In this document: positions 1 through 64,000 of the stretch, one piece after another
Layout of the letters: each line of letters opens with the position of its first letter
Numbering within the stretch: position 1 is the stretch's first letter
Assembly: GCF_037120705.1 (NCBI RefSeq)
Contig: NZ_JAWLJU010000002.1
Span: forward strand, 1,612,001-1,676,000
Source of the DNA: Pseudoalteromonas sp. UG3-2
GTDB lineage: Bacteria; Pseudomonadota; Gammaproteobacteria; Enterobacterales; Alteromonadaceae
Length of the DNA stretch: 64,000 nt
Direction of reading: 5' to 3'
The notes under the pieces: generated by a model
Databases searched by the model: none
Seen by the model: the letters and a program-made list of their open reading frames with translations, nothing else
Told to the model about the DNA's origin: nothing
Position numbers and translations under genes: made by a program

Positions 1-483
1 TCTGACGTAGCAGAAACTGGCACTACCTTTGTGGAGAATGCCATTATTAAAGCCCGCCATGCCGCTAAGGAATCGGGCTTGCCAGCCATAGCCGATGACT
101 CGGGCTTAGAAGTAGATGCTCTAGCCGGCGCGCCTGGCGTGTACTCGGCTCGCTATGCCGGCAGCGGCGCCAGTGACCAAGATAACATTGATAAGCTCTT
201 AGCCGCCCTTGAAGGCCAGTCGCAACGTAGCGCCCGCTTTTGGTGCGTACTGGTGTATATGCGTCATGCTGATGACCCAACGCCACTGATCTGCCAAGCC
301 AGTTGGGAAGGTGAAATTACCACCTCACAACAAGGCCGTGAAGGCTTTGGCTATGATCCGGTATTTAAAGTAAACGGCTTAGATTGCACCTCGGCACAAC
401 TGAGTAAGGCAGGGAAAAATGCCATCAGTCACCGCGGTCAAGCGCTGCAACAATTGGTTCGTCACTTTCAAGGTTCAGTGTGA
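1..483 (+). CDS. rdgB: RdgB/HAM1 non-canonical purine NTP pyrophosphatase, 5' end outside window
   Basis: Hydrolyses dITP, dXTP and ITP to monophosphates, keeping deaminated purines out of DNA. The reading frame is open from base 1; the first visible residues ([10 protein letters not shown]) align near residue 38 of the E. coli protein, so about 37 N-terminal residues lie upstream. The family signature with [12 protein letters not shown] and [12 protein letters not shown] is intact, as is the C-terminal [11 protein letters not shown] and SHRG. A GTG at base 31 is internal, not the start. The last codon overlaps the start of hemW by 4 bp, the same gene pair as in E. coli, implying co-transcription. 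Identity is secure. Confidence 0.95.
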
Positions 484-1616
484 AACTCCCTCCCCTAAGC
501 TTATATGTGCACGTGCCTTGGTGCGTGCAAAAGTGCCCTTATTGTGACTTTAACAGTCATGGTAAAAAGGGCAAGATCCCCGAAACCGAGTATATTCAAC
601 ACCTACTGCATGATTTAAAAGCCGACTTAGAGTATGTTCAAGGACGTAAGCTACACAGTATTTTTATTGGCGGCGGCACCCCAAGCTTACTCTCAGGTCA
701 GGCTTATCAGTATTTATTAGCTGAAATTGAAGCCTTAATTGGCTTTACAGACGACATTGAAATTACCTTAGAAGCCAACCCAGGTACGGTAGAAACCGAC
801 CGCTTTAAACATTATGTTGACGCTGGTATTAACCGTATTTCTATTGGTGTGCAAAGCCTACAGCAAGAAAAATTAACCCAGCTAGGCCGCATTCATGGCA
901 AACAAGAAGCGCTCAAAGCCGCTACAGAAGCCCATCAAGCAGGGTTAAACAGCTTTAACTTAGATTTAATGCATGGTTTGCCTGGACAAACGGTTGCAGA
1001 TGCCTTAAGCGACTTACGTCAAGCCATTGCCATGGCACCGCCCCATTTATCGTGGTATCAGCTCACCATCGAGCCCAACACCCAGTTTGCTTCAAAGCCC
1101 CCGACCTTACCGCAAGACGAAGTTTTATGGGACATTCAGGAGCAAGGTCAGGCGTTGTTGGCGGAGCATGGCTATCATCAGTACGAAATCTCCGGCTATG
1201 CTAAAAGTGGCTATCAGTGTCGACATAACTTAAATTACTGGCAATTTGGCGATTATTTAGGAATTGGCTGTGGTGCTCATGGCAAAATCACTTTACCACA
1301 GCAGCAGCAAATCTTACGTACGGTAAAAGTCAAACACCCTCGCGGTTATATGGACTTAAGCAAACCCTATTTATACCAAAGTTGGGATGTGAGCGAGGCT
1401 GACAGGCCATTTGAGTACTTTATGAATGTGCTACGGCTGAAGGCACCTGCTGCGAAACAGCAATTTTGCGATTATACTGGTTTATCATTGAACCAAGTTG
1501 CAGCGCAAATTAGCAGCGCGGTGCAAAAAGGCCTACTCAGTGAATCTCAAGATTCATGGTTAGTTACAAATAAAGGCCACAGATACCTCAACGATTTGTT
1601 AGAGTTATTTGTTTGA
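480..1616 (+). CDS. hemW: HemW, radical SAM heme chaperone
   Basis: HemN-like radical SAM protein of 378 aa that binds heme and is thought to deliver it to respiratory enzymes; it is not the coproporphyrinogen dehydrogenase HemN. The cluster motif CxxxCxxC is at C15, C19 and C22 ([11 protein letters not shown]), followed by the glycine-rich SAM motif [10 protein letters not shown]. The C-terminal HemN-type domain ([25 protein letters not shown]) is complete. The start is a GTG overlapping the rdgB stop (GTGA), which supports translational coupling. Older annotations call this family oxygen-independent coproporphyrinogen III oxidase; the pairing with rdgB favours HemW. Confidence 0.93.
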
Positions 1617-1696
1617 TAATACGTTTATATCAAGCTGAGGCATGACAGGCTTCGTGCCTCAGATTGTGACAAAGATAAAACATAATAAAAGGGTAT

Positions 1697-3532
1697 ATGA
1701 TGCGTAAATTAAGCATTCTTGCGGCGGCGGTTAGTGTTGCACTATTCGCTGGCTGTCAACAAACCACCACTTCTGAAGCGCCACAAGCTCAAGTGCAACA
1801 ACAAGTAGTACAAAGTGAAGTAGAAAAGGCGAACGCCCTGTTTGAAGAGTCTTTTAACCGCAGTGTGATGCGTAGCCCAATTTACCAAACTTACATGGGC
1901 ATTAAGAAAGATTATGGCAAATGGGACGATAACAGCGAAGCCCGCCAGCTTGAAGACCTTGAACTGACAAAAAAAGACTTAGCCGCGCTAAACGCTATCG
2001 ACCGTAGTAAGCTCGATGCCAGCACCCAAGTCAGCTACGACCTATTTAAGCAAAACCTTGAAACCGAGATTGCTGATTTCGAATGGCGCTACCATAACTA
2101 TCCTGTGAACCAAATGTTTGGTATGCACTCAATGGTGCCAGCGTTCTTAATCAACCAACACCAAATCGCCAACGTTGACGACGCTAAAGCGTATATCTCA
2201 CGTTTGAATGGTGTGCCAAAAGTCTTTGATCAGCTTATCGTTGGCCTACAAAAACGCGCAGACAAAGGCATCATTGCCCCTAAATTTGTTTTCCCTCACG
2301 CTATCGAATCCAGCGAAAACATCATTAAAGGCGCGCCATTTGCTGAAGGTGACGACTCTACTCTACTGGCTGACTTTAAGCGTAAAGTAAACAAGCTAGA
2401 GATTGCTGAAGAAGAGAAAAATAAGCTTATTGGCGAAGCGGTTGATGCCCTAACCAGCGCCGTTAAACCGGCATACAATACGCTGATCAGCTACCTTCAC
2501 CAGCTTGAGAAAAAAGCCGACACCCGCGATGGCGCATGGAAGTTCCCTAATGGTGAAGAGTTCTATAACACAGCCCTAGCGCGCACCACTACCACAGATC
2601 TGACGGCCAAAGAAATCCATGAAATTGGCTTGTCTGAAGTCGCTCGCATTCACGATGAAATGCGTGCAATCAAAGAGAAAGTGGGCTTTGATGGCGATTT
2701 ATCGGCCTTTATGGAGTTCATGAAGTCAGACGAGCAGTTCTACTTACCAAACACCGATGAAGGCAAAGCGCAATACTTGTCTGAAGCCAAAGCGATGATT
2801 GATAACATGAAATCACGCTTGGATGAGCTCTTTATTGTCAAACCTAAAGCAGACATGATCGTCAAACGCGTAGAATCGTTCCGTGAAAAATCGGCTGGTA
2901 AGGCATTTTATCAACAACCGGCGCCAGATGGTTCACGTCCGGGCATTTACTACGCCAACCTGTACGACATGGAAGCTATGCCAACGTACCAAATGGAAGC
3001 GCTGGCTTACCACGAAGGTATTCCAGGTCACCACATGCAGATCGCTATTGCACAGGAGCTGGAAGGGGTGCCTAAGTTCCGTAAATTTGGTGGCTACACA
3101 GCCTACGTTGAAGGCTGGGGTCTATACTCTGAGCTAGTACCAAAAGAAATGGGCTTATACGAAGACCCTTACTCTGACTTTGGTCGTCTTGCTATGGAAC
3201 TATGGCGTGCATGTCGCCTAGTGGTAGATACCGGTATCCATGCGATGAAATGGACACGTCAAGAAGGCATCGACTATTACGTCAACAATACCCCAAATGC
3301 CAAATCAGACGCAGTGAAAATGGTCGAGCGCCACATTGTGATGCCATCTCAAGCAACGGCATACAAAATTGGCATGCTGAAAATTCTTGAGCTTCGTGAA
3401 GCTGCCAAGAAAGAGCTTGGTGACAAGTTCGACATTCGTGAATTCCACGATGTAGTACTTAAAAATGGCCCGGTACCGCTGAACGTACTTGAGTCATTTG
3501 TTGATGAATGGGTTGCAGCTAAAAAAGCCTAA
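1697..3532 (+). CDS. DUF885 family lipoprotein, predicted metallopeptidase
   Basis: 611-residue protein starting with a lipoprotein signal peptide: basic MMRK, hydrophobic core, lipobox LFAGC with the lipidated Cys at about residue 20. The body matches the DUF885 family, whose hallmark HEGIPGHH is present at about residues 439-446 and resembles a zinc-binding peptidase motif. An EGWGLYSE segment about 30 residues later would supply further ligands. Substrate is unknown; a cell-envelope peptidase is the reasonable inference. Two adjacent ATGs (1697, 1700) follow a GGG-rich ribosome site and either could start. Monocistronic: 80 bp after hemW and followed by a hairpin. Confidence 0.85.
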   Translation: MMRKLSILAAAVSVALFAGCQQTTTSEAPQAQVQQQVVQSEVEKANALFEESFNRSVMRSPIYQTYMGIKKDYGKWDDNSEARQLEDLELTKKDLAALNAIDRSKLDASTQVSYDLFKQNLETEIADFEWRYHNYPVNQMFGMHSMVPAFLINQHQIANVDDAKAYISRLNGVPKVFDQLIVGLQKRADKGIIAPKFVFPHAIESSENIIKGAPFAEGDDSTLLADFKRKVNKLEIAEEEKNKLIGEAVDALTSAVKPAYNTLISYLHQLEKKADTRDGAWKFPNGEEFYNTALARTTTTDLTAKEIHEIGLSEVARIHDEMRAIKEKVGFDGDLSAFMEFMKSDEQFYLPNTDEGKAQYLSEAKAMIDNMKSRLDELFIVKPKADMIVKRVESFREKSAGKAFYQQPAPDGSRPGIYYANLYDMEAMPTYQMEALAYHEGIPGHHMQIAIAQELEGVPKFRKFGGYTAYVEGWGLYSELVPKEMGLYEDPYSDFGRLAMELWRACRLVVDTGIHAMKWTRQEGIDYYVNNTPNAKSDAVKMVERHIVMPSQATAYKIGMLKILELREAAKKELGDKFDIREFHDVVLKNGPVPLNVLESFVDEWVAAKKA

Positions 3533-3552
3533 GTCATCATAAACCACTATCG

Positions 3553-3580
3553 ACACCTGCGGTGACGTCACCGCAGGTGT
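3553..3580. terminator. Perfect 28-bp palindrome between convergent genes
   Basis: A perfect 14+14 bp inverted repeat (starts ACACCTGCGG, centre GACGTC) lies 20 bp after the DUF885 stop and 40 bp before the end of the convergent histidine kinase gene. The rightward transcript runs into TATTTAT, a weak U tract. A bidirectional terminator is most likely; the zero-loop symmetry would also fit a dimeric DNA-binding protein. Confidence 0.6.
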
Positions 3581-3620
3581 TATTTATACCTTCAAGCTCA
3601 TCTATACTAGCTTATAGCTA

Positions 3621-5426
3621 TTAAGCTTCAGCCTCATAATCAAACTCAGTTGCCGTCAAAATGATGTGCAAGCACGCGCCGCCATGGGCTGGGCTTTGCA
3701 TCTTTATCTCGCCATTTAATTTCTGCGTTACCAAGTTATAGACAATACTTAGCCCCAATCCAGTGCCACCAGAGAATCGTTTTGAGGTGACAAAGGGCTC
3801 AAAGATCACCGGCAATAATTCTTTATCAATTCCCGCACCGTCGTCTTTGAAGTAAAAATGAATATAGTCATTAATCAGCACCGTCGAGACCACAATGTTT
3901 AGCCGCTGTCCGGGGATTTTGGCGTGCTTGATGCAGTTATTAATGCAATAGCCTACTACCTGATTGAAAACCGAAGGGTAACTAATTAACGTGAGGTTAT
4001 CGGGGATCTCGAGAGTGATGTCATAGTCTTGCTCATTTAGCTCACTGTGATAGCAATCAAATACGCTTTGCACCAGCTGCCTTAAGTTAAATGCGACCTT
4101 TTCTTCATAGTCTTTATTTACTGCCACCAGCTTAAAATCATCCACCAGTGATGCCGTGCGGTGAAGGTTATTCTCCAGTAAATACAGTGCGTCTTCTGCT
4201 TCGCTTAATAGTCGAGTTAAGGTTTGACGTTGTAGCTTGCCTAACTCAAGTTCAGACTTTAACGTCGATACTTGCTCTTTTAAATGAGACTGGCTAGTGA
4301 TTGCCACCCCCAGCGGCGTATTGAGTTCGTGGGCAAAACCACTGACCATGTTGCCTAAGCTGGCCATTTTCGCTTCTTCGATGATGCGCTGCTGAGCACT
4401 GCTTAAACGCGCCAATAGGGTTTCTATAAACGCCAGTAGATCATCGAGCTGATGACCAATCTGAGCGATTTCATCGTCGCCTTTAAGTGCCACACGCTGG
4501 CTAAAGTCCTCATACTTCGCCACTTTAATCAATACTTTATTGATAGCTAAAATGTGGTTGGTGACCTTGCTGTTTTGATAGTTTAATAACAGCAGCACCG
4601 CCGTATTCATCAGCACAATAAGAATAAGGCCGTATAGAATAATGCTTTCTTGGCGTTGCTTAGCTAAGCTCTGACTTCTGGTGGCCAGCAACTCTACCTG
4701 ACTGCGCAATTGTTGTTTGGTGGTATGTAACTGACCACGAAGCCCTTGATTTTGCGTTAAGCCCAACTGCTGTAGCAGCGTGACATATTGATTAAAACCG
4801 AGCTCATAGGCTGCCAGTAAGCGCGCTATTTCAGCTTTGCTGTCATGTTGTAATAAGCGCTGCTGTGTTTGCGCCACTAGATTTTCATGCATCACTAGGT
4901 AGCGCTCATCGGCACGCAGCAAGTAGTCTTTCTCGCGCCGTCTTAGTTCTAAAATCAGGATCTCAAGCTCTTTCGATGAGGCGTTGCTCACCGCTTGCTG
5001 AAGCGCATGGGATTGCCGGCGAAACTCGCCATACAACCCCAACTCTTCGTCGTACCCCAGCTGTTCTTGCAACTCGATTAAGCGCTCCAGTTGAGCAAAA
5101 TAGTCTTTTGCCAAGCGATCGAGCTGCTTCATTAAGGGTAATAGTGCTTGCTCTTGATGCAACAGCAACAGCAAGCGGTTGTAACTGTCTTGGTAAAAGT
5201 ATTGTTGTTGTGGCAGTACCGCAGTCAGCTGTGGCTCCATATTGCTGAGTAATTGCTGCTCTTGATCCATGGTACGCTGTAATGCGGTTTGTATGTGAGT
5301 TAATTGTTGTGCCCGCTCGGAGCTGGAGCTCACCTCATAATACAAAAACCAACTGGTTAGAATAATCACTACAGCGCATGTTAATGCGGCAAGTTTAAAA
5401 AATAAAACAGACTGCTTAAGCTGCAC
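3621..5426 (-). CDS. Membrane-bound sensor histidine kinase
   Basis: 601-residue sensor kinase. Transmembrane segments at about 10-28 and 262-282 flank a helical, Gln-rich periplasmic domain of about 230 residues resembling four-helix-bundle sensors. A HAMP-like linker (about 283-340) leads to the dimerisation helix with the phospho-accepting H366 (GFAHELNTPLG), then an ATPase domain with N box (CINNCIKH), G1 (DDGAGID) and G2 (GGTGLGLSIV). No receiver domain is attached and no response regulator is adjacent, so the partner is elsewhere. The start is GTG; a nearby ATG is out of frame. It is 49 bp downstream of the diguanylate cyclase on the same strand, probably one operon. Confidence 0.88.
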   Translation of the reverse strand: MQLKQSVLFFKLAALTCAVVIILTSWFLYYEVSSSSERAQQLTHIQTALQRTMDQEQQLLSNMEPQLTAVLPQQQYFYQDSYNRLLLLLHQEQALLPLMKQLDRLAKDYFAQLERLIELQEQLGYDEELGLYGEFRRQSHALQQAVSNASSKELEILILELRRREKDYLLRADERYLVMHENLVAQTQQRLLQHDSKAEIARLLAAYELGFNQYVTLLQQLGLTQNQGLRGQLHTTKQQLRSQVELLATRSQSLAKQRQESIILYGLILIVLMNTAVLLLLNYQNSKVTNHILAINKVLIKVAKYEDFSQRVALKGDDEIAQIGHQLDDLLAFIETLLARLSSAQQRIIEEAKMASLGNMVSGFAHELNTPLGVAITSQSHLKEQVSTLKSELELGKLQRQTLTRLLSEAEDALYLLENNLHRTASLVDDFKLVAVNKDYEEKVAFNLRQLVQSVFDCYHSELNEQDYDITLEIPDNLTLISYPSVFNQVVGYCINNCIKHAKIPGQRLNIVVSTVLINDYIHFYFKDDGAGIDKELLPVIFEPFVTSKRFSGGTGLGLSIVYNLVTQKLNGEIKMQSPAHGGACLHIILTATEFDYEAEA

Positions 5427-5475
5427 AGGACGCTCTCATTTTTTGTATTGTTATTATAAGCGTAGACGAGTTTTT

Positions 5476-6861
5476 TTAAGATTCCTGATCGCCGCTTAAA
5501 ACAGTCTTATTAACGCGCTGTGCTTGCTGTTTTTTATCGCTATACATACTGCGATCGGCTCTTGCCATCAAATCCGACACTGAGTCGCCCTCACGTTTAA
5601 CAAAAGCAAAACCGACACTGGCTTCGGCGCTGATAGCTTGCCCAGCAATAACCAATGGCGTAGTACTGATGCGACTCTTTATTTTAGTTATAATACTTTG
5701 CAGTTGTTGTTGCTCCTCGACACGATGCAAAATAATCAAAAACTCATCTCCACCTAAACGGGCCGCAAAGTCATAAACACGAATGGAGTTTTGGATTAAC
5801 TGCGCAACATGGCGCAATAGCTGATCGCCTACTTCATGGCCAAACTCATCGTTAACCTGTTTAAAGTTATTTAAATCTAGATTCAACAACACAAAAGAGG
5901 GGCATTCTTGCCTAGACAATAACTCTTGTAAGCGCTTAGTAGCAAAACGGCGGTTAGGTAGCCGAGTTAACTCGTCTTGCAACGAGGCCTTATGAGCGAA
6001 GTGGTAAGCTCGGTATAAAGCTATCAAGGAGATAAATAACGCAGCAGCCACTAAAACGGCTATCACTCGAGTCTGGTTTTTTATCGCGGTGATCGCTGAA
6101 TTATCCAGTTGATAGGTCATCGCGATTTGCCAATTACCAAACGGAAGCTTAACTGGCAGCAGTAAGTCAGGCTGCTGGAAAACCGTTTCAGAACCATGGA
6201 AAACATCGCCAAACTCACCTAAGCCATCACGCCCACGGATCCCAAGTTGCTGGTTGGTAAGCTCGCTAATGCCACTGGCAGCAAGTAGCTTTTGATAGTC
6301 GATGACCACACTCAAGGAGCCCCAGTATTGCTTGTTGATGGGGTAGTCAGAAAAGATAGGGAACCTAGCAATCAGTGCCTCTCCACCTTGCACCAACTGC
6401 AGCGGTCCGGCAATAAACACTTGCTGATTTTCTCGCGCCAATTCCACCGTGCTCAGCTGTGCCGGCTGCGTGCGAAAGTCAAAGCCGAGGGCCGACTGAT
6501 TACCGGTAATAGGATAAACATGACGAATGATATTATTCGGCGCGAGTGCCACATGACGAATAAAGTGGGATTTATTAATAACCTTAGCCGCCACTTGAGG
6601 CCAGTGCTTAGTGGCAAATTCGGAGTCAATGGTGGCTACCATCGCTAAACTTTCGGCAAGATAAATATCCATAAAAATAGACGCTTCTATCTGCGATCTT
6701 GCCAGCGATATATCGAGACGTTGCGCTTCTCGTTGCGCATGAATTTCATCAGACACCATAGAGTGCGACAGCAGTTTTACTGCATATATTGCCAACCCCC
6801 AAAATACCGCGGTAAAAGTGAGTATTAACAATATGGTGCGCTTAGTGATGGTTTGCTTCAT
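5476..6861 (-). CDS. Diguanylate cyclase with CHASE-like sensor domain
   Basis: 461 residues. TM1 (about 10-30), an extracytoplasmic domain (35-260) with CHASE-type sequence (RHVALAPNNIIRHVYPITGN), TM2 (about 265-284), then a GGDEF domain. The catalytic signature is intact (ARLGGDEFLI, GGDEF at 370-374) and the inhibitory I-site RxxD is present (RVYD, 361-364), so an active, product-inhibited c-di-GMP synthase is predicted. It is the first gene of a leftward pair with the histidine kinase at 3621-5426. Ligand unknown. Confidence 0.9.
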   Translation of the reverse strand: MKQTITKRTILLILTFTAVFWGLAIYAVKLLSHSMVSDEIHAQREAQRLDISLARSQIEASIFMDIYLAESLAMVATIDSEFATKHWPQVAAKVINKSHFIRHVALAPNNIIRHVYPITGNQSALGFDFRTQPAQLSTVELARENQQVFIAGPLQLVQGGEALIARFPIFSDYPINKQYWGSLSVVIDYQKLLAASGISELTNQQLGIRGRDGLGEFGDVFHGSETVFQQPDLLLPVKLPFGNWQIAMTYQLDNSAITAIKNQTRVIAVLVAAALFISLIALYRAYHFAHKASLQDELTRLPNRRFATKRLQELLSRQECPSFVLLNLDLNNFKQVNDEFGHEVGDQLLRHVAQLIQNSIRVYDFAARLGGDEFLIILHRVEEQQQLQSIITKIKSRISTTPLVIAGQAISAEASVGFAFVKREGDSVSDLMARADRSMYSDKKQQAQRVNKTVLSGDQES

Positions 6862-7055
6862 TATTATAATTGCCCAACCACTGCTATTTTTTTAGCAAAA
6901 AATGTTTTTACTTCCATCTTCTTAGCATAGGCAAGTTAGGCAAATTAAACAATAGCTAAGCCTCGGTACAAGCTTAGCTTTGCTGACACTTGCTAGCACT
7001 GAATTCGGATTATGGGTTTCTATGTCATGGAAACTTTAAAAACAACACCAACCCC
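6862..7055. other. AT-rich upstream region of the diguanylate cyclase gene
   Basis: About 190 bp between the cyclase start and the first palindromic repeat. It must hold the promoter of the leftward cyclase-kinase operon. I see A/T runs but no convincing -35/-10 pair and no open reading frame. Confidence 0.4.
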
Positions 7056-7727
7056 ATAGCCGCAGATTCATTCCGCAGACCCAGTAGACCCTGAATCCAG
7101 TTCAGGGTGACGAACTATGTGAGCTCAGGATAAATCGTTGTGATAGTGAGAAAACACAGAGGTGGGACCGGCTTTACGCCGGGTTCTCTTTGCGCGATAT
7201 CAAATCGCGCCTACCACAGTCCGTCACTCCGGACTTGATCCGGAGTCCATGTAAAACCATTACGATATAAACCATGAAAGCAATCGCGATATAAAATCGC
7301 TGCTACGAGGCCGTGCCTGGATTCCACGCACCAAACTTACAAACGACACCCAATTTGTAGCAGCGGATTTATTCCGGTCACTCCGGGCTTGATCCGAAGT
7401 CTATGGTAAGAGCGGCTCAGAGGTTCGAGATGGACCCTGAATCCAGTTCAGGGTGACGAACTATGTGAGCTCAGGATAAATCGTTGTGATAGTGAGAAAA
7501 CACAGAGGTGGGACCGGCTTTACGCCGGGATCTCTTAGCGCGATATCAAATCGCGCCTACCACAGTCCGTCACTCCGGACTTGATCCGGAGTCCATGTCA
7601 AACCATTACGATATAAACCATGAAAGCAATCGCGATATAAAATCGCTGCTACGAGGCCGTGCCTGGATTCCACGCAGCAAACTTACAAACGACACTGAAC
7701 CCGTAGCAGCGGATTTATTCCGCGACC
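7056..7727. repeat. Palindromic repeat mosaic, cluster 1 (two 346-bp-spaced copies)
   Basis: Composed of short hairpin modules: ACCCTGAATCCAGTTCAGGGT, GGACCGGCTTTACGCCGG, GCGCGATATCAAATCGCGC, TCACTCCGGACTTGATCCG (arms CTCCGGA/TCCGGAG), GCGATATAAAATCGC and GCAGCGGATTTATTCCGC. A block of about 285 bp starting at 7087 recurs at 7433 with only scattered differences, so the array grew by tandem duplication (period 346 bp). No transposase is nearby. The block lies downstream of tRNA-Leu and upstream of the diguanylate cyclase. It resembles REP/BIME-type elements; the open frames inside it are by-products of the repeats. Confidence 0.88.
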
Positions 7728-7771
7728 CACCTGCGTGGCGCATAAGTCTGCCTTGCACTTTATTTCAGACA

Positions 7772-7801
7772 TAAAAAAACCCGTTGATAACTCAACGGGT
7801 T
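7772..7801 (-). terminator. Intrinsic terminator of tRNA-Leu
   Basis: Leftward hairpin: 10-bp stem AACCCGTTGA/TCAACGGGTT with a 4-nt loop, followed on the minus strand by seven T residues. It lies 6 bp beyond the CCA end of the tRNA-Leu gene and separates it from repeat cluster 1. Confidence 0.9.
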
Positions 7802-7807
7802 AAAAAG

Positions 7808-7892
7808 TGGTACCAGTGGGCGGACTTGAACCGCCACGCCCGAAGGCAACGGATTTTGAATCCGTCATGTCTACCAATTCCATCACACTGGC
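7808..7892 (-). tRNA. tRNA-Leu (anticodon CAA)
   Basis: Class II tRNA of 85 nt with encoded CCA. Acceptor strands GCCAGTG and CACTGGT pair over 7 bp with a G-U first pair. The anticodon arm reads GGATT-CAA-AATCC, so it decodes UUG. A long variable arm (TTGCCTTCGGGCGT) and T arm (GGCGGTTCAAGTCCGCC) follow. This is the E. coli leuX neighbourhood beside lptFG; leuX-type genes are frequent integration sites for islands, but no integrase or att duplication is visible here. Confidence 0.96.
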
Positions 7893-7986
7893 ATAATTTT
7901 TCTTTCATCTTCTAAACGATGAGAAAATAAAGAAAAACCACTTTGAGCTTAGGCTTTTTTTATTTGCCTTCGTCTCTATGCTTTGC

Positions 7987-8014
7987 ATTATACAAAGGCA
8001 TCCAAGAACGGCAA
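7987..8014 (-). promoter_or_regulatory. Sigma70-type promoter for tRNA-Leu
   Basis: On the minus strand TTGCCG, a 16-bp spacer and a perfect TATAAT lie about 90 bp upstream of the tRNA 5' end, implying a processed leader of about 85-90 nt. The position and perfect -10 make it the obvious promoter of the tRNA. Confidence 0.65.
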
Positions 8015-8134
8015 GTAATTTTTTTGTCATCGGTAGCCAACTGCTTGGTATTTGAGCAAAATACGTGAATTCAGTAAACGTTTTTTGTGTTTATGTGTAA
8101 AATAGTCTGAAACTATGCAATTTTGAGACGAAAG

Positions 8135-8632
8135 ATGTCAGATTTTCCACCAGCTCCATTTGCTCGCCGTTTGGCTTCTCTTATCTACGATGGCCTTGTT
8201 GTTGTGGCATTTGCTATGTTGACGACTGTGCTTTACTTACTGCTGGTCAATGGCCTTATCTCTATGGATATCCTCAGCCTTGGCAGCTATGAAGACGTGT
8301 CCGCGCTCATCCAAGCAGACCCTATTTTATATAGCCTTAGAGCCATATTATTGGTGGCCGTTGCGGTGCTGTTTTTCGCTTACTTCTGGACTAAAAGCGG
8401 CCAGACCATTGGCATGCGGGCATGGCGTTTAAAAGTACAAACCTCTGATGGTAAGTTGCTTAGCTGGCCTCGAGCTATTGCTCGTAGCTTATCGGCATTA
8501 TTGGGCCTGGGAAACATCATCGTACTGTTCGATTTTAAAAAGAAGCGAGCGCTGCAAGACTTAATTTGCGCCACCGAAGTGGTGGTATTAAGCAAAGAAG
8601 AAAACAAAAAAGTCTATAACAGTCTCGATTAA
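8135..8632 (+). CDS. RDD family membrane protein
   Basis: 165-residue inner-membrane protein with three hydrophobic segments (about 16-38, 60-85, 110-130). The family hallmark Arg and Asp residues appear in FARRLASLIYDG and GQTIGMRAWRLKV. RDD proteins are poorly characterised; some are linked to transport or Na+/H+ exchange, so no specific function is assigned. An upstream TTG at 8123 is in frame, but the ATG at 8135 (MSDFPPAPFARR) follows a purine-rich stretch and gives the usual N-terminus. It lies between tRNA-Leu and the convergent lptFG genes and ends at a shared terminator. Confidence 0.85.
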   Translation: MSDFPPAPFARRLASLIYDGLVVVAFAMLTTVLYLLLVNGLISMDILSLGSYEDVSALIQADPILYSLRAILLVAVAVLFFAYFWTKSGQTIGMRAWRLKVQTSDGKLLSWPRAIARSLSALLGLGNIIVLFDFKKKRALQDLICATEVVVLSKEENKKVYNSLD

Positions 8633-8662
8633 TACCACATTTGGTATTAAGCTCAGGGCATT

Positions 8663-8691
8663 AAAAAGGGCGAGTTTAACTCGCCCTTTTT
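8663..8691. terminator. Bidirectional terminator between the RDD gene and lptG
   Basis: A 12-bp stem (AAAAAGGGCGAG/CTCGCCCTTTTT) with a 5-nt loop sits between two convergent genes. It has A and T tracts on both sides and so serves both strands. Confidence 0.92.
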
Positions 8692-8696
8692 AATTG

Positions 8697-9764
8697 TTAG
8701 CTGCGCTTTTTCAATAAATGCACCGCCAAGCCAATAAATAACAAGCTTGGCATTAACGCTCCGACCACAGGTGGCACCTGGTACACCATCACAATGGGAC
8801 CAAAAATTTCATTACTCAAATGAAAAGCTAAGCCGGTGATCACCCCCATGATGATCCTGGCTCCCATGCTTACACTACGTAACGGCCCAAATACAAAAGA
8901 TAACGCTACTAACAGCATCACCGCCACCGTCAGTGGTTGCATGACTTTACGCCATAGCGCAAGCTCATAGCTGCTGGCATCTTGGTCATTTTGCTTTAAA
9001 TAGCCTAAAAATGACCACAACCCGGTAAAGGATAACGCGTCTGGCTCTACCGATACCACACCAAGCCTATCAGCAGAAAGCTCAGACTCATAACGCATGG
9101 ACTTAGAATAATGGGTGGTGATTTTATCGCTTTGCAGCTGAACTTCTTCAACGTCTTGCAACTGCCAACCGCTGTCAATGCTTTTAGCCGACTGAGCCCT
9201 AACTATTTTGGCTAAGTTTAGGGTGTCATCAAAGTAATAAATCGCAATGTCTTTAAGCTCACCGCTTTTTTCGACATTGGCAATATTAATGAAATTCCCG
9301 CCATCTTTCGCCCACACACCCTGTTGGGCGCTGTAAACTTCACCACCATAAATGGCCTCGTTTTTCAGGCGTTTTGCTGTTTGCTCGGCTTTTGGCGCGC
9401 CCCACTCGCCCAACGCCATCATCAAAATGGCCAGCACCACGGCGGTTTTCATTACCGACATAATGATTTGCAGTCGTGACCAACCAGCCGCTTGCATCAC
9501 AATAAGCTCACTGCTCGAGGCCAGCGCCCCCAGCCCTATAAGGCCACCAATTAATGCCGCCATGGGGAAAAACACCACCACATCACTGGGCATACTGTAT
9601 AAGGTGTACAACATGGCTCCAAGTAAGTCGTAGCTACCACGGCCCACTGAGCGCAACTGTTCAATAAATTTAATTAGGGTATTGATGCCAACAAACACCA
9701 ATAGTGCAAACCCTGTGGTTTGCAAAATACTGCGGCCTAAATACCAGTCGAGCGTTTTCATCAT
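8697..9764 (-). CDS. lptG: LptG, LPS export permease subunit
   Basis: Inner-membrane subunit of the LptB2FG ABC transporter that extracts lipopolysaccharide and feeds it to the LptC/A bridge. 355 residues, close to E. coli LptG. Six membrane segments in two groups flank a periplasmic beta-jellyroll; conserved stretches include FFPMAALIGGLIGLG, SELIVMQAAGWSR and LSFVFGPLRSVSMG. The frame extends upstream to 9803, but the ATG at 9764 overlaps the lptF stop (ATGA) and matches the family N-terminus (MKTLDWYLGRSI). Translational coupling with lptF is expected for a 1:1 complex. Confidence 0.96.
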   Translation of the reverse strand: MMKTLDWYLGRSILQTTGFALLVFVGINTLIKFIEQLRSVGRGSYDLLGAMLYTLYSMPSDVVVFFPMAALIGGLIGLGALASSSELIVMQAAGWSRLQIIMSVMKTAVVLAILMMALGEWGAPKAEQTAKRLKNEAIYGGEVYSAQQGVWAKDGGNFINIANVEKSGELKDIAIYYFDDTLNLAKIVRAQSAKSIDSGWQLQDVEEVQLQSDKITTHYSKSMRYESELSADRLGVVSVEPDALSFTGLWSFLGYLKQNDQDASSYELALWRKVMQPLTVAVMLLVALSFVFGPLRSVSMGARIIMGVITGLAFHLSNEIFGPIVMVYQVPPVVGALMPSLLFIGLAVHLLKKRS

Positions 9765-10873
9765 GATACCGGCTCCCGTTTCACCAACAACGAACGCACC
9801 CACACACCAAAAGGACGACCTTTAGCAATGAGATAAGTGCCGATAAACAGTACGCTCAGATGGATCCACCACAGTCCCACGGATGCCGGTACTTTTTCTT
9901 CCGCAAGCAAAAATTTGCCGGCATTTAATAAAATAAAGTAACCCAAATACAAGGTGATGGCTGGTACTAATTTAGCAAATTTACCTTGCCTTGGATTCAC
10001 CACACTTAAAGGCACCGCCAATAGCGTGAGTAAGATAATAGAAATAGGTACTGACAGCCGCAATTGAAATTGAGCATTGGCTTCTGGGGTATCCATGGCA
10101 AGTAACTGCATGCTTGGAATGGCCTCGAGCTTGCGCCGTTGATGCTCTATTTCTTGTTCTTTAATTTGTACTTGGTACGAGCCAAACTCAGTGCGATTAA
10201 GGGCCTGGCTAAAGCCATCGGTTTCATAACGTTTACCCTCATGAAGCAACAATTGTTGCTCGCCACTATCAAGCTCAATCACTTCGCCTTTCTGGGCGTA
10301 CACTAAACGTGCAGCTTGATTAGAATCGGATACTGGCAATTGCGCGACAAAGACTTTATCAAGCTCACGCCCTTGTTCGTTAATACCATGAACAAACACC
10401 ACCGCTTTCTCATTCCCCGTTTGCTGAAAACGCCCAGCTCGTAACGTCGATAGACCGGATTCGGCATCCGCTTGCTCTTTCAGTTGATATTCTTTTTCAC
10501 TGGCCCACGGTGCGACATATAAGCTTATCACCGCAGCAAGTAGTGCAAATACCGCGCTTGAAACCAAGGTCACTCGCACCACGTACCATTCGCTTACGCC
10601 ACACGCTTTGAGCACCGTCATTTCACTGTCGGCATAAATGCGACTGTAGGCGAGGATGATCCCCAAGAATAAACTTAGCGGCAGAATGTACCCGGCTAAT
10701 TGCGGTAGCTTGAGTGTCAACAAAGCAAGTACTAACTTACCAGGTATTCCTCCCTCAGAGGCAGAACCCAGTATGAGCACAAACTTTTGTGACAAAAAAA
10801 TTGTCATTAGAGTGAGAAAAACTGCAACCTGAGATTTCAGTACTTCACCCGTTAAATAGCGGAAAATAAGCAA
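9761..10873 (-). CDS. lptF: LptF, LPS export permease subunit
   Basis: Partner permease of LptG, 370 residues. Starts MLIFRYLTGEVLKSQ, with TM groups at the N-terminus (to about residue 125) and C-terminus (about 270-355), and conserved LPLSLFLGIILAYSRIYADSEMTVLKACG. The start codon is TTG: no ATG lies in frame near the conserved N-terminus, and a good ribosome site (AGGGAC) precedes the TTG. First gene of the leftward lptFG operon, divergent from pepA across 194 bp, as in E. coli. Confidence 0.95.
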   Translation of the reverse strand: MLIFRYLTGEVLKSQVAVFLTLMTIFLSQKFVLILGSASEGGIPGKLVLALLTLKLPQLAGYILPLSLFLGIILAYSRIYADSEMTVLKACGVSEWYVVRVTLVSSAVFALLAAVISLYVAPWASEKEYQLKEQADAESGLSTLRAGRFQQTGNEKAVVFVHGINEQGRELDKVFVAQLPVSDSNQAARLVYAQKGEVIELDSGEQQLLLHEGKRYETDGFSQALNRTEFGSYQVQIKEQEIEHQRRKLEAIPSMQLLAMDTPEANAQFQLRLSVPISIILLTLLAVPLSVVNPRQGKFAKLVPAITLYLGYFILLNAGKFLLAEEKVPASVGLWWIHLSVLFIGTYLIAKGRPFGVWVRSLLVKREPVS

Positions 10874-11067
10874 TGTTCGTCCCTATAAAACATCTCGTTT
10901 CACTGGAATAGTGGGAAAAATTGAGTAAACTGATTATTTTAGTCACTTTATTATATGCCAATGTGGCCCAATATCCTACCTAAGGTTAAGTATATTCATG
11001 ACTTAAACTTTAGGAATGCTAATTGGCATAAAAAGTTCAAAGACATTACTAAGACTCAGGAGTCGCA
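10874..11067. promoter_or_regulatory. Divergent lptF/pepA intergenic region
   Basis: 194 bp of AT-rich DNA that must carry promoters for both lptFG (left) and pepA (right). Several TATTAT/TATATG-like hexamers lie around 10950-10960, but none pairs with a clear -35 at proper spacing, so exact start sites are not called. The pepA ribosome site CAGGAG is at about 11057. Confidence 0.45.
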
Positions 11068-12579
11068 ATGGAATTCAGCGTAAAAAGTGGTAGTCCAGAA
11101 AAACAACGCAGCGCATGTATTGTGGTTGGCGTGTACGAGCCACGTCGTCTTTCACCCATTGGTGAACAGCTGGATAAAATAAGCGAAGGCTACATTTCAA
11201 ACCTATTACGCCGTGGTGATTTAGAAGGTAAACCGGGACAGGTGTTGCTACTTCATCACGTACCAAACGTGCTAAGTGAGCGCGTCCTACTCGTTGGCTG
11301 TGGTAAAGAGCGCGAGTTAGATGATAAACAGTACAAGCAGATTATTTCAAAAACCATTAATACCTTAAACGAAACCGGCTCGATGGAAGCGGTGTGCTTC
11401 TTAACTGAGCAGCACGTCAAAGGCCGTGACACCTACTGGAAGGTACGCCAAGCAGTTGAAACCACACAAGATTGCTTATACACCTTTAATCAACTTAAAA
11501 GTAAGAAGAGCGAAGCACGACGCCCACTGCGCAAAATCGTGTTTAACGTCCCCACAAGACGTGAACTGACCATAGGTGAAAGCGCTATTGAACATGGCTT
11601 AGCCATTGCTGCCGGTAGCAAAGTATGTAAAGACGTGGCCAATATGCCACCGAACATTTGCAATCCCCGTTACTTAGGTGAACAAGCACAACAGCTTGCT
11701 GAAGATTTTGATAATGTCACCGTTAACTTGGTGGGCGAGCAAGAAATGGAAGAACTGGGAATGCACTCTTACCTTGCGGTAGGCCGTGGCAGCCGCAATG
11801 AGTCAGTGATGTCAGTGATCCACTACAACGGTGGCGAAGAAGGCCAAGCACCTATTGTGTTTGTTGGTAAAGGCTTAACATTTGATTCCGGTGGTATTTC
11901 AATTAAACCAGGCGAAGCCATGGATGAAATGAAATACGACATGGGTGGCGCTGCTGGGGTATTAGGCCTGATGCGTGCGGTGGTAGAAATGCAGCTGCCA
12001 TTAAATGTGATTGGCGTATTGGCAGGCTGCGAAAACATGCCTGGTGGTGATGCCTATCGCCCAGGTGATATTTTGACCACCATGTCAGGGCAAACGGTGG
12101 AAGTGCTTAACACCGACGCCGAAGGCCGCTTGGTGCTGTGTGATGCCCTCACGTACGTTGAAGCATTTGACCCAGAAGCAGTAGTTGACGTGGCAACCCT
12201 AACTGGGGCTTGTATTGTGGCACTGGGCAGTCATGCGACTGGCTTACTTTCAAACCACAACCCGCTGGCGCACGACCTATTAAAAGCATCGGAACAAAGT
12301 GGCGACAGAGCATGGCAGTTACCGTTATGGGATGACTATCAAGAGCAATTAGAAAGCCCATTTGCGGACTTTACCAACCTTGGTGGTCGCTCAGCTGGGA
12401 CTATCACAGCGGCTTGCTTTTTATCTAAGTTCACCAAAAAGTACAATTGGGCTCACCTAGATATTGCCGGCACAGCATGGAAAAGCGGCAAAAACAAAGG
12501 TTCAACCGGCCGCCCTGTGCCTATGTTAATGCAGTACTTGTTAAATCGCGCCGATATCACAGACGCACAGCAAGACTAG
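11068..12579 (+). CDS. pepA: PepA, leucyl aminopeptidase A
   Basis: Hexameric, two-metal M17 aminopeptidase, 503 residues exactly as in E. coli. The N-terminus [20 protein letters not shown] is nearly invariant. Catalytic-domain motifs include [26 protein letters not shown] and the family signature [10 protein letters not shown] with metal-ligand Asp and Glu. The E. coli homologue also binds DNA as a XerCD accessory factor and transcriptional regulator; whether this one does is not visible. A strong ribosome site precedes the ATG. A terminator at 12702 and 1 kb of repeats separate it from holC-valS. Confidence 0.97.
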
Positions 12580-12599
12580 CAGCAATGCCAACGCGATAC

Positions 12600-13366
12600 A
12601 TCATCACGAAAACGTCCGTGATGTAAAGTCGTGAAAACAATCGCGATATAAAATCATGAAAACAATCGCGATATACAATCGCTGCTACGGTATCAAAATA
12701 TAAACGCGCTGTTTCGACAGCGCGTTTTTTTGTTTGTCGCCACAAACCAATTTCTAAATCACATGAACTAATACGCATTACCTCAAAACCTAGCGCGATA
12801 TCAAATCGTCCCCCCCTTTCTTTAGTCCTTGTGGGACCGGCTTTACGCCGGGATCTTTATCGCGATATAAAATCGCTGCTACTACTACCACAAACCGTCA
12901 CTCCGGACTTGATCCGGAATCCATGTAAACCCGTTGCGCCGACATCGATATCTCTTTATCGCGACCTGAAGTCGCTGCTACGATATTGTGCATGTGTTCT
13001 AGTCATCGAAAACACCACCTGACCCGTAGCAGCGGATTTATTCCTCGACCTCTATGGACCCTGAATCAAGTTCAGGGTGACAAATTATGTAGCAGCGGAT
13101 TTACGCCGAAAGCTTTTAGCGCGATGTAAAATCGCGCCTACCACTCTCAGAAACCGTCACTCCGGACTTGATCCGGAGTCCATGTAAAACCATCGCGATA
13201 TAAAATCGCTGCTACGACATTGTGAGTGTGTTTTAAATACCGAAGCCAATAACCTCTCCAGACCCGTAGCAGCGGATTTATTCCGCGACCTCTATGGACC
13301 CTGGATCAATTTCAGGGTGACGTATTTGCTAGCAGTGGATTTATTCCGCGACTTTTATGGAGCCTG
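12600..13366. repeat. Palindromic repeat mosaic, cluster 2
   Basis: Same module set and orientation as cluster 1: GCGATATAAAATCGC, GGACCGGCTTTACGCC, ACTCCGGACTTGATCCGGA, GCAGCGGATTTATTCCGC and CCTGAATCAAGTTCAGG. Two copies of the compound 'TCGCTGCTACG - about 50 nt - GTAGCAGCGGA' arrangement occur (about 12969-13050 and 13200-13290). The pepA terminator lies inside the left part. The short open frames here are repeat by-products. Clusters 1 and 2 together flank the lptFG-pepA segment. Confidence 0.85.
12702..12731 (+). terminator. Intrinsic terminator downstream of pepA
   Basis: 11-bp perfect stem AAACGCGCTGT/ACAGCGCGTTT closed by a TTCG tetraloop, followed by an uninterrupted T run. It ends the pepA transcript before the repeat block, so holC-valS cannot simply be read from the pepA promoter. 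Confidence 0.9.
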
Positions 13367-13384
13367 AAGCCAGTGACATATTCT

Positions 13385-13422
13385 CTGTCAGGGCGTATTT
13401 TCTCAGCCCGACAGGGTTTTTC
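13385..13422 (+). terminator. Terminator-like hairpin after repeat cluster 2
   Basis: CTGTC-A-GGGC pairs with GCCC-GACAG (one bulged A) around an 11-nt loop and is followed by GGTTTTT. It could insulate holC-valS from upstream transcription or belong to the repeat block. Confidence 0.5.
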
Positions 13423-13621
13423 TGGCCACCTTTTCGGTGTTGATTGATGGCCTTGCCTTTATGTGTCAAAATAGCGGCCTATTTATGTGCATATAAGTCG
13501 CGCAAGTTTAACGTTTAAACTCAGTCGCGCCAGGTAACTTTATTAGCCTAAATCAGTCGCCATGATTGCGCGCCGGTTTAGGAAAACTATAAAGTCACGC
13601 GTCGTAATTGGTACCATTATC
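13423..13621 (+). promoter_or_regulatory. holC-valS upstream region with inverted repeat
   Basis: About 200 bp between the repeats and holC that probably contains the holC-valS promoter. It holds a perfect 7+3+7 inverted repeat at 13505-13521 (AGTTTAA-CGT-TTAAACT), a candidate operator. No canonical promoter pair is clear to me. Confidence 0.45.
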
Positions 13622-14068
13622 ATGACAATCAAAGCGCGCTTTTACGTGTTAAAACAAAGCGATGAGCCGGGAGCTAGCGTTCCGGCTCATTTTGATCTAG
13701 CAGCACAAACAGCGGCCACCCTGTATCAGGCTGGTCACCGCATTTTTGTTAATGTGAATAATACCGAAGACGCTCACCTTTTTGATGAGCACTTATGGTG
13801 TTTTAACCCGGAGCGATTTGTACCACATAACCTCCAGGGTGAAGGCCCCAAAGGTGGAGCGCCAGTAGAGATCGGGCTAATGCCCCCCGCTGCTCGGCGA
13901 CCGGTATTGATTAACCTTGCGACGGCTTTACCTGACTTTATTCGTCGCTTTGACCAGGTATTTGACTTTGTCCCGGTCGAGGCCAGCGCCAAACAAGCTG
14001 CACGAGAACGATTCAAACAGTTACGTGGGCTTGGCGCAACAATTTCCACTGAAGATATTGAGAAATAG
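13622..14068 (+). CDS. holC: HolC, DNA polymerase III chi subunit
   Basis: The chi subunit links the clamp loader to single-strand binding protein at the replication fork. 148 residues; conserved landmarks are LFDEHLWCF, RFVPHNLQGEGPKGGAPVEI and FDFVPVEASAKQAARERFKQLR. The frame is open upstream to an ATG at 13562, but alignment with E. coli chi supports starting at 13622 (MTIKARFYVLK); no strong ribosome site precedes either, so the start is uncertain. It lies 21 bp before valS, conserved order. Unlike in E. coli, pepA is 1 kb away behind a terminator. Confidence 0.9.
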   Translation: MTIKARFYVLKQSDEPGASVPAHFDLAAQTAATLYQAGHRIFVNVNNTEDAHLFDEHLWCFNPERFVPHNLQGEGPKGGAPVEIGLMPPAARRPVLINLATALPDFIRRFDQVFDFVPVEASAKQAARERFKQLRGLGATISTEDIEK

Positions 14069-14089
14069 CATTTTTTAGGGTTCTGTGTA

Positions 14090-16939
14090 ATGGATAAAAC
14101 CTACAATCCGCAAGATATTGAGCAGTCTTTATACCAAGACTGGGAGTCAAATGGCTACTTTAAGCCATCAGGCAAAGGCGACGCATATTCAATTATGATC
14201 CCACCGCCGAATGTCACAGGTAGCCTACACATGGGCCACGCCTTCCAAGACACCATTATGGATACTTTGATCCGTTATCAACGCATGAAAGGGAATAATA
14301 CCCTATGGCAGGTTGGTACCGATCACGCTGGTATCGCAACGCAAATGGTAGTCGAACGTAAGCTGGCAGCAGAGGAAGGTAAATCTCGCCATGAGCTCGG
14401 TCGTGATGCCTTTATCGATAAAATCTGGCAGTGGAAAAACCAATCCGGTGGCACCATCACCAAACAGCTGCGCCGTCTAGGTGCTTCTGTCGATTGGGAC
14501 AGAGAGCGTTTTACCATGGACGACGGCCTTTCTGAGGCAGTGAAAGAAGTGTTTGTGCGCCTCTACCAAGACGATTTAATCTACCGCGGCAAACGCCTAG
14601 TAAACTGGGACCCTAAGCTACATACGGCGATTTCTGACCTAGAAGTTGAAAACAAAGATAAGCAAGGCCATATGTGGAATCTGCGTTACCCATTAGCGGA
14701 TGGCGTTAAAACGCAAGATGGCAAAGACTACATTGTGGTAGCCACTACTCGCCCAGAAACCATGCTGGGTGACACAGGTGTTGCGGTAAACCCAGATGAT
14801 GAGCGCTATCAAGACTTAATCGGCAAAGAAATTCTGTTGCCAATCGTGGGTCGTCGTATCCCTATTGTTGCAGACGAACATGCCGACATGGAAAAAGGCA
14901 CCGGTTGCGTAAAAATCACGCCAGCACACGACTTTAACGATAACGAAGTTGGTAAGCGTCATGAGCTGCCAATGATTAACGTCTTTAATAAAGATGCCGC
15001 AATCCTAACTACAGGTGAGTGTTTTACCTTTGATGGTAAGCCGCTGGAGTCTATGTCAGCGCCTTTACCTGAGCGCTTCCATGGCCTTGACCGCTTTGAT
15101 GCCCGTAAAGCCATCATTGCTGAGTTTGAGCAACTGGGTTTACTTGAAAAAATTGAAGATCACAGTCTTACCGTACCTTATGGCGACCGCTCTGGCGTAG
15201 TCATTGAACCACTACTGACCGACCAATGGTATGTTCGTGTTGCGCCGCTGGCCGAACCGGCGATCAAAGCGGTGGAAGACGGCGATATTCAGTTTGTACC
15301 AAAACAATACGAAAACATGTACTTCTCTTGGATGCGTGATCTGCAAGATTGGTGTATCTCGCGTCAGCTATGGTGGGGTCACCGTATTCCGGCCTGGTAC
15401 GACAACGACGGTAACGTCTATGTTGGTCGCGATGAAGCGGAAGTGCGCAGCAAACATAACCTTGATGAAAGCATTGCCCTAAATCAAGATGAAGACGTTT
15501 TAGATACCTGGTTCTCTTCAGCACTGTGGACTTTCTCAACCTTAGGTTGGCCACAAAATACCGATGACCTAAAAGTATTCCACCCATCGAATACCCTAGT
15601 AACCGGATTTGATATTATCTTCTTCTGGGTAGCGCGCATGATCATGATGACCATGCACTTTATCAAAGATGACGATGGCAAACCGCAAGTACCATTTAAA
15701 ACCGTTTATGTTACCGGTCTTATTCGTGACGAAAACGGCGATAAAATGTCTAAATCTAAAGGTAACGTATTAGACCCATTAGACATGATTGACGGCATCG
15801 ATTTGGAAAGCCTAGTTACCAAGCGCACTGGTAACATGATGCAGCCGCAATTGGCCAAGAAAATCGAGAAAAATACCCGTAAGACCTTTGCCGATGGCAT
15901 TGAAGCACACGGTACCGACGCGCTGCGCTTTACCCTAGCGGCGATGGCATCAACTGGTCGTGATATTAACTGGGATATGAACCGTCTTGAGGGCTACCGT
16001 AACTTCTGTAATAAGTTGTGGAATGCTAGCCGCTACGTGTTGATGAACACCGAAGAGCAAGATTGTGGCTTCAACGACAATGAAAAAGCCTATTCCTTGG
16101 CCGACCGTTGGATTTTAGGTCAGTTCCAAAACACCGTTAAGCAGTTCTCTGAGCACTTAGATAACTATCGCTTTGACTTAGCTGCAAACACCATTTACGA
16201 GTTTACTTGGAACCAATTCTGCGACTGGTACCTTGAGCTAACTAAACCTATCTTGTTTAAGGGCACTGAGGCGCAGCAACGTGGTACTCGCCATACGCTG
16301 ATCACCGTACTTGAAGGCTTATTGCGCTTAATGCACCCACTTATGCCGTATATCACCGAAACGATTTGGCAACGTGTGGCGCCTATCGCCGGTGTTGAAG
16401 CCAAAACCATTATGCTAGAAGCCTTCCCTGAGTTTGATGCCAGCCAGGTTGATGACACTGCCATGGCGGATCTTGAGTGGGTAAAACAATTCATCGTCGC
16501 TATTCGTAACATTCGCGGTGAAATGGATATCAGCCCAAGCAAGCCTTTAAAAGTGCTGCTAGCAGGTGCAAGCTCTGAAGATAAGCGCCGCTTAGAAGAA
16601 AACCAAGCGTTCTTGAGCGCACTGGCTAAGTTGGAAAGCTTTGAGCTGCTCGATAATAAAGACGATGCTCCGGCATCAGCCACCGCATACATTGGCGACT
16701 TAGAGATTATGATCCCAATGGCGGGTCTGATTGACGTTGAAGCGGAGCTTTCTCGTATTGCCAAACAGCTAGAAAAAGCCGAAAAAGGCCTAGCTCAGGT
16801 AGAGAAGAAATTAGCCAACGAGAAGTTCGTTAATAACGCGCCTGCCGCGGTGTTGGAAAAAGAAAAAGCGAAGCTGGCAGAGTACAGCGATGCTAAAGCC
16901 AAGCTGCTTGAGCAAAAAGCGAAAATCGAGAGCTTATAA
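14090..16939 (+). CDS. valS: Valyl-tRNA synthetase
   Basis: Class I aminoacyl-tRNA synthetase charging tRNA-Val, 949 residues (E. coli 951). The HIGH-type motif is HMGH at 47-50, and KMSKS is at 552-556. An editing (CP1) domain lies between them ([27 protein letters not shown]). The C-terminal coiled coil typical of ValRS (about 880-949, [14 protein letters not shown]) is present. Ribosome site AGGG upstream of ATG. Likely co-transcribed with holC and ended by the terminator at 16964. Confidence 0.98.
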
Positions 16940-16963
16940 TACGCTCTCGATTACAAGCACAAA

Positions 16964-16989
16964 AAAAAGCCGCTATCTAGCGGCTTTTT
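16964..16989. terminator. Bidirectional terminator between valS and rpoS
   Basis: AAAAAGCCGCT/AGCGGCTTTTT stem with a 4-nt loop between convergent genes; A and T tracts on both sides. Confidence 0.93.
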
Positions 16990-17014
16990 ACGTTCTATAG
17001 CTAATACAACAATA

Positions 17015-18004
17015 TTAGGATAGCTGCTCAAATAAGCTTTCGGTATTTAAACCTTCATGTTGCAGGATATCTTTGAGTCTTCTTAGCGCCTCAACTTGAA
17101 TTTGTCTTACCCGTTCACGGGTTAAGCCTATTTCTCTACCGACATCCTCTAACGTCGATGGCTCATAACCTAATAAACCAAACCGTCTTGCAAGTACCTC
17201 ACGTTGCTTAGGGTTCAGCTCTCCTAGCCAATCTACGATGTGCTTATTAATATCATTGCTCTGTACTTCGATTTCAGGGCCACCGCCTTTTTCGTCGGCA
17301 ATAATATCCAGTAAAGCCTTGTCGTTCTCACCACCTATAGGGGTGTCTACCGAGGTGATCTTTTCGTTTAAGCGCAGCATTTTACTGACTTCTTCAACGG
17401 GCTTATCAAGACATTCGGCGATTTCTTCGGCAGTAGGCTCATGGTCGAGCTTTTGTGTCAGTTCACGAGCGGTACGCAGGTACACATTTAACTCTTTCAC
17501 TACGTGAATAGGCAGTCGAATAGTGCGAGTTTGGTTCATAATGGCGCGCTCAATGGTTTGGCGGATCCACCAAGTCGCGTAAGTAGAGAAGCGGAAGCCC
17601 CGCTCCGGGTCAAACTTTTCTACCGCACGAATAAGACCAAGATTGCCCTCTTCGATTAAATCTAATAGTGCTAAACCACGATTGTTGTAACGGCGTGCAA
17701 TCTTAACCACGAGTCTTAAGTTACTCTCAATCATCCGCTTTCTCGACGCTTCACACCCTCTCAGTGCTTTTCGGGCAAAATACACCTCTTCTTCAGCACT
17801 GAGTAATGGGGAAAATCCGATCTCACCGAGATAAAGCTGGGTCGCATCGAGGTTTTTTACGACCTCTTCTTTGGCAAACACGTCTTCATCGTTTTCCAGC
17901 TCTTCAAGTAGCTCTTCCTTAGGCTCTTCAATGGTATTTTCGTCGAACTTGTTGTTATCGAGTTCGGTTGTAGATTTGGTAGGTAACTTTGCAGTCTGAG
18001 CCAT
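17015..18004 (-). CDS. rpoS: RpoS, stationary-phase sigma factor
   Basis: General stress sigma factor sigma-S. 329 residues from the ATG at 18004, matching E. coli length (330). Region 1.2 ([20 protein letters not shown]), region 2 ([33 protein letters not shown]), region 3 and the region 4 helix-turn-helix ([20 protein letters not shown]) are complete. The frame extends to 18040, but GGGGAG at good spacing precedes 18004. It lies 57 bp after nlpD; in E. coli the main rpoS promoter lies inside nlpD, so the leader here probably starts there too. Confidence 0.97.
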
Positions 18005-18061
18005 AAGTATTCTCCCCATGCGAATAAAAGTAAGCGGCACGACATTGTGAACTAACTTACT

Positions 18062-18880
18062 TTAAGGCAAGTATTTTGCCGGGTTTACAGCTTGGCCTTT
18101 AAAACGGATTTCAAACCGAAGTGCCGTTTTAGTAGCGTCTGTACTACCCATTTCGGCAATTTTTTCCCCAACTTTAACTTTTTGCTGCTCTTTAACGAGT
18201 ATTTTAGCGTTGTGAGCATACGCACTTAGATAATCATCTGTATGTTTCAAAATGATTAAATTGCCGTACCCTCTTAATGCACTACCTGCATACACTACAA
18301 TACCGCCAGCGGCAGCGTTAACCGAAGTGCCAGGTCGGTTAGATATCTCTAACCCTTTATAGCCATTTTCTTTAACCGAAAACCGCCGAGTTACCTTGCC
18401 TTCAGCTGGCCACTTCCAACGTACCTTATTGTTATACAAGCTTTTGCTATTGGTCGATTTTTTAGTGGCTTGTCTTTGAACATACTCTCGTTGTTTTGAC
18501 CGATCAAGTTCTTTTTTCGGGGTTTTGTTAACTTTACGTTTCGAATATTGTGTGCGGCTATTTACACTTGACTGTTTTTTTTGCGTTCTATTTTGTTTTT
18601 TAGAATAGTTGAGGTAAATAGTTTGACCGGGGTAAATGGTATATGGAGACTTAATATTGTTGATTTTAGCAACAGTTCTAACATCTTTATTTGCACTAAA
18701 GGCAATAGCAAATAAAGTATCACCTTTTTTAACTTTGTAAGAATTTCCTATTATATTAATTTTATGTTTCGAAGTGGTATTACCAGAGTGCAGAGTAGTA
18801 ACCGGTGCAGGGCGGTGATCCGATGAGCACGCGCCGATCAGGCTTGCCAGACACAATAATACAATTCCCCTACCACCCAT
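18062..18880 (-). CDS. nlpD: NlpD, LytM-domain lipoprotein activator of amidase
   Basis: Outer-membrane lipoprotein that activates cell-separation amidases. Signal peptide with lipobox SLIGAC; LysM domain about residues 45-90 (YKVKKGDTLFAIAFSANKD); basic Lys/Arg/Gln-rich linker; C-terminal LytM (M23) domain. The LytM domain lacks expected zinc ligands (GLEISNRPG replaces the usual HxGxD region; LRFEIR lacks the final His), consistent with a regulator rather than an enzyme. The ATG at 18880 is preferred over an in-frame TTG at 18904. Conserved order pcm-nlpD-rpoS. Confidence 0.94.
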   Translation of the reverse strand: MGGRGIVLLCLASLIGACSSDHRPAPVTTLHSGNTTSKHKINIIGNSYKVKKGDTLFAIAFSANKDVRTVAKINNIKSPYTIYPGQTIYLNYSKKQNRTQKKQSSVNSRTQYSKRKVNKTPKKELDRSKQREYVQRQATKKSTNSKSLYNNKVRWKWPAEGKVTRRFSVKENGYKGLEISNRPGTSVNAAAGGIVVYAGSALRGYGNLIILKHTDDYLSAYAHNAKILVKEQQKVKVGEKIAEMGSTDATKTALRFEIRFKGQAVNPAKYLP

Positions 18881-19016
18881 GTTTGCTTCTTTCCGGCATC
18901 CCAATAACTTTCTTCCCTATTAATTTAACGCAATTTTAGCCAGCTTTCACTTATATATTCGTTTCAACTAGTTAAGTCATCGACAAAAGAGCCAAGGCCG
19001 CATAGGTGGAGCCCTT

Positions 19017-19655
19017 CTAGCTGACCTCGCCTGCCACTAAGGGAACAAACCGTACTGGAGCCAGCTCATGGCGAATAAACTGCTCACCACGCTTTACAAA
19101 CAGCGTTAATACTTGGCTTTCAACGCCAATGGGGATCACCATCGCCCCCCCTTCTTGTAACTGTGCTAACAAGGCATCGGGGACACGCTCGGCAGCAGCG
19201 GTGACAATAATTCCAGCAAATGGTGCTTTATTTTGCCAGCCAAGCCAGCCGTCACCATGTTTCATGGTGACATTATACAAATCAAGTAAGTGTAAGCGTC
19301 TTCGCGCTTGCCATTGCAGTGATTTAAGGCGCTCGACACTGCATACTTGCTCAAATAGCTGTGCCAAAACCGCCGTTTGATAGCCCGAGCCGGTGCCAAT
19401 TTCCAGCACCTTTCCTTGCACCCCAACTTGCAGTAATACTTCCGTCATTTTCGCCACAATATAGGGCTGTGAAATGGTCTGGCCTTGGCCAATGGGCAGA
19501 GCGGTGTTCTCGTATGACTTATGCTTTAGCACCTCATCGACAAACAGGTGTCGTGGTGTATTAGCAATGGCATCGAGCACTTGCGGCTCAGACACTCCTT
19601 GTTGCTCTAGTAACTCAACCAGTGCTTTGGCACTGCCTTGATAATTGTTTAGCAC
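19017..19655 (-). CDS. pcm: Protein-L-isoaspartate O-methyltransferase
   Basis: Repairs isoaspartyl residues in aged proteins using S-adenosylmethionine. 212 residues with the SAM-binding motif [18 protein letters not shown], the upstream [16 protein letters not shown] and the C-terminal RFVPLVAG. The start is GTG with a ribosome site AAGGTGG and is 12 bp after surE, so the two are co-transcribed. Stationary-phase repair function fits the rpoS neighbourhood. Confidence 0.96.
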
Positions 19656-19667
19656 CTTGCCACCTTT

Positions 19668-20408
19668 TTAAGATAACCAGCTCGCTACAGCATCAATACT
19701 GTCGTGGGCCGTCATATCGACTTTTAAGGGCGTGATCGCCGCATAACCATTGTTCACGGCGTGAAAGTCAGTGCCTTCACCGGCATCGCTTTCATGACCT
19801 AAGGTGCCATACCAGTATACACTGCGCCCCCAAGGGTCGACCTGCTCGGTCATGGTGTCGGCTTTATGACGAGCCCCTAGCCGTGTCACTTTCATCCCTT
19901 TCAGGTCGTGTACAGGGATGTCAGGCACATTAATATTAATAATTTGATCTTTGGGTAATGGGTGATTGGCCAGTTTTTTAATGATTTCGACGGTCACTTG
20001 TGCCGCGGTTTCGTAGTGATTTTCTTGTTTCGAGCACAGCGACACAGCAATAGCAGGCAAACCTAAATGACGACCTTCAGTGGCGGCGGCAACGGTACCA
20101 GAATAGAGAGTATCATCGCCTAAGTTAGCGCCATTATTGATACCGGCCACGACTAAGTCGGGCACCTCATCGACCAACTTGCTCACCCCTAAGTGCACAC
20201 AATCGGTAGGGGTGCCATTCACTGAGATAAAACCATTATCCAAGGTGGTGGCTCTCAGTGGGTTGAGTAAAGTTAAAGAGTGGCTGGCACCACTGCAATT
20301 CCGGTCTGGCGCAATCACGGTGACATCCGCAATTTGTGATAATGCCTGATGTAACACCGCTATCCCTTTAGCATGAACACCATCATCATTACTTAATAGA
20401 ATTTTCAT
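19668..20408 (-). CDS. surE: SurE, 5'/3'-nucleotidase
   Basis: Survival protein SurE, a metal-dependent nucleoside monophosphate phosphatase. 246 residues. The N-terminal metal motif [11 protein letters not shown] (D8, D9) is intact, with SGASHSLTL and [12 protein letters not shown] forming the active site and [10 protein letters not shown] after it. Lies between truD and pcm in the canonical order with short spacing. Confidence 0.97.
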
Positions 20409-20447
20409 GGTTCACCTCATTGTTAATTATGCTTATATTGTGCCTGA

Positions 20448-21482
20448 TTAGTTTGCTTCTGTGGCGCTTGTGCGCACTTTTTTACTGGCATCGCGGTAAT
20501 TCACCAGCTCTCGCAGTAACGCGGTGGCAAATGTCCCTTTTGGCAAGGTAAATGACAGCGTCAGTGTGCTGGCGTCAAGCTGCTCTACTCCGAGTTCCTC
20601 TGGGATCAAGCGTAAAGCCCGGCGCTCGTTTTTCATGCCAAACTCAGCCACCCCCTGATGCCACTTGGCAAACTCCAGCAGCCACTCTTGCTCTTGGGGT
20701 ACTAACCCTTTGTCTCCTTTGCCCACCAGCGGAGCCGATAATAAAATATCTTGCTGTAATAAACGCTCAATGAGCTCACAATCAATGTCTGACTCGAAAA
20801 AAGCATTGCTACCATTGAGCAAGAAAACTTCTCGGTGCCACGTTTTTGCTAAACCGTGTTCTGCAACCCGACGACTCACAATAGCATTAAAAATATGCGA
20901 ACGTGCTGCCGACAGCACCAGACCACGGAGTTTTTTGTCGCGAATTTTCTCCCCTGCAAACAAGCGCTCAGCCATCTCAAGATTATGACCATCATGACCA
21001 AAACGCTGCTCACCAAAATAGTTCGGCACCCCTTGGCGCACAGCATTAATGCGCGACAAGATATCCAATGGTTCGGAAACCTGGCGCAGCGTAATGGCAA
21101 AGCGGTTGCCTTTATGACACCCGGTTCTTAGCTTGCGGTTGTGCCTAATTTGCTGGGCGACTACGATACTGTCGCTATTAAGCTGACTAAAGTCGAGGCT
21201 TTTTTTAATCGCCACCGGTACACTGAACCATTGACTGCACACCCCGTGGCGGTCTTTGATCCCGGCGTAACTGACTTCTCTGGGCGCCACCCCGGCAAGG
21301 GCGGCTATTTGCTTAGCCACATAGACGGTATTTTCGCCTTTTTTTATCACTTGCAAGCAAACGTGCTCACCTTCCCCGGTAAATGGGATATCCAGCACCT
21401 CGTCGACCCGAAAGTCTTCTGCATGGGCTTTAAAGTCGGCGTCAGATTGCGGCTTGCCGTAAAGGTAATTAAGCTCACTCAT
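20448..21482 (-). CDS. truD: TruD, tRNA pseudouridine-13 synthase
   Basis: Converts U13 of tRNA-Glu to pseudouridine. 344 residues. The catalytic Asp is D77 in [33 protein letters not shown] and the TRUD insertion domain follow. The ATG overlaps the ispF stop (ATGA), as in other gammaproteobacteria, indicating translational coupling. Confidence 0.97.
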
Positions 21483-21955
21483 GATTTAACCAACAGCACC
21501 ACGGCATGACTGGAAATACCCTCTTTACGACCTTCAAAGCCCAGTTTTTCCGTGGTGGTCGCTTTAACATTGACTTGATTTAACTCGGCCCCACAGTCGG
21601 CTGCTAAGTTACTGCGCATGGCATCAATGTGGGGGCGCATTTTTGGTGCTTGCGCCACAATAGTGACGTCGATATTGCCGACTTGGTAACCACGCTCTGC
21701 TACTTGGGCCATAACTCGGCGCAGCAAAATACGACTGTCGATGTTTTCAAATTCACTGGCGGTATCGGGAAAGTGCTTGCCAATGTCGCCCAGCGCTAAG
21801 GCACCGAGCAACGCATCGCATAAGGCATGAATAGCAACATCGCCGTCTGAATGAGCAATAAAGCCTTGCTCATAGGGGATTTTTTCTCCACAAATGGTTA
21901 ATGGGCCAACGCCACCAAACTTGTGAACATCAAAGCCGTGGCCGATTCTAATCAT
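21479..21955 (-). CDS. ispF: IspF, 2-C-methyl-D-erythritol 2,4-cyclodiphosphate synthase
   Basis: Non-mevalonate isoprenoid pathway enzyme, 158 residues. Zinc ligands in [31 protein letters not shown], and the C-terminal [20 protein letters not shown]. Overlaps ispD by 8 bp and truD by 4 bp inside a tightly packed leftward operon. Confidence 0.98.
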
Positions 21956-22646
21956 CTTGCTTACCTTGTTGTTGAATAATAAACTCGGCCAAAGGTAAAT
22001 CCTCTGGCGTGGTAATTTTTAAGTTATCTGTACGTGCTGTCACCAGCTGCACAGTCTCTCCGGCCAGCTCCATCGCCGAGGCTTCATCGGTAATATTGGC
22101 ACCAGCTTGCAAGCCCGACTGCAACGCTTGTAATAGCATATGATAAGGAAACATTTGCGGGGTAAAGGCTTGCCAGAGATCTGCGCGAGGCACGGTTTCG
22201 CTCACTAGGTGTGCGCCACGCTTAATGGTGTCTTTCACTTTCGCTGCCAAGATCCCACCTTGCTGCTGCTGCAAACAGGCTAAAATTAGGCGCTCTATAT
22301 CGGTGAGATCCACCAGCGGCCTTGCGGCATCATGCACCAGCACCCAGTCGGGTTGCTGTGGCGCCAACGCTTGCAGTGCTAACAACACCGAATCAGCGCG
22401 CTCTTTGCCACCATCGCAGCAAGCAAAACGCGAGTCGGGAAGAAAAGAGGCATTAAAATAACTGTCTTGCTGCGACACCGCCACCATAAAGTGGTTAATG
22501 CAGTCTAGCTGTGCCAGCTTGTCTAAGGTATGTGACAAAATCGGCTTGCCAAGTAAAGGAATATACTGTTTCGGCATCTCTGCCTGCATGCGACTACCCA
22601 CCCCTGCGGCCGGGACTATCACAGCTAAATTATGGTTTTCTTTCAT
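21948..22646 (-). CDS. ispD: IspD, 4-diphosphocytidyl-2-C-methyl-D-erythritol synthase
   Basis: Cytidylyltransferase of the methylerythritol phosphate pathway. 232 residues from the ATG at 22646. CTP-binding [28 protein letters not shown] and [10 protein letters not shown] are present. The frame is open to 22682, but family alignment (short segment before AVIVPAAG) favours 22646, giving a 17-bp overlap with ftsB. Acts immediately before IspE; IspF, encoded next, follows IspE. Confidence 0.96.
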
Positions 22647-22923
22647 TGGGTACTTTGGGTAATACACGGATAAAGGTTTCACCGGGTTTAATCATCCCCA
22701 GCTCATGGCGGGCACGCTCTTCCACCCCTTCTAGACCAAGCTTAAGATCTTCAATATCCGCTTTTAGTAATTTATTGCGCTTGCTAAGGTTAGCGTTGGT
22801 TTCTTGATGCGATTTTACAGCCGACTTGATCCGCGAATAGTCTTCCACGCCATTGTGGCCAAACCAAAGCCGATACTGAATAAATAGCGCCAAGCTCAGC
22901 AGCGCTAGCTGAAAAAATCGCAT
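22630..22923 (-). CDS. ftsB: FtsB, cell division protein
   Basis: Small bitopic divisome protein that forms the FtsQLB complex controlling septal peptidoglycan synthesis. 97 residues from the ATG at 22923: a membrane helix (about 3-20), IQYRLWFGHNGVEDY, then a coiled coil (about 30-70) with ERARHELGMIKPGETFIRVLP. An in-frame TTG at 22935 is a less likely start. Overlaps ispD, as expected for the ftsB-ispD pair. Confidence 0.95.
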   Translation of the reverse strand: MRFFQLALLSLALFIQYRLWFGHNGVEDYSRIKSAVKSHQETNANLSKRNKLLKADIEDLKLGLEGVEERARHELGMIKPGETFIRVLPKVPNERKP

Positions 22924-22947
22924 GTTGTAATCCAAACTTCTTGTCTA

Positions 22948-23586
22948 TTAAGTGATGCCAGCAGAGCGGCTTAACTTTGTTTTTTGTACTTGTCGCCAGT
23001 TAATTGCACTGGCTAACAGCATTTCTCTCAGTGCCAAGCGCCGCGGTGGTGCTGCTTTAGCATAATGCCAAGTATGGCCACAGCAGGCTGCAACCATCAG
23101 TGGCTTGGCTGGCTTCAGCAAGGTCACTTTGCCCTTACCCTCACTGCCACAAGGCTCACCATTGGCATAAAACCAACCATACTGGTTGCAATGCACCTCA
23201 CCGCTTCCTCGCAGTTGGTCAATGGTATCGAGTCTCACCGAGGTGTTATCATACTGGCTCAGTAATATAGGAACAACCAGCCCCACCTCAGCACGCTGAC
23301 TAAAAAAGTCTTGGTTTGCTTGCAAGTTGGGCTGTGGTTGCGCTTTTTGTTTTGCTAACCAGCAGCCATTAAAGCCATCGAGCTCAAGCGGCACCTCACC
23401 TTGTACGATATGAGTCGCGGCACGCTCGACATAATAAGGCAAACTCTTTAATCGCCGCTGAAGCTGTTGTTGATCACTGAGCTGTGCAAGTTGCGGCAAT
23501 TCCCGTGCATAGAACACGTTGACTAATTCAGCAAACAGCAATCGTGACGCTTGGTCATGCCAGATTGTATTTTGTTGCTGTTGCAA
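22948..23586 (-). CDS. Hypothetical protein upstream of ftsB
   Basis: 212 residues from a TTG at 23586, chosen because AGGAGG sits 4 nt upstream on the minus strand; the frame also allows a GTG at 23637. I do not recognise the family. It is soluble-looking (no membrane segment), Gln-rich at the N-terminus, with a C-terminal part carrying several Cys/His (VHCNQYGWFYANGEPC, ACCGHTWHY) that could bind metal. 24 bp before ftsB on the same strand, so probably co-transcribed with the ftsB-ispDF-truD-surE-pcm genes. Function unknown. Confidence 0.7.
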   Translation of the reverse strand: MQQQQNTIWHDQASRLLFAELVNVFYARELPQLAQLSDQQQLQRRLKSLPYYVERAATHIVQGEVPLELDGFNGCWLAKQKAQPQPNLQANQDFFSQRAEVGLVVPILLSQYDNTSVRLDTIDQLRGSGEVHCNQYGWFYANGEPCGSEGKGKVTLLKPAKPLMVAACCGHTWHYAKAAPPRRLALREMLLASAINWRQVQKTKLSRSAGIT

Positions 23587-23677
23587 AACGCCTCCTTTAA
23601 GGAAGTCTTTAGCGACTTTCCTCCCTTTATACACCACAGCGGCAGCAATGCAAAATGCAGCTCAGGTCACTGGACGG

Positions 23678-24148
23678 TTAAGGCCTGCTCCCCAAGCGAG
23701 CTTCCCCCTCGGGCATAAATTGTACAACTGAATGGCGCTTTTTGCCTATTAAAAAGCTACCATCGGTGAGAAACATAAAGTTTTTCCAATTGCGTTTAAA
23801 CACATCAAAGCGGGTTTCAAGCACCTCCTGCCGTGACAAGCAGAAGTAAACCGTGGTGTTATCTTGCCAATCCAAAAATTCAGCAATCGCCTCTGGAAAC
23901 TCCTCACCGGCTTCCCAGGGTTGCTCCCAGCTTAAGGAGTCTTGCCAACTGCCCGTCTGACCGACCCAATCATTGCTATCAAAAAAGTCTGGATGGTCTT
24001 TTTCATTACTGATCATGGTGCTCCATAACACCGCTGAACGCTGAGGGGTCATGGGCTTTATCAAGGCTAAGTCAGGCTCTGCAACGGGTAAATCTTGGTG
24101 CTTAAATACCCACGCTTTTTTATAATCATTTAAGGCAATATAATTCAT
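23678..24148 (-). CDS. Conserved hypothetical protein, DUF2947-like
   Basis: 156-residue soluble protein rich in Trp and acidic residues, beginning MNYIALNDYKKAWVFKHQDLP. The sequence resembles what I recall of the DUF2947 family of marine gammaproteobacteria, but I cannot confirm the assignment. No catalytic motif is evident. It is divergent from the DUF1653-MoxR-VWA operon across 91 bp and lies 91 bp before the hypothetical gene upstream of ftsB. Confidence 0.7.
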   Translation of the reverse strand: MNYIALNDYKKAWVFKHQDLPVAEPDLALIKPMTPQRSAVLWSTMISNEKDHPDFFDSNDWVGQTGSWQDSLSWEQPWEAGEEFPEAIAEFLDWQDNTTVYFCLSRQEVLETRFDVFKRNWKNFMFLTDGSFLIGKKRHSVVQFMPEGEARLGSRP

Positions 24149-24239
24149 CTTTCAACACCGAGCTTGTTCATGGCGCAATTGTATCATCTCAACGCGTCAT
24201 ATTCGGCTTTTTATTTTGTTCTATTAAGCGAGCGCAACA

Positions 24240-24518
24240 ATGCAAATCATCCCTGGCATATATCGCCATTATAAAGGCAACGAATACCGTGTTTATGGCT
24301 TGGCCAAACACAGCGAGAGCGAAGAAACTTTGGTGCTTTATCAACCCTTGTATGGTGAGCAGGGTTTGTGGGTCAGACCGCTGAGTATGTTTGTAGAAAA
24401 CGTCACGGTCGCAGGGCAAACGCAACCGCGCTTTGCATTGCTAGAGCCCGAGCCGGGGTTGGCAGCAAAAAGCGGAATATGGCAAGATGGGGAAAACTCA
24501 TCTGACCACAAGAAGTAA
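24240..24518 (+). CDS. DUF1653 domain protein
   Basis: 92-residue protein matching DUF1653: GIYRHYKGNEYRVYGLAKHSESEETLVLYQ, then YGEQGLWVRPLSMF. This small beta-rich domain has no established function. It ends 4 bp before the MoxR-type ATPase start and is the first gene of a three-gene rightward operon. Confidence 0.85.
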   Translation: MQIIPGIYRHYKGNEYRVYGLAKHSESEETLVLYQPLYGEQGLWVRPLSMFVENVTVAGQTQPRFALLEPEPGLAAKSGIWQDGENSSDHKK

Positions 24519-24522
24519 AAGC

Positions 24523-25356
24523 ATGTTTAAAGGTACTGATCAATACATCGCCACCGCGGCACTGCAACAAGCGGTTAACGCCGCCATCGTGTTAGAAAAA
24601 CCACTGTTGATTAAAGGTGAGCCGGGGACTGGTAAAACACTACTGGCAGAAGAATTAGCACGCAGTTTAGACACTGAGCTTATCCAATGGCATATCAAGT
24701 CAACCACCAAAGCCCAACAAGGCTTGTATGAGTACGATGCGGTGTCACGCTTACGCGATAGCCAACTGGGCGACCCGCGAGTGAATGATGTTAGTAATTA
24801 CATTATTAAAGGCAAATTGTGGCAAGCGTTTAGCGCCGAAAAGCGCCCGGTACTGCTGATTGACGAAATAGACAAGGCCGATATTGAGTTCCCTAATGAC
24901 TTACTGTTGGAGCTCGATAAAATGGAATTTCATGTCTATGAAACCAAAGAGCAGGTAAAGGCTAAGGTACGCCCCATCGTCATCATTACCTCCAATAACG
25001 AAAAAGAATTACCTGATGCTTTCTTACGCCGCTGTTTTTTCCACTACATCGACTTCCCCAGCAAAGCAGAAATGCAGCAAATTATCGACGTTCACTACCC
25101 CGACATTAAGGCCAATTTAGTGCAGCGTGCCTTAGAGAGCTTTTTCCAGCTACGCGAAACCCCTAATTTAAAGAAAAAGCCCAGCACCAGCGAACTGTTA
25201 GACTGGTTAAAACTGCTGATGGCAGAAGACATTGACGCCGATACACTACACGATAAGTCCAATCAAGGCGGCTTAATGCCACTGTTTGGCGCGCTACTTA
25301 AAAACGAGCAAGACGTCTCTTTAGTAGAAAAGCTCGCCTTTATGAGTCGTCGTTAA
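24523..25356 (+). CDS. MoxR-family AAA+ ATPase
   Basis: 277 residues. Walker A GEPGTGKT at 32-39, Walker B VLLIDE at 110-115, sensor 1 IITSNNEKELPDAFLRRC with the arginine finger. MoxR ATPases work with a VWA-domain partner as chaperones for metal insertion or complex assembly; the partner is the next gene, 1 bp away. The frame extends to 24487, inside the DUF1653 gene, but the ATG at 24523 (MFKGTDQYIA) fits the family and follows AGAAG. The client protein is unknown. Confidence 0.9.
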   Translation: MFKGTDQYIATAALQQAVNAAIVLEKPLLIKGEPGTGKTLLAEELARSLDTELIQWHIKSTTKAQQGLYEYDAVSRLRDSQLGDPRVNDVSNYIIKGKLWQAFSAEKRPVLLIDEIDKADIEFPNDLLLELDKMEFHVYETKEQVKAKVRPIVIITSNNEKELPDAFLRRCFFHYIDFPSKAEMQQIIDVHYPDIKANLVQRALESFFQLRETPNLKKKPSTSELLDWLKLLMAEDIDADTLHDKSNQGGLMPLFGALLKNEQDVSLVEKLAFMSRR

Positions 25357-25357
25357 T

Positions 25358-26542
25358 ATGCTGATAGACTTTGTACTCACCCTCAGACGCTATGGCATCA
25401 AAGCGAGCTTGCGGGAGCTGCTAGACTGTTTAGAGGCGCTCGATAAAGAAGTGTGTTTTGCTAACTTAGATGACTTTTACTTTTTAGCCAAAACCATTTT
25501 TGTTAAAGACGAAACCTTGTTTGATAAGTTTGACCGCGCCTTTGCCGACTACTTCGAAGGCATCGACTCGGTGGACTTATTCTCTCAGTTGCAACAGCAG
25601 CAACTGCCAGCAGATTGGTTACGCAAAGAGTTTGAAAAGTCGCTATCCGAGGAAGAAAAAGCCAAGCTCAAGTCTATGGGCGGCTTAGATAAATTAATCG
25701 AAACCCTAAAAGAACGTTTGGCTGAGCAGCAAAAACGCCATGCGGGGGGTAATAAGTGGGTTGGTACTGGCGGCACTTCGCCGTTTGGTGCCTACGGCTA
25801 TAACCCTGAGGGGATCCGCATAGGCCAAGATGGCAGTCGACATCGCCGCGCAGTAAAGGTGTGGGATAAACGCCAGTACCGCAACTTAGACGCCAATACT
25901 GATATCAGTAGTCGCAATATTAAACTGGCACTCAAACAGCTACGTAAGTTTGCCCGCAGTGGCGCCAGCGATCAGCTCGACCTCAACGAAACCATTCGTG
26001 CTACCGCCCGCCAAGGGGGCATGCTCGATGTCAAAATGGCACCAGAGCGCCACAACTCGGTGAAAGTGTTAATGCTGTTCGATATTGGCGGCTCCATGGA
26101 CGACCATATTGAGCTGTGTGAGCAACTGTTTAGTGCCGCCCATAGCGAGTTTAAGCACTTAGAGTTCTTTTATTTTCATAACTGTGTGTATGAACACGTG
26201 TGGCAAGACAACAACCGCCGCGACAGTGAGCTACTTGATACCTATCAGCTCATTAATCGCTATGGCTCGGATTATCGCTTAATCTTTGTTGGCGATGCCA
26301 CCATGGGGCCATACGAAATCACCTACCCCGGCGGCAGTGTTGAGCACTGGAATGAAGAAGCCGGTGCCGCTTGGCTGCAACGCTTAACCAATCACTTTGA
26401 AAAAGTCGCTTGGTTAAATCCGCAGCCACAAAGCCATTGGCCTTATTATTATTCTATAGGTTTAATCGATGAGCTGATGGCAAAACGCATGTATCCACTG
26501 ACGGTGGAAGGGCTTAGTCAGGCGTTTAAGGCACTAAGCTAG
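25358..26542 (+). CDS. VWA-domain protein, CoxE-like
   Basis: 394 residues. The N-terminal helical region starts MLIDFVLTLRRYGIKAS, typical of CoxE-like proteins. A charged linker follows, then a von Willebrand A domain whose metal-ion site DIGGS starts at D242 and is intact (DxGxS), with a downstream GDATMGPYEI segment. It is the probable MoxR partner: start 1 bp after the ATPase stop. Such pairs mature metalloenzymes or membrane complexes in other bacteria; the substrate here is not evident. Confidence 0.88.
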   Translation: MLIDFVLTLRRYGIKASLRELLDCLEALDKEVCFANLDDFYFLAKTIFVKDETLFDKFDRAFADYFEGIDSVDLFSQLQQQQLPADWLRKEFEKSLSEEEKAKLKSMGGLDKLIETLKERLAEQQKRHAGGNKWVGTGGTSPFGAYGYNPEGIRIGQDGSRHRRAVKVWDKRQYRNLDANTDISSRNIKLALKQLRKFARSGASDQLDLNETIRATARQGGMLDVKMAPERHNSVKVLMLFDIGGSMDDHIELCEQLFSAAHSEFKHLEFFYFHNCVYEHVWQDNNRRDSELLDTYQLINRYGSDYRLIFVGDATMGPYEITYPGGSVEHWNEEAGAAWLQRLTNHFEKVAWLNPQPQSHWPYYYSIGLIDELMAKRMYPLTVEGLSQAFKALS

Positions 26543-26547
26543 TTTCA

Positions 26548-26574
26548 CGCTTTCTTACTTTGGGTAAGAAAGCG
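26548..26574. terminator. Hairpin between convergent VWA and LuxR-type regulator genes
   Basis: Perfect 11-bp stem CGCTTTCTTAC/GTAAGAAAGCG with a 5-nt loop in the 43-bp convergent gap. No U tract on either strand, so termination is plausible but not certain. Confidence 0.55.
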
Positions 26575-26585
26575 CACCGCTTAGC

Positions 26586-27242
26586 TTAATTATCTTGTGC
26601 TTCGATGGGTTCTAGTTGTAGTTTTGAAGCAATAAGTACCGCTTGAGTACGGTTATAGACCCCAAGCTTTCTGAAAATGGCGGTAATATGTGCTTTTACC
26701 GTGGCTTCCGAAATATTGAGCTCGTAGGCTATCTGTTTATTTAGCAAGCCTTCATGAAGATACTGCAACACCTTGTATTGCTGTGGCGTCAATGAAGCCA
26801 CCTGCTGGGCCAGCTCTTTGTCATCGCTTTCAAGTTCAGCCACTTTATCTTTCATGCCTTCCGGTAACCAGGTATCCCCTTCTAGCACTTGCTCAATGGC
26901 TTCGGTGATTTGCTCTACTGAGGCGGCTTTGGGAATAAAGCCCATGGCACCATAGCCCATCACTTTGGAAATAATGGCGAGGTCTTCGCTACCCGATACC
27001 ACCACAACAGGGAGACTAGGATGATCCTCACGGATCCGAATAAGCCCATACAAATCGCCATTACCTGGCATATGTAAATCGAGCAGCAGTAAGTCTAAAT
27101 CTTCTTGTTGTTGTAAGACCGAGAGCGTAGTGTCAAAGTTTTCAGATTCGAACACCTCTAACGCCTCGAATTGCGCTTTTAGTGCTCCTTTTAGCGCCTC
27201 TCGAAACAGCGGGTGATCATCCGCGATTAAAAACTGATACAT
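26586..27242 (-). CDS. LuxR/NarL-type response regulator, CrbR/ErdR-like
   Basis: 218 residues: receiver domain with D8, D9, phospho-acceptor D55 (LLLLDLHMPG) and a switch lysine in FIPKAAS, then a LuxR-type helix-turn-helix (about 148-210, LTPQQYKVLQYLHEGLLNKQIAYELNISEATVKAH region). Immediately downstream of acs on the same strand. In Vibrio and Pseudomonas, NarL-type regulators (CrbR, ErdR) with their CrbS/MxtR kinases control acs and acetate use; this gene is a good candidate for that role by position and domain type. No cognate kinase is in the window. The ribosome site AGGAG lies next to the acs terminator. Confidence 0.88.
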   Translation of the reverse strand: MYQFLIADDHPLFREALKGALKAQFEALEVFESENFDTTLSVLQQQEDLDLLLLDLHMPGNGDLYGLIRIREDHPSLPVVVVSGSEDLAIISKVMGYGAMGFIPKAASVEQITEAIEQVLEGDTWLPEGMKDKVAELESDDKELAQQVASLTPQQYKVLQYLHEGLLNKQIAYELNISEATVKAHITAIFRKLGVYNRTQAVLIASKLQLEPIEAQDN

Positions 27243-27253
27243 GCTATGCTCCT

Positions 27254-27287
27254 AAAAAATCGGCTGTTATCACAGAGATAACAGCCG
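27254..27287 (-). terminator. Intrinsic terminator of acs, abutting the regulator start
   Basis: Perfect 11-bp stem CGGCTGTTATC/GATAACAGCCG with a 5-nt loop, followed on the minus strand by ATTTTTT. The T run ends within a few bases of the AGGAG ribosome site of the LuxR-type regulator, so expression of the regulator from the acs promoter would need read-through. Confidence 0.9.
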
Positions 27288-27328
27288 TTATAGTATGTTT
27301 ATATTAGAGCACAATTCAAGTTATTGAG

Positions 27329-29269
27329 TTAACGATTCAATCTATTTTCGATCAACTCGTCAACCACACTCGGATCGGCTAGTGTTGAAGTGTCGCCCAA
27401 CTGTTGGTACTCGTTGGCGGCAATTTTGCGTAAAATGCGACGCATGATTTTGCCAGAGCGGGTTTTTGGCAGCCCAGGCGACCACTGGATCATGTCGGGC
27501 GTGGCAATGGGGCTGAGCTCTTTACGCACCCAGTTTCTTACCTCTTTGGTAAGCTCATCACTGACACTAACGCCCTCGTTTGGCGTGATATAAACATAAA
27601 TGCCTTGGCCTTTAATATCGTGGGGAAAACCCACTACAGCGGCTTCTGCCACGGCTTCATGGGCCACCAAGGCACTTTCGATTTCAGCGGTACCGAGACG
27701 GTGCCCAGAAACATTGAGTACATCATCCACTCGGCCGGTGATCCAGTAATAGCCGTCTTCATCACGACGACAACCGTCACCGGTAAAGTAAACACCAGGG
27801 TAAGCAGAGAAATAAGTTTGTTCAAAGCGCTCATGGTCACCATAGACTGTACGCGCTTGTGATGGCCAGCTGTCTAAGATAACCAAGTTACCATCGACCG
27901 CGCCCTCTAGGTTGTTACCCTCAGCATCAAATAATGCCGGTGCAATACCAAAGAAAGGACGAGTTGCTGAGCCTGGCTTCAAGGCGGTTGCCCCCGGTAA
28001 TGGCGTGATCATGATGCCACCGGTTTCGGTTTGCCACCAAGTATCCACGATTGGGCAGTTACTGTTACCTATTTGCTCATAATACCAAGACCAGGCTTCT
28101 GGGTTGATAGGCTCACCCACAGAGCCCAAAATACGTAAGCTATCGCGCTTAGAGGTGGCGGTTGGCTCATCGCCTTTGGCCATCAGCGCACGAATGGCAG
28201 TGGGAGCCGTGTATAAAATGGTAACATTATGCTTATCTACGATTTCACCAATGCGGCCGGCACCTGGATAGGTTGGCACCCCTTCAAAAATAACCTGAGT
28301 ACAGCCGTTAACCAGTGGACCATAAGCAATGTAGCTGTGACCGGTGATCCAGCCAACATCGGCGCTACACCAATAGACGTCGTCCTCTTGTAGGTCAAAC
28401 ACGTACTCATGAGTCATGGAAGTATAAACTAAGTAGCCGCCGGTGCTGTGTACTACCCCTTTAGGCTGACCCGTTGACCCTGATGTATAAAGAATAAATA
28501 GCGGGTCTTCGGCGTTCATCATTTCTGGCTCGCACTCTGGCGCTTGATCAGCCACCAAGTCGTGCCACCAAACATCGTGACTGTTCCATTCCACTTCACC
28601 ACCGGTAAGCTGGTGTACCACCACGTGCTCAATAGTCGTCACGCCCGACTGTGATACCGCTTCATCCACATTGGCTTTAAGTGGCACACAATTACCACCG
28701 CGGCGCCCTTCATCTGAGGTGATCACCACTTTGGCACCAGAGTCTTTGATGCGGTCAGCAATGGCCGAGGGCGAGAAACCGCCAAACACCACTGAGTGCA
28801 CCGCACCAATACGGGCACACGCTTGCATGGCATAAATCGCTTGCGGTGTCATCGGCATATAAATAGCCACTCTGTCGCCCTTCTCGACCCCTAGCTTTTT
28901 CAAGCCATTAGCGAATTTCGCTACTTCGTCGTGCAACTGTTGATAGCTAATGTGCTCGCTCTGCTCTGGGTTGTCGCCTTCCCAAATCAATGCAGTTTTG
29001 TTGGCGTTTTTTTCTAAGTGTCTGTCAATACAGTTATAAGAGGCATTCAAGACACCGTCTTCAAACCACTTGATACTAATGTGGCCTTTATCAAACGAGG
29101 TGTTTTTAACTTTGCTGTAAGGCTTAAACCAATCTAGACGTTGACCGTGCTCTTGCCAAAACGCGGCGGGGTCATCAACTGACTTTTTATATAGTTTTTG
29201 ATATTGCTCGTCATTGATAAGTGCTGCGTTCTTGATGTTATCAGGAACGGGGTAAATGCTCTGTGACAT
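27329..29269 (-). CDS. acs: Acetyl-CoA synthetase, AMP-forming
   Basis: High-affinity acetate activation: acetate + ATP + CoA to acetyl-CoA via acetyl-AMP. 646 residues (E. coli 652). AMP-binding loop [28 protein letters not shown] and the C-terminal [11 protein letters not shown], whose Lys is the classical reversible acetylation site, are intact. The ATG at 29269 (MSQSIYPV) is preferred over 29281 because GGAG sits 6 nt upstream. Flanked by a LuxR-type regulator gene (downstream) and a divergent porin, suggesting an acetate-responsive module. Confidence 0.97.
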
Positions 29270-29611
29270 AGTCATCTCCATAATATTTTGAAGCCTAGTC
29301 TCAACCGTTATTACTAGACACGCTTAACTTAAGGATCACTCACACTCGCACGATTAAGTATTAGACCTTAGTTGTAGTGGTTAAAGTCTGGTGCGTTTTT
29401 CAGACACCAGCTAGCTGGTTCTAAATTAATACATGCCCCCTGTCACTGCAACTTCTCGACTCGCACGCGGCATCTTCCACCTTAGTCTAATAGACCAATA
29501 GGTAATTGAGTAAAAACCAACCATCAACAACAGTTAGGGGGATTTAACTGAATTGCGCTGCTGCATGGGTAAGATGTTAGCTCTCGCCGCACAGCCACAG
29601 AGGAACTAGAT
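29270..29611. promoter_or_regulatory. Divergent acs/porin control region with repeated AGAC/GTCT half-sites
   Basis: About 340 bp without a gene. AGAC or GTCT cores occur at 29297, 29316, 29363, 29386, 29402, 29485 and 29492. The last two form GTCTA-A-TAGAC (29485-29495). A perfect 14-bp palindrome ACCAGCTAGCTGGT lies at 29406-29419 and overlaps a CTGGTG/CACCAG inverted repeat (29388-29410). Probable operator DNA for acs and/or the porin; the binding protein is not known from sequence. Confidence 0.5.
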
Positions 29612-30772
29612 ATGACAACGAACAAAATTAATAAGAAGCTGCTCGCAGTTGCTATAAGTAGTTTGTGTGCTCTACCTGCCGCGGCAGCAGAGATAGGTGA
29701 TACCAGCGTTAACTACGGTGGTTATGTCAAACTAGATGGCATTTGGAGTGACTTCTCTGACGGTGCTCTTGGGTCTCAGCATATTGGCCGCGACTTTTAT
29801 GTGCCTGGAACCACCCCAGTGGGCACCAATAGCGACAGCGATGCCGTGTTTGACATGCATGCCCGCCAATCTCGCTTTAACCTAGCCACCGCAACCAAGC
29901 TAGACGATGGCAGCAGCATCAAAACTAAAATTGAACTGGACTTTATTGCTTCAACCGGCGGTAATGAGCGAGTGACTAACTCCTATTCGCCACGTATTCG
30001 CCAGGCGTTTGTGACCTATAAGGGTTGGCTATTTGGTCAAGCTTGGTCAAACTTTCAAAACGTCAGTGCCCTGCCTGAAACCCTCGACTTCGTAGGCCCC
30101 GCTGAAGGCACAGTGTTTGCTCGCCAAGCCATGGTAAAATACACCACTGGAAACTGGTCTTTCTCAGCAGAAAACCCTGAGAGCACCGTGACCACCGCAA
30201 ACAGTGGCCGCGTAGTAACCGATGATGCCAGCATGCCGGATTTCACTGCCCGCTACACCATGAAAGCGGATTGGGGTCATATTGCGGTTGCCGCTTTAGC
30301 GCGGCAAGTTACCTATAAAGTTGGCGGCGCCGATGAGTCAGAAAGCTCACTGGGCATAAGCGCCTCGGGTCGGGTTAACTTTGGCAAAAACAACCTCAAG
30401 TTTATGCTGACGCAAGGTCAAGGTTTAGGCCGTTATGTTGGTCTGAATGTCGCCAATGGCGCCGTGTATGATGGCAACTCACTGCATGCCATTGATTCCA
30501 CCTCAGGTTTTGTTGCTTATCAACACCACTGGACTGAGCAGCTACGCTCGACCTTCTTATATTCTTTCTTTAGTGCCGACAACGAGGCCGATTTACTAAG
30601 TATCACTGGCGACCCAACAGAGTCGAGCATGAGCTACAGTGCTAACCTTCTTTATTCACCTGTGAAGAAGCTTACCTTTGGCGCGGAATACAAAGTGGGT
30701 ACTCGAGAAACTGAAAGTGGCCTAGAAGGTGACTTAGACAGGCTACAGCTCTCGGTGAAATACGTATTTTAA
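29612..30772 (+). CDS. DcaP-like trimeric outer-membrane porin
   Basis: 386 residues with a cleavable signal peptide (basic start, hydrophobic core, PAAAA then EIGDT). The mature protein alternates like a beta-barrel and ends in aromatic KYVF, the BAM recognition signal. The segment RIRQAFVTYKGWLFGQAWSN and FVGPAEGTVFARQ is characteristic of DcaP-family porins, which take up small carboxylates. Divergent from acs; a role in uptake of acetate or other organic acids is inferred from this position only. Confidence 0.85.
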   Translation: MTTNKINKKLLAVAISSLCALPAAAAEIGDTSVNYGGYVKLDGIWSDFSDGALGSQHIGRDFYVPGTTPVGTNSDSDAVFDMHARQSRFNLATATKLDDGSSIKTKIELDFIASTGGNERVTNSYSPRIRQAFVTYKGWLFGQAWSNFQNVSALPETLDFVGPAEGTVFARQAMVKYTTGNWSFSAENPESTVTTANSGRVVTDDASMPDFTARYTMKADWGHIAVAALARQVTYKVGGADESESSLGISASGRVNFGKNNLKFMLTQGQGLGRYVGLNVANGAVYDGNSLHAIDSTSGFVAYQHHWTEQLRSTFLYSFFSADNEADLLSITGDPTESSMSYSANLLYSPVKKLTFGAEYKVGTRETESGLEGDLDRLQLSVKYVF

Positions 30773-30805
30773 GCTAATTGGATAACAGACGTTCACTTCC
30801 TAACT

Positions 30806-30828
30806 GCGGCCCTTGGGCCGCTTTTTTA
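30806..30828 (+). terminator. Intrinsic terminator of the porin gene
   Basis: GCGGCCC-TT-GGGCCGC hairpin followed by a run of T, 33 bp after the porin stop. Confidence 0.93.
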
Positions 30829-31125
30829 TGCTCGATTGAGAGTAATACTACTGCTGGCCTGGCGTTAAATGGGCTGGTACCTTAACGCGCTTTGCCAATC
30901 ACTGAGTTCTCTTTTCATCATGATATTCACTATTGGGTTTTAGCAATTCACATTAATCCTTCCGCAGTTTGAGCGAGTAAGCTTTCCGCGAAGCTAGCTA
31001 TGTTAAAGGTTTCTTATTTAGACCAAAGCGATTGAGAGGTTTTTATCTTGCCTGGATAGGTGCCGGTAAGCTTAGTGATTGCAGAACGTAGGAGCGGTGT
31101 TATCGGCATAGTTCTCTTGCCTCTA
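30829..31125. other. Gene-free stretch between porin terminator and MITE-like element
   Basis: About 300 bp. I see no open frame of useful size, tRNA, palindromic module or terminator here. Confidence 0.5.
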
Positions 31126-31287
31126 ATACCAATTCGCTTAATTAAGTGGTCTATTTGAGGCGAGATAATTCTGGCGATAGCAAGGCGAAAATTTTGCTAT
31201 TTAGTTGTTCTAAATGAGAAATTTTTAACGCAGTTAGCGTCGAATTTGCTCCCTCAAATTGAGCAAGTATTAATGCGGATTGGTATA
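31126..31287. mobile_element. MITE-like miniature inverted-repeat element
   Basis: About 160 bp bounded by imperfect terminal inverted repeats: AATACCAATTCGCTTAAT at the left, and TATACCAATCCGCATTAAT read inward from the right. The interior has no complete transposase. Elements with these ACCAAT ends recur in Pseudoalteromonas and Shewanella genomes as I recall them. A 68-codon frame on the minus strand spans the element and extends past its end; it is judged non-genic. Only one copy is in the window, so mobility is inferred from the ends. Confidence 0.6.
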
Positions 31288-31313
31288 GCGAGCCACTTAA
31301 TAAAGCAAATTGC

Positions 31314-31344
31314 CATAAAAAAACCCTGCCGCTGGCAGGGTTTT
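31314..31344 (-). terminator. Intrinsic terminator of the hflX-hflK-hflC operon
   Basis: AAAACCCTGCC/GGCAGGGTTTT stem with a 3-nt loop, followed on the minus strand by a run of T, 26 bp beyond the hflC stop. It marks the end of the long nnr...hflC transcription unit. Confidence 0.92.
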
Positions 31345-31369
31345 GCAAACTAACCAATATTAAAACACG

Positions 31370-32248
31370 TTATCTGGCGTTGGCGTTCTTCATGTAATCA
31401 AAGAACTTGCTATCCGGTGATAGCACCATAACGTCGTTTTTGTTTTTAAAGGTCTTTTTATACGCCTCTAAAGAACGTACAAAGCTAAAGAACTCAGGGT
31501 CTTTATTGTATGCTTCGGCGTAGATATTCGCCGCAGTGGCATCACCTTGACCACGCACTGCACGGGCATTACGCTCGGCATCGGCCAACATAACCGTGAC
31601 ACGTCTATCCACTTCCGCGCGGATTTTCTCGGCTTTTTCTTGACCCTCAGAACGGTGCTCTTTCGCTACCGCCTGACGCTCAGCACGCATACGTTGGAAA
31701 ATTGAGTTACTGACTTCGTTTGGCAGGTTAATCTGCTTAACACGAACATCAAGTACCTCAATACCCAGCTCTGTGGCACTTTCAGAAGCTTGCACTAGCG
31801 CTTCTTCCATCAGCTCACTACGCTCACCAGAAACAATTTCTTTAATGGTGCGCGAACCAAAGTTAGTTCTTAGGCCGTTATTCACTTTCTGCTTTAGTAG
31901 CGTCTCAGCGTATTGCTTGTCACCACGAGCACGCAGGTAGAACGCACTGAAATCGTTTACTCGCCACTTCACGTAGGAGTCCACGATCAAGTCTTTTTTC
32001 TCGCTGGTAACGAAACGGTCAGGCTGGCCATCAAGCGTTTGAATACGGGCATCGATTTTACGTACCTGACTGAAAAATGGCACTTTAAAATGCAATCCCG
32101 GCGCGTAAACAACAGCATCGCCGTTGCTGTCTTTTTGCACCTTACTAAAGAGCAATACAATCGCGCGCTGCCCTTCGTTAACCACAAATACCGATGAGAA
32201 AGACATAAGCACGGCAGCTAATAATAGAATAATACTAAAATTCTTCAT
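31370..32248 (-). CDS. hflC: HflC, membrane regulator of FtsH
   Basis: SPFH/prohibitin-family protein, 292 residues. N-terminal membrane anchor (about 4-20), SPFH domain (VVNEGQRAIVLLFSKV), and a C-terminal helical region (KAEKIRAEVDRRVTVMLADAERNARAVRGQGDA). With HflK it forms the cage around the FtsH protease. 5 bp after hflK. Confidence 0.96.
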   Translation of the reverse strand: MKNFSIILLLAAVLMSFSSVFVVNEGQRAIVLLFSKVQKDSNGDAVVYAPGLHFKVPFFSQVRKIDARIQTLDGQPDRFVTSEKKDLIVDSYVKWRVNDFSAFYLRARGDKQYAETLLKQKVNNGLRTNFGSRTIKEIVSGERSELMEEALVQASESATELGIEVLDVRVKQINLPNEVSNSIFQRMRAERQAVAKEHRSEGQEKAEKIRAEVDRRVTVMLADAERNARAVRGQGDATAANIYAEAYNKDPEFFSFVRSLEAYKKTFKNKNDVMVLSPDSKFFDYMKNANAR

Positions 32249-32253
32249 TTCGA

Positions 32254-33432
32254 TTATCTCCCGTTACCAAATCTATCGCGATTAAAGCGGTCGTTACCAG
32301 AATTTACCGAGCTGTTTTGCTGCTGGTTATTCTGGATAGAACGGCGCAGCTGTTCAATGTCGTTTTGACTTGGCAAACGCACTGGCGATGAGCTGCTCAC
32401 ACCTTGTGACTGCATGATTTTATCCAGTGGCAGATACATCATGTTATTGCCACCATCAACGTCAATGAGCACTTTTGTGCTCTCACCTAAAATTTGCTCC
32501 ATGGCATCAATGTATAAACGCTCACGGGTGACTTCCTTAGCCATTTGATATTCTGGAAGTAGCTTTTCAAAACGTTCCACCTCACCGCGCGCTTCAAGAA
32601 TAATACGTTCTTGATAACCCTCTGCTTCTTGAGTCATACGAGTCACCTGACCACGGGCACGTGGTTCGATTTCTCTGGCGTATGCTTCCGCTTCACGAAT
32701 GAAACGCTCTTCATCCTCTTGCGCAGCAATGGCGTCATCAAAGGCGTCTTTTACTTCCGCCGGTGGACGAGAATCTTTAAAGTTGACGTCAGTAACGATC
32801 AGACCAAGATTGTAAGGCTCAATAATGTCATTAAGCTCATCCCAAGTACGCTGACGAACGACTTCACGACCCGTAGTGAGCACTTCGTCCATCCGCGAGT
32901 GACCTACTACATAACGCAAGGCGCTATCAAGTGCTTGCTGCAAACTGTGATCTGCATCGGTAACACTGAAGCGATACAGCCTTGGGTCGATAACACGATA
33001 TTGCACTTCAAACTCTACGCTGACCACGTTCTCATCTTCAGTAAGCATAAAGCCCGACGCCGATAGCGAACGCACTGCCTCAATATCCACCGGGATCACC
33101 CGCTCAATAAAGGTGGCTTTCCAACGCAAGCCTGGCTCAGCAATGCGGTCAAACTCACCAAACTGCAACACAATGCCACGCTCGGCTTCTTTCACCGTGT
33201 AAATACCACTTAGCGCCCAGACAATGGCTGCAATGATAAGCACAAACAAAATGCCGGTACTGCCTAGTCCGCCATTACCGCCTTTGCCTGGTTTACCACC
33301 AAAAATACCACCAAACTTGTTGCCAAATTTACGGAATACTTCGTCTAGATCAGGTGGGCCCTGGTCCCGCCCTCCGCGGTTCTTCCACGGATCTTTATCG
33401 TTGCCATTATTACCCGGCTCGTTCCAGGCCAT
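32254..33432 (-). CDS. hflK: HflK, membrane regulator of FtsH
   Basis: Partner of HflC, 392 residues. A Gly/Asn-rich cytoplasmic N-terminus (MAWNEPGNNGNDKDPW), a TM helix at about 56-76, the SPFH domain (YTVKEAERGIVLQFGEFD), a coiled coil, and a low-complexity Gln/Asn-rich C-terminus. The glycine-rich KFGGIFGGKPGKGGNGG segment before the membrane helix is usual for the family. Confidence 0.96.
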   Translation of the reverse strand: MAWNEPGNNGNDKDPWKNRGGRDQGPPDLDEVFRKFGNKFGGIFGGKPGKGGNGGLGSTGILFVLIIAAIVWALSGIYTVKEAERGIVLQFGEFDRIAEPGLRWKATFIERVIPVDIEAVRSLSASGFMLTEDENVVSVEFEVQYRVIDPRLYRFSVTDADHSLQQALDSALRYVVGHSRMDEVLTTGREVVRQRTWDELNDIIEPYNLGLIVTDVNFKDSRPPAEVKDAFDDAIAAQEDEERFIREAEAYAREIEPRARGQVTRMTQEAEGYQERIILEARGEVERFEKLLPEYQMAKEVTRERLYIDAMEQILGESTKVLIDVDGGNNMMYLPLDKIMQSQGVSSSSPVRLPSQNDIEQLRRSIQNNQQQNSSVNSGNDRFNRDRFGNGR

Positions 33433-33531
33433 AGCTATACTCCATTGTTATTAAAATGAATTAGGTTAAATCTAACAAAATTCGAGCGACTCTCATACAA
33501 AAATACGTGTTAAATTTACGTTTTTTCGCCC

Positions 33532-34815
33532 TTAAACACAAAACTCTTCAAGGTTTTGGCCAAATTCTTTCTTCAGCTTTTCCCACTCAATTTGTGGCAC
33601 TCTTACTGCAGCAAGCCAATTACCTTGTTCGTCATAGCCCTTTTCCTCTACGGCATTGAGCTCAAACAATGCTGCACGCAAGCGGCCAAACTGCGGCGGC
33701 AAAGCGATATCGGCGGTAAAAATAGACTTTGCTAGTAAGTCTTTCATTGCCTCGAATAGCGCGTCTATGCCCTCTCCTGAGTGGGCACTTAACCAAACTC
33801 GGATCGGTCTGCCTTCATCGTCTCTATCTATTCTAGGCGCAACATCGTCCATTAGATCAATTTTGTTGTACACCAACAATTGTGGGATCTCACTGGCCTC
33901 GATTTCTTCTAACACCGACTGCACTTGCTCGATGTTTTCTTTGCGTCTGGCATCGGCTACGTCCACCACATGAAGCTGTAAATCTGCTTCTCGGGTTTCG
34001 GTTAAGGTGGCCTTAAACGCCGCCACTAAATCGTGCGGCAAGTGACGAATAAAGCCCACGGTATCCGCCAAAATAACTGGGCCAACGTCATCCACCTCAA
34101 GCTTTCTCAAAGTAGGGTCGAGCGTCGCAAACAGCTGATCGGCAGCATACACTTCGGCATCGGTGATTTTATTAAACAGCGTTGATTTACCCGCATTGGT
34201 GTAACCGACTAAGGAAACCGTGGGTATTTCATTGCGGCTTCTTGCCCGGCGCCCTTGCTCACGCACCACGCCGACTTTCTCTAAACGCTTGCGAATACTT
34301 TTAATACGTTCACGGAGCAAGCGGCGGTCAGTTTCCAGCTGCGTTTCACCTGGGCCGCGCAGGCCAATACCGCCTTTTTGCCGCTCAAGGTGCGTCCAGC
34401 CGCGGATCAAACGCGTGGAAATATGGCGTAACTGTGCCAGCTCAACTTGTAACTTACCCTCGTGGGTTCGCGCGCGCTGGGCAAAAATATCTAAGATCAG
34501 AGTTGTCCTATCTAACACTCTGCACTTACAAACGCGTTCAATATTGCGCTCTTGTGAGGGACTGAGTTGGTGGTTAAATATGATGACATCTGCATTGTGG
34601 GTTTTGACAGTCTCAGCAATCTCTTCAGCTTTACCCGTTCCGACAAACAACTTCGGATGTGGTGCCTGACGGCTGCCTTGCACAACCGCCACACTACTAA
34701 CACCAGCAGAAGAAACTAGCATTTCCAACTCGCGCAGATCTTCGCGATCGCCTTCGTGAGGAAATTCTATATGAACCAAGACTGCCTGTTCGCCGGCTTC
34801 ATAACGGTCAAACAA
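33532..34815 (-). CDS. hflX: HflX, ribosome-associated GTPase
   Basis: GTPase that binds and splits stalled 70S ribosomes. 427 residues: N-terminal HflX domain (to about 195), G domain with G1 GYTNAGKSTLFN, G3 DTVGF, G4 NKID. The conserved RARTHEGKLQVELAQL and GGIGLRGPGETQLETDRR are present. The start is TTG (MFDRYEAGEQAV), preceded by GGAGC; a nearby ATG is out of frame. 25 bp after hfq. Confidence 0.95.
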   Translation of the reverse strand: MFDRYEAGEQAVLVHIEFPHEGDREDLRELEMLVSSAGVSSVAVVQGSRQAPHPKLFVGTGKAEEIAETVKTHNADVIIFNHQLSPSQERNIERVCKCRVLDRTTLILDIFAQRARTHEGKLQVELAQLRHISTRLIRGWTHLERQKGGIGLRGPGETQLETDRRLLRERIKSIRKRLEKVGVVREQGRRARSRNEIPTVSLVGYTNAGKSTLFNKITDAEVYAADQLFATLDPTLRKLEVDDVGPVILADTVGFIRHLPHDLVAAFKATLTETREADLQLHVVDVADARRKENIEQVQSVLEEIEASEIPQLLVYNKIDLMDDVAPRIDRDDEGRPIRVWLSAHSGEGIDALFEAMKDLLAKSIFTADIALPPQFGRLRAALFELNAVEEKGYDEQGNWLAAVRVPQIEWEKLKKEFGQNLEEFCV

Positions 34816-34840
34816 GCATTAAGCTCCTAATGTTCTCTGA

Positions 34841-35104
34841 TTAATAATTGCCTTCATCACCTTGATCACCAGCGTCACTCCCCGTTGCATTTTGGAAGTT
34901 AACTGCACGTGCTGGTACCACAGTGGAGATGGCGTGTTTATACACCATTTGATTTACGGTGTTTTCAAGCAAAATTACAAACTGGTCAAATGACTGAATT
35001 TTGCCTTGCAATTTAATGCCGTTCACTAAAAAAATAGAAACAGGAATGCGTTCACGACGCAAGACATTCAAAAATGGGTCTTGTAAAGATTGGCCTTTTG
35101 CCAT
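34841..35104 (-). CDS. hfq: Hfq, RNA chaperone
   Basis: Hexameric Sm-like protein that pairs small RNAs with mRNAs. 87 residues: the Sm1 region ([30 protein letters not shown]) and the Sm2 motif with YKH ([13 protein letters not shown]) are complete. The acidic, disordered C-tail is short (about 17 residues, ending DQGDEGNY) compared with 102 residues in E. coli. Order miaA-hfq-hflX is conserved. Confidence 0.98.
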
Positions 35105-35179
35105 TTTTTTATCCTTCGTTTTAGGTGTTATTATGTCAGGTCGTTGTTTAATTCAGAACATACTGATTAACAACTACTA

Positions 35180-36097
35180 TTAGCTTAGCGAAGTTAGAAC
35201 ACGTTGCAAGTTTTCTTGGTCATCGGTGTCAAGCCAAGTAACATCTTGCCACCCTCTTAGCCAAGTTAACTGCCGCTTCGCCAGTTGCCTCGTGGCTGCA
35301 ATGCCTTTAAAGACCATTTCATCATAGTCGCATTCTCCAGCCAAATACTCCCACATTTGCCGATACCCAACACAACGAATAGAGGGCAAGTCTGGGTGTA
35401 AATCTTGTCGTTGATATAAGGCCAAAACTTCGTTTTTAAAGCCTTGATCCAACATTATTTTAAATCTTTTCTCAATACGTTCATGTAAGACTTTTCGGTC
35501 ACTCGGCGCAATGGCAAATTGGTGGAATTGATAGGGCAATGCCGCCTGCTTGCGTTGTTGTAGCGCCGTCATGGTTTCGCCACTAATACGATACACTTCT
35601 AATGCGCGATTGATCCGCTGTGAATCATTTTCGCTAATTTTTGCTGCCGCTTCCGGGTCGATGCTCGCTAACTGGCGATGCAGTGCTGGCCAGCCGTGCT
35701 GCAAAGCTTCGCTTTCTAATTGCTTTCTTACCTCAGCATCTGCCTCTGGTAAAGGCGATAGGCCCTCAATAAGTCCTTTGAAATACATCATGGTGCCGCC
35801 CACTAGGATGGGCACTTTACCTTGCTGATGAAAGCGGTCGATTAATGTAATGGCATCGGCACGAAAGTCGGCCACGGAATAGCTTTGCGCCGGGTCAATA
35901 ATGTCAATTAGATGATGAGGCGCCTGTGCTTGCTCTGCTAGACTCGGTTTTGCAGTGCCAATATCCATGCCCTTATACACCAAGGCCGAGTCTACGCTGA
36001 TGATCTCGGTCTTCAGGGCCTGACATAGCTCAATGGCTAAGGCGGTCTTTCCTGCCGCGGTGGGCCCCATAATGGTAATAACGGGTAACTGATTCAC
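35180..36097 (-). CDS. miaA: MiaA, tRNA dimethylallyltransferase
   Basis: Adds a dimethylallyl group to A37 of tRNAs reading UNN codons. P-loop [30 protein letters not shown] and the C-terminal [14 protein letters not shown] are intact. The frame allows a GTG at 36148, but a GTG at 36097 (start of [11 protein letters not shown]) has AAAAGG 6 nt upstream and matches the usual N-terminus; this gives 305 residues. 78 bp after mutL. Confidence 0.93.
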
Positions 36098-36175
36098 TTC
36101 TAACCTTTTTGCTGACGACACCAAAGGGACATTATAGCTGATAGTCACCTGTAATTAATACCTAAATTCGGGGAT

Positions 36176-38029
36176 TTACTGCGCGACTAACCAGGCAACA
36201 AGCTCATCGGTGACCACTTCTTTGCCATTATCAATAATCGCAGCAACGCTTTGTGGCTGCTGTAACAGCTTGTGGTGTACTTGCTCAAAGTGTTGACTAG
36301 CAAAATAGCTCGCCGGGGTATGCTGCTCCAGCCACTGTAACCATTCAGCAACCGAAGGCTCAGCACTAAAGTCTAGTACCGCACTGATAAGCTCACTAAC
36401 ATCGACGCTGTATAACGACACCGGTAACTTTTTAACTAACACATGGCCATCAAATAGCTCAATATCAAAGCCAACGATTGCCAGCCAGGTTTGTGCCTGA
36501 TTAAGTTCAGTTAACGCCTGCTTATCGAGTTTTACTCGCACTGGCAGCAACAAGGCTTTCCCTTGCAAGGTGCCATCTTGTTCAATTTGTTGTTGCCAAA
36601 GTGGCCGCAAACCGTGTTTGCAATCGCCCAGTAATAAACCCTGTTGTTGCTTTAACAATACTTTGCCTTGGCTCAATAGTATCCATTCGGCAGGCCGTGG
36701 TTGTTCTGTAATCGGCGGCTCTGGCAGCGCCACAGGTTGCGGCTCAGCCACTTTATCAAAGTGTGACATTTGCTGATGTGACAGACCTTGATAAAGCTGA
36801 TTCACGTTTACTTGTTTTTTGCCACTGCTGGGGCTGGCAGCGGCGCGGTGATAACCACCGTCAGAAGTTGGCGAGCCAGCACTGCTTTTCGGCGCACCAC
36901 TGCCGCTGGACTCTTCATAACTGGGCTGTAAACTGGAACGATAACTTTGATGGTCGTGTTGAGGCAATAGCTCAGCAGCCAGCTCATGGCCAGAGAAGCT
37001 CTGATTAGGCAGAGCAGCTTGGTCATCGTCGCCACTTAAGTCGAGCTCGTTGGCGGCCACCTGCTTGATGGCTTGGACAATAAAATCATGTACCAAACGT
37101 GCCTGATGAAAACGCACTTCATGTTTGGCAGGATGGACATTGACGTCGACTTGGCGCGGGTCTAGCTCCAGATAAATCACAAACCCTGGCAATTCCTCGT
37201 GCCCGGTCGACTCCTCAAACGCTTGACGAATGGCGTGCAAAATCAACTTGTCGCGCATCATGCGGCCATTCACGTAAGTGTATTGGGTGCTATTGCTGGT
37301 ACCAGCGGGCAACACCCAGCCAAACAACTTTAAGCCATCATGGCCCGATTCAACATAGCTGGCTTGGCGTGAGAATACCTTACCACCCACCTGTGCCACG
37401 CGTTCTACGCCCTGCTCAAAGCGTCGTGGTCGATATTGTCGCACCACTTTTTGATTGTGGGTAAGGGTAATAGCGATATCAAAGCGGCTCAAAGCAATGC
37501 GTTTTACCAGCTCGTCGATATGACTAAACTCGGTTTTTTCGGTGCGCAAGAATTTCCGTCTTGCTGGGGTATTGAAAAACAAGTCTTTAACTTCGATGGT
37601 GGTGCCATCTGGGTGGGCCGTAGGCTGGATCTGCACTTCCATATCGCGGCCTTCGGCAAACGCCTGCCAGGCGGTTTCTTGCTGCGGCGGTTTTGAGCTT
37701 AGCGTTAGTCTTGAGACCGAGCTAATTGACGCCAACGCTTCCCCACGAAACCCTAATGAGGCAATGCACTCCAAGTCATCGAGGCTTTTTAATTTACTGG
37801 TAGCATGACGAGAAAGAGCCAGCATTAACTCTTCTTTGACAATGCCTTTGCCGTTATCGCGAATGCGGATCAGCTTATGACCGCCACGTTCAATGTCGAT
37901 GTGAATGCGATTGGCGCCAGCATCAATGCTGTTCTCCACCAGCTCTTTGACCACCGAAGCTGGCCGTTCTACCACCTCGCCGGCGGCTATTTGGTTTGCC
38001 AGCCGCGCTGGTAACACTGCTATAGTCAT
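36176..38029 (-). CDS. mutL: MutL, DNA mismatch repair protein
   Basis: Couples MutS mismatch recognition to MutH or UvrD. 617 residues. GHKL ATPase N-terminus with [23 protein letters not shown] and [10 protein letters not shown]; variable Ser/Gln-rich linker (about 340-430); C-terminal dimerisation domain. I do not see the DQHA(x)2E(x)4E endonuclease motif, so it resembles the E. coli-type protein. 3 bp from amiB. Confidence 0.97.
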
Positions 38030-38032
38030 AAA

Positions 38033-39373
38033 TTACGCTTTCGGGATGGTTAACACTTGGCCGATATACAGGGTATTATTTTTTAAGTTGTTTGCTCGTT
38101 TTAACTCACGCACGGTAATGCCATAGCGACTGGCAAGCACGCTCAAAGACTCGCCACTTTTGACCTTATGACGCACCGGCTTATTTGATTTTAATCGCGC
38201 AAATAACGAGTTATCTGGCGGGTGCTTTTCATAATAGCCTTTAATCGAGCCAAAAATAGCACGGGCTAAACGTTCTTGATAATGTGGCGAAGTCAGTAAT
38301 TTTTCTTCTTGTGGGTTTGAAATAAAACCGGTTTCCACCAATATTGACGGAATGTCAGGGGACTTCAGCACCCCAAAATTAGCTGCTTGCGGCCGCTTTT
38401 TATGCATTTTAGCGACTTTTCTTAGGCCCTTCACCACCTCTTCCGCCACTTCAAAGCCGGTTTTCATGGAGTGCTCCATCGACATGTCAAGCAGCGCCTT
38501 GGCTAGGTATTTTTCATTGGCCGTATCTTTAATTAAATCGGCGGCCCCGCCTAACAGCTGTGAGTGCTTTTCTTTATCCTCTAACCATTTACCAATTTCG
38601 GAGTTGGCGCGGCGCAGTGATAACACCCACACCGATGCCCCGCGAGGTTGAGGACTGGTAAAGGCGTCAGCATGAATAGAAACAAAAAAGTCTGCTTTAC
38701 GCTCCCGAGCTTTGGCGGTTCGGGTATTCAATTTAAGATAATAATCGCCGGTGCGGATAAGTTTCGCGCGCATACCCGGTTGGCTGTCGACTAAGCGCGC
38801 TAAGCGCTTGGCAATTTGTAAGGTAACCAGCTTCTCATACACCCCAGACGGCCCAATTGAGCCTGGGTCTTCACCGCCATGGCCGGCATCAATGGCGACA
38901 ATAATATCGCGGTCCTGCACTCGCGGTTTTCGGGTTTTATTGCTGTCGCTGCTGTAAGCGCTCATTTTGCTGCCATACAAGTCGACCACCAAACGATTTT
39001 TGTAGGGGCCTGTGGGCGCTAGGGCAAATATTTTTGGTTTGGCGCTGCGGCTGAGTTCGATAACAATCCGCGCCGAATTACTCGCCTTGGGGGTGCTGTG
39101 ACGAATTTTATTAATGACCTTGTGTTCCGGCGGGATACTTGGAAAGGCTTTGCGCTGTTGCGTGTTGTTAATATCAATCACCAAGCGCAGTGGATTTTTC
39201 AAGACAAAATAGCTGTAGTCTGGCTTGCCGCTCATGTCGAACACCACACGAGTGCTTTCCGGCGATGGCCAAACACGCACACCTTCTATTTTATTTTGGG
39301 CAATACTAGGACTACTAAGCAGTAACAGCCCAATGGTTAATAAGCAATAAAAGTATCTCAGCAGGTTACGCAT
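38033..39373 (-). CDS. amiB: AmiB-type N-acetylmuramoyl-L-alanine amidase
   Basis: Periplasmic zinc amidase that splits septal peptidoglycan. From the ATG at 39373: signal peptide (MRNLLRYFYCLLTIGLLLLS, cleavage near SIA-QN), AMIN domain, Amidase_3 domain with zinc residues in IDAGHGGEDPG, YEKLVTL, SIHADAF and VETGF, and one C-terminal LysM (VKSGESLSVLASRYGITVREL). 446 residues. The frame extends to 39451 inside tsaE, but that would bury the signal peptide. Overlaps tsaE by 8 bp. NlpD, encoded elsewhere in the window, activates this enzyme class. Confidence 0.94.
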   Translation of the reverse strand: MRNLLRYFYCLLTIGLLLLSSPSIAQNKIEGVRVWPSPESTRVVFDMSGKPDYSYFVLKNPLRLVIDINNTQQRKAFPSIPPEHKVINKIRHSTPKASNSARIVIELSRSAKPKIFALAPTGPYKNRLVVDLYGSKMSAYSSDSNKTRKPRVQDRDIIVAIDAGHGGEDPGSIGPSGVYEKLVTLQIAKRLARLVDSQPGMRAKLIRTGDYYLKLNTRTAKARERKADFFVSIHADAFTSPQPRGASVWVLSLRRANSEIGKWLEDKEKHSQLLGGAADLIKDTANEKYLAKALLDMSMEHSMKTGFEVAEEVVKGLRKVAKMHKKRPQAANFGVLKSPDIPSILVETGFISNPQEEKLLTSPHYQERLARAIFGSIKGYYEKHPPDNSLFARLKSNKPVRHKVKSGESLSVLASRYGITVRELKRANNLKNNTLYIGQVLTIPKA

Positions 39374-39839
39374 AAGCTTGTAATTGTTGTAATAATGCCT
39401 CGCCACGCTTGGAACGCGCCTGTAAATGGATTTCACGTGCTTCACCAACATAGCTCATGGTGACGTCTAAATCGGGCTCAGGAATAAAGCCCTCGCCTTT
39501 TTCTGGCCATTCCACAATGCACACAGCGCGGCTATCAAAGTAGTCTCGGATCCCCATAAACTCTAGCTCTTCAGGTGAACCAAGGCGATATAAATCAAAA
39601 TGATATATTGAGACATCAGCCAGTTCATAAGGTTCAACTAGGGTATAAGTGGGACTTTTTACCTTACCTGAATGACCCAAATTTTGGATCACCCCTCGTG
39701 TTAACGTGGTTTTACCTGCGCCTAAGTCGCCATGCAGAAATAACACAGCGCCCTCTCGGATCACCTGTGCCAGCGCTCCACCCATTGCCACTGTTGCTGA
39801 CTCATCAGCCAAGTCAAATCGTAAATGACTCTCTGTCAT
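39366..39839 (-). CDS. tsaE: TsaE, t6A37 biosynthesis ATPase
   Basis: P-loop ATPase that drives the TsaBD complex forming threonylcarbamoyl-A37 in tRNA. 157 residues. Walker A HGDLGAGKTTLTRG, SPTYTLVEPY, HFDLYRLG and IVEWPEKGE are intact. Overlaps nnr by 4 bp and amiB by 8 bp. Confidence 0.97.
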   Translation of the reverse strand: MTESHLRFDLADESATVAMGGALAQVIREGAVLFLHGDLGAGKTTLTRGVIQNLGHSGKVKSPTYTLVEPYELADVSIYHFDLYRLGSPEELEFMGIRDYFDSRAVCIVEWPEKGEGFIPEPDLDVTMSYVGEAREIHLQARSKRGEALLQQLQAYA

Positions 39840-41320
39840 TCTAAAATACCTCGAATGTGTTCGAATAAATCACCGGCTAATAGTCCCTTTTCGCCATCAC
39901 GCGCGGCCAGCTCAGCGGCTAAACCATGAATATACACGGCTAGGTTAGTAGCGGCAAATGGTTCCATCCCCTGCGCCATTAAACTGCCAATAATACCAGA
40001 TAACACATCGCCCATCCCAGCACTGGCCATTGCCGCACAGCCTGAGCGGTTAATATTCACTCTACTTTGCTGACAAATTAGCGAGCCTGGCCCTTTGAGC
40101 ACACTCACCGCATTGTATTGAGCACTGATGGCGGCTGCCAATTGGAAGCGGTTCTGCTCGTCGATGGCGTCTTCGGTATTAGCAATTAAGCGTTTTGCTT
40201 CGCCAAGGTGCGGCGTTAATACCCAATTGGTTTTGCGGGCCGTGTGCTCAGCCAATAGGTTTAAGCCATCGGCATCAATCACCATGGGTAAGTCACTTTC
40301 CAGTACTTGAGTAAATAACGCTTGGCTCCATGAGTCTTGGCCCAATCCAGGTCCTAGCACCACCACAGTCGCCTTAGCTAACAAAGGCTCTAGGGATGCG
40401 GTATTACTAACGCCATGGACCATTAACTCATAGCGCCCCTGGATCACCGTGGCTACGTTATCTGGGTGCGTGGCCACCGATACCAAGCCCGCACCAGAGC
40501 GCAATGCTGCCTCTGCAGCGAGGCGAATCGCACCGGGCATACCACGATTACCGCCAATCAGCAGCACATGACCATGGCTATTTTTGTAGCTATCAAGGGC
40601 GCGGATGGGCCGTGCCGCCATTAAGGTGGTATGATTTAAAAAGCTCACTTCGGGCTCAACCAGCGCCTTAAAGCTCTCGCTGACTTCTAAACCTGCATGA
40701 TACAGCCTGCCAACACAGCGCTTAGCACTACCCGTTAATAAGCCTTTTTTTAGCGCAATAAAAGTCACCGTGGCGCTGGCAACAAAGCTCGATGCTGCCA
40801 CTGTCGCGCTAGTGGCATTGACGCCACTAGGAACATCCAGCGCTAACCTTTCGCATGCCAAAGGATTTACTTTTGCAAAACAAGCGGCGACATTGGCGGG
40901 CAGTCCGCCTCTGAAGCCGGTGCCAAACACAGCATCAACAATTAAGTTAAAATCACCTAACGCCAAGGCGTTGTCATTAGTGACCACCTCTCCTTTAAAA
41001 GCCTGATACGCCTTTTGTGCATCCCCTTTTAATTGCTCGGGGTCAAACAACGACCACACCGTGACATTAAATCCTGCTTGCTGACATAAGCGCGCCACAA
41101 CAAAGCCATCACCGGCATTGTTGCCTTTTCCTGTGAGGATCAAGATACGACTTTGCGGTGCTTGATGGTCTTGGATAAAGCGAAAAGCGGCCTGACCCGC
41201 TCGCTGCATTAATTCACTTAGGGTGGTTCCCGACATTTGCGCCGCTTGCCCTTCATTTTCTTGAACCTGTTGGGCGCTATAGGCGAATTGTGGTAAATTA
41301 TCGGTGTATTCAACAGCCAT
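39836..41320 (-). CDS. nnr: Bifunctional NAD(P)HX epimerase/dehydratase
   Basis: Repairs hydrated NADH/NADPH. 494 residues in two domains: N-terminal YjeF epimerase (GKGNNAGDGFVVARL, DAVFGTGFRGGLP, LDVPSGVNA) and C-terminal ADP-dependent dehydratase (VVVLGPGLGQD, VIDADGLNLLA, GAGMGDVLSGIIG). Ribosome site AGGAAG. First gene of the leftward superoperon running to hflC. Its start is 11 bp from the divergent queG start. Confidence 0.96.
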   Translation of the reverse strand: MAVEYTDNLPQFAYSAQQVQENEGQAAQMSGTTLSELMQRAGQAAFRFIQDHQAPQSRILILTGKGNNAGDGFVVARLCQQAGFNVTVWSLFDPEQLKGDAQKAYQAFKGEVVTNDNALALGDFNLIVDAVFGTGFRGGLPANVAACFAKVNPLACERLALDVPSGVNATSATVAASSFVASATVTFIALKKGLLTGSAKRCVGRLYHAGLEVSESFKALVEPEVSFLNHTTLMAARPIRALDSYKNSHGHVLLIGGNRGMPGAIRLAAEAALRSGAGLVSVATHPDNVATVIQGRYELMVHGVSNTASLEPLLAKATVVVLGPGLGQDSWSQALFTQVLESDLPMVIDADGLNLLAEHTARKTNWVLTPHLGEAKRLIANTEDAIDEQNRFQLAAAISAQYNAVSVLKGPGSLICQQSRVNINRSGCAAMASAGMGDVLSGIIGSLMAQGMEPFAATNLAVYIHGLAAELAARDGEKGLLAGDLFEHIRGILE

Positions 41321-41331
41321 GATTTCTTCCT

Positions 41332-42465
41332 GTGACCAGCAATAGTATTAATTATAGTGAACTTGCAAAACAAATTAAGCAATGGGGCCAAGAACTTGGC
41401 TTTGCCGAAGTGGGGATCACCGACATTGACTTAAGTGAACATGAAGCGCAGCTGCAGCGCTGGCTCGATGCTGGCTTTCACGGTGAAATGGAGTATATGG
41501 CTGCCCATGGTATGAAGCGAGCTCGTCCGGCAGAGCTGGTGCCCGGCACGCAACGGGTCATTGCGGTGAAGATGAATTACTTGCCCCCTGAAGCCAGTTT
41601 TGCGCGCGCCCTTGGCAATAAAAGTACAGCCTATATTTCTCGTTATGCCTTAGGCCGCGATTACCACAAAGTAATGCGCAATCGACTTAAGAAGCTGGGG
41701 CAAAAAATTGAGCAGCAAGTGGCTGGACTTGGGTTTCGCCCCTTTGTTGACTCAGCGCCGGTGTTGGAGCGGCAAATTGCCGAAAAAGCGGGGCTGGGCT
41801 GGCGAGGTAAAAATAGCCTAGTACTGCACAAACAAGCCGGCTCGTGGTTTTTCTTAGGAGAGCTGTTTGTTGATATTCCCCTTCCCGTGGATAACCCCAC
41901 CAGTGAAGAGGGCTGTGGTCGCTGCACCGCTTGCATGACGCTGTGCCCTACTGGCGCCATTGTGGAACCCTATGTAGTCGATGCTCGGCGTTGTATTTCG
42001 TACCTTACCATTGAATTACAAGGGACCATCCCCGAAGAATTTCGCAGCGCCATTGGCAACCGCATTTATGGTTGTGATGATTGCCAGCTGGTGTGTCCTT
42101 GGAACCGCTTTGGTAAGATTACCGATGAGGCGGATTTTCACCCGCGCAGCCAACTGAAAGATCAAGAGCTACTCACTTTGTTCGCCTGGGATGAAGCCAC
42201 CTTTTTAAAAAATACCGAGGGCAGCCCAATTCGCCGCATTGGTCATGAACGCTGGTTGCGTAACCTTGCCGTGGGACTCGGCAATGCCCCCTACAGTGAT
42301 GACATAATCGCCGCACTGGAAGAAAAACGCCCGCAAGCCTCCCCTTTGGTGCAAGAGCATATTGATTGGGCGCTGCAACAACAGCAACAAAAGCTGCAGG
42401 TTGCAAAGCGCAAAGAAGCCAGACTGATCCGAATTATTGAAAAAGGCCTCCCTCGAGATGCCTAA
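41332..42465 (+). CDS. queG: QueG, epoxyqueuosine reductase
   Basis: Cobalamin- and Fe-S-dependent enzyme for the last step of queuosine synthesis in tRNA. 377 residues. RYALGRDYHKVMRNRLKKLG, the first ferredoxin-like cluster CGRCTACMTLCPTGAI, the second CDDCQLVCPWN, and a C-terminal HEAT-like region ending IEKGLPRDA, as in E. coli. GTG start with no clear ribosome site; it is the only start fitting the family N-terminus. Divergent from nnr, as in E. coli. Confidence 0.95.
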   Translation: MTSNSINYSELAKQIKQWGQELGFAEVGITDIDLSEHEAQLQRWLDAGFHGEMEYMAAHGMKRARPAELVPGTQRVIAVKMNYLPPEASFARALGNKSTAYISRYALGRDYHKVMRNRLKKLGQKIEQQVAGLGFRPFVDSAPVLERQIAEKAGLGWRGKNSLVLHKQAGSWFFLGELFVDIPLPVDNPTSEEGCGRCTACMTLCPTGAIVEPYVVDARRCISYLTIELQGTIPEEFRSAIGNRIYGCDDCQLVCPWNRFGKITDEADFHPRSQLKDQELLTLFAWDEATFLKNTEGSPIRRIGHERWLRNLAVGLGNAPYSDDIIAALEEKRPQASPLVQEHIDWALQQQQQKLQVAKRKEARLIRIIEKGLPRDA

Positions 42466-42480
42466 GCCCCGAGTCATAAT

Positions 42481-43365
42481 CATGAAAACAATCGCGATAT
42501 AAAATCGCTGCTACGGACTTGTGCATGTGTTTTAAATATCGAAGCCAATAACCACACCGACCCTGTAGCAGCGGATTTATTCCACGACCTAATGGACCCT
42601 GAATCAAGTTCAGGGTGACGGAATAATTGAATTTAGGGTAAAGGGTAGCTGCGAAGGTGAGAATACAGAAGGTGGGACCGGCTTTACGCCGGGAGCTTTT
42701 TGCGCGATGTAAAATCACGCCTACAGTTTTTCTATGTAGGGCCGGCTTTACGCTGGGATGTAAAACCACGCCTACCAAAAACCGTCACTCCGGACTGGAT
42801 CCGGAGCCTAGGTAAAACCATCGCGGTGTAAAATCATAAAAAACAATCGCGATATAAAATCGCTGCTACGGACTTGTGCATGTGTTTTAAATATCGAAGC
42901 CAATAACCACACCGACCCTGTAGCAGCGGATTTATTCCGCGACCTAATGGACCCTGAATCAAGTTCAGGGTGACGTATTTTGTAGCCGCGGATTTATTCC
43001 GCGGAGATGCCTCAACCTAAAGCTTCCTTGTGGGACCGGCTTTACGCCGGGAGCTTTTTGCGCGATGTAAAATCACGCCTACAGTTTTTCTATGTAGGGC
43101 CGGCTTTACGCCGGGGTGTAAAACCACGCCTACCAAAAACCGTCACTTCGGACTAGATCCGGAGCCTAGGTAAAACCATCGCGGTGTAAAATCATAAAAA
43201 ACAATCGCGATATAAAATCGCTGCTACGACATAGTGCATGTGTTTTAAATACCGAAGCCAATAACCACACCGACCCTGTAGCAGCGGATTTATTCCGCGA
43301 CCCAATGGACCCTGAATCCAGTTCAGGGTGACGTATTTTGTAGCAGCGGATTTATTCCACGACCA
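42481..43365. repeat. Palindromic repeat mosaic, cluster 3 (three tandem units of 355-358 bp)
   Basis: Fills the convergent gap between queG and a response regulator gene. The anchor CAATCGCGATATAAAATCGC recurs at 42489, 42844 and 43202, giving periods of 355 and 358 bp; the third unit is partial. Each unit holds the compound 'CGCTGCTACG - about 50 nt - GTAGCAGCGG' element, then CCTGAATCAAGTTCAGG, GGACCGGCTTTACGCCGG and CTCCGGACTGGATCCGGAG hairpins. Orientation is the same as in clusters 1 and 2. Confidence 0.9.
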
Positions 43366-43373
43366 ATGGGCTG

Positions 43374-44507
43374 TTATTCCGACTTTTTCGATAATAGTTT
43401 GAGGTCTTCTTCGATGTCGTGAAATGCGGTTTTTATTTCTTGCACACTTTCTTCCCGAGCAACTGAGCTTTGAATAGCTTTATCAACATTTCGATAAATA
43501 AATAGCTCCTGATCTTCATCCAGCCCCATGGTGGGAATACGCTCTTCAAACATCTCTTGTAACGCTCTAAAAACACGCTCATTTTCTTGGCGGTTTTTAT
43601 CTAACAAGGCAATCATGTTGTTAAATTTGCTCTGCACCATGGTAATGGCTTCTTCTAGGTCGTCATGTTGTTGCGCCAGCTTACGCTTGGTGGCAATAGC
43701 CAATAGCTGCTGCTCAGTTACACTGGCAATAAAGCAGATGTGGTCACGTAAACGGCCGTGTTTATCAGGGTCATCATCCGGCATATTAAGAATTAATATG
43801 CTCAACATTGGATAATTGACTAAAATGCGATTAGTAAACTCGTGTAAGCGCCCTTTGTTGCGTAAGATTTCGAATAGTTCAATAACAATGGGAGAGCATA
43901 CTCCGGTACTGGCAAAGTGATGCAGTTGACCTTCAAGGCGAATTTCCATATTGCAGTTAAGCCCTAAGCCACGCAGGCACTGGCATAATGCTTCAGCAAG
44001 TTTTGGTAAGGTCTCAATATTACCAATTTGCTCAATGTAATTAACGATTTGGCCCATTTCACTGCTGTTGGCCATGGCGCTGAATGCCGTTGAGGTGGCA
44101 TCTTCTACTTGCTGCGCCAGCAAGTCTTTTTCTTGCAGTAACTGTCCTAAATGAGACAGCTTTGCTTTCAGCTCACCCTGGCCAAAAGGCTTAACAATGT
44201 AATCCTCAGCGCCCACCGAGTAGCCTTCCATGCGCTCTTCTACCGACCCCCTTGCCGACACAAACATCACAATAATGTGCTGCGTGTTGGGGTTTTCTTT
44301 GATCGCTTTACAGACCTCATAGCCATTCATTTTTGGCATACTGACATCCAGCAATATCACCTGCGGGTCGAAGTCTTCTACCACTTCAAGGCATGCAGGG
44401 CCGCTTTCAACAGTTTGTAATTCAAAGTCGAGATCTTCTAGGATTTCTTCGATAATTTCGAGGTTAAACGGTTCATCATCCACCGCCAGAATTCGTTTTA
44501 GCGCCAT
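43374..44507 (-). CDS. Response regulator with uncharacterised output region
   Basis: 377 residues. Receiver domain at 1-125 with D10, D11, phospho-acceptor D54 (VILLDVSMPKMNGYEV) and switch Lys in YIVKPFG. The C-terminal 250 residues carry no DNA-binding, GGDEF, EAL or HD motif I recognise; residues about 165-270 could be GAF-like, followed by coiled-coil (EAITMVQSKFNNMIALLDKNRQ region) and an acidic tail. 113 bp downstream of the kinase at 44621 on the same strand, presumably its partner. Output probably by protein-protein contact. Confidence 0.82.
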   Translation of the reverse strand: MALKRILAVDDEPFNLEIIEEILEDLDFELQTVESGPACLEVVEDFDPQVILLDVSMPKMNGYEVCKAIKENPNTQHIIVMFVSARGSVEERMEGYSVGAEDYIVKPFGQGELKAKLSHLGQLLQEKDLLAQQVEDATSTAFSAMANSSEMGQIVNYIEQIGNIETLPKLAEALCQCLRGLGLNCNMEIRLEGQLHHFASTGVCSPIVIELFEILRNKGRLHEFTNRILVNYPMLSILILNMPDDDPDKHGRLRDHICFIASVTEQQLLAIATKRKLAQQHDDLEEAITMVQSKFNNMIALLDKNRQENERVFRALQEMFEERIPTMGLDEDQELFIYRNVDKAIQSSVAREESVQEIKTAFHDIEEDLKLLSKKSE

Positions 44508-44620
44508 TACATATCATCCTTTATGGTCCTTTACAGCCAAAGTCTTGTTTCATTACAGAAATAAGAACGATTACCTTTGTAGTTATAGACCCTGAGCGAA
44601 GGTCTTGCCAGCTTTATTAA

Positions 44621-46591
44621 TTACAACGCGTTACTGGTTTCGAAATGCTCGGCATGGGGCAAAATAATGTGAATACGAGCCCCCACATCCGGGTTATTTT
44701 CGGCGTAGATCTGGCCTTTATGCAGCAGCACAAACTCCTTACAAATAGCCAGTCCCAAACCGGTTCCTCCAGCGCCACTGGCAGTTTTACTACTTTGCAC
44801 AAACTTAGAAAAAATATCCTCAAGTTCATCTTCTGGAATACCAACCCCTTGGTCGACAATTTCAATATGCAGCTCTTTATCTTTGCTACTTAGGAGTACG
44901 GCAATCTCGCTACCTTTTGGACTAAACTTTAAGGCATTACCCAGTAAGTTCCTGACCACTTGGCTAAGTTGTTCAGGATCGCAAAACGTTTTAATTTGGC
45001 TGCTGGGCTTATCAAAGCGAATTTTTATATTCTTCTCCATCGCTGTGCCAGATACATCCTCAATGCCACTGTCAATAATCGCGATTAAATCTTGAAAGCT
45101 GGGGTTAAAGGGAAAGCGCCCAGCATCGAGCTTAGATAAATCAAGCAAATTATTTAATAGCACTAGTAAGCGTTCACCGCTGGTTTCGATGCGCGATAAA
45201 TACTTTCTCAACTTTTCTTCTGCCAGTTCTGGCGCCTCGAGCTTTTCTAAACCAAAGCGGGCAAAACTGAGTATTGAGTGCATGGGCGTGCGCAGCTCAT
45301 GAGACATATTAGCCAAAAACTCAGATTTAGATAAGTTGGCCGCTTCTGCAGCTTCTTTGGCATTTTGTAATTGCGCTGTGCGAGCCTGCACTTCTAACTC
45401 GAGGATTTCTTTGGTTTCCTCCAATATTTCTTGTTGCTTTTTAAACTTGGAGATATTTTTGAAAATCACCGCAAACGCCATTTCGCCATGATGATCGATT
45501 TCATTAAACGTGCCCATCAACGGGATAACTCGGCCATCAACCAGTGGTAAATTAAGCTCGCAGTTAAACTGGTGTCGTATACCGCCATGCTTGATTAATT
45601 CACGTAGATTCGCGACAGATTGCTCATCAAATAATTCAAAAATAGACAATGCCTGCAAAGACTCGGCAGACGTGTTAAACAAATCACAACAGGCATCGTT
45701 GGCTTCGATAACAAAACCAAGCCGATTGAATAACATAATAGGATCGGGTGTGTGCTTATAAATTACGCGCAGCAAGCTATCGCGTTCGATCAGAGCATCT
45801 ACGGTATCTTGTAACCTTTCAACCAGTTCATGGTTATGACGGCGAAGCAGCTCAGTTTGCCAAAGCTTGTGTAAGCTCTGCAGTAATTCACTTTCATCAA
45901 AGGGTTTAATTAAGACATCTTCCACCCCTTGACGCACCGCTTCTAACAAATCCACTTGATTGACTCGCGATGTCATAAGCAAACATCGGCACTCTGGATG
46001 AATAAGACGCACCTTATTGAAGACATCTAAGCCACTTTCGTTCTCTAAATTGAAGTCGCTTATCAGTAAATCAAAGCTATGCTGCTCTGCAGCCTGCATC
46101 GCTTCTTCCAGCGTGGTTGCTGTGGTCACGGCTAGCTGTGCCCCACGCAGGTTATTGGCAAGCGCTTCCAATCTCGGAGCGTGATGATCGACCAAGAGGA
46201 CTTTAGGTAAAACCAAAGCATTCGCAGCGCCAATCTCTAATAAGCGTTCAAGTAGAGAGGTAATATCTTTATTGGCAAAAAAAGGATAGACAACTATGCC
46301 ATTGGGGAGATTGCGGTTGATTTCGCTAAACAGCCTAAGATGCTCAGCGTTATCAGGCTTTGGCGCCAATAACACTAACTTATCATGATGTTGTAATTGT
46401 TCAATGGATTGCAATCTTTCAACCGGTACACCGTGGGCAATAACAATCACCTCGAAAACATCAAAATCCAGTTCTGTATCTAAACTGCGATAATGCAGGT
46501 GGTCAACATCGCCACCAAGCAACTCAAACAACACCTTTACCCGCATTGCTTGTACACTGCTGCTGTCTATTATCAGAACTCGATTGCTCAT
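44621..46591 (-). CDS. Hybrid histidine kinase with pseudo-receiver, receiver and PAS domains
   Basis: 656-residue cytoplasmic kinase with no membrane segment. Order: degenerate receiver (1-120) where the phospho-acceptor strand reads FEVIVIAHGVP (A52/H53, no Asp); true receiver (128-245) with D179 (LLISDFNLENESG) and KPFD; PAS (about 270-390); coiled coil; HisKA with His at about 431 (MSHELRTPMHSI); ATPase with NLLGNALKFS, DQGVGIP and GGTGLGLAI. Receivers placed before the kinase core suggest input by phosphotransfer. Probably an operon with the response regulator downstream. Confidence 0.88.
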   Translation of the reverse strand: MSNRVLIIDSSSVQAMRVKVLFELLGGDVDHLHYRSLDTELDFDVFEVIVIAHGVPVERLQSIEQLQHHDKLVLLAPKPDNAEHLRLFSEINRNLPNGIVVYPFFANKDITSLLERLLEIGAANALVLPKVLLVDHHAPRLEALANNLRGAQLAVTTATTLEEAMQAAEQHSFDLLISDFNLENESGLDVFNKVRLIHPECRCLLMTSRVNQVDLLEAVRQGVEDVLIKPFDESELLQSLHKLWQTELLRRHNHELVERLQDTVDALIERDSLLRVIYKHTPDPIMLFNRLGFVIEANDACCDLFNTSAESLQALSIFELFDEQSVANLRELIKHGGIRHQFNCELNLPLVDGRVIPLMGTFNEIDHHGEMAFAVIFKNISKFKKQQEILEETKEILELEVQARTAQLQNAKEAAEAANLSKSEFLANMSHELRTPMHSILSFARFGLEKLEAPELAEEKLRKYLSRIETSGERLLVLLNNLLDLSKLDAGRFPFNPSFQDLIAIIDSGIEDVSGTAMEKNIKIRFDKPSSQIKTFCDPEQLSQVVRNLLGNALKFSPKGSEIAVLLSSKDKELHIEIVDQGVGIPEDELEDIFSKFVQSSKTASGAGGTGLGLAICKEFVLLHKGQIYAENNPDVGARIHIILPHAEHFETSNAL

Positions 46592-46676
46592 CTATTAATT
46601 CCTTTACCGACGACTGTGCAATTCAGTTTAGTAGAAGAATCACTAGAGGTGAAAAAATCACTAATAAAGGCAGGAG

Positions 46677-47174
46677 TTAAGACGGGATATGTTTACCCAA
46701 AATAGTTAAACTGTGTTTTTTGCCATCCAGTAGCGCTACTTTAGGAAGCTCTCCCCAACGCTCATAACCATGTTTTAGGAACAGTTGAATACTCGGCGTG
46801 TTATGCGAGAAAATAAAGCCCACTAAGGTATCAATCTCTAACTCTGGTGCTTGCTGCTCAGCAAAGCGCATCAGCTCACTCCCAAGCCCTCTGCCTTGAG
46901 CCTGTTCAGCAATGTAAATACTGACTTCGGTGGTACCATCATAAGCTGGTCGACCATAAAAACTGCTGTAACTTAACCAAGCAATCACTTGGTCACCCTG
47001 CTCAACAACGTAAATGGGTCGCTTGCCACTGTGTCCGGCAAACCACGACTGCTTTTCTGCTACACTTACCGGCTCAGTATCGGCGGTGACCATACGACTG
47101 GGAATGGTGGCGTTGTAAATAGCAACAATGGCCGCTAAATCGGGTTGTTTTGCTAATCTAATGTTCATAATCAT
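46677..47174 (-). CDS. GNAT acetyltransferase, phosphinothricin-acetyltransferase-like
   Basis: 165 residues. The PAT-type pattern is clear: IYNATIPSRMVTADTEPVS, WLSYSSFYGRPAYDGTTEVSIYI, then the acetyl-CoA loop QAQGRGLGSELM and HNTPSIQLFLKHGYERWGELP. Members N-acetylate small amines such as methionine sulfoximine; the true substrate is unknown. Two starts (47174, 47168) are possible; neither has a strong ribosome site. Divergent from the glutathione peroxidase gene. Confidence 0.87.
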   Translation of the reverse strand: MIMNIRLAKQPDLAAIVAIYNATIPSRMVTADTEPVSVAEKQSWFAGHSGKRPIYVVEQGDQVIAWLSYSSFYGRPAYDGTTEVSIYIAEQAQGRGLGSELMRFAEQQAPELEIDTLVGFIFSHNTPSIQLFLKHGYERWGELPKVALLDGKKHSLTILGKHIPS

Positions 47175-47234
47175 GATCAGGTAAATAACTATCGGCGTAT
47201 AATAAAAGATAAAACAATCAAAAGGAAAGCAGAC

Positions 47235-47783
47235 ATGCGTAAATCTATCTCCGCCTTGGCTTTGGGCTTGGGCCTTTTATTTACCTCCAGTGCCAATGCA
47301 CAATCACAATCGTGTGACGACTTCACCAACGTAGAGCTAAGAAAGCTGCGCTCTGATGACACCCTAAACCTATGCCAGTTTAAAGACAAACCTTTATTAA
47401 TTGTTAATACCGCCAGTAATTGTGGCTTTACCGGACAATTCGAAGGGTTAGAGAAAGTCCACCAGAAATACAAAGACGACGGGCTTGTGGTGTTAGGCTT
47501 CCCTTCTGATGACTTTTTCCAAGAAGAAGACGATGAAAAAGCCACCGCCGAAGTCTGTTTTATCAACTACGGCGTGACCTTTGATATGTTTGCCACCTCA
47601 GCAGTGCGCGGCTCAGACGCTAACCCAGTTTTTCAGTACTTAAATGAAGTAACTAGCTCACCTAATTGGAATTTTTATAAATATCTCGTCTCGGCCGACC
47701 GCAAAACGATTCAACGTTTTAACAGCCGCACCGAGCCAATGTCGGATGAGTTAACCAGCGAAATCGAAAAACTATTACCGTGA
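47235..47783 (+). CDS. Exported glutathione-peroxidase-like thiol peroxidase
   Basis: 182 residues with a signal peptide (MRKSISALAL..., cleavage after SANA), so periplasmic. Peroxidatic C63 lies in NTASNCGFTGQFEGLE, and WNFYKYLV carries the catalytic Trp-Asn. The usual GFPCNQFGxQE is replaced by GFPSDDFFQEE, with a possible resolving Cys in AEVCFINYG. Probably a thioredoxin-type peroxidase rather than a glutathione user. AAGGA ribosome site before the ATG. Confidence 0.87.
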   Translation: MRKSISALALGLGLLFTSSANAQSQSCDDFTNVELRKLRSDDTLNLCQFKDKPLLIVNTASNCGFTGQFEGLEKVHQKYKDDGLVVLGFPSDDFFQEEDDEKATAEVCFINYGVTFDMFATSAVRGSDANPVFQYLNEVTSSPNWNFYKYLVSADRKTIQRFNSRTEPMSDELTSEIEKLLP

Positions 47784-47850
47784 TTGCTGATTTTTTCAAC
47801 CACCTATATTAGAATAAAGTATGAATTGTGATTAAACATTTGGAGAAGTT

Positions 47851-48132
47851 ATGGCAGTAGCGAGTGCAAGGCACATCTTAGTAGACAGCGAAGCGCAGTG
47901 TTTGGAACTTAAAGAGCGTATTGCTGCTGGGGAAGAGTTTGCAGATATTGCAAAACAATACTCCAATTGTCCCTCAGGCCAAGATGGCGGTGCTTTGGGC
48001 GAGTTTGGCCCAGGTATGATGGTGCCGGAGTTTGACAAAGTGGTGTTCTCAGCTCCCGTAAATGAAGTTCAGGGCCCAGTGCAAACTCAGTTTGGTTTCC
48101 ATCTTTTAGAGGTAACCAGTCGCTCAGATTAA
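47851..48132 (+). CDS. ppiC: Parvulin-type peptidyl-prolyl isomerase
   Basis: 93-residue single-domain parvulin: ASARHILVDSEAQC, FADIAKQYSNCPSGQDGGALGEFGPGMMVPEFD, VQTQFGFHLLEV. It has no signal peptide, so cytoplasmic, the size of E. coli PpiC. GGAG ribosome site upstream. Confidence 0.93.
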   Translation: MAVASARHILVDSEAQCLELKERIAAGEEFADIAKQYSNCPSGQDGGALGEFGPGMMVPEFDKVVFSAPVNEVQGPVQTQFGFHLLEVTSRSD

Positions 48133-48182
48133 TTCTGCAGTTGCGAAAAATGTCTGCATTCGCCATCATTCTAACAAGCTAG

Positions 48183-48204
48183 GCTAAGCTGCTTTAAGCT
48201 TAGC
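48183..48204. terminator. Small hairpin after ppiC
   Basis: GCTAAGC/GCTTAGC stem with an 8-nt loop between ppiC and the GST gene. No U tract; weak candidate. Confidence 0.35.
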
Positions 48205-48228
48205 ATTAACCTAATAAGGAATGATGGC

Positions 48229-48807
48229 ATGCAATTAATCGGCTCTAACACCAGCCCCTACGCTCGACGTATCCGCATGTGGGCGGAAAAAAACGCAATC
48301 CCGTTCGACTATCAACACATTGATATCTTTTCTGCTGAAGGTCAGCAAACCCTAGTAAAATACAATCCAGCACGAAAAATCCCTTTTTTAATCGATGAGT
48401 CACAAATCATCTGCGACTCCAACCTCATTGTGCGTTACCTCAGAGAAAAACATCAATTAGACAAGCCTAGTTGGGATCAAGAAAACCTACTGATTTTAAT
48501 CAATGCCTGTAACGACTCACTGGTTGAATTACTGCTGAGCAAACGTTCTGGTTTTGCTATTGAGCAAGATAAACTGTTTTTCAACCTGCAGCGCGAACGC
48601 ATTCAACATACCTTGTACTATCTAAATGAACACTGTGTGACAGACGAGCTATTGCATTGGGATTACCTCCAGATCAGTTTATACTGTCTGATTGACTGGG
48701 TGCTATTTAGAGAGCTCGTCGATTTAAGCGATTATGAAAACTTAATGGCGCTTCATCAACGCTGGCACAGCGAGGCGTTGGCACAACAAACCGATCCACG
48801 AAATTGA
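48229..48807 (+). CDS. Glutathione S-transferase family protein
   Basis: 192 residues. Thioredoxin-fold N-terminus (MQLIGSNTSPYARRIRMWAEK, with NPARKIPFLIDESQIICDSNLIVRYL supplying the gamma-glutamyl-binding Asp-Ser) and an all-helical C-terminal domain. Related to stringent-starvation/GST-like proteins of gammaproteobacteria. Substrate unknown. 4 bp before the DUF2750 gene, probably co-transcribed. Confidence 0.88.
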   Translation: MQLIGSNTSPYARRIRMWAEKNAIPFDYQHIDIFSAEGQQTLVKYNPARKIPFLIDESQIICDSNLIVRYLREKHQLDKPSWDQENLLILINACNDSLVELLLSKRSGFAIEQDKLFFNLQRERIQHTLYYLNEHCVTDELLHWDYLQISLYCLIDWVLFRELVDLSDYENLMALHQRWHSEALAQQTDPRN

Positions 48808-48811
48808 GATA

Positions 48812-49174
48812 ATGATAATGAACGAAGAAGAAATTGGCTCAGAAGTAACTGAGTTTATCGAGCACGTAAAACGCAGTGAAACAGTATGGGCACTAGGCTC
48901 TGACGATGGCGGATTAGTGGTGGTTGATTCCAACCAGTTTGATGAAATCGATGTGTTACTGCTTTGGGATAGCGAAGAAAAAGCCCAAGCTCAGTGCCGT
49001 GATGAATGGTCTGAGTTCAGTGCCATAAGCATTGATGTGGAAAGCTTTTTAGATGAGTGGGTGCTAGATCTAAAAGAAGACGATGCCCTAGTTGGTTTAA
49101 ACTGGAACGATGACAACGTTTGCGTTGAAATCGAACCTGTGGGTTTAGCTCGCCTGTTGGTCGACGCCGAATAA
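48812..49174 (+). CDS. DUF2750 family protein
   Basis: Acidic 120-residue protein. ETVWALGSDDGGLVVVDSNQ, VLLLWDSEEKAQAQCRDEW and SIDVESFLDEWVLDL fit DUF2750, a small domain of unknown function. Either ATG at 48812 or ATG at 48818 may start. It follows the GST gene by 4 bp. Confidence 0.8.
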   Translation: MIMNEEEIGSEVTEFIEHVKRSETVWALGSDDGGLVVVDSNQFDEIDVLLLWDSEEKAQAQCRDEWSEFSAISIDVESFLDEWVLDLKEDDALVGLNWNDDNVCVEIEPVGLARLLVDAE

Positions 49175-49217
49175 CCGCCACACTAGCTGCGTTGATAATA
49201 TGCGCAGCTACCTCCCT

Positions 49218-49595
49218 CTACCGTGATACTAGTGCCACTAAGGTGCCTTCTATTGCGCGCACATAAGCCTGAGTGACACTGCCTTTCAAACTTGGCGGAC
49301 TAAGCGGCTCAGCGCCTGCTGCCACGGCCTTATCGTAACACTTAGGGACATTGTCACAACTGAGCGATATTTCAAACCCCAAAGCTGGCTGCTTAGGATG
49401 GCTGCGAATGTATTCTTGTTTAAATTGTGACTGCGCCAATGGGTGACTGGCAAATGCTAGCTTGACCTCGCCAGTATCCAATTCGCCGTAATCTCCCTCA
49501 TCGGTCATATCAAAGGTGCTTATAGCAAATGCTTGATAGTAAAAATCTAAGACTTCTTCGACATTGTCTACATAGATCACCGTTTTCGCGAACAC
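49218..49595 (-). CDS. VOC-family (glyoxalase/bleomycin resistance fold) protein
   Basis: 125 residues from the GTG at 49595 (FAKTVIYVDNVEEVLDFYYQAF). GGAATTGAGGTG lies just before it, and the family usually begins this way; ATGs at 49613 and 49628 are alternatives. Two beta-alpha-beta-beta-beta units are visible (ELDTGEVKLAFASH; ALGFEISLSCDNVPKCYDKAVAAGAEPLSPP). No dedicated substrate can be assigned. Confidence 0.83.
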   Translation of the reverse strand: MFAKTVIYVDNVEEVLDFYYQAFAISTFDMTDEGDYGELDTGEVKLAFASHPLAQSQFKQEYIRSHPKQPALGFEISLSCDNVPKCYDKAVAAGAEPLSPPSLKGSVTQAYVRAIEGTLVALVSR

Positions 49596-49675
49596 ACCAC
49601 ACCTCAATTCCATTGTTAAAATCATCAAGCAATGTAACTAGTTATAACTGATGCGTAATTATTGGGCAAGGCAAA

Positions 49676-50199
49676 GTCGCGGAATAAATCCGCTGCTACA
49701 GGCTCGGTGTGGTTATTGGCTTCGATATTTAAAACACATGCACAAGTCCGTAGCAGCGATTTTATATCGCGATTGTTATCATGAATTTACATCGCGATGG
49801 TTTTACCTAACCAATGCCACAACAACTGCACCGTCACCCTGAACTTGATTCAGGGTCCATTGGGTCGCGGAATAAATCCGCTGCTACAGGCTCGGTGTGG
49901 TTATTGGCTTCGATATTTAAAACACATGCACAAGTCCGTAGCAGCGATTTTATATCGCGATTGTTATCATGAATTTATATCGCGATGGTTTTACCTAACC
50001 AATGCCACAACAACTGCACCGTCACCCTGAACTTGATTCAGGGTCCATTGGGTCGCGGAATAAATCCGCTGCTACGGATTCGGTGGGGTTATTGAGCTTG
50101 GTGTTTGAAACATATGCACAATGTCGTAGCAGCGATTTTACATCGCGATGGTTTAAAATGGACTCCGGATCAACTCCGGATCAACTCCGGAGTGACGAC
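49676..50199. repeat. Palindromic repeat mosaic, cluster 4 (188-bp tandem repeats)
   Basis: Two almost identical 188-bp units (49676-49863, 49864-50051), then a shorter diverged third (50052-50199). Each unit reads GTCGCGGAATAAATCCGC, CTGCTAC, spacer, GTAGCAGCGATTTTATATCG, CACCCTGAACTTGATTCAGG. The third ends in a stuttered TCCGGATCAACTCCGGATC hairpin. Modules are the reverse complement of those in clusters 1-3. Lies between the VOC gene and the 3' end of der. Confidence 0.92.
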
Positions 50200-50216
50200 T
50201 TTGGATGGCGCAGGTA

Positions 50217-51689
50217 TCACTGCGACTTATTGCGGTTTTCTTTGGCAAAGGCGCGCAGTTTGCGCTTTTGCGATAGGGTCATTTTATTTGAACGGCCTGC
50301 GTATGGGTTGTCGCCTTCACGGAACTCGATTTTAATCGGGGTACCCATAATATTTAACGCTTTGCGGTAGTAGTTCATCAAATAACGCTTATAGCTATCT
50401 GGTAGCTCATGCACCATATTACCGTGGATCACGATACGTGGTGGGTTATAACCACCGGCGTGAGCGTATTTCAGCTTCACTCGGCGACCACGCACCAATG
50501 GCGGCTGGTGATCGGCTTGTGCCATGTCCATAATACGACGCAGCATGGCGGTACTAATGCGCTTAGTCGCCGACTCATAGGCCTCATCCACAGACTCAAA
50601 TAAGTGGCCAACACCTGTGCCATGTAACGCACTGATAAAGTGTAAGCGCGCAAAGTCGACAAAACCCAGACGACGGTCAAGCTCGGTTTTAATCCGATCT
50701 TTAAGGTAGTCATCCAAGCCATCCCACTTATTCACCGCAATCACCAAAGAGCGGCCTGAGTTTAGGGCGAAACCTAATAAGCTTAAGTCTTGATCTGAGA
50801 TCCCTTCGCGGGCATCCACCACTAATAACACCACATTGGCGTCTTCAATGGCTTTCAGGGTTTTAATGACTGAGAACTTCTCAACCACATCGCTGACTTT
50901 TTTACGCTTACGCACCCCTGCCGTATCAATCAAGATATACTCTTTATCGTTACGGGTCATTGGGATATAAATCGAGTCTCGGGTAGTGCCAGGCATATCG
51001 TAAACAATCACTCGCTCTTCACCCAGAATACGGTTGGTTAGCGTCGATTTACCAACATTAGGACGACCAATGATGGCCAGCTTTACCGGTTTATCGGTAA
51101 AGTCAGGCTTGTCTTCATCTTCTTCGTCGTGCTCTAAATAAAGCTCAGCAACGTCTTCGTCATTCTGCTCTAACTCGTCTTCTGCGGCGCTTAACTCAGC
51201 AATAACTGGCTGCAAAGTTAAATCCAGCAATTGCGTCACGCCACGGCCATGGGCTGCAGCAATTTGCTGTACGTCGCCCAGAGCAAGCTGATAAAACTCG
51301 GCGCAGTTTGAGTCGGCATCAATACCATCGGTTTTGTTTGCCACCACAAAGCATTTCTTTTGCTGTTTACGAAGGTGCTGCGCTATGGCTTGATCTGCAA
51401 CCGTCATACCCACTCGTGCATCCACCAAAAACAAAACAATGTCTGCTTCTTCGATTGCCAGCAAGGATTGCTCTGCCATTTCGGTTTCAATGCCCTCTTC
51501 AGAGCCATCAATACCACCGGTATCTACCACGATAAACTCGTAGCCATCATAACTTGCCTGACCGTATTTACGGTCACGCGTCAAACCTGGAAAATCGGCA
51601 ACGAGAGCATCACGAGTGCGGGTTAAACGATTAAACAGTGTGGACTTACCCACATTAGGTCGCCCAACAAGAGCGATCACAGGAAGCAT
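50217..51689 (-). CDS. der: Der (EngA), double GTPase for 50S assembly
   Basis: 490 residues with two G domains ([12 protein letters not shown] at the start; [12 protein letters not shown] near residue 210), an acidic linker ([25 protein letters not shown] region) and a C-terminal KH-like domain. Essential for large-subunit maturation. Separated from bamB by a terminator at 51703-51738; its stop is followed by repeat cluster 4. Confidence 0.97.
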
Positions 51690-51702
51690 AGACTACCTCT
51701 TT

Positions 51703-51738
51703 TAAAAACAACAAAAGGCTTCACCTAGCGGCGAAGCC
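51703..51738 (-). terminator. Intrinsic terminator between bamB and der
   Basis: On the minus strand GGCTTCGCC-GCTA-GGTGAAGCC (9-bp stem with one G-T pair) is followed by TTTTGTTGTTTTT. It ends the bamB transcript just upstream of der. Confidence 0.8.
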
Positions 51739-51764
51739 CCATAAAAAACTTAACTTTCAGAGAT

Positions 51765-52943
51765 TTACTGTGGTATTTGAACCGCGCTTAATTCACCATC
51801 GCGTGTTGTCACATACACTTTGTCATCAACAACAATCGGTTCAATATAAAATCCTGAACTATCGAACTCAGAGCGAGAAACCAACTCACCCGAGCTTTTA
51901 TCCAACCAGTGAAGGTTTCCTTCCTGATCGCCTACCACGATGTAATCACCTGCTACCACAGGAGCCGTTAGATACCAACCACGTAATGCCGGTTGCGTCC
52001 AACGTTCAATCCCAGAGTCTTTATCCAAGGCATATAACACTCCTTCGCTGTCGACTAGGTAAATGGTGTTGAGCTCTAAGCTCAAGTCACGGTAGCTGCT
52101 GTATTCACGATCCCAAACTACGTTGCCGCTACGCACATCAATGGCCACTAGTTTACCATTATAGGCGATAGAATACACATAAGCGCCGCTAACAACCGGC
52201 TTGGTATCCACGTCGACTAGACGCTCAAACTCAGATGCGCCTTTTGGTACTGCAACGTCTGTGCTCCAAGCCGTAAAACCATTTTCAGCAATTAAGGTAG
52301 TCAGCTTGCCGCTTTCTTCACCAACCATGACACCGCCATTGGCACTGGTAGGTGAACTCAAGCCACGTAATGTAAGGGCTGGCACTTCTTGCTCATAAAA
52401 CCAACGTTCTTCACCGCTATCTGGGTGCAACGCCAGTAACTTACCAGAGCCGAGGTTGACGTAAATAAGACCGTCACCGGCAGCAGGCGCCGACAGCGCT
52501 TCACCAGGCACTGACTTGCGCCACACCACTTCACCACTGTCGCGGTCAAGGGCTATGACTTCACCGTGCTCTGAACCAATATAAAGCTTGCCAAACGCTT
52601 GGGTAATACCGCCTGACAATTTCGCACTGTCGTTGTCTTCCCACGGCCAAAAGTTGGTGGTTTTTCTAACATCAACGCGCCACTTTTGCTCGCCCGTTTC
52701 GGTGTCAAAAGCACTCACTACACCGTCACGAGACGCTGAGAAAATGGTATTCTGGTAGCTCACCGGCGAGAGACGCGAAAAATAATGTTCAACGCCATCG
52801 CCGACACTTTCTTGCCACACCACTTCAGCTTCAAACTGATTGTTGATTTCTGGTAGTACTAGCTCATCTTCATCATTCGATGAGCAGCCGCTGGTTAACG
52901 CAGCCACACACAAAGCCAAAGAGGCCATTGTTAACTTCTTCAT
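51765..52943 (-). CDS. bamB: BamB, outer-membrane protein assembly lipoprotein
   Basis: Eight-bladed propeller lipoprotein of the BAM complex. 392 residues; lipobox LTSGC (Cys about residue 20); PQQ-like repeats such as GVVSAFDTETGEQKW, GEVIALDRDSGEVVW and GKLVAIDVRSGNVVWD. 9 bp after yfgM, as in E. coli. Confidence 0.97.
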   Translation of the reverse strand: MKKLTMASLALCVAALTSGCSSNDEDELVLPEINNQFEAEVVWQESVGDGVEHYFSRLSPVSYQNTIFSASRDGVVSAFDTETGEQKWRVDVRKTTNFWPWEDNDSAKLSGGITQAFGKLYIGSEHGEVIALDRDSGEVVWRKSVPGEALSAPAAGDGLIYVNLGSGKLLALHPDSGEERWFYEQEVPALTLRGLSSPTSANGGVMVGEESGKLTTLIAENGFTAWSTDVAVPKGASEFERLVDVDTKPVVSGAYVYSIAYNGKLVAIDVRSGNVVWDREYSSYRDLSLELNTIYLVDSEGVLYALDKDSGIERWTQPALRGWYLTAPVVAGDYIVVGDQEGNLHWLDKSSGELVSRSEFDSSGFYIEPIVVDDKVYVTTRDGELSAVQIPQ

Positions 52944-52952
52944 GGCAACTCC

Positions 52953-53570
52953 TTAAACCGCAGTTTTCGGTGCTAAATCATCCAATTTAATTTGCAGCAT
53001 AGGGTTGTTAGCCCCGCCCTCTGCACTAAGCGCGGTTTGATAAGCTTCCCGTGCCTTTTCTTGTTCGCCTTGCGCTAAATAAATATCGCCTTTAATTTCA
53101 GCTTGCTGTGAGGCAAATGCCGCAGGCATTGGTTTCGCAAGGTTTGCAAGGGCTGCATCGTATTGCTCTTGTGCCACTTGTACACGCGCTAAACGCAGCA
53201 AAGCTGTTGCCTGTAGCTCAGGGTTTGCAACGTTTTCTGACGCCCACGTCAGCTTTTCTGCTGCCAGCGTTAAATCGTTGTTATCAACCGCTTCTTTTGC
53301 TGCCACAAAGGCCGCTAATACCGCGTAATTAGAGTCGCCATTTTCAGCTAAAAAACTATCAGCTTTGGCCAGTACATCATCGCTTTCAACCACTTGGGTG
53401 TACGCTTCTGATGTTGCTTCTGCATTGTCGATTTGGCTCTGGTTGTAAGCTTTCCAACCATACATACCACCAAGACCGGCAATGGCCGCTACCGCTAAGG
53501 TAATGCCATTTTCGCGGAAAAATCGTTTAATCGCTTCTGCTTGTTGTTCTTCTGTTGAATAAATTTCCAT
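52953..53570 (-). CDS. yfgM: YfgM, periplasmic chaperone / Sec-associated TPR protein
   Basis: Bitopic inner-membrane protein, 205 residues. Short cytoplasmic N-terminus with STEEQQAEAIKRFFRENG, membrane helix (about 22-38), and periplasmic TPR-like repeats. Associates with PpiD at the SecYEG translocon in E. coli. Conserved hisS-yfgM-bamB order. Confidence 0.94.
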   Translation of the reverse strand: MEIYSTEEQQAEAIKRFFRENGITLAVAAIAGLGGMYGWKAYNQSQIDNAEATSEAYTQVVESDDVLAKADSFLAENGDSNYAVLAAFVAAKEAVDNNDLTLAAEKLTWASENVANPELQATALLRLARVQVAQEQYDAALANLAKPMPAAFASQQAEIKGDIYLAQGEQEKAREAYQTALSAEGGANNPMLQIKLDDLAPKTAV

Positions 53571-53579
53571 TCTTACCTC

Positions 53580-54857
53580 TTAGCTTACCAACTCAGCCAA
53601 TAGCGTTTTCGCATCGGCCAGTGGCAAGGTGACTTGTTCTTTGTCTTCACGCAGATATTTTACCGTAACTTTGCCCTCAGCAAGTTCATCTTCACCGAGT
53701 ACTAAAGCCACCTCAGCGTCGCTCTTATCTGCACGTTTGAATTGTTTTTTAAAGTTGCCGCCACCGCAGTGCATAAGCACCCGTAAACCCGCTACGTCGT
53801 CACGTAGTTGCTGTGCAATCACCGGCGCTTGAATGTTGGCTTGCTCACCCATGGCCACCACGTAAACATCGGCATTACGACGAATATCACCAATGCTCTC
53901 GAGTGTTTGCAGTAACAATACCAAGCGCTCCATGCCCATGGCAAAACCTACCGCAGGAGTGGCTTTGCCACCAAGCTGCTCAACCAGGCCATCGTAACGC
54001 CCACCGGCACACACAGTGCCTTGCGCACCTAAACTGGTTGTAACCCATTCAAACACGGTGCGATTATAGTAATCGAGACCGCGTACCAGCTTTTCATTAA
54101 CTTGGTATTCGACGCCAGCGGCATCTAAACGTTCACACAAATTGGCAAAATGTGCTTTTGATTCCTCGTCTAAGTGTTCCGATAACTTAGGCGCATCCAC
54201 TAAAACCGCTTGTACCTCAGGGTTTTTGCTGTCTAATACTCGCAATGGGTTACTGTACATGCGGCGTTTGCTGTCTTCATCGAGTGTGTCTTTGTGTTGC
54301 TCTAAATAAGCAATTAAGGCATCGCGATAATCCGCGCGAGCTTCGTTAGACCCCAACGAGTTCAGCTCTAGCTTAACGTGGTCTTGAATGCCAAACTGCT
54401 GCCATAAACGCGCTGTCATTAAGATCACTTCGGCATCAATATCCGCTGAAGCGATACCAAAGGTCTCAACACCAAACTGGTGGAACTGACGATAACGGCC
54501 TTTTTGCGGGCGCTCATGGCGGAACATTGGGCCCATGTACCAAAGACGCTGCTCTTGGTTATACAATAAACCGTTTTGATTTCCCGCACGTACGCACACC
54601 GCCGTGCCCTCAGGGCGAAGCGTTAGGCTGTCGCCGTTGCGGTCATCAAAGGTGTACATTTCTTTTTCTACGATATCGGTGACTTCACCAATAGAGCGCT
54701 TAAATAAATCGGTTGACTCAACAATGGGAAAACGAATTTCCTGATAGCCAAATGCCGCTACCGTATCTCTTAATACCGACTCTACTCTCTGCCAAATTTG
54801 CGTATCACCTGGCAGGCAATCATTCATTCCACGGATAGCTTGAAGTTGTTTTGTCAC
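53580..54857 (-). CDS. hisS: Histidyl-tRNA synthetase
   Basis: Class II synthetase, 425 residues. Motif 2 [13 protein letters not shown] ... [16 protein letters not shown], histidine motifs [12 protein letters not shown] and [13 protein letters not shown], motif 3 GFAMGMERL, and the C-terminal anticodon-binding domain. 9 bp before yfgM. Confidence 0.98.
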
Positions 54858-54966
54858 TGAAAACCCTAACTAAAATCTTATTTCTGCAAATATTTCGGCT
54901 ACGGCTTATTTTGCCGCCGCAGCGTTTGCGCATCGAAAATGGCTTATATTAACGATTACGCCTGTA

Positions 54967-56085
54967 TCAGTCGATGATTTTTACATCGATTTTTTCTTCT
55001 TGCTCTTTTTTCTCAACGTAATCGCGGATCTGCGCCTCAAGTTGTTCCACGATATTGTCGTTATCGATGCGCGTTTTTTGCCGTTCGCCATTGATATACA
55101 GTCCTGAGCGGCGATTTGCACCTGCGAGACCTAAGTCACTCACGAGCGCTTCACCTGGGCCATTCACCACACAACCAATGACCGACACGCTAATTGGAGC
55201 CGTAACATCTTCGAGGCGCTCTTCTAACTGGTTCATGGTGTTTACCACATCGAACTCTTGGCGTGAACAGCTTGGGCAAGCAATAAAGTTAATGCCTCGG
55301 GAACGGATCCGCAGTGACTTTAAGATATCAAAGCCCACTTTGATTTCTTGCACCGGATCAGCGGCCAGTGACACCCGTAAGGTATCGCCAATACCCTCGG
55401 CCAATAACATGCCAAGCCCTACCGCCGATTTCACCGAACCGGCTCTAAAACCACCGGCTTCGGTGATCCCCAAGTGCAGTGGCTGGTCAATTTCTTTGGC
55501 CAACAAACGGTATGCCCCTACCGCTAGAAAGACATCTGACGCTTTCACCGACACCTTAAACTGGTCAAAGTTGTGACGTTGAAGAATTTCCACATGGCGC
55601 ATCGCTGATTCTAACAAGGCCTCTGGCGTCGGTTCGCCATACTTTTCTTGCAAGTCGCGCTCTAACGAGCCGCCATTGACGCCAATTCGGATCGGGATAT
55701 TTTGCTCGCCGGCGGCGTCAATAACCGCACGAATGCGTTCTTCGCTACCAATGTTACCTGGGTTAATGCGCAAACAATCGGCGCCGTACTTAGCCACTTT
55801 AAGGGCAATACGGTAGTCAAAGTGAATATCGGTGACCAGTGGAATATCCACTTGCTCTTTAATGCTTTTGAAAGCTTCAGCGGCATCCATTGTCGGCACC
55901 GAAACCCGCACAATATCGGCTCCGGCATCTTGAATTGCTTTAATTTGTGCCACCGTCGCATCAACATCTAAGGTGTTGGTGTTGGTCATTGACTGCACGG
56001 CAATAGGCGCGCCGTCGCCGATGGGAACATTACCGACATTAATCCTGGTTGATTTTCTACGCTTAATAGGTGGTTCTGAAAACAT
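54967..56085 (-). CDS. ispG: IspG, 4-hydroxy-3-methylbut-2-enyl diphosphate synthase
   Basis: Fe-S enzyme of the methylerythritol phosphate pathway. 372 residues. TIM-barrel start ([21 protein letters not shown] region), cluster ligands in [13 protein letters not shown] and the final [10 protein letters not shown]. With IspD and IspF at 22 kb, three pathway steps are encoded in the window. 5 bp after rodZ. Confidence 0.97.
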
Positions 56086-56090
56086 GATAA

Positions 56091-56972
56091 CTACTCTGTT
56101 AACGGTAAATTAAATTTGGCTAAACGGTTTTTCTCGAATTCCGGCAAGGTGATCGCCACCCCGTCTAATTCCACTTCAACGGCCTGATGTTTGCCTAACA
56201 CCACTGAAAACGGCGCTTTGCCGGTCACCGTCATGGTGTAGCCGGCTTTTTTCACCCCAAAAGCGACGCGCTCCTGGGTGGCATCGAACATTTCGACCCA
56301 GCTTTCTTGTTTAAAATGCATCACCACAGTATTGCCTGTCGCCGCCGTAGCAGTTGTATTTGGCTGTGGTTTGGCTGCTGGCGCAGCCGCCGGTGCTACC
56401 GTATCGGTGACAACTTTATCCACTGCGGCATCTAGCTCTGAAGTGCTTGGCTCGGCCACCGGCTCAACAGTCGCGGCCTTATCACTTGCTTGCGCCGCTA
56501 CCGGTGTCTCTGGCGCTGTAACCGCTTCACTGGTTTCGCCACTGAAAGGCTGCTCGGTGTTGTTGGTTTGCCAAAACCAGAAAGCCGACGAGCCTAGCAC
56601 AATTGCCAATACAATGTAACTCACCAGCATTAAGCGGTTATCGTGGGCTTCTTTTTCTGTGCGTCGAGAAAAACTTTGCATGCGCCGTTTTTGCACTGGC
56701 ACTTGCGGCTTTTGATACAAGGCCAACACCTCGTTGGCATCAATGCCCAGCAAGTTACAATAGTTTTTAATGTAGCCCTTCACAAACGTCTCAGGGCCTA
56801 AGCTTTGGTAATCGTCTTGCTCAAGCTTGGTGATTTGAGTGTGATTGAGCTTCAGCCGAGTTTCAATCTCAGCAAAACTAATCCCTGCCTTTTGTCTTGC
56901 CGTGGCAAGCGTCTGTCCTAGTGAAGGCTGATCTTGCTCGAGTGCCTCTGGCTCTTTACTGGTTTGGTTCAT
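56091..56972 (-). CDS. rodZ: RodZ, cytoskeletal adaptor for MreB
   Basis: 293 residues. N-terminal HTH that binds MreB ([37 protein letters not shown]), basic juxtamembrane segment, TM helix (about 115-133), Pro/Ala/Thr-rich periplasmic linker, and a C-terminal DUF4115 beta domain ([22 protein letters not shown] region). Overlaps the pilW-like gene by 4 bp. Confidence 0.95.
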
Positions 56973-58477
56973 AAAACGTAATTAGTTGGGTCAACGATTA
57001 ATACCGCGCGGCCTGCAGTTAAGTCCACGTCGGGGGTTAATTTATTCCATCGCATAATTTCATCGATCAACACACCATATCGATCGGCAATACTGAGTAA
57101 GGTGTCTCCCGGCGCAATTTCATGAGTAACATTGGGGTTTTTTAAATAGATCTTTTGTCCTGCATACAATCGCGATGATTCACGCACCTGATTATACGCC
57201 ATAAGCTCGGCCATTTTGATATCGTATTTCACCGAAATGCTAAATAAATTTTCCCCTGCCACCACACGATGAAACGGCACTTGCGGCACCGACACGGCGG
57301 CATTTAATAACGCCACATCGGCGGCCTCAGAAGTCGAGCGCCCGCCACGCACAGGCTGAGTGCTTGACGATGGCGCCCTAAAGCTCACTTCACCCGGTTG
57401 GGGCTGGTAAAACTCCACCTTGGCCGGCTCAGCACGTGCGGTTGCCGCAGCCTTACTCGCTGATGCCGAAGTATCACTGTTGTCACTTGGCATCGCGGCG
57501 GCATTATTAGACCCAGAGAGTGAATCTTGGGTGAATGTCGTTGCCTGCTGCGGGGGCGTTTTTTTGCGTTTAATTTTTATTTTGGGGTTAGCCACAATGT
57601 GCCGTGGAGAATTATCCGTAAGCTTACTTAGCGCCGCTTCGCGCACACGGTTGCGCAGGCGCTCAAACTCACTGGCGGCGGTATTGTCGGTGAGTATCAA
57701 TGCCGCTTGCGACGACTTCGGGTAAGTTTGCACTAAGGTGGTGGCAATGTCTTGGGCTTTATTTAGGTGCCCCATTTGCACATGCACCAAATGGCTTAGC
57801 AATAAACTCCGTGGTGAAATATAGCCGCGCTTAAGCATGGTATCTAGGGCTTCTTCTGCCGCCAAAAAATCGCTTTTGGCATAATAGAGCCCAGCTAATG
57901 CCACCAATGCTGAAACCCGCTGACCTTCGTGCTTCACGGCGCTTTTCAGGTAGTCTTCTGCCAATGCGAACTCATTTTGTTTCATGGCACACAGCGCAAG
58001 GTTTTCGTAGCTGGCGGCCACACGCAAATAGCTTGGCACGTCGATGGCTTTAAAAAAGTACTCACTGGCCTTGTCATATTGGCCAATGCGGCATAAAAAG
58101 GTGCCGTAATTATTGAGGGTGTTTGGATCATTGGGCTCAATATCTAACGCCGCCTGATAGGCGTTATCGGCGCGCTGCTCTTCACCTACCTGCTCATAAT
58201 AATAAGCCAGTGAATAATGTGCTTCGGCAAGACGCGGGGCCAATTTCAAGGCGCGTTCAAAGTTATATTTAGCTGAGGTGTTGTTACCAGAATTTAGGTA
58301 TTCTAACGCCAGAGCGATGCGCGTTTTGGCGGCATTGACGTTATTAACTTGCTGCTCGGGCACAGGACGGCCATCGGAGCGATAACTGTTTTCAGTTACA
58401 CAACCAGTTAAAAGCAGGCTGGTACTTATTAGTAATGGCACTGCCCAGCCCATTGTGCGATTTCTTCGCGATTGCAT
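56969..58477 (-). CDS. PilW/PilF-like TPR lipoprotein with C-terminal LysM domains
   Basis: 502 residues from the ATG at 58477. Lipoprotein signal (LLISTSLLLTGC), then TPR repeats (about 45-270) matching PilF/PilW, the pilotin for type IV pilus secretin assembly. Unlike ordinary PilF/PilW (about 250 aa), it has a Ser/Ala-rich linker and two LysM domains (HRVVAGENLFSISVKYDIKMAEL; HEIAPGDTLLSIADRYGVLIDE). The position before rodZ matches pilW in Vibrio/Shewanella-type genomes. The LysM addition suggests peptidoglycan anchoring. Confidence 0.88.
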   Translation of the reverse strand: MQSRRNRTMGWAVPLLISTSLLLTGCVTENSYRSDGRPVPEQQVNNVNAAKTRIALALEYLNSGNNTSAKYNFERALKLAPRLAEAHYSLAYYYEQVGEEQRADNAYQAALDIEPNDPNTLNNYGTFLCRIGQYDKASEYFFKAIDVPSYLRVAASYENLALCAMKQNEFALAEDYLKSAVKHEGQRVSALVALAGLYYAKSDFLAAEEALDTMLKRGYISPRSLLLSHLVHVQMGHLNKAQDIATTLVQTYPKSSQAALILTDNTAASEFERLRNRVREAALSKLTDNSPRHIVANPKIKIKRKKTPPQQATTFTQDSLSGSNNAAAMPSDNSDTSASASKAAATARAEPAKVEFYQPQPGEVSFRAPSSSTQPVRGGRSTSEAADVALLNAAVSVPQVPFHRVVAGENLFSISVKYDIKMAELMAYNQVRESSRLYAGQKIYLKNPNVTHEIAPGDTLLSIADRYGVLIDEIMRWNKLTPDVDLTAGRAVLIVDPTNYVL

Positions 58478-58565
58478 CACTCACCTTTGCTTGCCACTCG
58501 AACGTACGTGTGCCCTATATTACCCAAAAGGCTAAGAGATTCATCTATTTTTTCAAAACATTATC

Positions 58566-58595
58566 CTCACCGTGCAAACTCAGCTGCACGGTGAG
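58566..58595 (-). terminator. Hairpin between rlmN and the pilW-like gene
   Basis: Perfect 11-bp stem CTCACCGTGCA/TGCACGGTGAG with an 8-nt loop, starting 7 bp after the rlmN stop. Only a loose T-rich stretch follows on the minus strand, so termination may be partial. Confidence 0.6.
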
Positions 58596-58602
58596 CAAAG
58601 CA

Positions 58603-59739
58603 TTATTCCGCGCTGGCGTTAATGGCAATGGCGTTGTCTTCACGCTGCTTTTTCTTAGCTAAGCGTTTAGTTCTATCCACTACGTCACCCACTAACTGGC
58701 CACAAGCAGCGTCAATGTCGTCGCCACGAGTACGGCGTACAATACAGGTTAAGCCAGCTGCTTGCAGTACCTTTGAAAAACGGTCAATACGACTGTTACT
58801 TGAGCGACCATAGTCATTGCCCGGGAATGGGTTGAATGGGATCAAGTTGATTTTCACCGGCGTGCCTTTAAGCACTTCCACTAATTCGTGAGCGTGGTCG
58901 GTGCTGTCGTTTACTTCTTGCAGCATCACGTACTCAATGGTGATGTCTTTGTTGGCTTTAGAACCGTCGATATAACGACGACATGCCGCTAAGAACTCTT
59001 CAATAGGGTACTTTTTATTGATGGGTACCAGCACATCGCGCAGTGGGTTGTTCGGCGCATGAAGTGAAATGGCCAAGGCCACGTCGATTTTTTCTTTCAG
59101 AATATCCAGTGCCGGAACCACCCCTGAAGTACTCAAGGTAACGCGACGCTTCGACAGGCCAAACGCCCAGTCGTCCATCATCAGTTCCATGGCAGGAACC
59201 ACATTATTCAGGTTAAGCAAAGGCTCACCCATGCCCATCATGACCACGTTGGTAATAGGGCGCTTAGTGCTGTCGCCGTTTTGTAGGCCAATATCGGTGG
59301 CCACACGCCACACCTGACCAATGATCTCCGAGACTTTTAAGTTACGGTTAAAGCCCTGCTGCGCGGTGGAGCAGAAAGTACACTCTAGCGCACACCCCAC
59401 CTGTGATGACACGCACAAGGTAGCGCGGTCTTTTTCTGGGATCCAAACGGTTTCAACTTCTTGGCCGCCTTCTAGTAGCAAGGCGTATTTGATGGTGCCG
59501 TCGCTGGCTTGTTGCTTCACTGAAATTTCCGGCGCTTTGATCTCACACTCGGCTTGCAAACGCGCGCGCAACTTTTTGTTGAGGTTGCTCATATCATCGA
59601 AGTTATCGACACCAAAATGATAAATCCATTTCATCACCTGATCCGCGCGGAAGGGCTTTTCGCCGTACGATGCAAACAACTCGCGCATCCCCTCGCGATT
59701 TAAATCAAGTAAGTTAATTTTTTTCTCGGTAGTGGTCAT
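58603..59739 (-). CDS. rlmN: RlmN, 23S rRNA/tRNA adenine-C2 methyltransferase
   Basis: Radical SAM enzyme that methylates A2503 of 23S rRNA and A37 of some tRNAs. 378 residues. The cluster motif is CALECTFC, with MGMGEPLLN and the C-terminal [13 protein letters not shown] supplying a conserved catalytic Cys. Lies between ndk and pilW-rodZ in the conserved order. Confidence 0.97.
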
Positions 59740-59861
59740 GAAACAACCTCGGTTAAAGACGGTAAGAACAGCTTAAATGGCAATAGCGCATTGTACAAAA
59801 AAGCAGCAACTATCACAAATGCATTTTGCTCAGTATGACTATTGAGCAAAAGACACTAGGA

Positions 59862-59886
59862 CAAAAAAAGGGCTCGAAAGCCCTTC
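59862..59886 (-). terminator. Intrinsic terminator of ndk
   Basis: AAGGGCT-CGAA-AGCCCTT hairpin; on the minus strand a run of T follows. 20 bp after the ndk stop, separating it from rlmN. Confidence 0.92.
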
Positions 59887-59905
59887 TTTGGCAACCCAGC
59901 TCGAA

Positions 59906-60337
59906 TTAACGAGTACGTGGGCAGATTTCTTCTTCTGCGAAGAAGTAAGCGATTTCGCGAGCAGCAGACTCAGGTGCGTCAGAACCGTGAACTGCGTTTT
60001 CGTCGATGCTTTGTGCGTAGTCAGCACGTAGAGTACCAGCTAGTGCTTCAGCAGGGTTAGTTGCACCCATGATTTCACGGTTTTTACGGATAGCGTCTTC
60101 ACCTTCAAGAACCTGAACCATTACAGGGCCTGAAGTCATGAATTCAACTAGTGCACCGAAGAAAGGACGCTCTTTGTGCTCAGCGTAGAAACCTTCCGCT
60201 TTCTCTTGAGAAAGGTGAACCATTTTTGATGCAACGATTTTAAGACCAGCAGACTCAAAACGGTTGTAGATAGCACCGATGTGGTTTTTAGCTACCGCAT
60301 CAGGCTTAACGATTGAAAAAGTACGCTCTAAAGCCAT
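59906..60337 (-). CDS. ndk: Nucleoside diphosphate kinase
   Basis: Equilibrates nucleoside di- and triphosphates. 143 residues. [15 protein letters not shown], the catalytic-His signature [12 protein letters not shown] and [14 protein letters not shown] are intact. Single-gene unit with its own promoter and terminator. Confidence 0.98.
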
Positions 60338-60380
60338 CTTTTTTGCTCCAAAGTTAGAATGTGAATATTGACGGCCGCGA

Positions 60381-60386
60381 ATTATA
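60381..60386 (-). promoter_or_regulatory. Probable -10 element of ndk
   Basis: A perfect TATAAT on the minus strand 44 bp upstream of the ndk ATG, in GCGCG-TATAAT-TCGCGG context. No good -35 at 16-18 bp. Confidence 0.5.
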
Positions 60387-60477
60387 CGCGCTTTGGTAGA
60401 AAAAACCTACTATCTAACGCAGTTTCTTATCCAAGAAATACAACTTAGCGTTATTTCGCATCGCCTTCGCTTCGCTC

Positions 60478-61755
60478 ACCTTAAAAGATCCCGGCGTAAA
60501 GCCGGTCCTACAAGGACCAGTGAAAGGTGTAGGCGCGATTTTATATCGCGCTAAGAGACCCCGGCATAAAGCCTGTCCCACTAAGGAGCTTTAGGTTGAG
60601 ATATCACTGCGGTATACATCCGCGGCGACATAACTCGTCACCCTGAACTTGATTCAGGGTCCATTGGGTCGCGGAATAAATCCGCTGCTACGGGTTCGGT
60701 GGGGTTATTGAGCTCAGTGTTTTGAGCACACGCACTATGCCGTAGCAGCGATTTTATATCGCGATTGTTTTTATGATCTTATATCGTGATGGTTTTGCAT
60801 GGGCTCCGGATCAAGTCCGGAGTGACGGGCTTTGATAGTGATAGGTACGCTAAAAGATCCCGGCATAAAGCCAATCCCAGTAAGGAGCTTTAGGTTGAGA
60901 TATCACTGCGGTATACATCCGCGGCGACATAATTCGTCACCCTGAACTGGATTCAGGGTCTATTGGGTCGCGGAATAAATCCGCTGCTACAAAATGCGTC
61001 ACCCTGAACTGGATTCAGGGTCTATTGGGGTCGCGGAATAAATCCGCTGCTACATAATTCGTCACCCTCAACTGGATTCAGGGTCCATTGGGTCGCGGAA
61101 TAAATCCGCTGCTACAAAATGCGTCACCCTGAACTGGATTCAGGGTCCATTGGGGTCGCGGAATAAATCCGCTGCTACGGGTTCGGTGGGGTTATTGAGT
61201 TCAGTGTTTTGCGCACACGCACTATGCCGTAGCAGCGATTTTATATCGCGATTGTTTTCATGATTGTACACGCGATAAAAAGGTATCGATGTCGTTGCAA
61301 TGGTTTTATATGGATTCCGGATCAAGTCCGGAATGACGGCCTTCGGTAGGCGCGATTTTATATCGCGCTAAGAGATCCCGGCATAAAGCCTGTCCCACTA
61401 AGGAGCTTTAGGTTGAGATATCACTGCGGTATACATCCGCGGCGACAAAATGCGTCACCCTGAACTGGATTCAGGGTCTATTGGGGTCGCGGAATAAATC
61501 CGCTGCTACGGGTTCGGTGGTGATATTGAGAACGGTGCTTCAAACAAATGCACTATGTCGTAGCAGCGATTTTATATCGCGATTGTTTTCATGATTTTAT
61601 ATCGCGATTGTTTTTATGATCTTATATCGCGATGGTTTTTATAATCTTATACCGTGATGGTTTTGCATGGGCTCCGGATCAAGTCCGGAGTGACGGGATT
61701 TGGTAGGCGCGATTTTATATCGCGCTAAGAAATCCCGGCGTAAGCCGGTGCGACA
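60478..61755. repeat. Palindromic repeat mosaic, cluster 5
   Basis: The largest cluster, about 1.28 kb, in the divergent gap between ndk and trhP. Modules are in the orientation of cluster 4. Compound elements 'CGCGGAATAAATCCGCTGCT - about 50 nt - GTAGCAGCGATTTTATATCG' lie at 60670-60766, 61157-61253 and 61488-61584. A longer block (starting GATCCCGGCATAAAGCC or variants and including CACTGCGGTATACATCCGC) recurs near 60550, 60850 and 61375. The tandem 62-bp array is listed separately. Promoters of the flanking genes are outside the block. Confidence 0.92.
60935..61184. repeat. Tandem array of four 62-63 bp two-hairpin units
   Basis: Starts at 60935, 60997, 61060 and 61122 (CGTCACCCTGAACTGG...). 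Each unit has a CCCTGAACTGGATTCAGGG hairpin and a GCGGAATAAATCCGC hairpin, joined by TCTATTGGG or TCCATTGGG. Copy differences include CCCTCAACTGG in the third unit. Clear tandem amplification of an existing two-module segment. Confidence 0.93.
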
Positions 61756-61784
61756 AAGGGATAAGCGTGTGGCGGTGCGAAATG

Positions 61785-61826
61785 CTGATCTAAATCAAAA
61801 TTTGTTGCTGGTCATTCTTCTATACT
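61785..61826 (+). promoter_or_regulatory. FNR-type box and -10 element upstream of trhP-yfhL
   Basis: CTGATCTAAATCAA (61785-61798) matches the FNR consensus TTGAT-N4-ATCAA at 9 of 10 defined positions. A -10 TATACT lies at 61821-61826. If transcription starts about 7 nt after the -10, the box is centred at -41.5, the spacing of class II FNR-activated promoters, and no good -35 is present, as expected for an activator-dependent promoter. Confidence 0.7.
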
Positions 61827-61888
61827 GCGCCGCTTTTAATAATCACTCAGCAGCTGACCCGTAATCAGTTCAATGTATGAGGTAAACC

Positions 61889-63250
61889 ATGTTTGTACCA
61901 GAACTTCTTTCTCCTGCCGGTAGTTTAAAAAATATGCGTTATGCATTTGCCTACGGTGCCGATGCCGTGTATGCCGGACAACCCCGTTATAGCCTGCGTG
62001 TACGCAATAATGAATTTGACTTGGCCACACTTGAGCTTGGCATCAACGAAGCCCATCAGCAAAACAAAAAGTTTTACGTGGTATCCAATATCGCGCCCCA
62101 TAACGGTAAAGTAAAAACGTACTTACGTGATATTGAACCGGTTATTGCAATGGGGCCTGATGCCCTAATCATGTCCGATCCTGGCCTAATTATGCTGGTA
62201 CGGGAAAAATGGCCAGATATGCCGATCCACCTTTCAGTGCAAGCCAATGCCGTGAACTATGCCGCGGTGCAATTTTGGGCCAAACAAGGCATTGAACGAG
62301 TGATTTTATCTCGCGAGCTATCACTGCAAGAGATTGAAGAAATTCGCACCTTATGCCCCGACACTGAACTTGAAGTGTTTGTACATGGTGCACTGTGCAT
62401 GGCCTACTCCGGCCGCTGTTTATTATCTGGCTACATTAACAAGCGCGACCCCAACCAGGGCACTTGCACCAATGCCTGCCGTTGGAGTTATGACGTAAAA
62501 CCAGGTCAAGAAACCGCTACAGGCGACGTGGTGCATAAAGTCGACCCGAAAGCGATTATTCCAACTTTAGGGGAAGGCCAGCCCACCGATGAAGTATTTA
62601 TGCTCGAAGAGCAAGGTCGCCCTGGTGAATACATGCCCGCTTTTGAAGATGAACATGGCACTTACATCATGAACTCAAAAGACTTGCGCGCAGTTCAATA
62701 CGTTGACCAGCTCACGCGCATGGGTGTGCACAGTCTAAAAATTGAAGGCCGTACCAAGTCATTTTACTACGTTGCCCGCACTGCACAAGTCTATCGCAAA
62801 GCCATTGATGATGCCGTTGCCGGTAAGCCGTTTGATCCTAGCTTAATGAAAACACTAGAGAACCTGGCTCACCGTGGTTACACCGAGGGCTTTTTAAAGC
62901 GCCACGCCCATCAGGATTACCAAAATTACGAGTATGGCCACTCCATTTCCGAACAGCAGCAATTTGTCGGCGAGGTGCTCGGTCGTAACAGCAATGGCTT
63001 GGTTGAAATTGATGTAAAAAATAAGTTCTGTACTGGGCATAGCCTCGAGCTTATGACACCCAAAGGAAACATTCAATTTAACCTCGAACACATGGAAAAT
63101 AAAAAAGGTGAAACCATTAATGATGCCAAGGGATCAGGCCATATTGTGCAAATCCCATTGCCGCAAGAGATCGATCTTGAACATGCCATTTTAATGCGTA
63201 ACTTAGGTGACCATGAGGATACCCGTAACCCTCATAAAAAGGTGTCGTAA
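61889..63250 (+). CDS. trhP: TrhP (YegQ), tRNA U34 5-hydroxylation protein
   Basis: U32 peptidase-family protein that makes 5-hydroxyuridine at tRNA position 34 by the prephenate-dependent, oxygen-independent route. 453 residues, closely matching E. coli YegQ (PELLSPAGSLKNMRYAFAYG, HLSVQANAVN, FVHGALCMAYSGRC). The Fe-S cysteines appear in CMAYSGRC, CTNACRW. Relatives RlhA, UbiU and UbiV are less similar. AGG-containing ribosome site upstream; the stop overlaps the yfhL start by one base (TAATG). Confidence 0.95.
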   Translation: MFVPELLSPAGSLKNMRYAFAYGADAVYAGQPRYSLRVRNNEFDLATLELGINEAHQQNKKFYVVSNIAPHNGKVKTYLRDIEPVIAMGPDALIMSDPGLIMLVREKWPDMPIHLSVQANAVNYAAVQFWAKQGIERVILSRELSLQEIEEIRTLCPDTELEVFVHGALCMAYSGRCLLSGYINKRDPNQGTCTNACRWSYDVKPGQETATGDVVHKVDPKAIIPTLGEGQPTDEVFMLEEQGRPGEYMPAFEDEHGTYIMNSKDLRAVQYVDQLTRMGVHSLKIEGRTKSFYYVARTAQVYRKAIDDAVAGKPFDPSLMKTLENLAHRGYTEGFLKRHAHQDYQNYEYGHSISEQQQFVGEVLGRNSNGLVEIDVKNKFCTGHSLELMTPKGNIQFNLEHMENKKGETINDAKGSGHIVQIPLPQEIDLEHAILMRNLGDHEDTRNPHKKVS

Positions 63251-63498
63251 TGGCGCTATTGATCAACGATAAATGCATTAATTGTGATATGTGCGACCCA
63301 GAGTGCCCTAATCAGGCCATTTATATGGGTGACAAGATTTATCAAATCGACCCAGATAAATGCACCGAATGCGTGGGTCACTATGATAATCCAACCTGCG
63401 TTAGCGTTTGCCCAATTGATTGCATTAAACCCGATCCGGATCATCGCGAGAGCTTAGATCAACTGGCAGAAAAATACCTCAGCCTCACCGAGGGCTAA
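63250..63498 (+). CDS. yfhL: YfhL-like 4Fe-4S ferredoxin
   Basis: 82 residues with two cluster motifs: CINCDMCDPECP and CTECVGHYDNPTCVSVCPIDC, the Allochromatium-type 2[4Fe-4S] fold with its insertion in the second motif. Overlaps trhP by one base, so coupled; the arrangement suggests it is the electron donor for TrhP. In E. coli yfhL and yegQ are unlinked. Confidence 0.93.
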   Translation: MALLINDKCINCDMCDPECPNQAIYMGDKIYQIDPDKCTECVGHYDNPTCVSVCPIDCIKPDPDHRESLDQLAEKYLSLTEG

Positions 63499-63822
63499 CT
63501 AAACTGTTAATGACCACAGCCGAGTAATTACTATTTTTACACGGCTGTGGTTGGCCATATTACGCCCCATTTTCCTTGCCTATTTTGCAACAAAGCAAGA
63601 TCAGCCATTTTCATCATCTTCGAGTCGAAATTTCACCCAAATAGGCTACAGTTAAAGCTATTAGTCAGTGGCTTGCTGTAAGTACTGCAGCTAGGTGTTA
63701 CGCCACTATGACTTTAAGCTTGCTCAAGGTAAGAGACTCAACCTGACACTCGCACTCTCTGCTTTCGAACAAGACCGCTTAGTAAAGCAAAATGGTATGA
63801 TTATTTTGTGTAAGGACATAAC
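63499..63822. other. Intergenic region after yfhL with an inverted repeat
   Basis: 324 bp. A perfect 10-bp inverted repeat ACCACAGCCG/CGGCTGTGGT (63513-63522, 63542-63551) with a 19-nt loop lies just after yfhL and may end transcription, though no U tract follows. The rest holds no gene I can support; the promoter of the next gene must lie here. Confidence 0.45.
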
Positions 63823-64000
63823 ATGGATCTGAACTCGCTCGAGTCATTTTTTCACAATGCCTATATGCCCCATGGGCACTGTTATTTGTGGCAATCTCAC
63901 ATTTTATGGACCAATGTTGTCTCCGATATCTTAATCGCTGCAGCCTACTTTTCTATTCCCATGGCCATTATGATTTACGCAAAAAAGCGCCCCGATATTG
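63823..64000 (+). CDS. Membrane sensor protein (histidine kinase or cyclase type), 3' end outside window
   Basis: The first 59 codons of a gene cut by the window end. ATG at 63823 preceded by AAGGA. It begins MDLNSLESFFHNAYMPHGHC, followed by a hydrophobic segment (SDILIAAAYFSIPMAIMIYA) and AKKRPD. The PHGHCYLW...SD.LIA.AYFSIP pattern heads the integral-membrane sensor domains of many PAS/GGDEF proteins and hybrid histidine kinases. The output domain is not visible. Confidence 0.75.
   Translation, partial: MDLNSLESFFHNAYMPHGHCYLWQSHILWTNVVSDILIAAAYFSIPMAIMIYAKKRPDI

Follow-up and report, generated by a model that had tools for sequence, protein, structure and literature searches.

Does Pseudoalteromonas place an oxygen-independent tRNA modification under the control of an oxygen sensor? 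The question is raised by the trhP-yfhL locus of Pseudoalteromonas sp. UG3-2 (genome G000, complete in two contigs), which lies in a stretch of 64,000 nucleotides referred to here as the window (G000:C2:1612001-1676000). Judging from the promoter sequence and its counterparts in related genomes, we consider it very probable that an FNR-activated class II promoter drives the trhP-yfhL operon and that FNR turns on both genes at low oxygen.

The trhP-yfhL locus and its predicted promoter

The first gene, trhP (61889-63250, forward strand), encodes a prephenate-dependent tRNA U34 hydroxylase of 453 aa with U32 and U32_C domains. It matches NF011996 at equivalog level (821 bits, cut-off 534) and falls below the cut-off of the UbiU profile (193 bits against 440). 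The start of yfhL (63250-63498, forward strand) overlaps the trhP stop by one base (63250); its product is a 4Fe-4S dicluster ferredoxin of 82 aa, again an equivalog-level match (NF033683, 139 bits, cut-off 86). TrhP itself carries a [4Fe-4S] cluster (PMC11138216). G000 encodes both TrhP and TrhO, resembling the dual hydroxylation by these enzymes described in E. coli (Sakai 2019, PMC6599085). There, TrhO uses O2 and a trhP mutant deprived of O2 forms very little product (PMC6599085). The same work describes the two E. coli routes as redundant and the TrhP route as indifferent to oxygen (PMC6599085), and 'oxygen-independent' is thus not to be read as 'anaerobic only'.

Upstream of trhP lies the FNR-type box CTGATCTAAATCAA (61785-61798, forward strand), with one mismatch to TTGAT-N4-ATCAA. 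Its centre (61791.5) is 29.5 bp from the first base of the -10 hexamer TATACT (61821-61826, forward strand), which follows the box after 22 nt and has no matching -35. Taking the -10 as the only basis, the transcription start was predicted at 61833, 12 bases past the first base of the hexamer. Relative to this predicted start the box spans -48 to -35 and is centred at -41.5. A G+C-rich discriminator, GCGCCGC (61827-61833), reaches the predicted start, and the predicted 5' leader (61834-61888), likewise placed from the -10, contains a GAGG-type ribosome-binding stretch (ATGAGGTAAACC). The end of the box is 90 nt from the trhP start codon. A first-pass annotation of this DNA had described the same one-mismatch box at 29.5 bp from TATACT, a predicted centre at -41.5 and no good -35. 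The distance between the two elements is confirmed, the start placed here gives the same centre, and a simple sigma-70 scan of 61700-63700 finds no -35/-10 pair.

By eye, a G+C-rich discriminator (GCGCCGC or GCCGCGC) trails the trhP -10 in many Pseudoalteromonas relatives, and in E. coli GCCCGCCC follows the -10-like hexamers of both trhP and yfhL. Such discriminators are a mark of promoters controlled by growth rate or ppGpp. The 1.4 kb between ndk and the trhP box (60338-61784) are rich in repeats (GATTTTATATCGCG, GGATCAAGTCCGGA, GATTCAGGGTC), which recur at approximately 7.1-7.6, 12.6-13.2, 42.5-43.3 and 49.8-50.0 kb of the window.

The arrangement is like that of E. coli class II promoters activated by FNR in its type of box, predicted position at -41.5, want of a good -35 and canonical FNR. 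Of the 23 FNR-activated promoters of E. coli whose start is known, 19 carry their site at -41.5 +/- 4 (PMC3688515). At low oxygen, FNR would hold a [4Fe-4S] cluster and dimerise, and we infer that the dimer binds the box at -41.5 and there compensates for the missing -35. RNA polymerase would then transcribe TrhP and its ferredoxin YfhL, presumably on a single message. With the oxygen-using TrhO unable to work, TrhP would supply ho5U34, from which cmo5U34 is made, through the prephenate-dependent route. Switching on TrhP and its ferredoxin at low oxygen would make sense because TrhO uses O2 and the TrhP route does not need it.

A box at -48 to -35, which reaches into the space of a -35 element, might also be thought to shut trhP at low oxygen, with FNR as a repressor covering the -35 region. 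We regard this as very improbable. The scanned region offers no -35 to block, and sites at the class II position usually activate (PMC3688515). Moreover, repression of TrhP without oxygen would leave the tRNA unmodified, TrhO needing O2 (PMC6599085), yet all 147 genomes sampled from the family keep TrhP or TrhO. Activation of trhP-yfhL is therefore retained as the likely direction of control. Opposite control of trhO by FNR is not indicated, as the 212 nt upstream of trhO in G000 contain no box, even at two mismatches.

Conservation of the box upstream of trhP

From the window or a single genome alone, the trhP box is unremarkable. The window contains six one-mismatch sites against a shuffle mean of 2.42, and 4 of 100 shuffles reach six. 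The strict pattern TGATN4RTCAA-N21/22-TANNNT occurs six times in the G000 genome and three times for a reversed control. Three of the six places are inside ORFs, and the others are trhP, L268 (no ORF of at least 90 aa on its strand within 900 nt downstream) and L273 (a long ORF downstream). Exact TTGAT-N4-ATCAA sites number 10 in G000 against 2 for the reversed control. By our reading 8 of these lie inside ORFs of at least 80 aa, the exceptions being L004 and L265. At L265 (1001-1014; G000:C2:3035041-3035054) the exact box TTGATAAAAATCAA is found some 100 nt ahead of the probable start of a gene that by eye resembles those for ribosome hibernation factors, and is without a -10 at class II spacing. 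At L004 (1440-1540, minus strand) the exact box (TTGATTGAGATCAA) precedes by some 48 nt a small regulator gene, itself followed by a cytochrome bd-type oxidase gene (both genes named by eye).

When an FNR regulon was sought by pattern in G000, the motif could not be validated on classical targets. The region upstream of fnr is without a box even at two mismatches, ccoN has only a two-mismatch site and uspE a one-mismatch site. No strong classical FNR target with a box is thus shown in G000, which counts against the FNR reading. Single-genome counts so near to chance would also suit an ordinary constitutive promoter beside a chance FNR-like palindrome.

Conservation at orthologues, in contrast, is far beyond chance. 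Eighty named trhP loci were collected, of which 58 are titled Pseudoalteromonas and 22 from other genera were set aside; gene starts at some loci are the start of the protein match and may fall a few codons inside the gene. The pattern NTGAYN4RTCAA was found within 450 nt at 57 of the 58 Pseudoalteromonas loci, all but L053 (30 shuffles: mean 0.53, maximum 3). A box with up to two mismatches followed 21 or 22 nt later by a -10-like hexamer was present at 56 of the 58 (shuffle mean 0.90, maximum 3; best permuted half-site 9). The box begins anywhere from 92 to 432 nt ahead of the start codon, but its distance to the -10 is 21-22 nt in nearly all. Single Pseudoalteromonas sites are nevertheless imperfect at the opening base of the left half-site, where T has mostly given way to A, C or G: it is kept in only 5 of the 57 boxes, and the exact TTGAT-N4-ATCAA occurs at 3 of the 58 loci.

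Two further sets from the genus, which share part of their genomes with the other genus loci, gave 29 of 30 (L005-L034) and 15 of 17 (L337-L353) with a box. The single miss in the former, L012, lies behind a tandem trhP copy; those in the latter are G107 and G102. A tandem duplication of trhP is also seen at G045:C1:4049372-4051845, where the front copy matches residues 1-358 only. Together with L053 (P. luteoviolacea B; L053/G028), G107 and G102 lack the box upstream of trhP, and in L053 and G107 the -10 reads TATAAT.

Among the 22 set-aside loci of other genera, six contain the box pattern (L084, L089, L096, L101, L102, L106). The family was sampled as 147 genomes of the GTDB family, 92 of them with TrhP (E 1e-120), and all 88 TrhP loci outside Pseudoalteromonas were scanned over 300 nt. 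Exact boxes were found at 21 of the 88 and boxes within one mismatch at 54 (shuffle means 0 and 1.80), while 39 combine a box of up to two mismatches with the -10 geometry (shuffle mean 1.73). The best permuted half-site reached 5, for the one-mismatch and for the geometry criterion alike. Either a one-mismatch box or box-plus-geometry is present at 69 of 88 loci and in 33 of 41 genera, a combination that has no shuffle of its own; the remaining 8 genera have neither within 300 nt upstream of trhP. The first-pass annotation had proposed a scan upstream of orthologous trhP genes as its check, and had named a box not conserved in relatives as an outcome that would refute it. That outcome did not occur, the box being present at 57 of 58 loci in Pseudoalteromonas and at 54 of 88 elsewhere in the family (up to one mismatch), and the geometry it had predicted around -41.5 recurs as a spacing peak of 21-22 nt in both.

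Outside the family, a Moritella-like family (f2; L102 is Moritella) has the box at 6 of 6 loci, all with a -10 at 22 nt. The remaining sampled families of the order have a box within one mismatch at 7 of 62 loci against 1.15 in shuffles, and three exact boxes among these match Motilimonas loci; at the other 55 no one-mismatch box was found. Unlike the Pseudoalteromonas genes, trhP and yfhL of E. coli K-12 have no box within two mismatches in the 400 nt upstream. The proposed box control is accordingly lineage-specific, missing in E. coli K-12 and rare (7/62) in the remaining families of the order besides f2.

Four genomes (G358, G398, G455, G472) have no TrhO match and no one-mismatch box within 300 nt of trhP, with only 164 nt of upstream sequence in G398 and a one-mismatch site at -413 in G472. 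A loss of the box following loss of TrhO was considered and rejected: G429, from the same genus as three of the four, has TrhO and is without the box, and lineage explains the pattern equally.

Displaced yfhL genes

The strongest test, and one that goes beyond the checks first proposed, comes from genomes in which yfhL is not directly behind trhP (gap above 400 nt or elsewhere). On recount this holds for 39 of the 105 genomes of the genus that have a YfhL match. The regions upstream of 38 of these genes were scanned, G078 being left out. Exact boxes were found at 28 of 38, boxes within one mismatch at 34, and boxes followed by a -10 after 21-22 nt at 32, against shuffle means of 0, 1.17 and 1.33, respectively. 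The best permuted half-site reached 6 for the one-mismatch box and 5 with the -10. The exact boxes are surrounded by 27 distinct 60-mers, and as the genomes are related the counts do not represent 38 independent events.

The presence of the box varies with the distance of yfhL from trhP. It was found at 5 of 8 displaced genes on the same strand within 2.5 kb of trhP, and at 29 of 30 of those further off or on another contig. The misses are G035 and G065 (less than 500 nt from trhP), G080 (about 1.2 kb, with a two-mismatch site) and G049 (a draft with 9% contamination). In G035, G065 and G080 one transcript with trhP is possible.

Because FNR-type boxes stand at both trhP and yfhL when the two are parted, their products would appear to belong to one low-oxygen pathway, and boxes at both genes after separation would be hard to explain otherwise. 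The link between TrhP and its ferredoxin, put forward at the outset, is stronger than had been claimed, with 34 of 38 displaced yfhL genes having a box of their own. Moreover, the only 3 of 108 genus genomes without a YfhL match also have no intact TrhP: G003 and G090 have no TrhP match, and TrhP of G061 is without its middle. The association (Fisher p 5e-5, which ignores descent) is not perfect, as G046 and G071 have a split trhP and keep yfhL.

Against this background, a constitutive promoter with a chance palindrome is scarcely credible. Although L053, G107 and G102 live without the box, the explanation would have to account for conservation with fixed spacing, for the spread of the box (or of box-plus-geometry) over 33 of 41 genera and for the separate boxes at displaced yfhL.

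FNR and a proposed choice between two routes

FNR was found in 108 of 108 Pseudoalteromonas genomes and in 137 of 147 family genomes (E 1e-40). The G000 protein scores 439 bits against NF008365 (cut-off 228), and residues 5-242 of its 244 align with the solved FNR 5cvr/5e44. It keeps CTISC-NN-CSISQLC and the SMVC cysteine (cluster ligands) as well as the helix LTVETISR (recognition helix), as in 5cvr/5e44. The 10 family genomes without an FNR match are also without TrhP (92/137 against 0/10 with TrhP; Fisher p 3e-5, which ignores descent). Recounting five FNR matches of 36-40% as FNR-less gives 89/132 against 3/15 (p 5e-4). TrhO is present in 143 of the 147 genomes and the four without it have TrhP. 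In genus g108 (G373:C10:19347-21569, G439:C42:78700-80940) an FNR-like gene follows trhP on the same strand after about 250-350 nt, and its product has 36-37% identity to G000 FNR.

Another regulator of the CRP/FNR superfamily could read the box, be it a CRP or a YeiL-like protein (L258), in which case the signal would not be oxygen. The left half-site is GTGAT, and so half CRP-like, in 5 of the 57 Pseudoalteromonas boxes, and G000 does encode the YeiL-like protein. CRP prefers a TCAC right half-site, its site being TGTGA-N6-TCACA. The right half-site is TCAA in all 57 boxes, as the search pattern demands, and 28 of the 38 displaced yfhL boxes are the exact FNR consensus; a CRP-type site is not what is found at trhP. 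Five PF00027 matches occur in G000 (FNR, a 152-aa protein, the YeiL-like protein and two frames above 600 aa), and only FNR passes the PF13545 cut-off (Crp-type helix), so that no CRP was found among these profile matches. The YeiL-like protein itself reaches 28.9 bits against NF007707 (cut-off 180) and has no Pfam match to a Crp-type helix-turn-helix. Reading by another regulator is consequently unlikely, and FNR is preferred as the protein acting at the box.

A close parallel is ubiUV (yhbUV) of E. coli, which encodes U32-family hydroxylases that work without oxygen in parallel to oxygen-using enzymes and are under FNR control there (PMC10470549); yhbUV is a direct FNR target in E. coli (PMC3688515). 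The two systems differ in that the substrate of the E. coli enzymes is a ubiquinone precursor and that of TrhP is tRNA uridine 34. A term search of the main text of the E. coli FNR ChIP study (PMC3688515) finds neither yegQ nor yfhL, and one of the main text of Sakai 2019 (PMC6599085) finds neither FNR nor YfhL. The UbiUV paper names TrhP once, as a family relative (PMC10470549). Among the matches listed from the open-licence PubMed Central literature (titles, abstract starts and passages), no description of FNR control of trhP or yfhL was found. Class II promoters activated by FNR are familiar, as are U32 hydroxylases under its control; what is new is the target, the link to tRNA decoding and the argument from yfhL.

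More broadly, we lean towards a reading in which, across the Alteromonadaceae (in the GTDB sense) and the Moritella-like family, FNR at the promoter chooses between the TrhO and TrhP routes. YfhL would serve TrhP as a dedicated partner and would have remained in one FNR regulon with it even where the genes have separated. If true, iron-sulphur proteins would make up the whole system, from the oxygen sensor to the enzyme and its ferredoxin, and the trhP-yfhL pathway may be among the main reasons why Pseudoalteromonas keeps FNR. Decoding capacity would be tied to oxygen by transcription of a tRNA-modifying enzyme, which would help to explain two redundant routes to one modification and would give the orphan ferredoxin YfhL a testable role. 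Taken with UbiUV, the parallel suggests a rule whereby failure of an oxygen-using enzyme is met by switching on its oxygen-free U32 counterpart.
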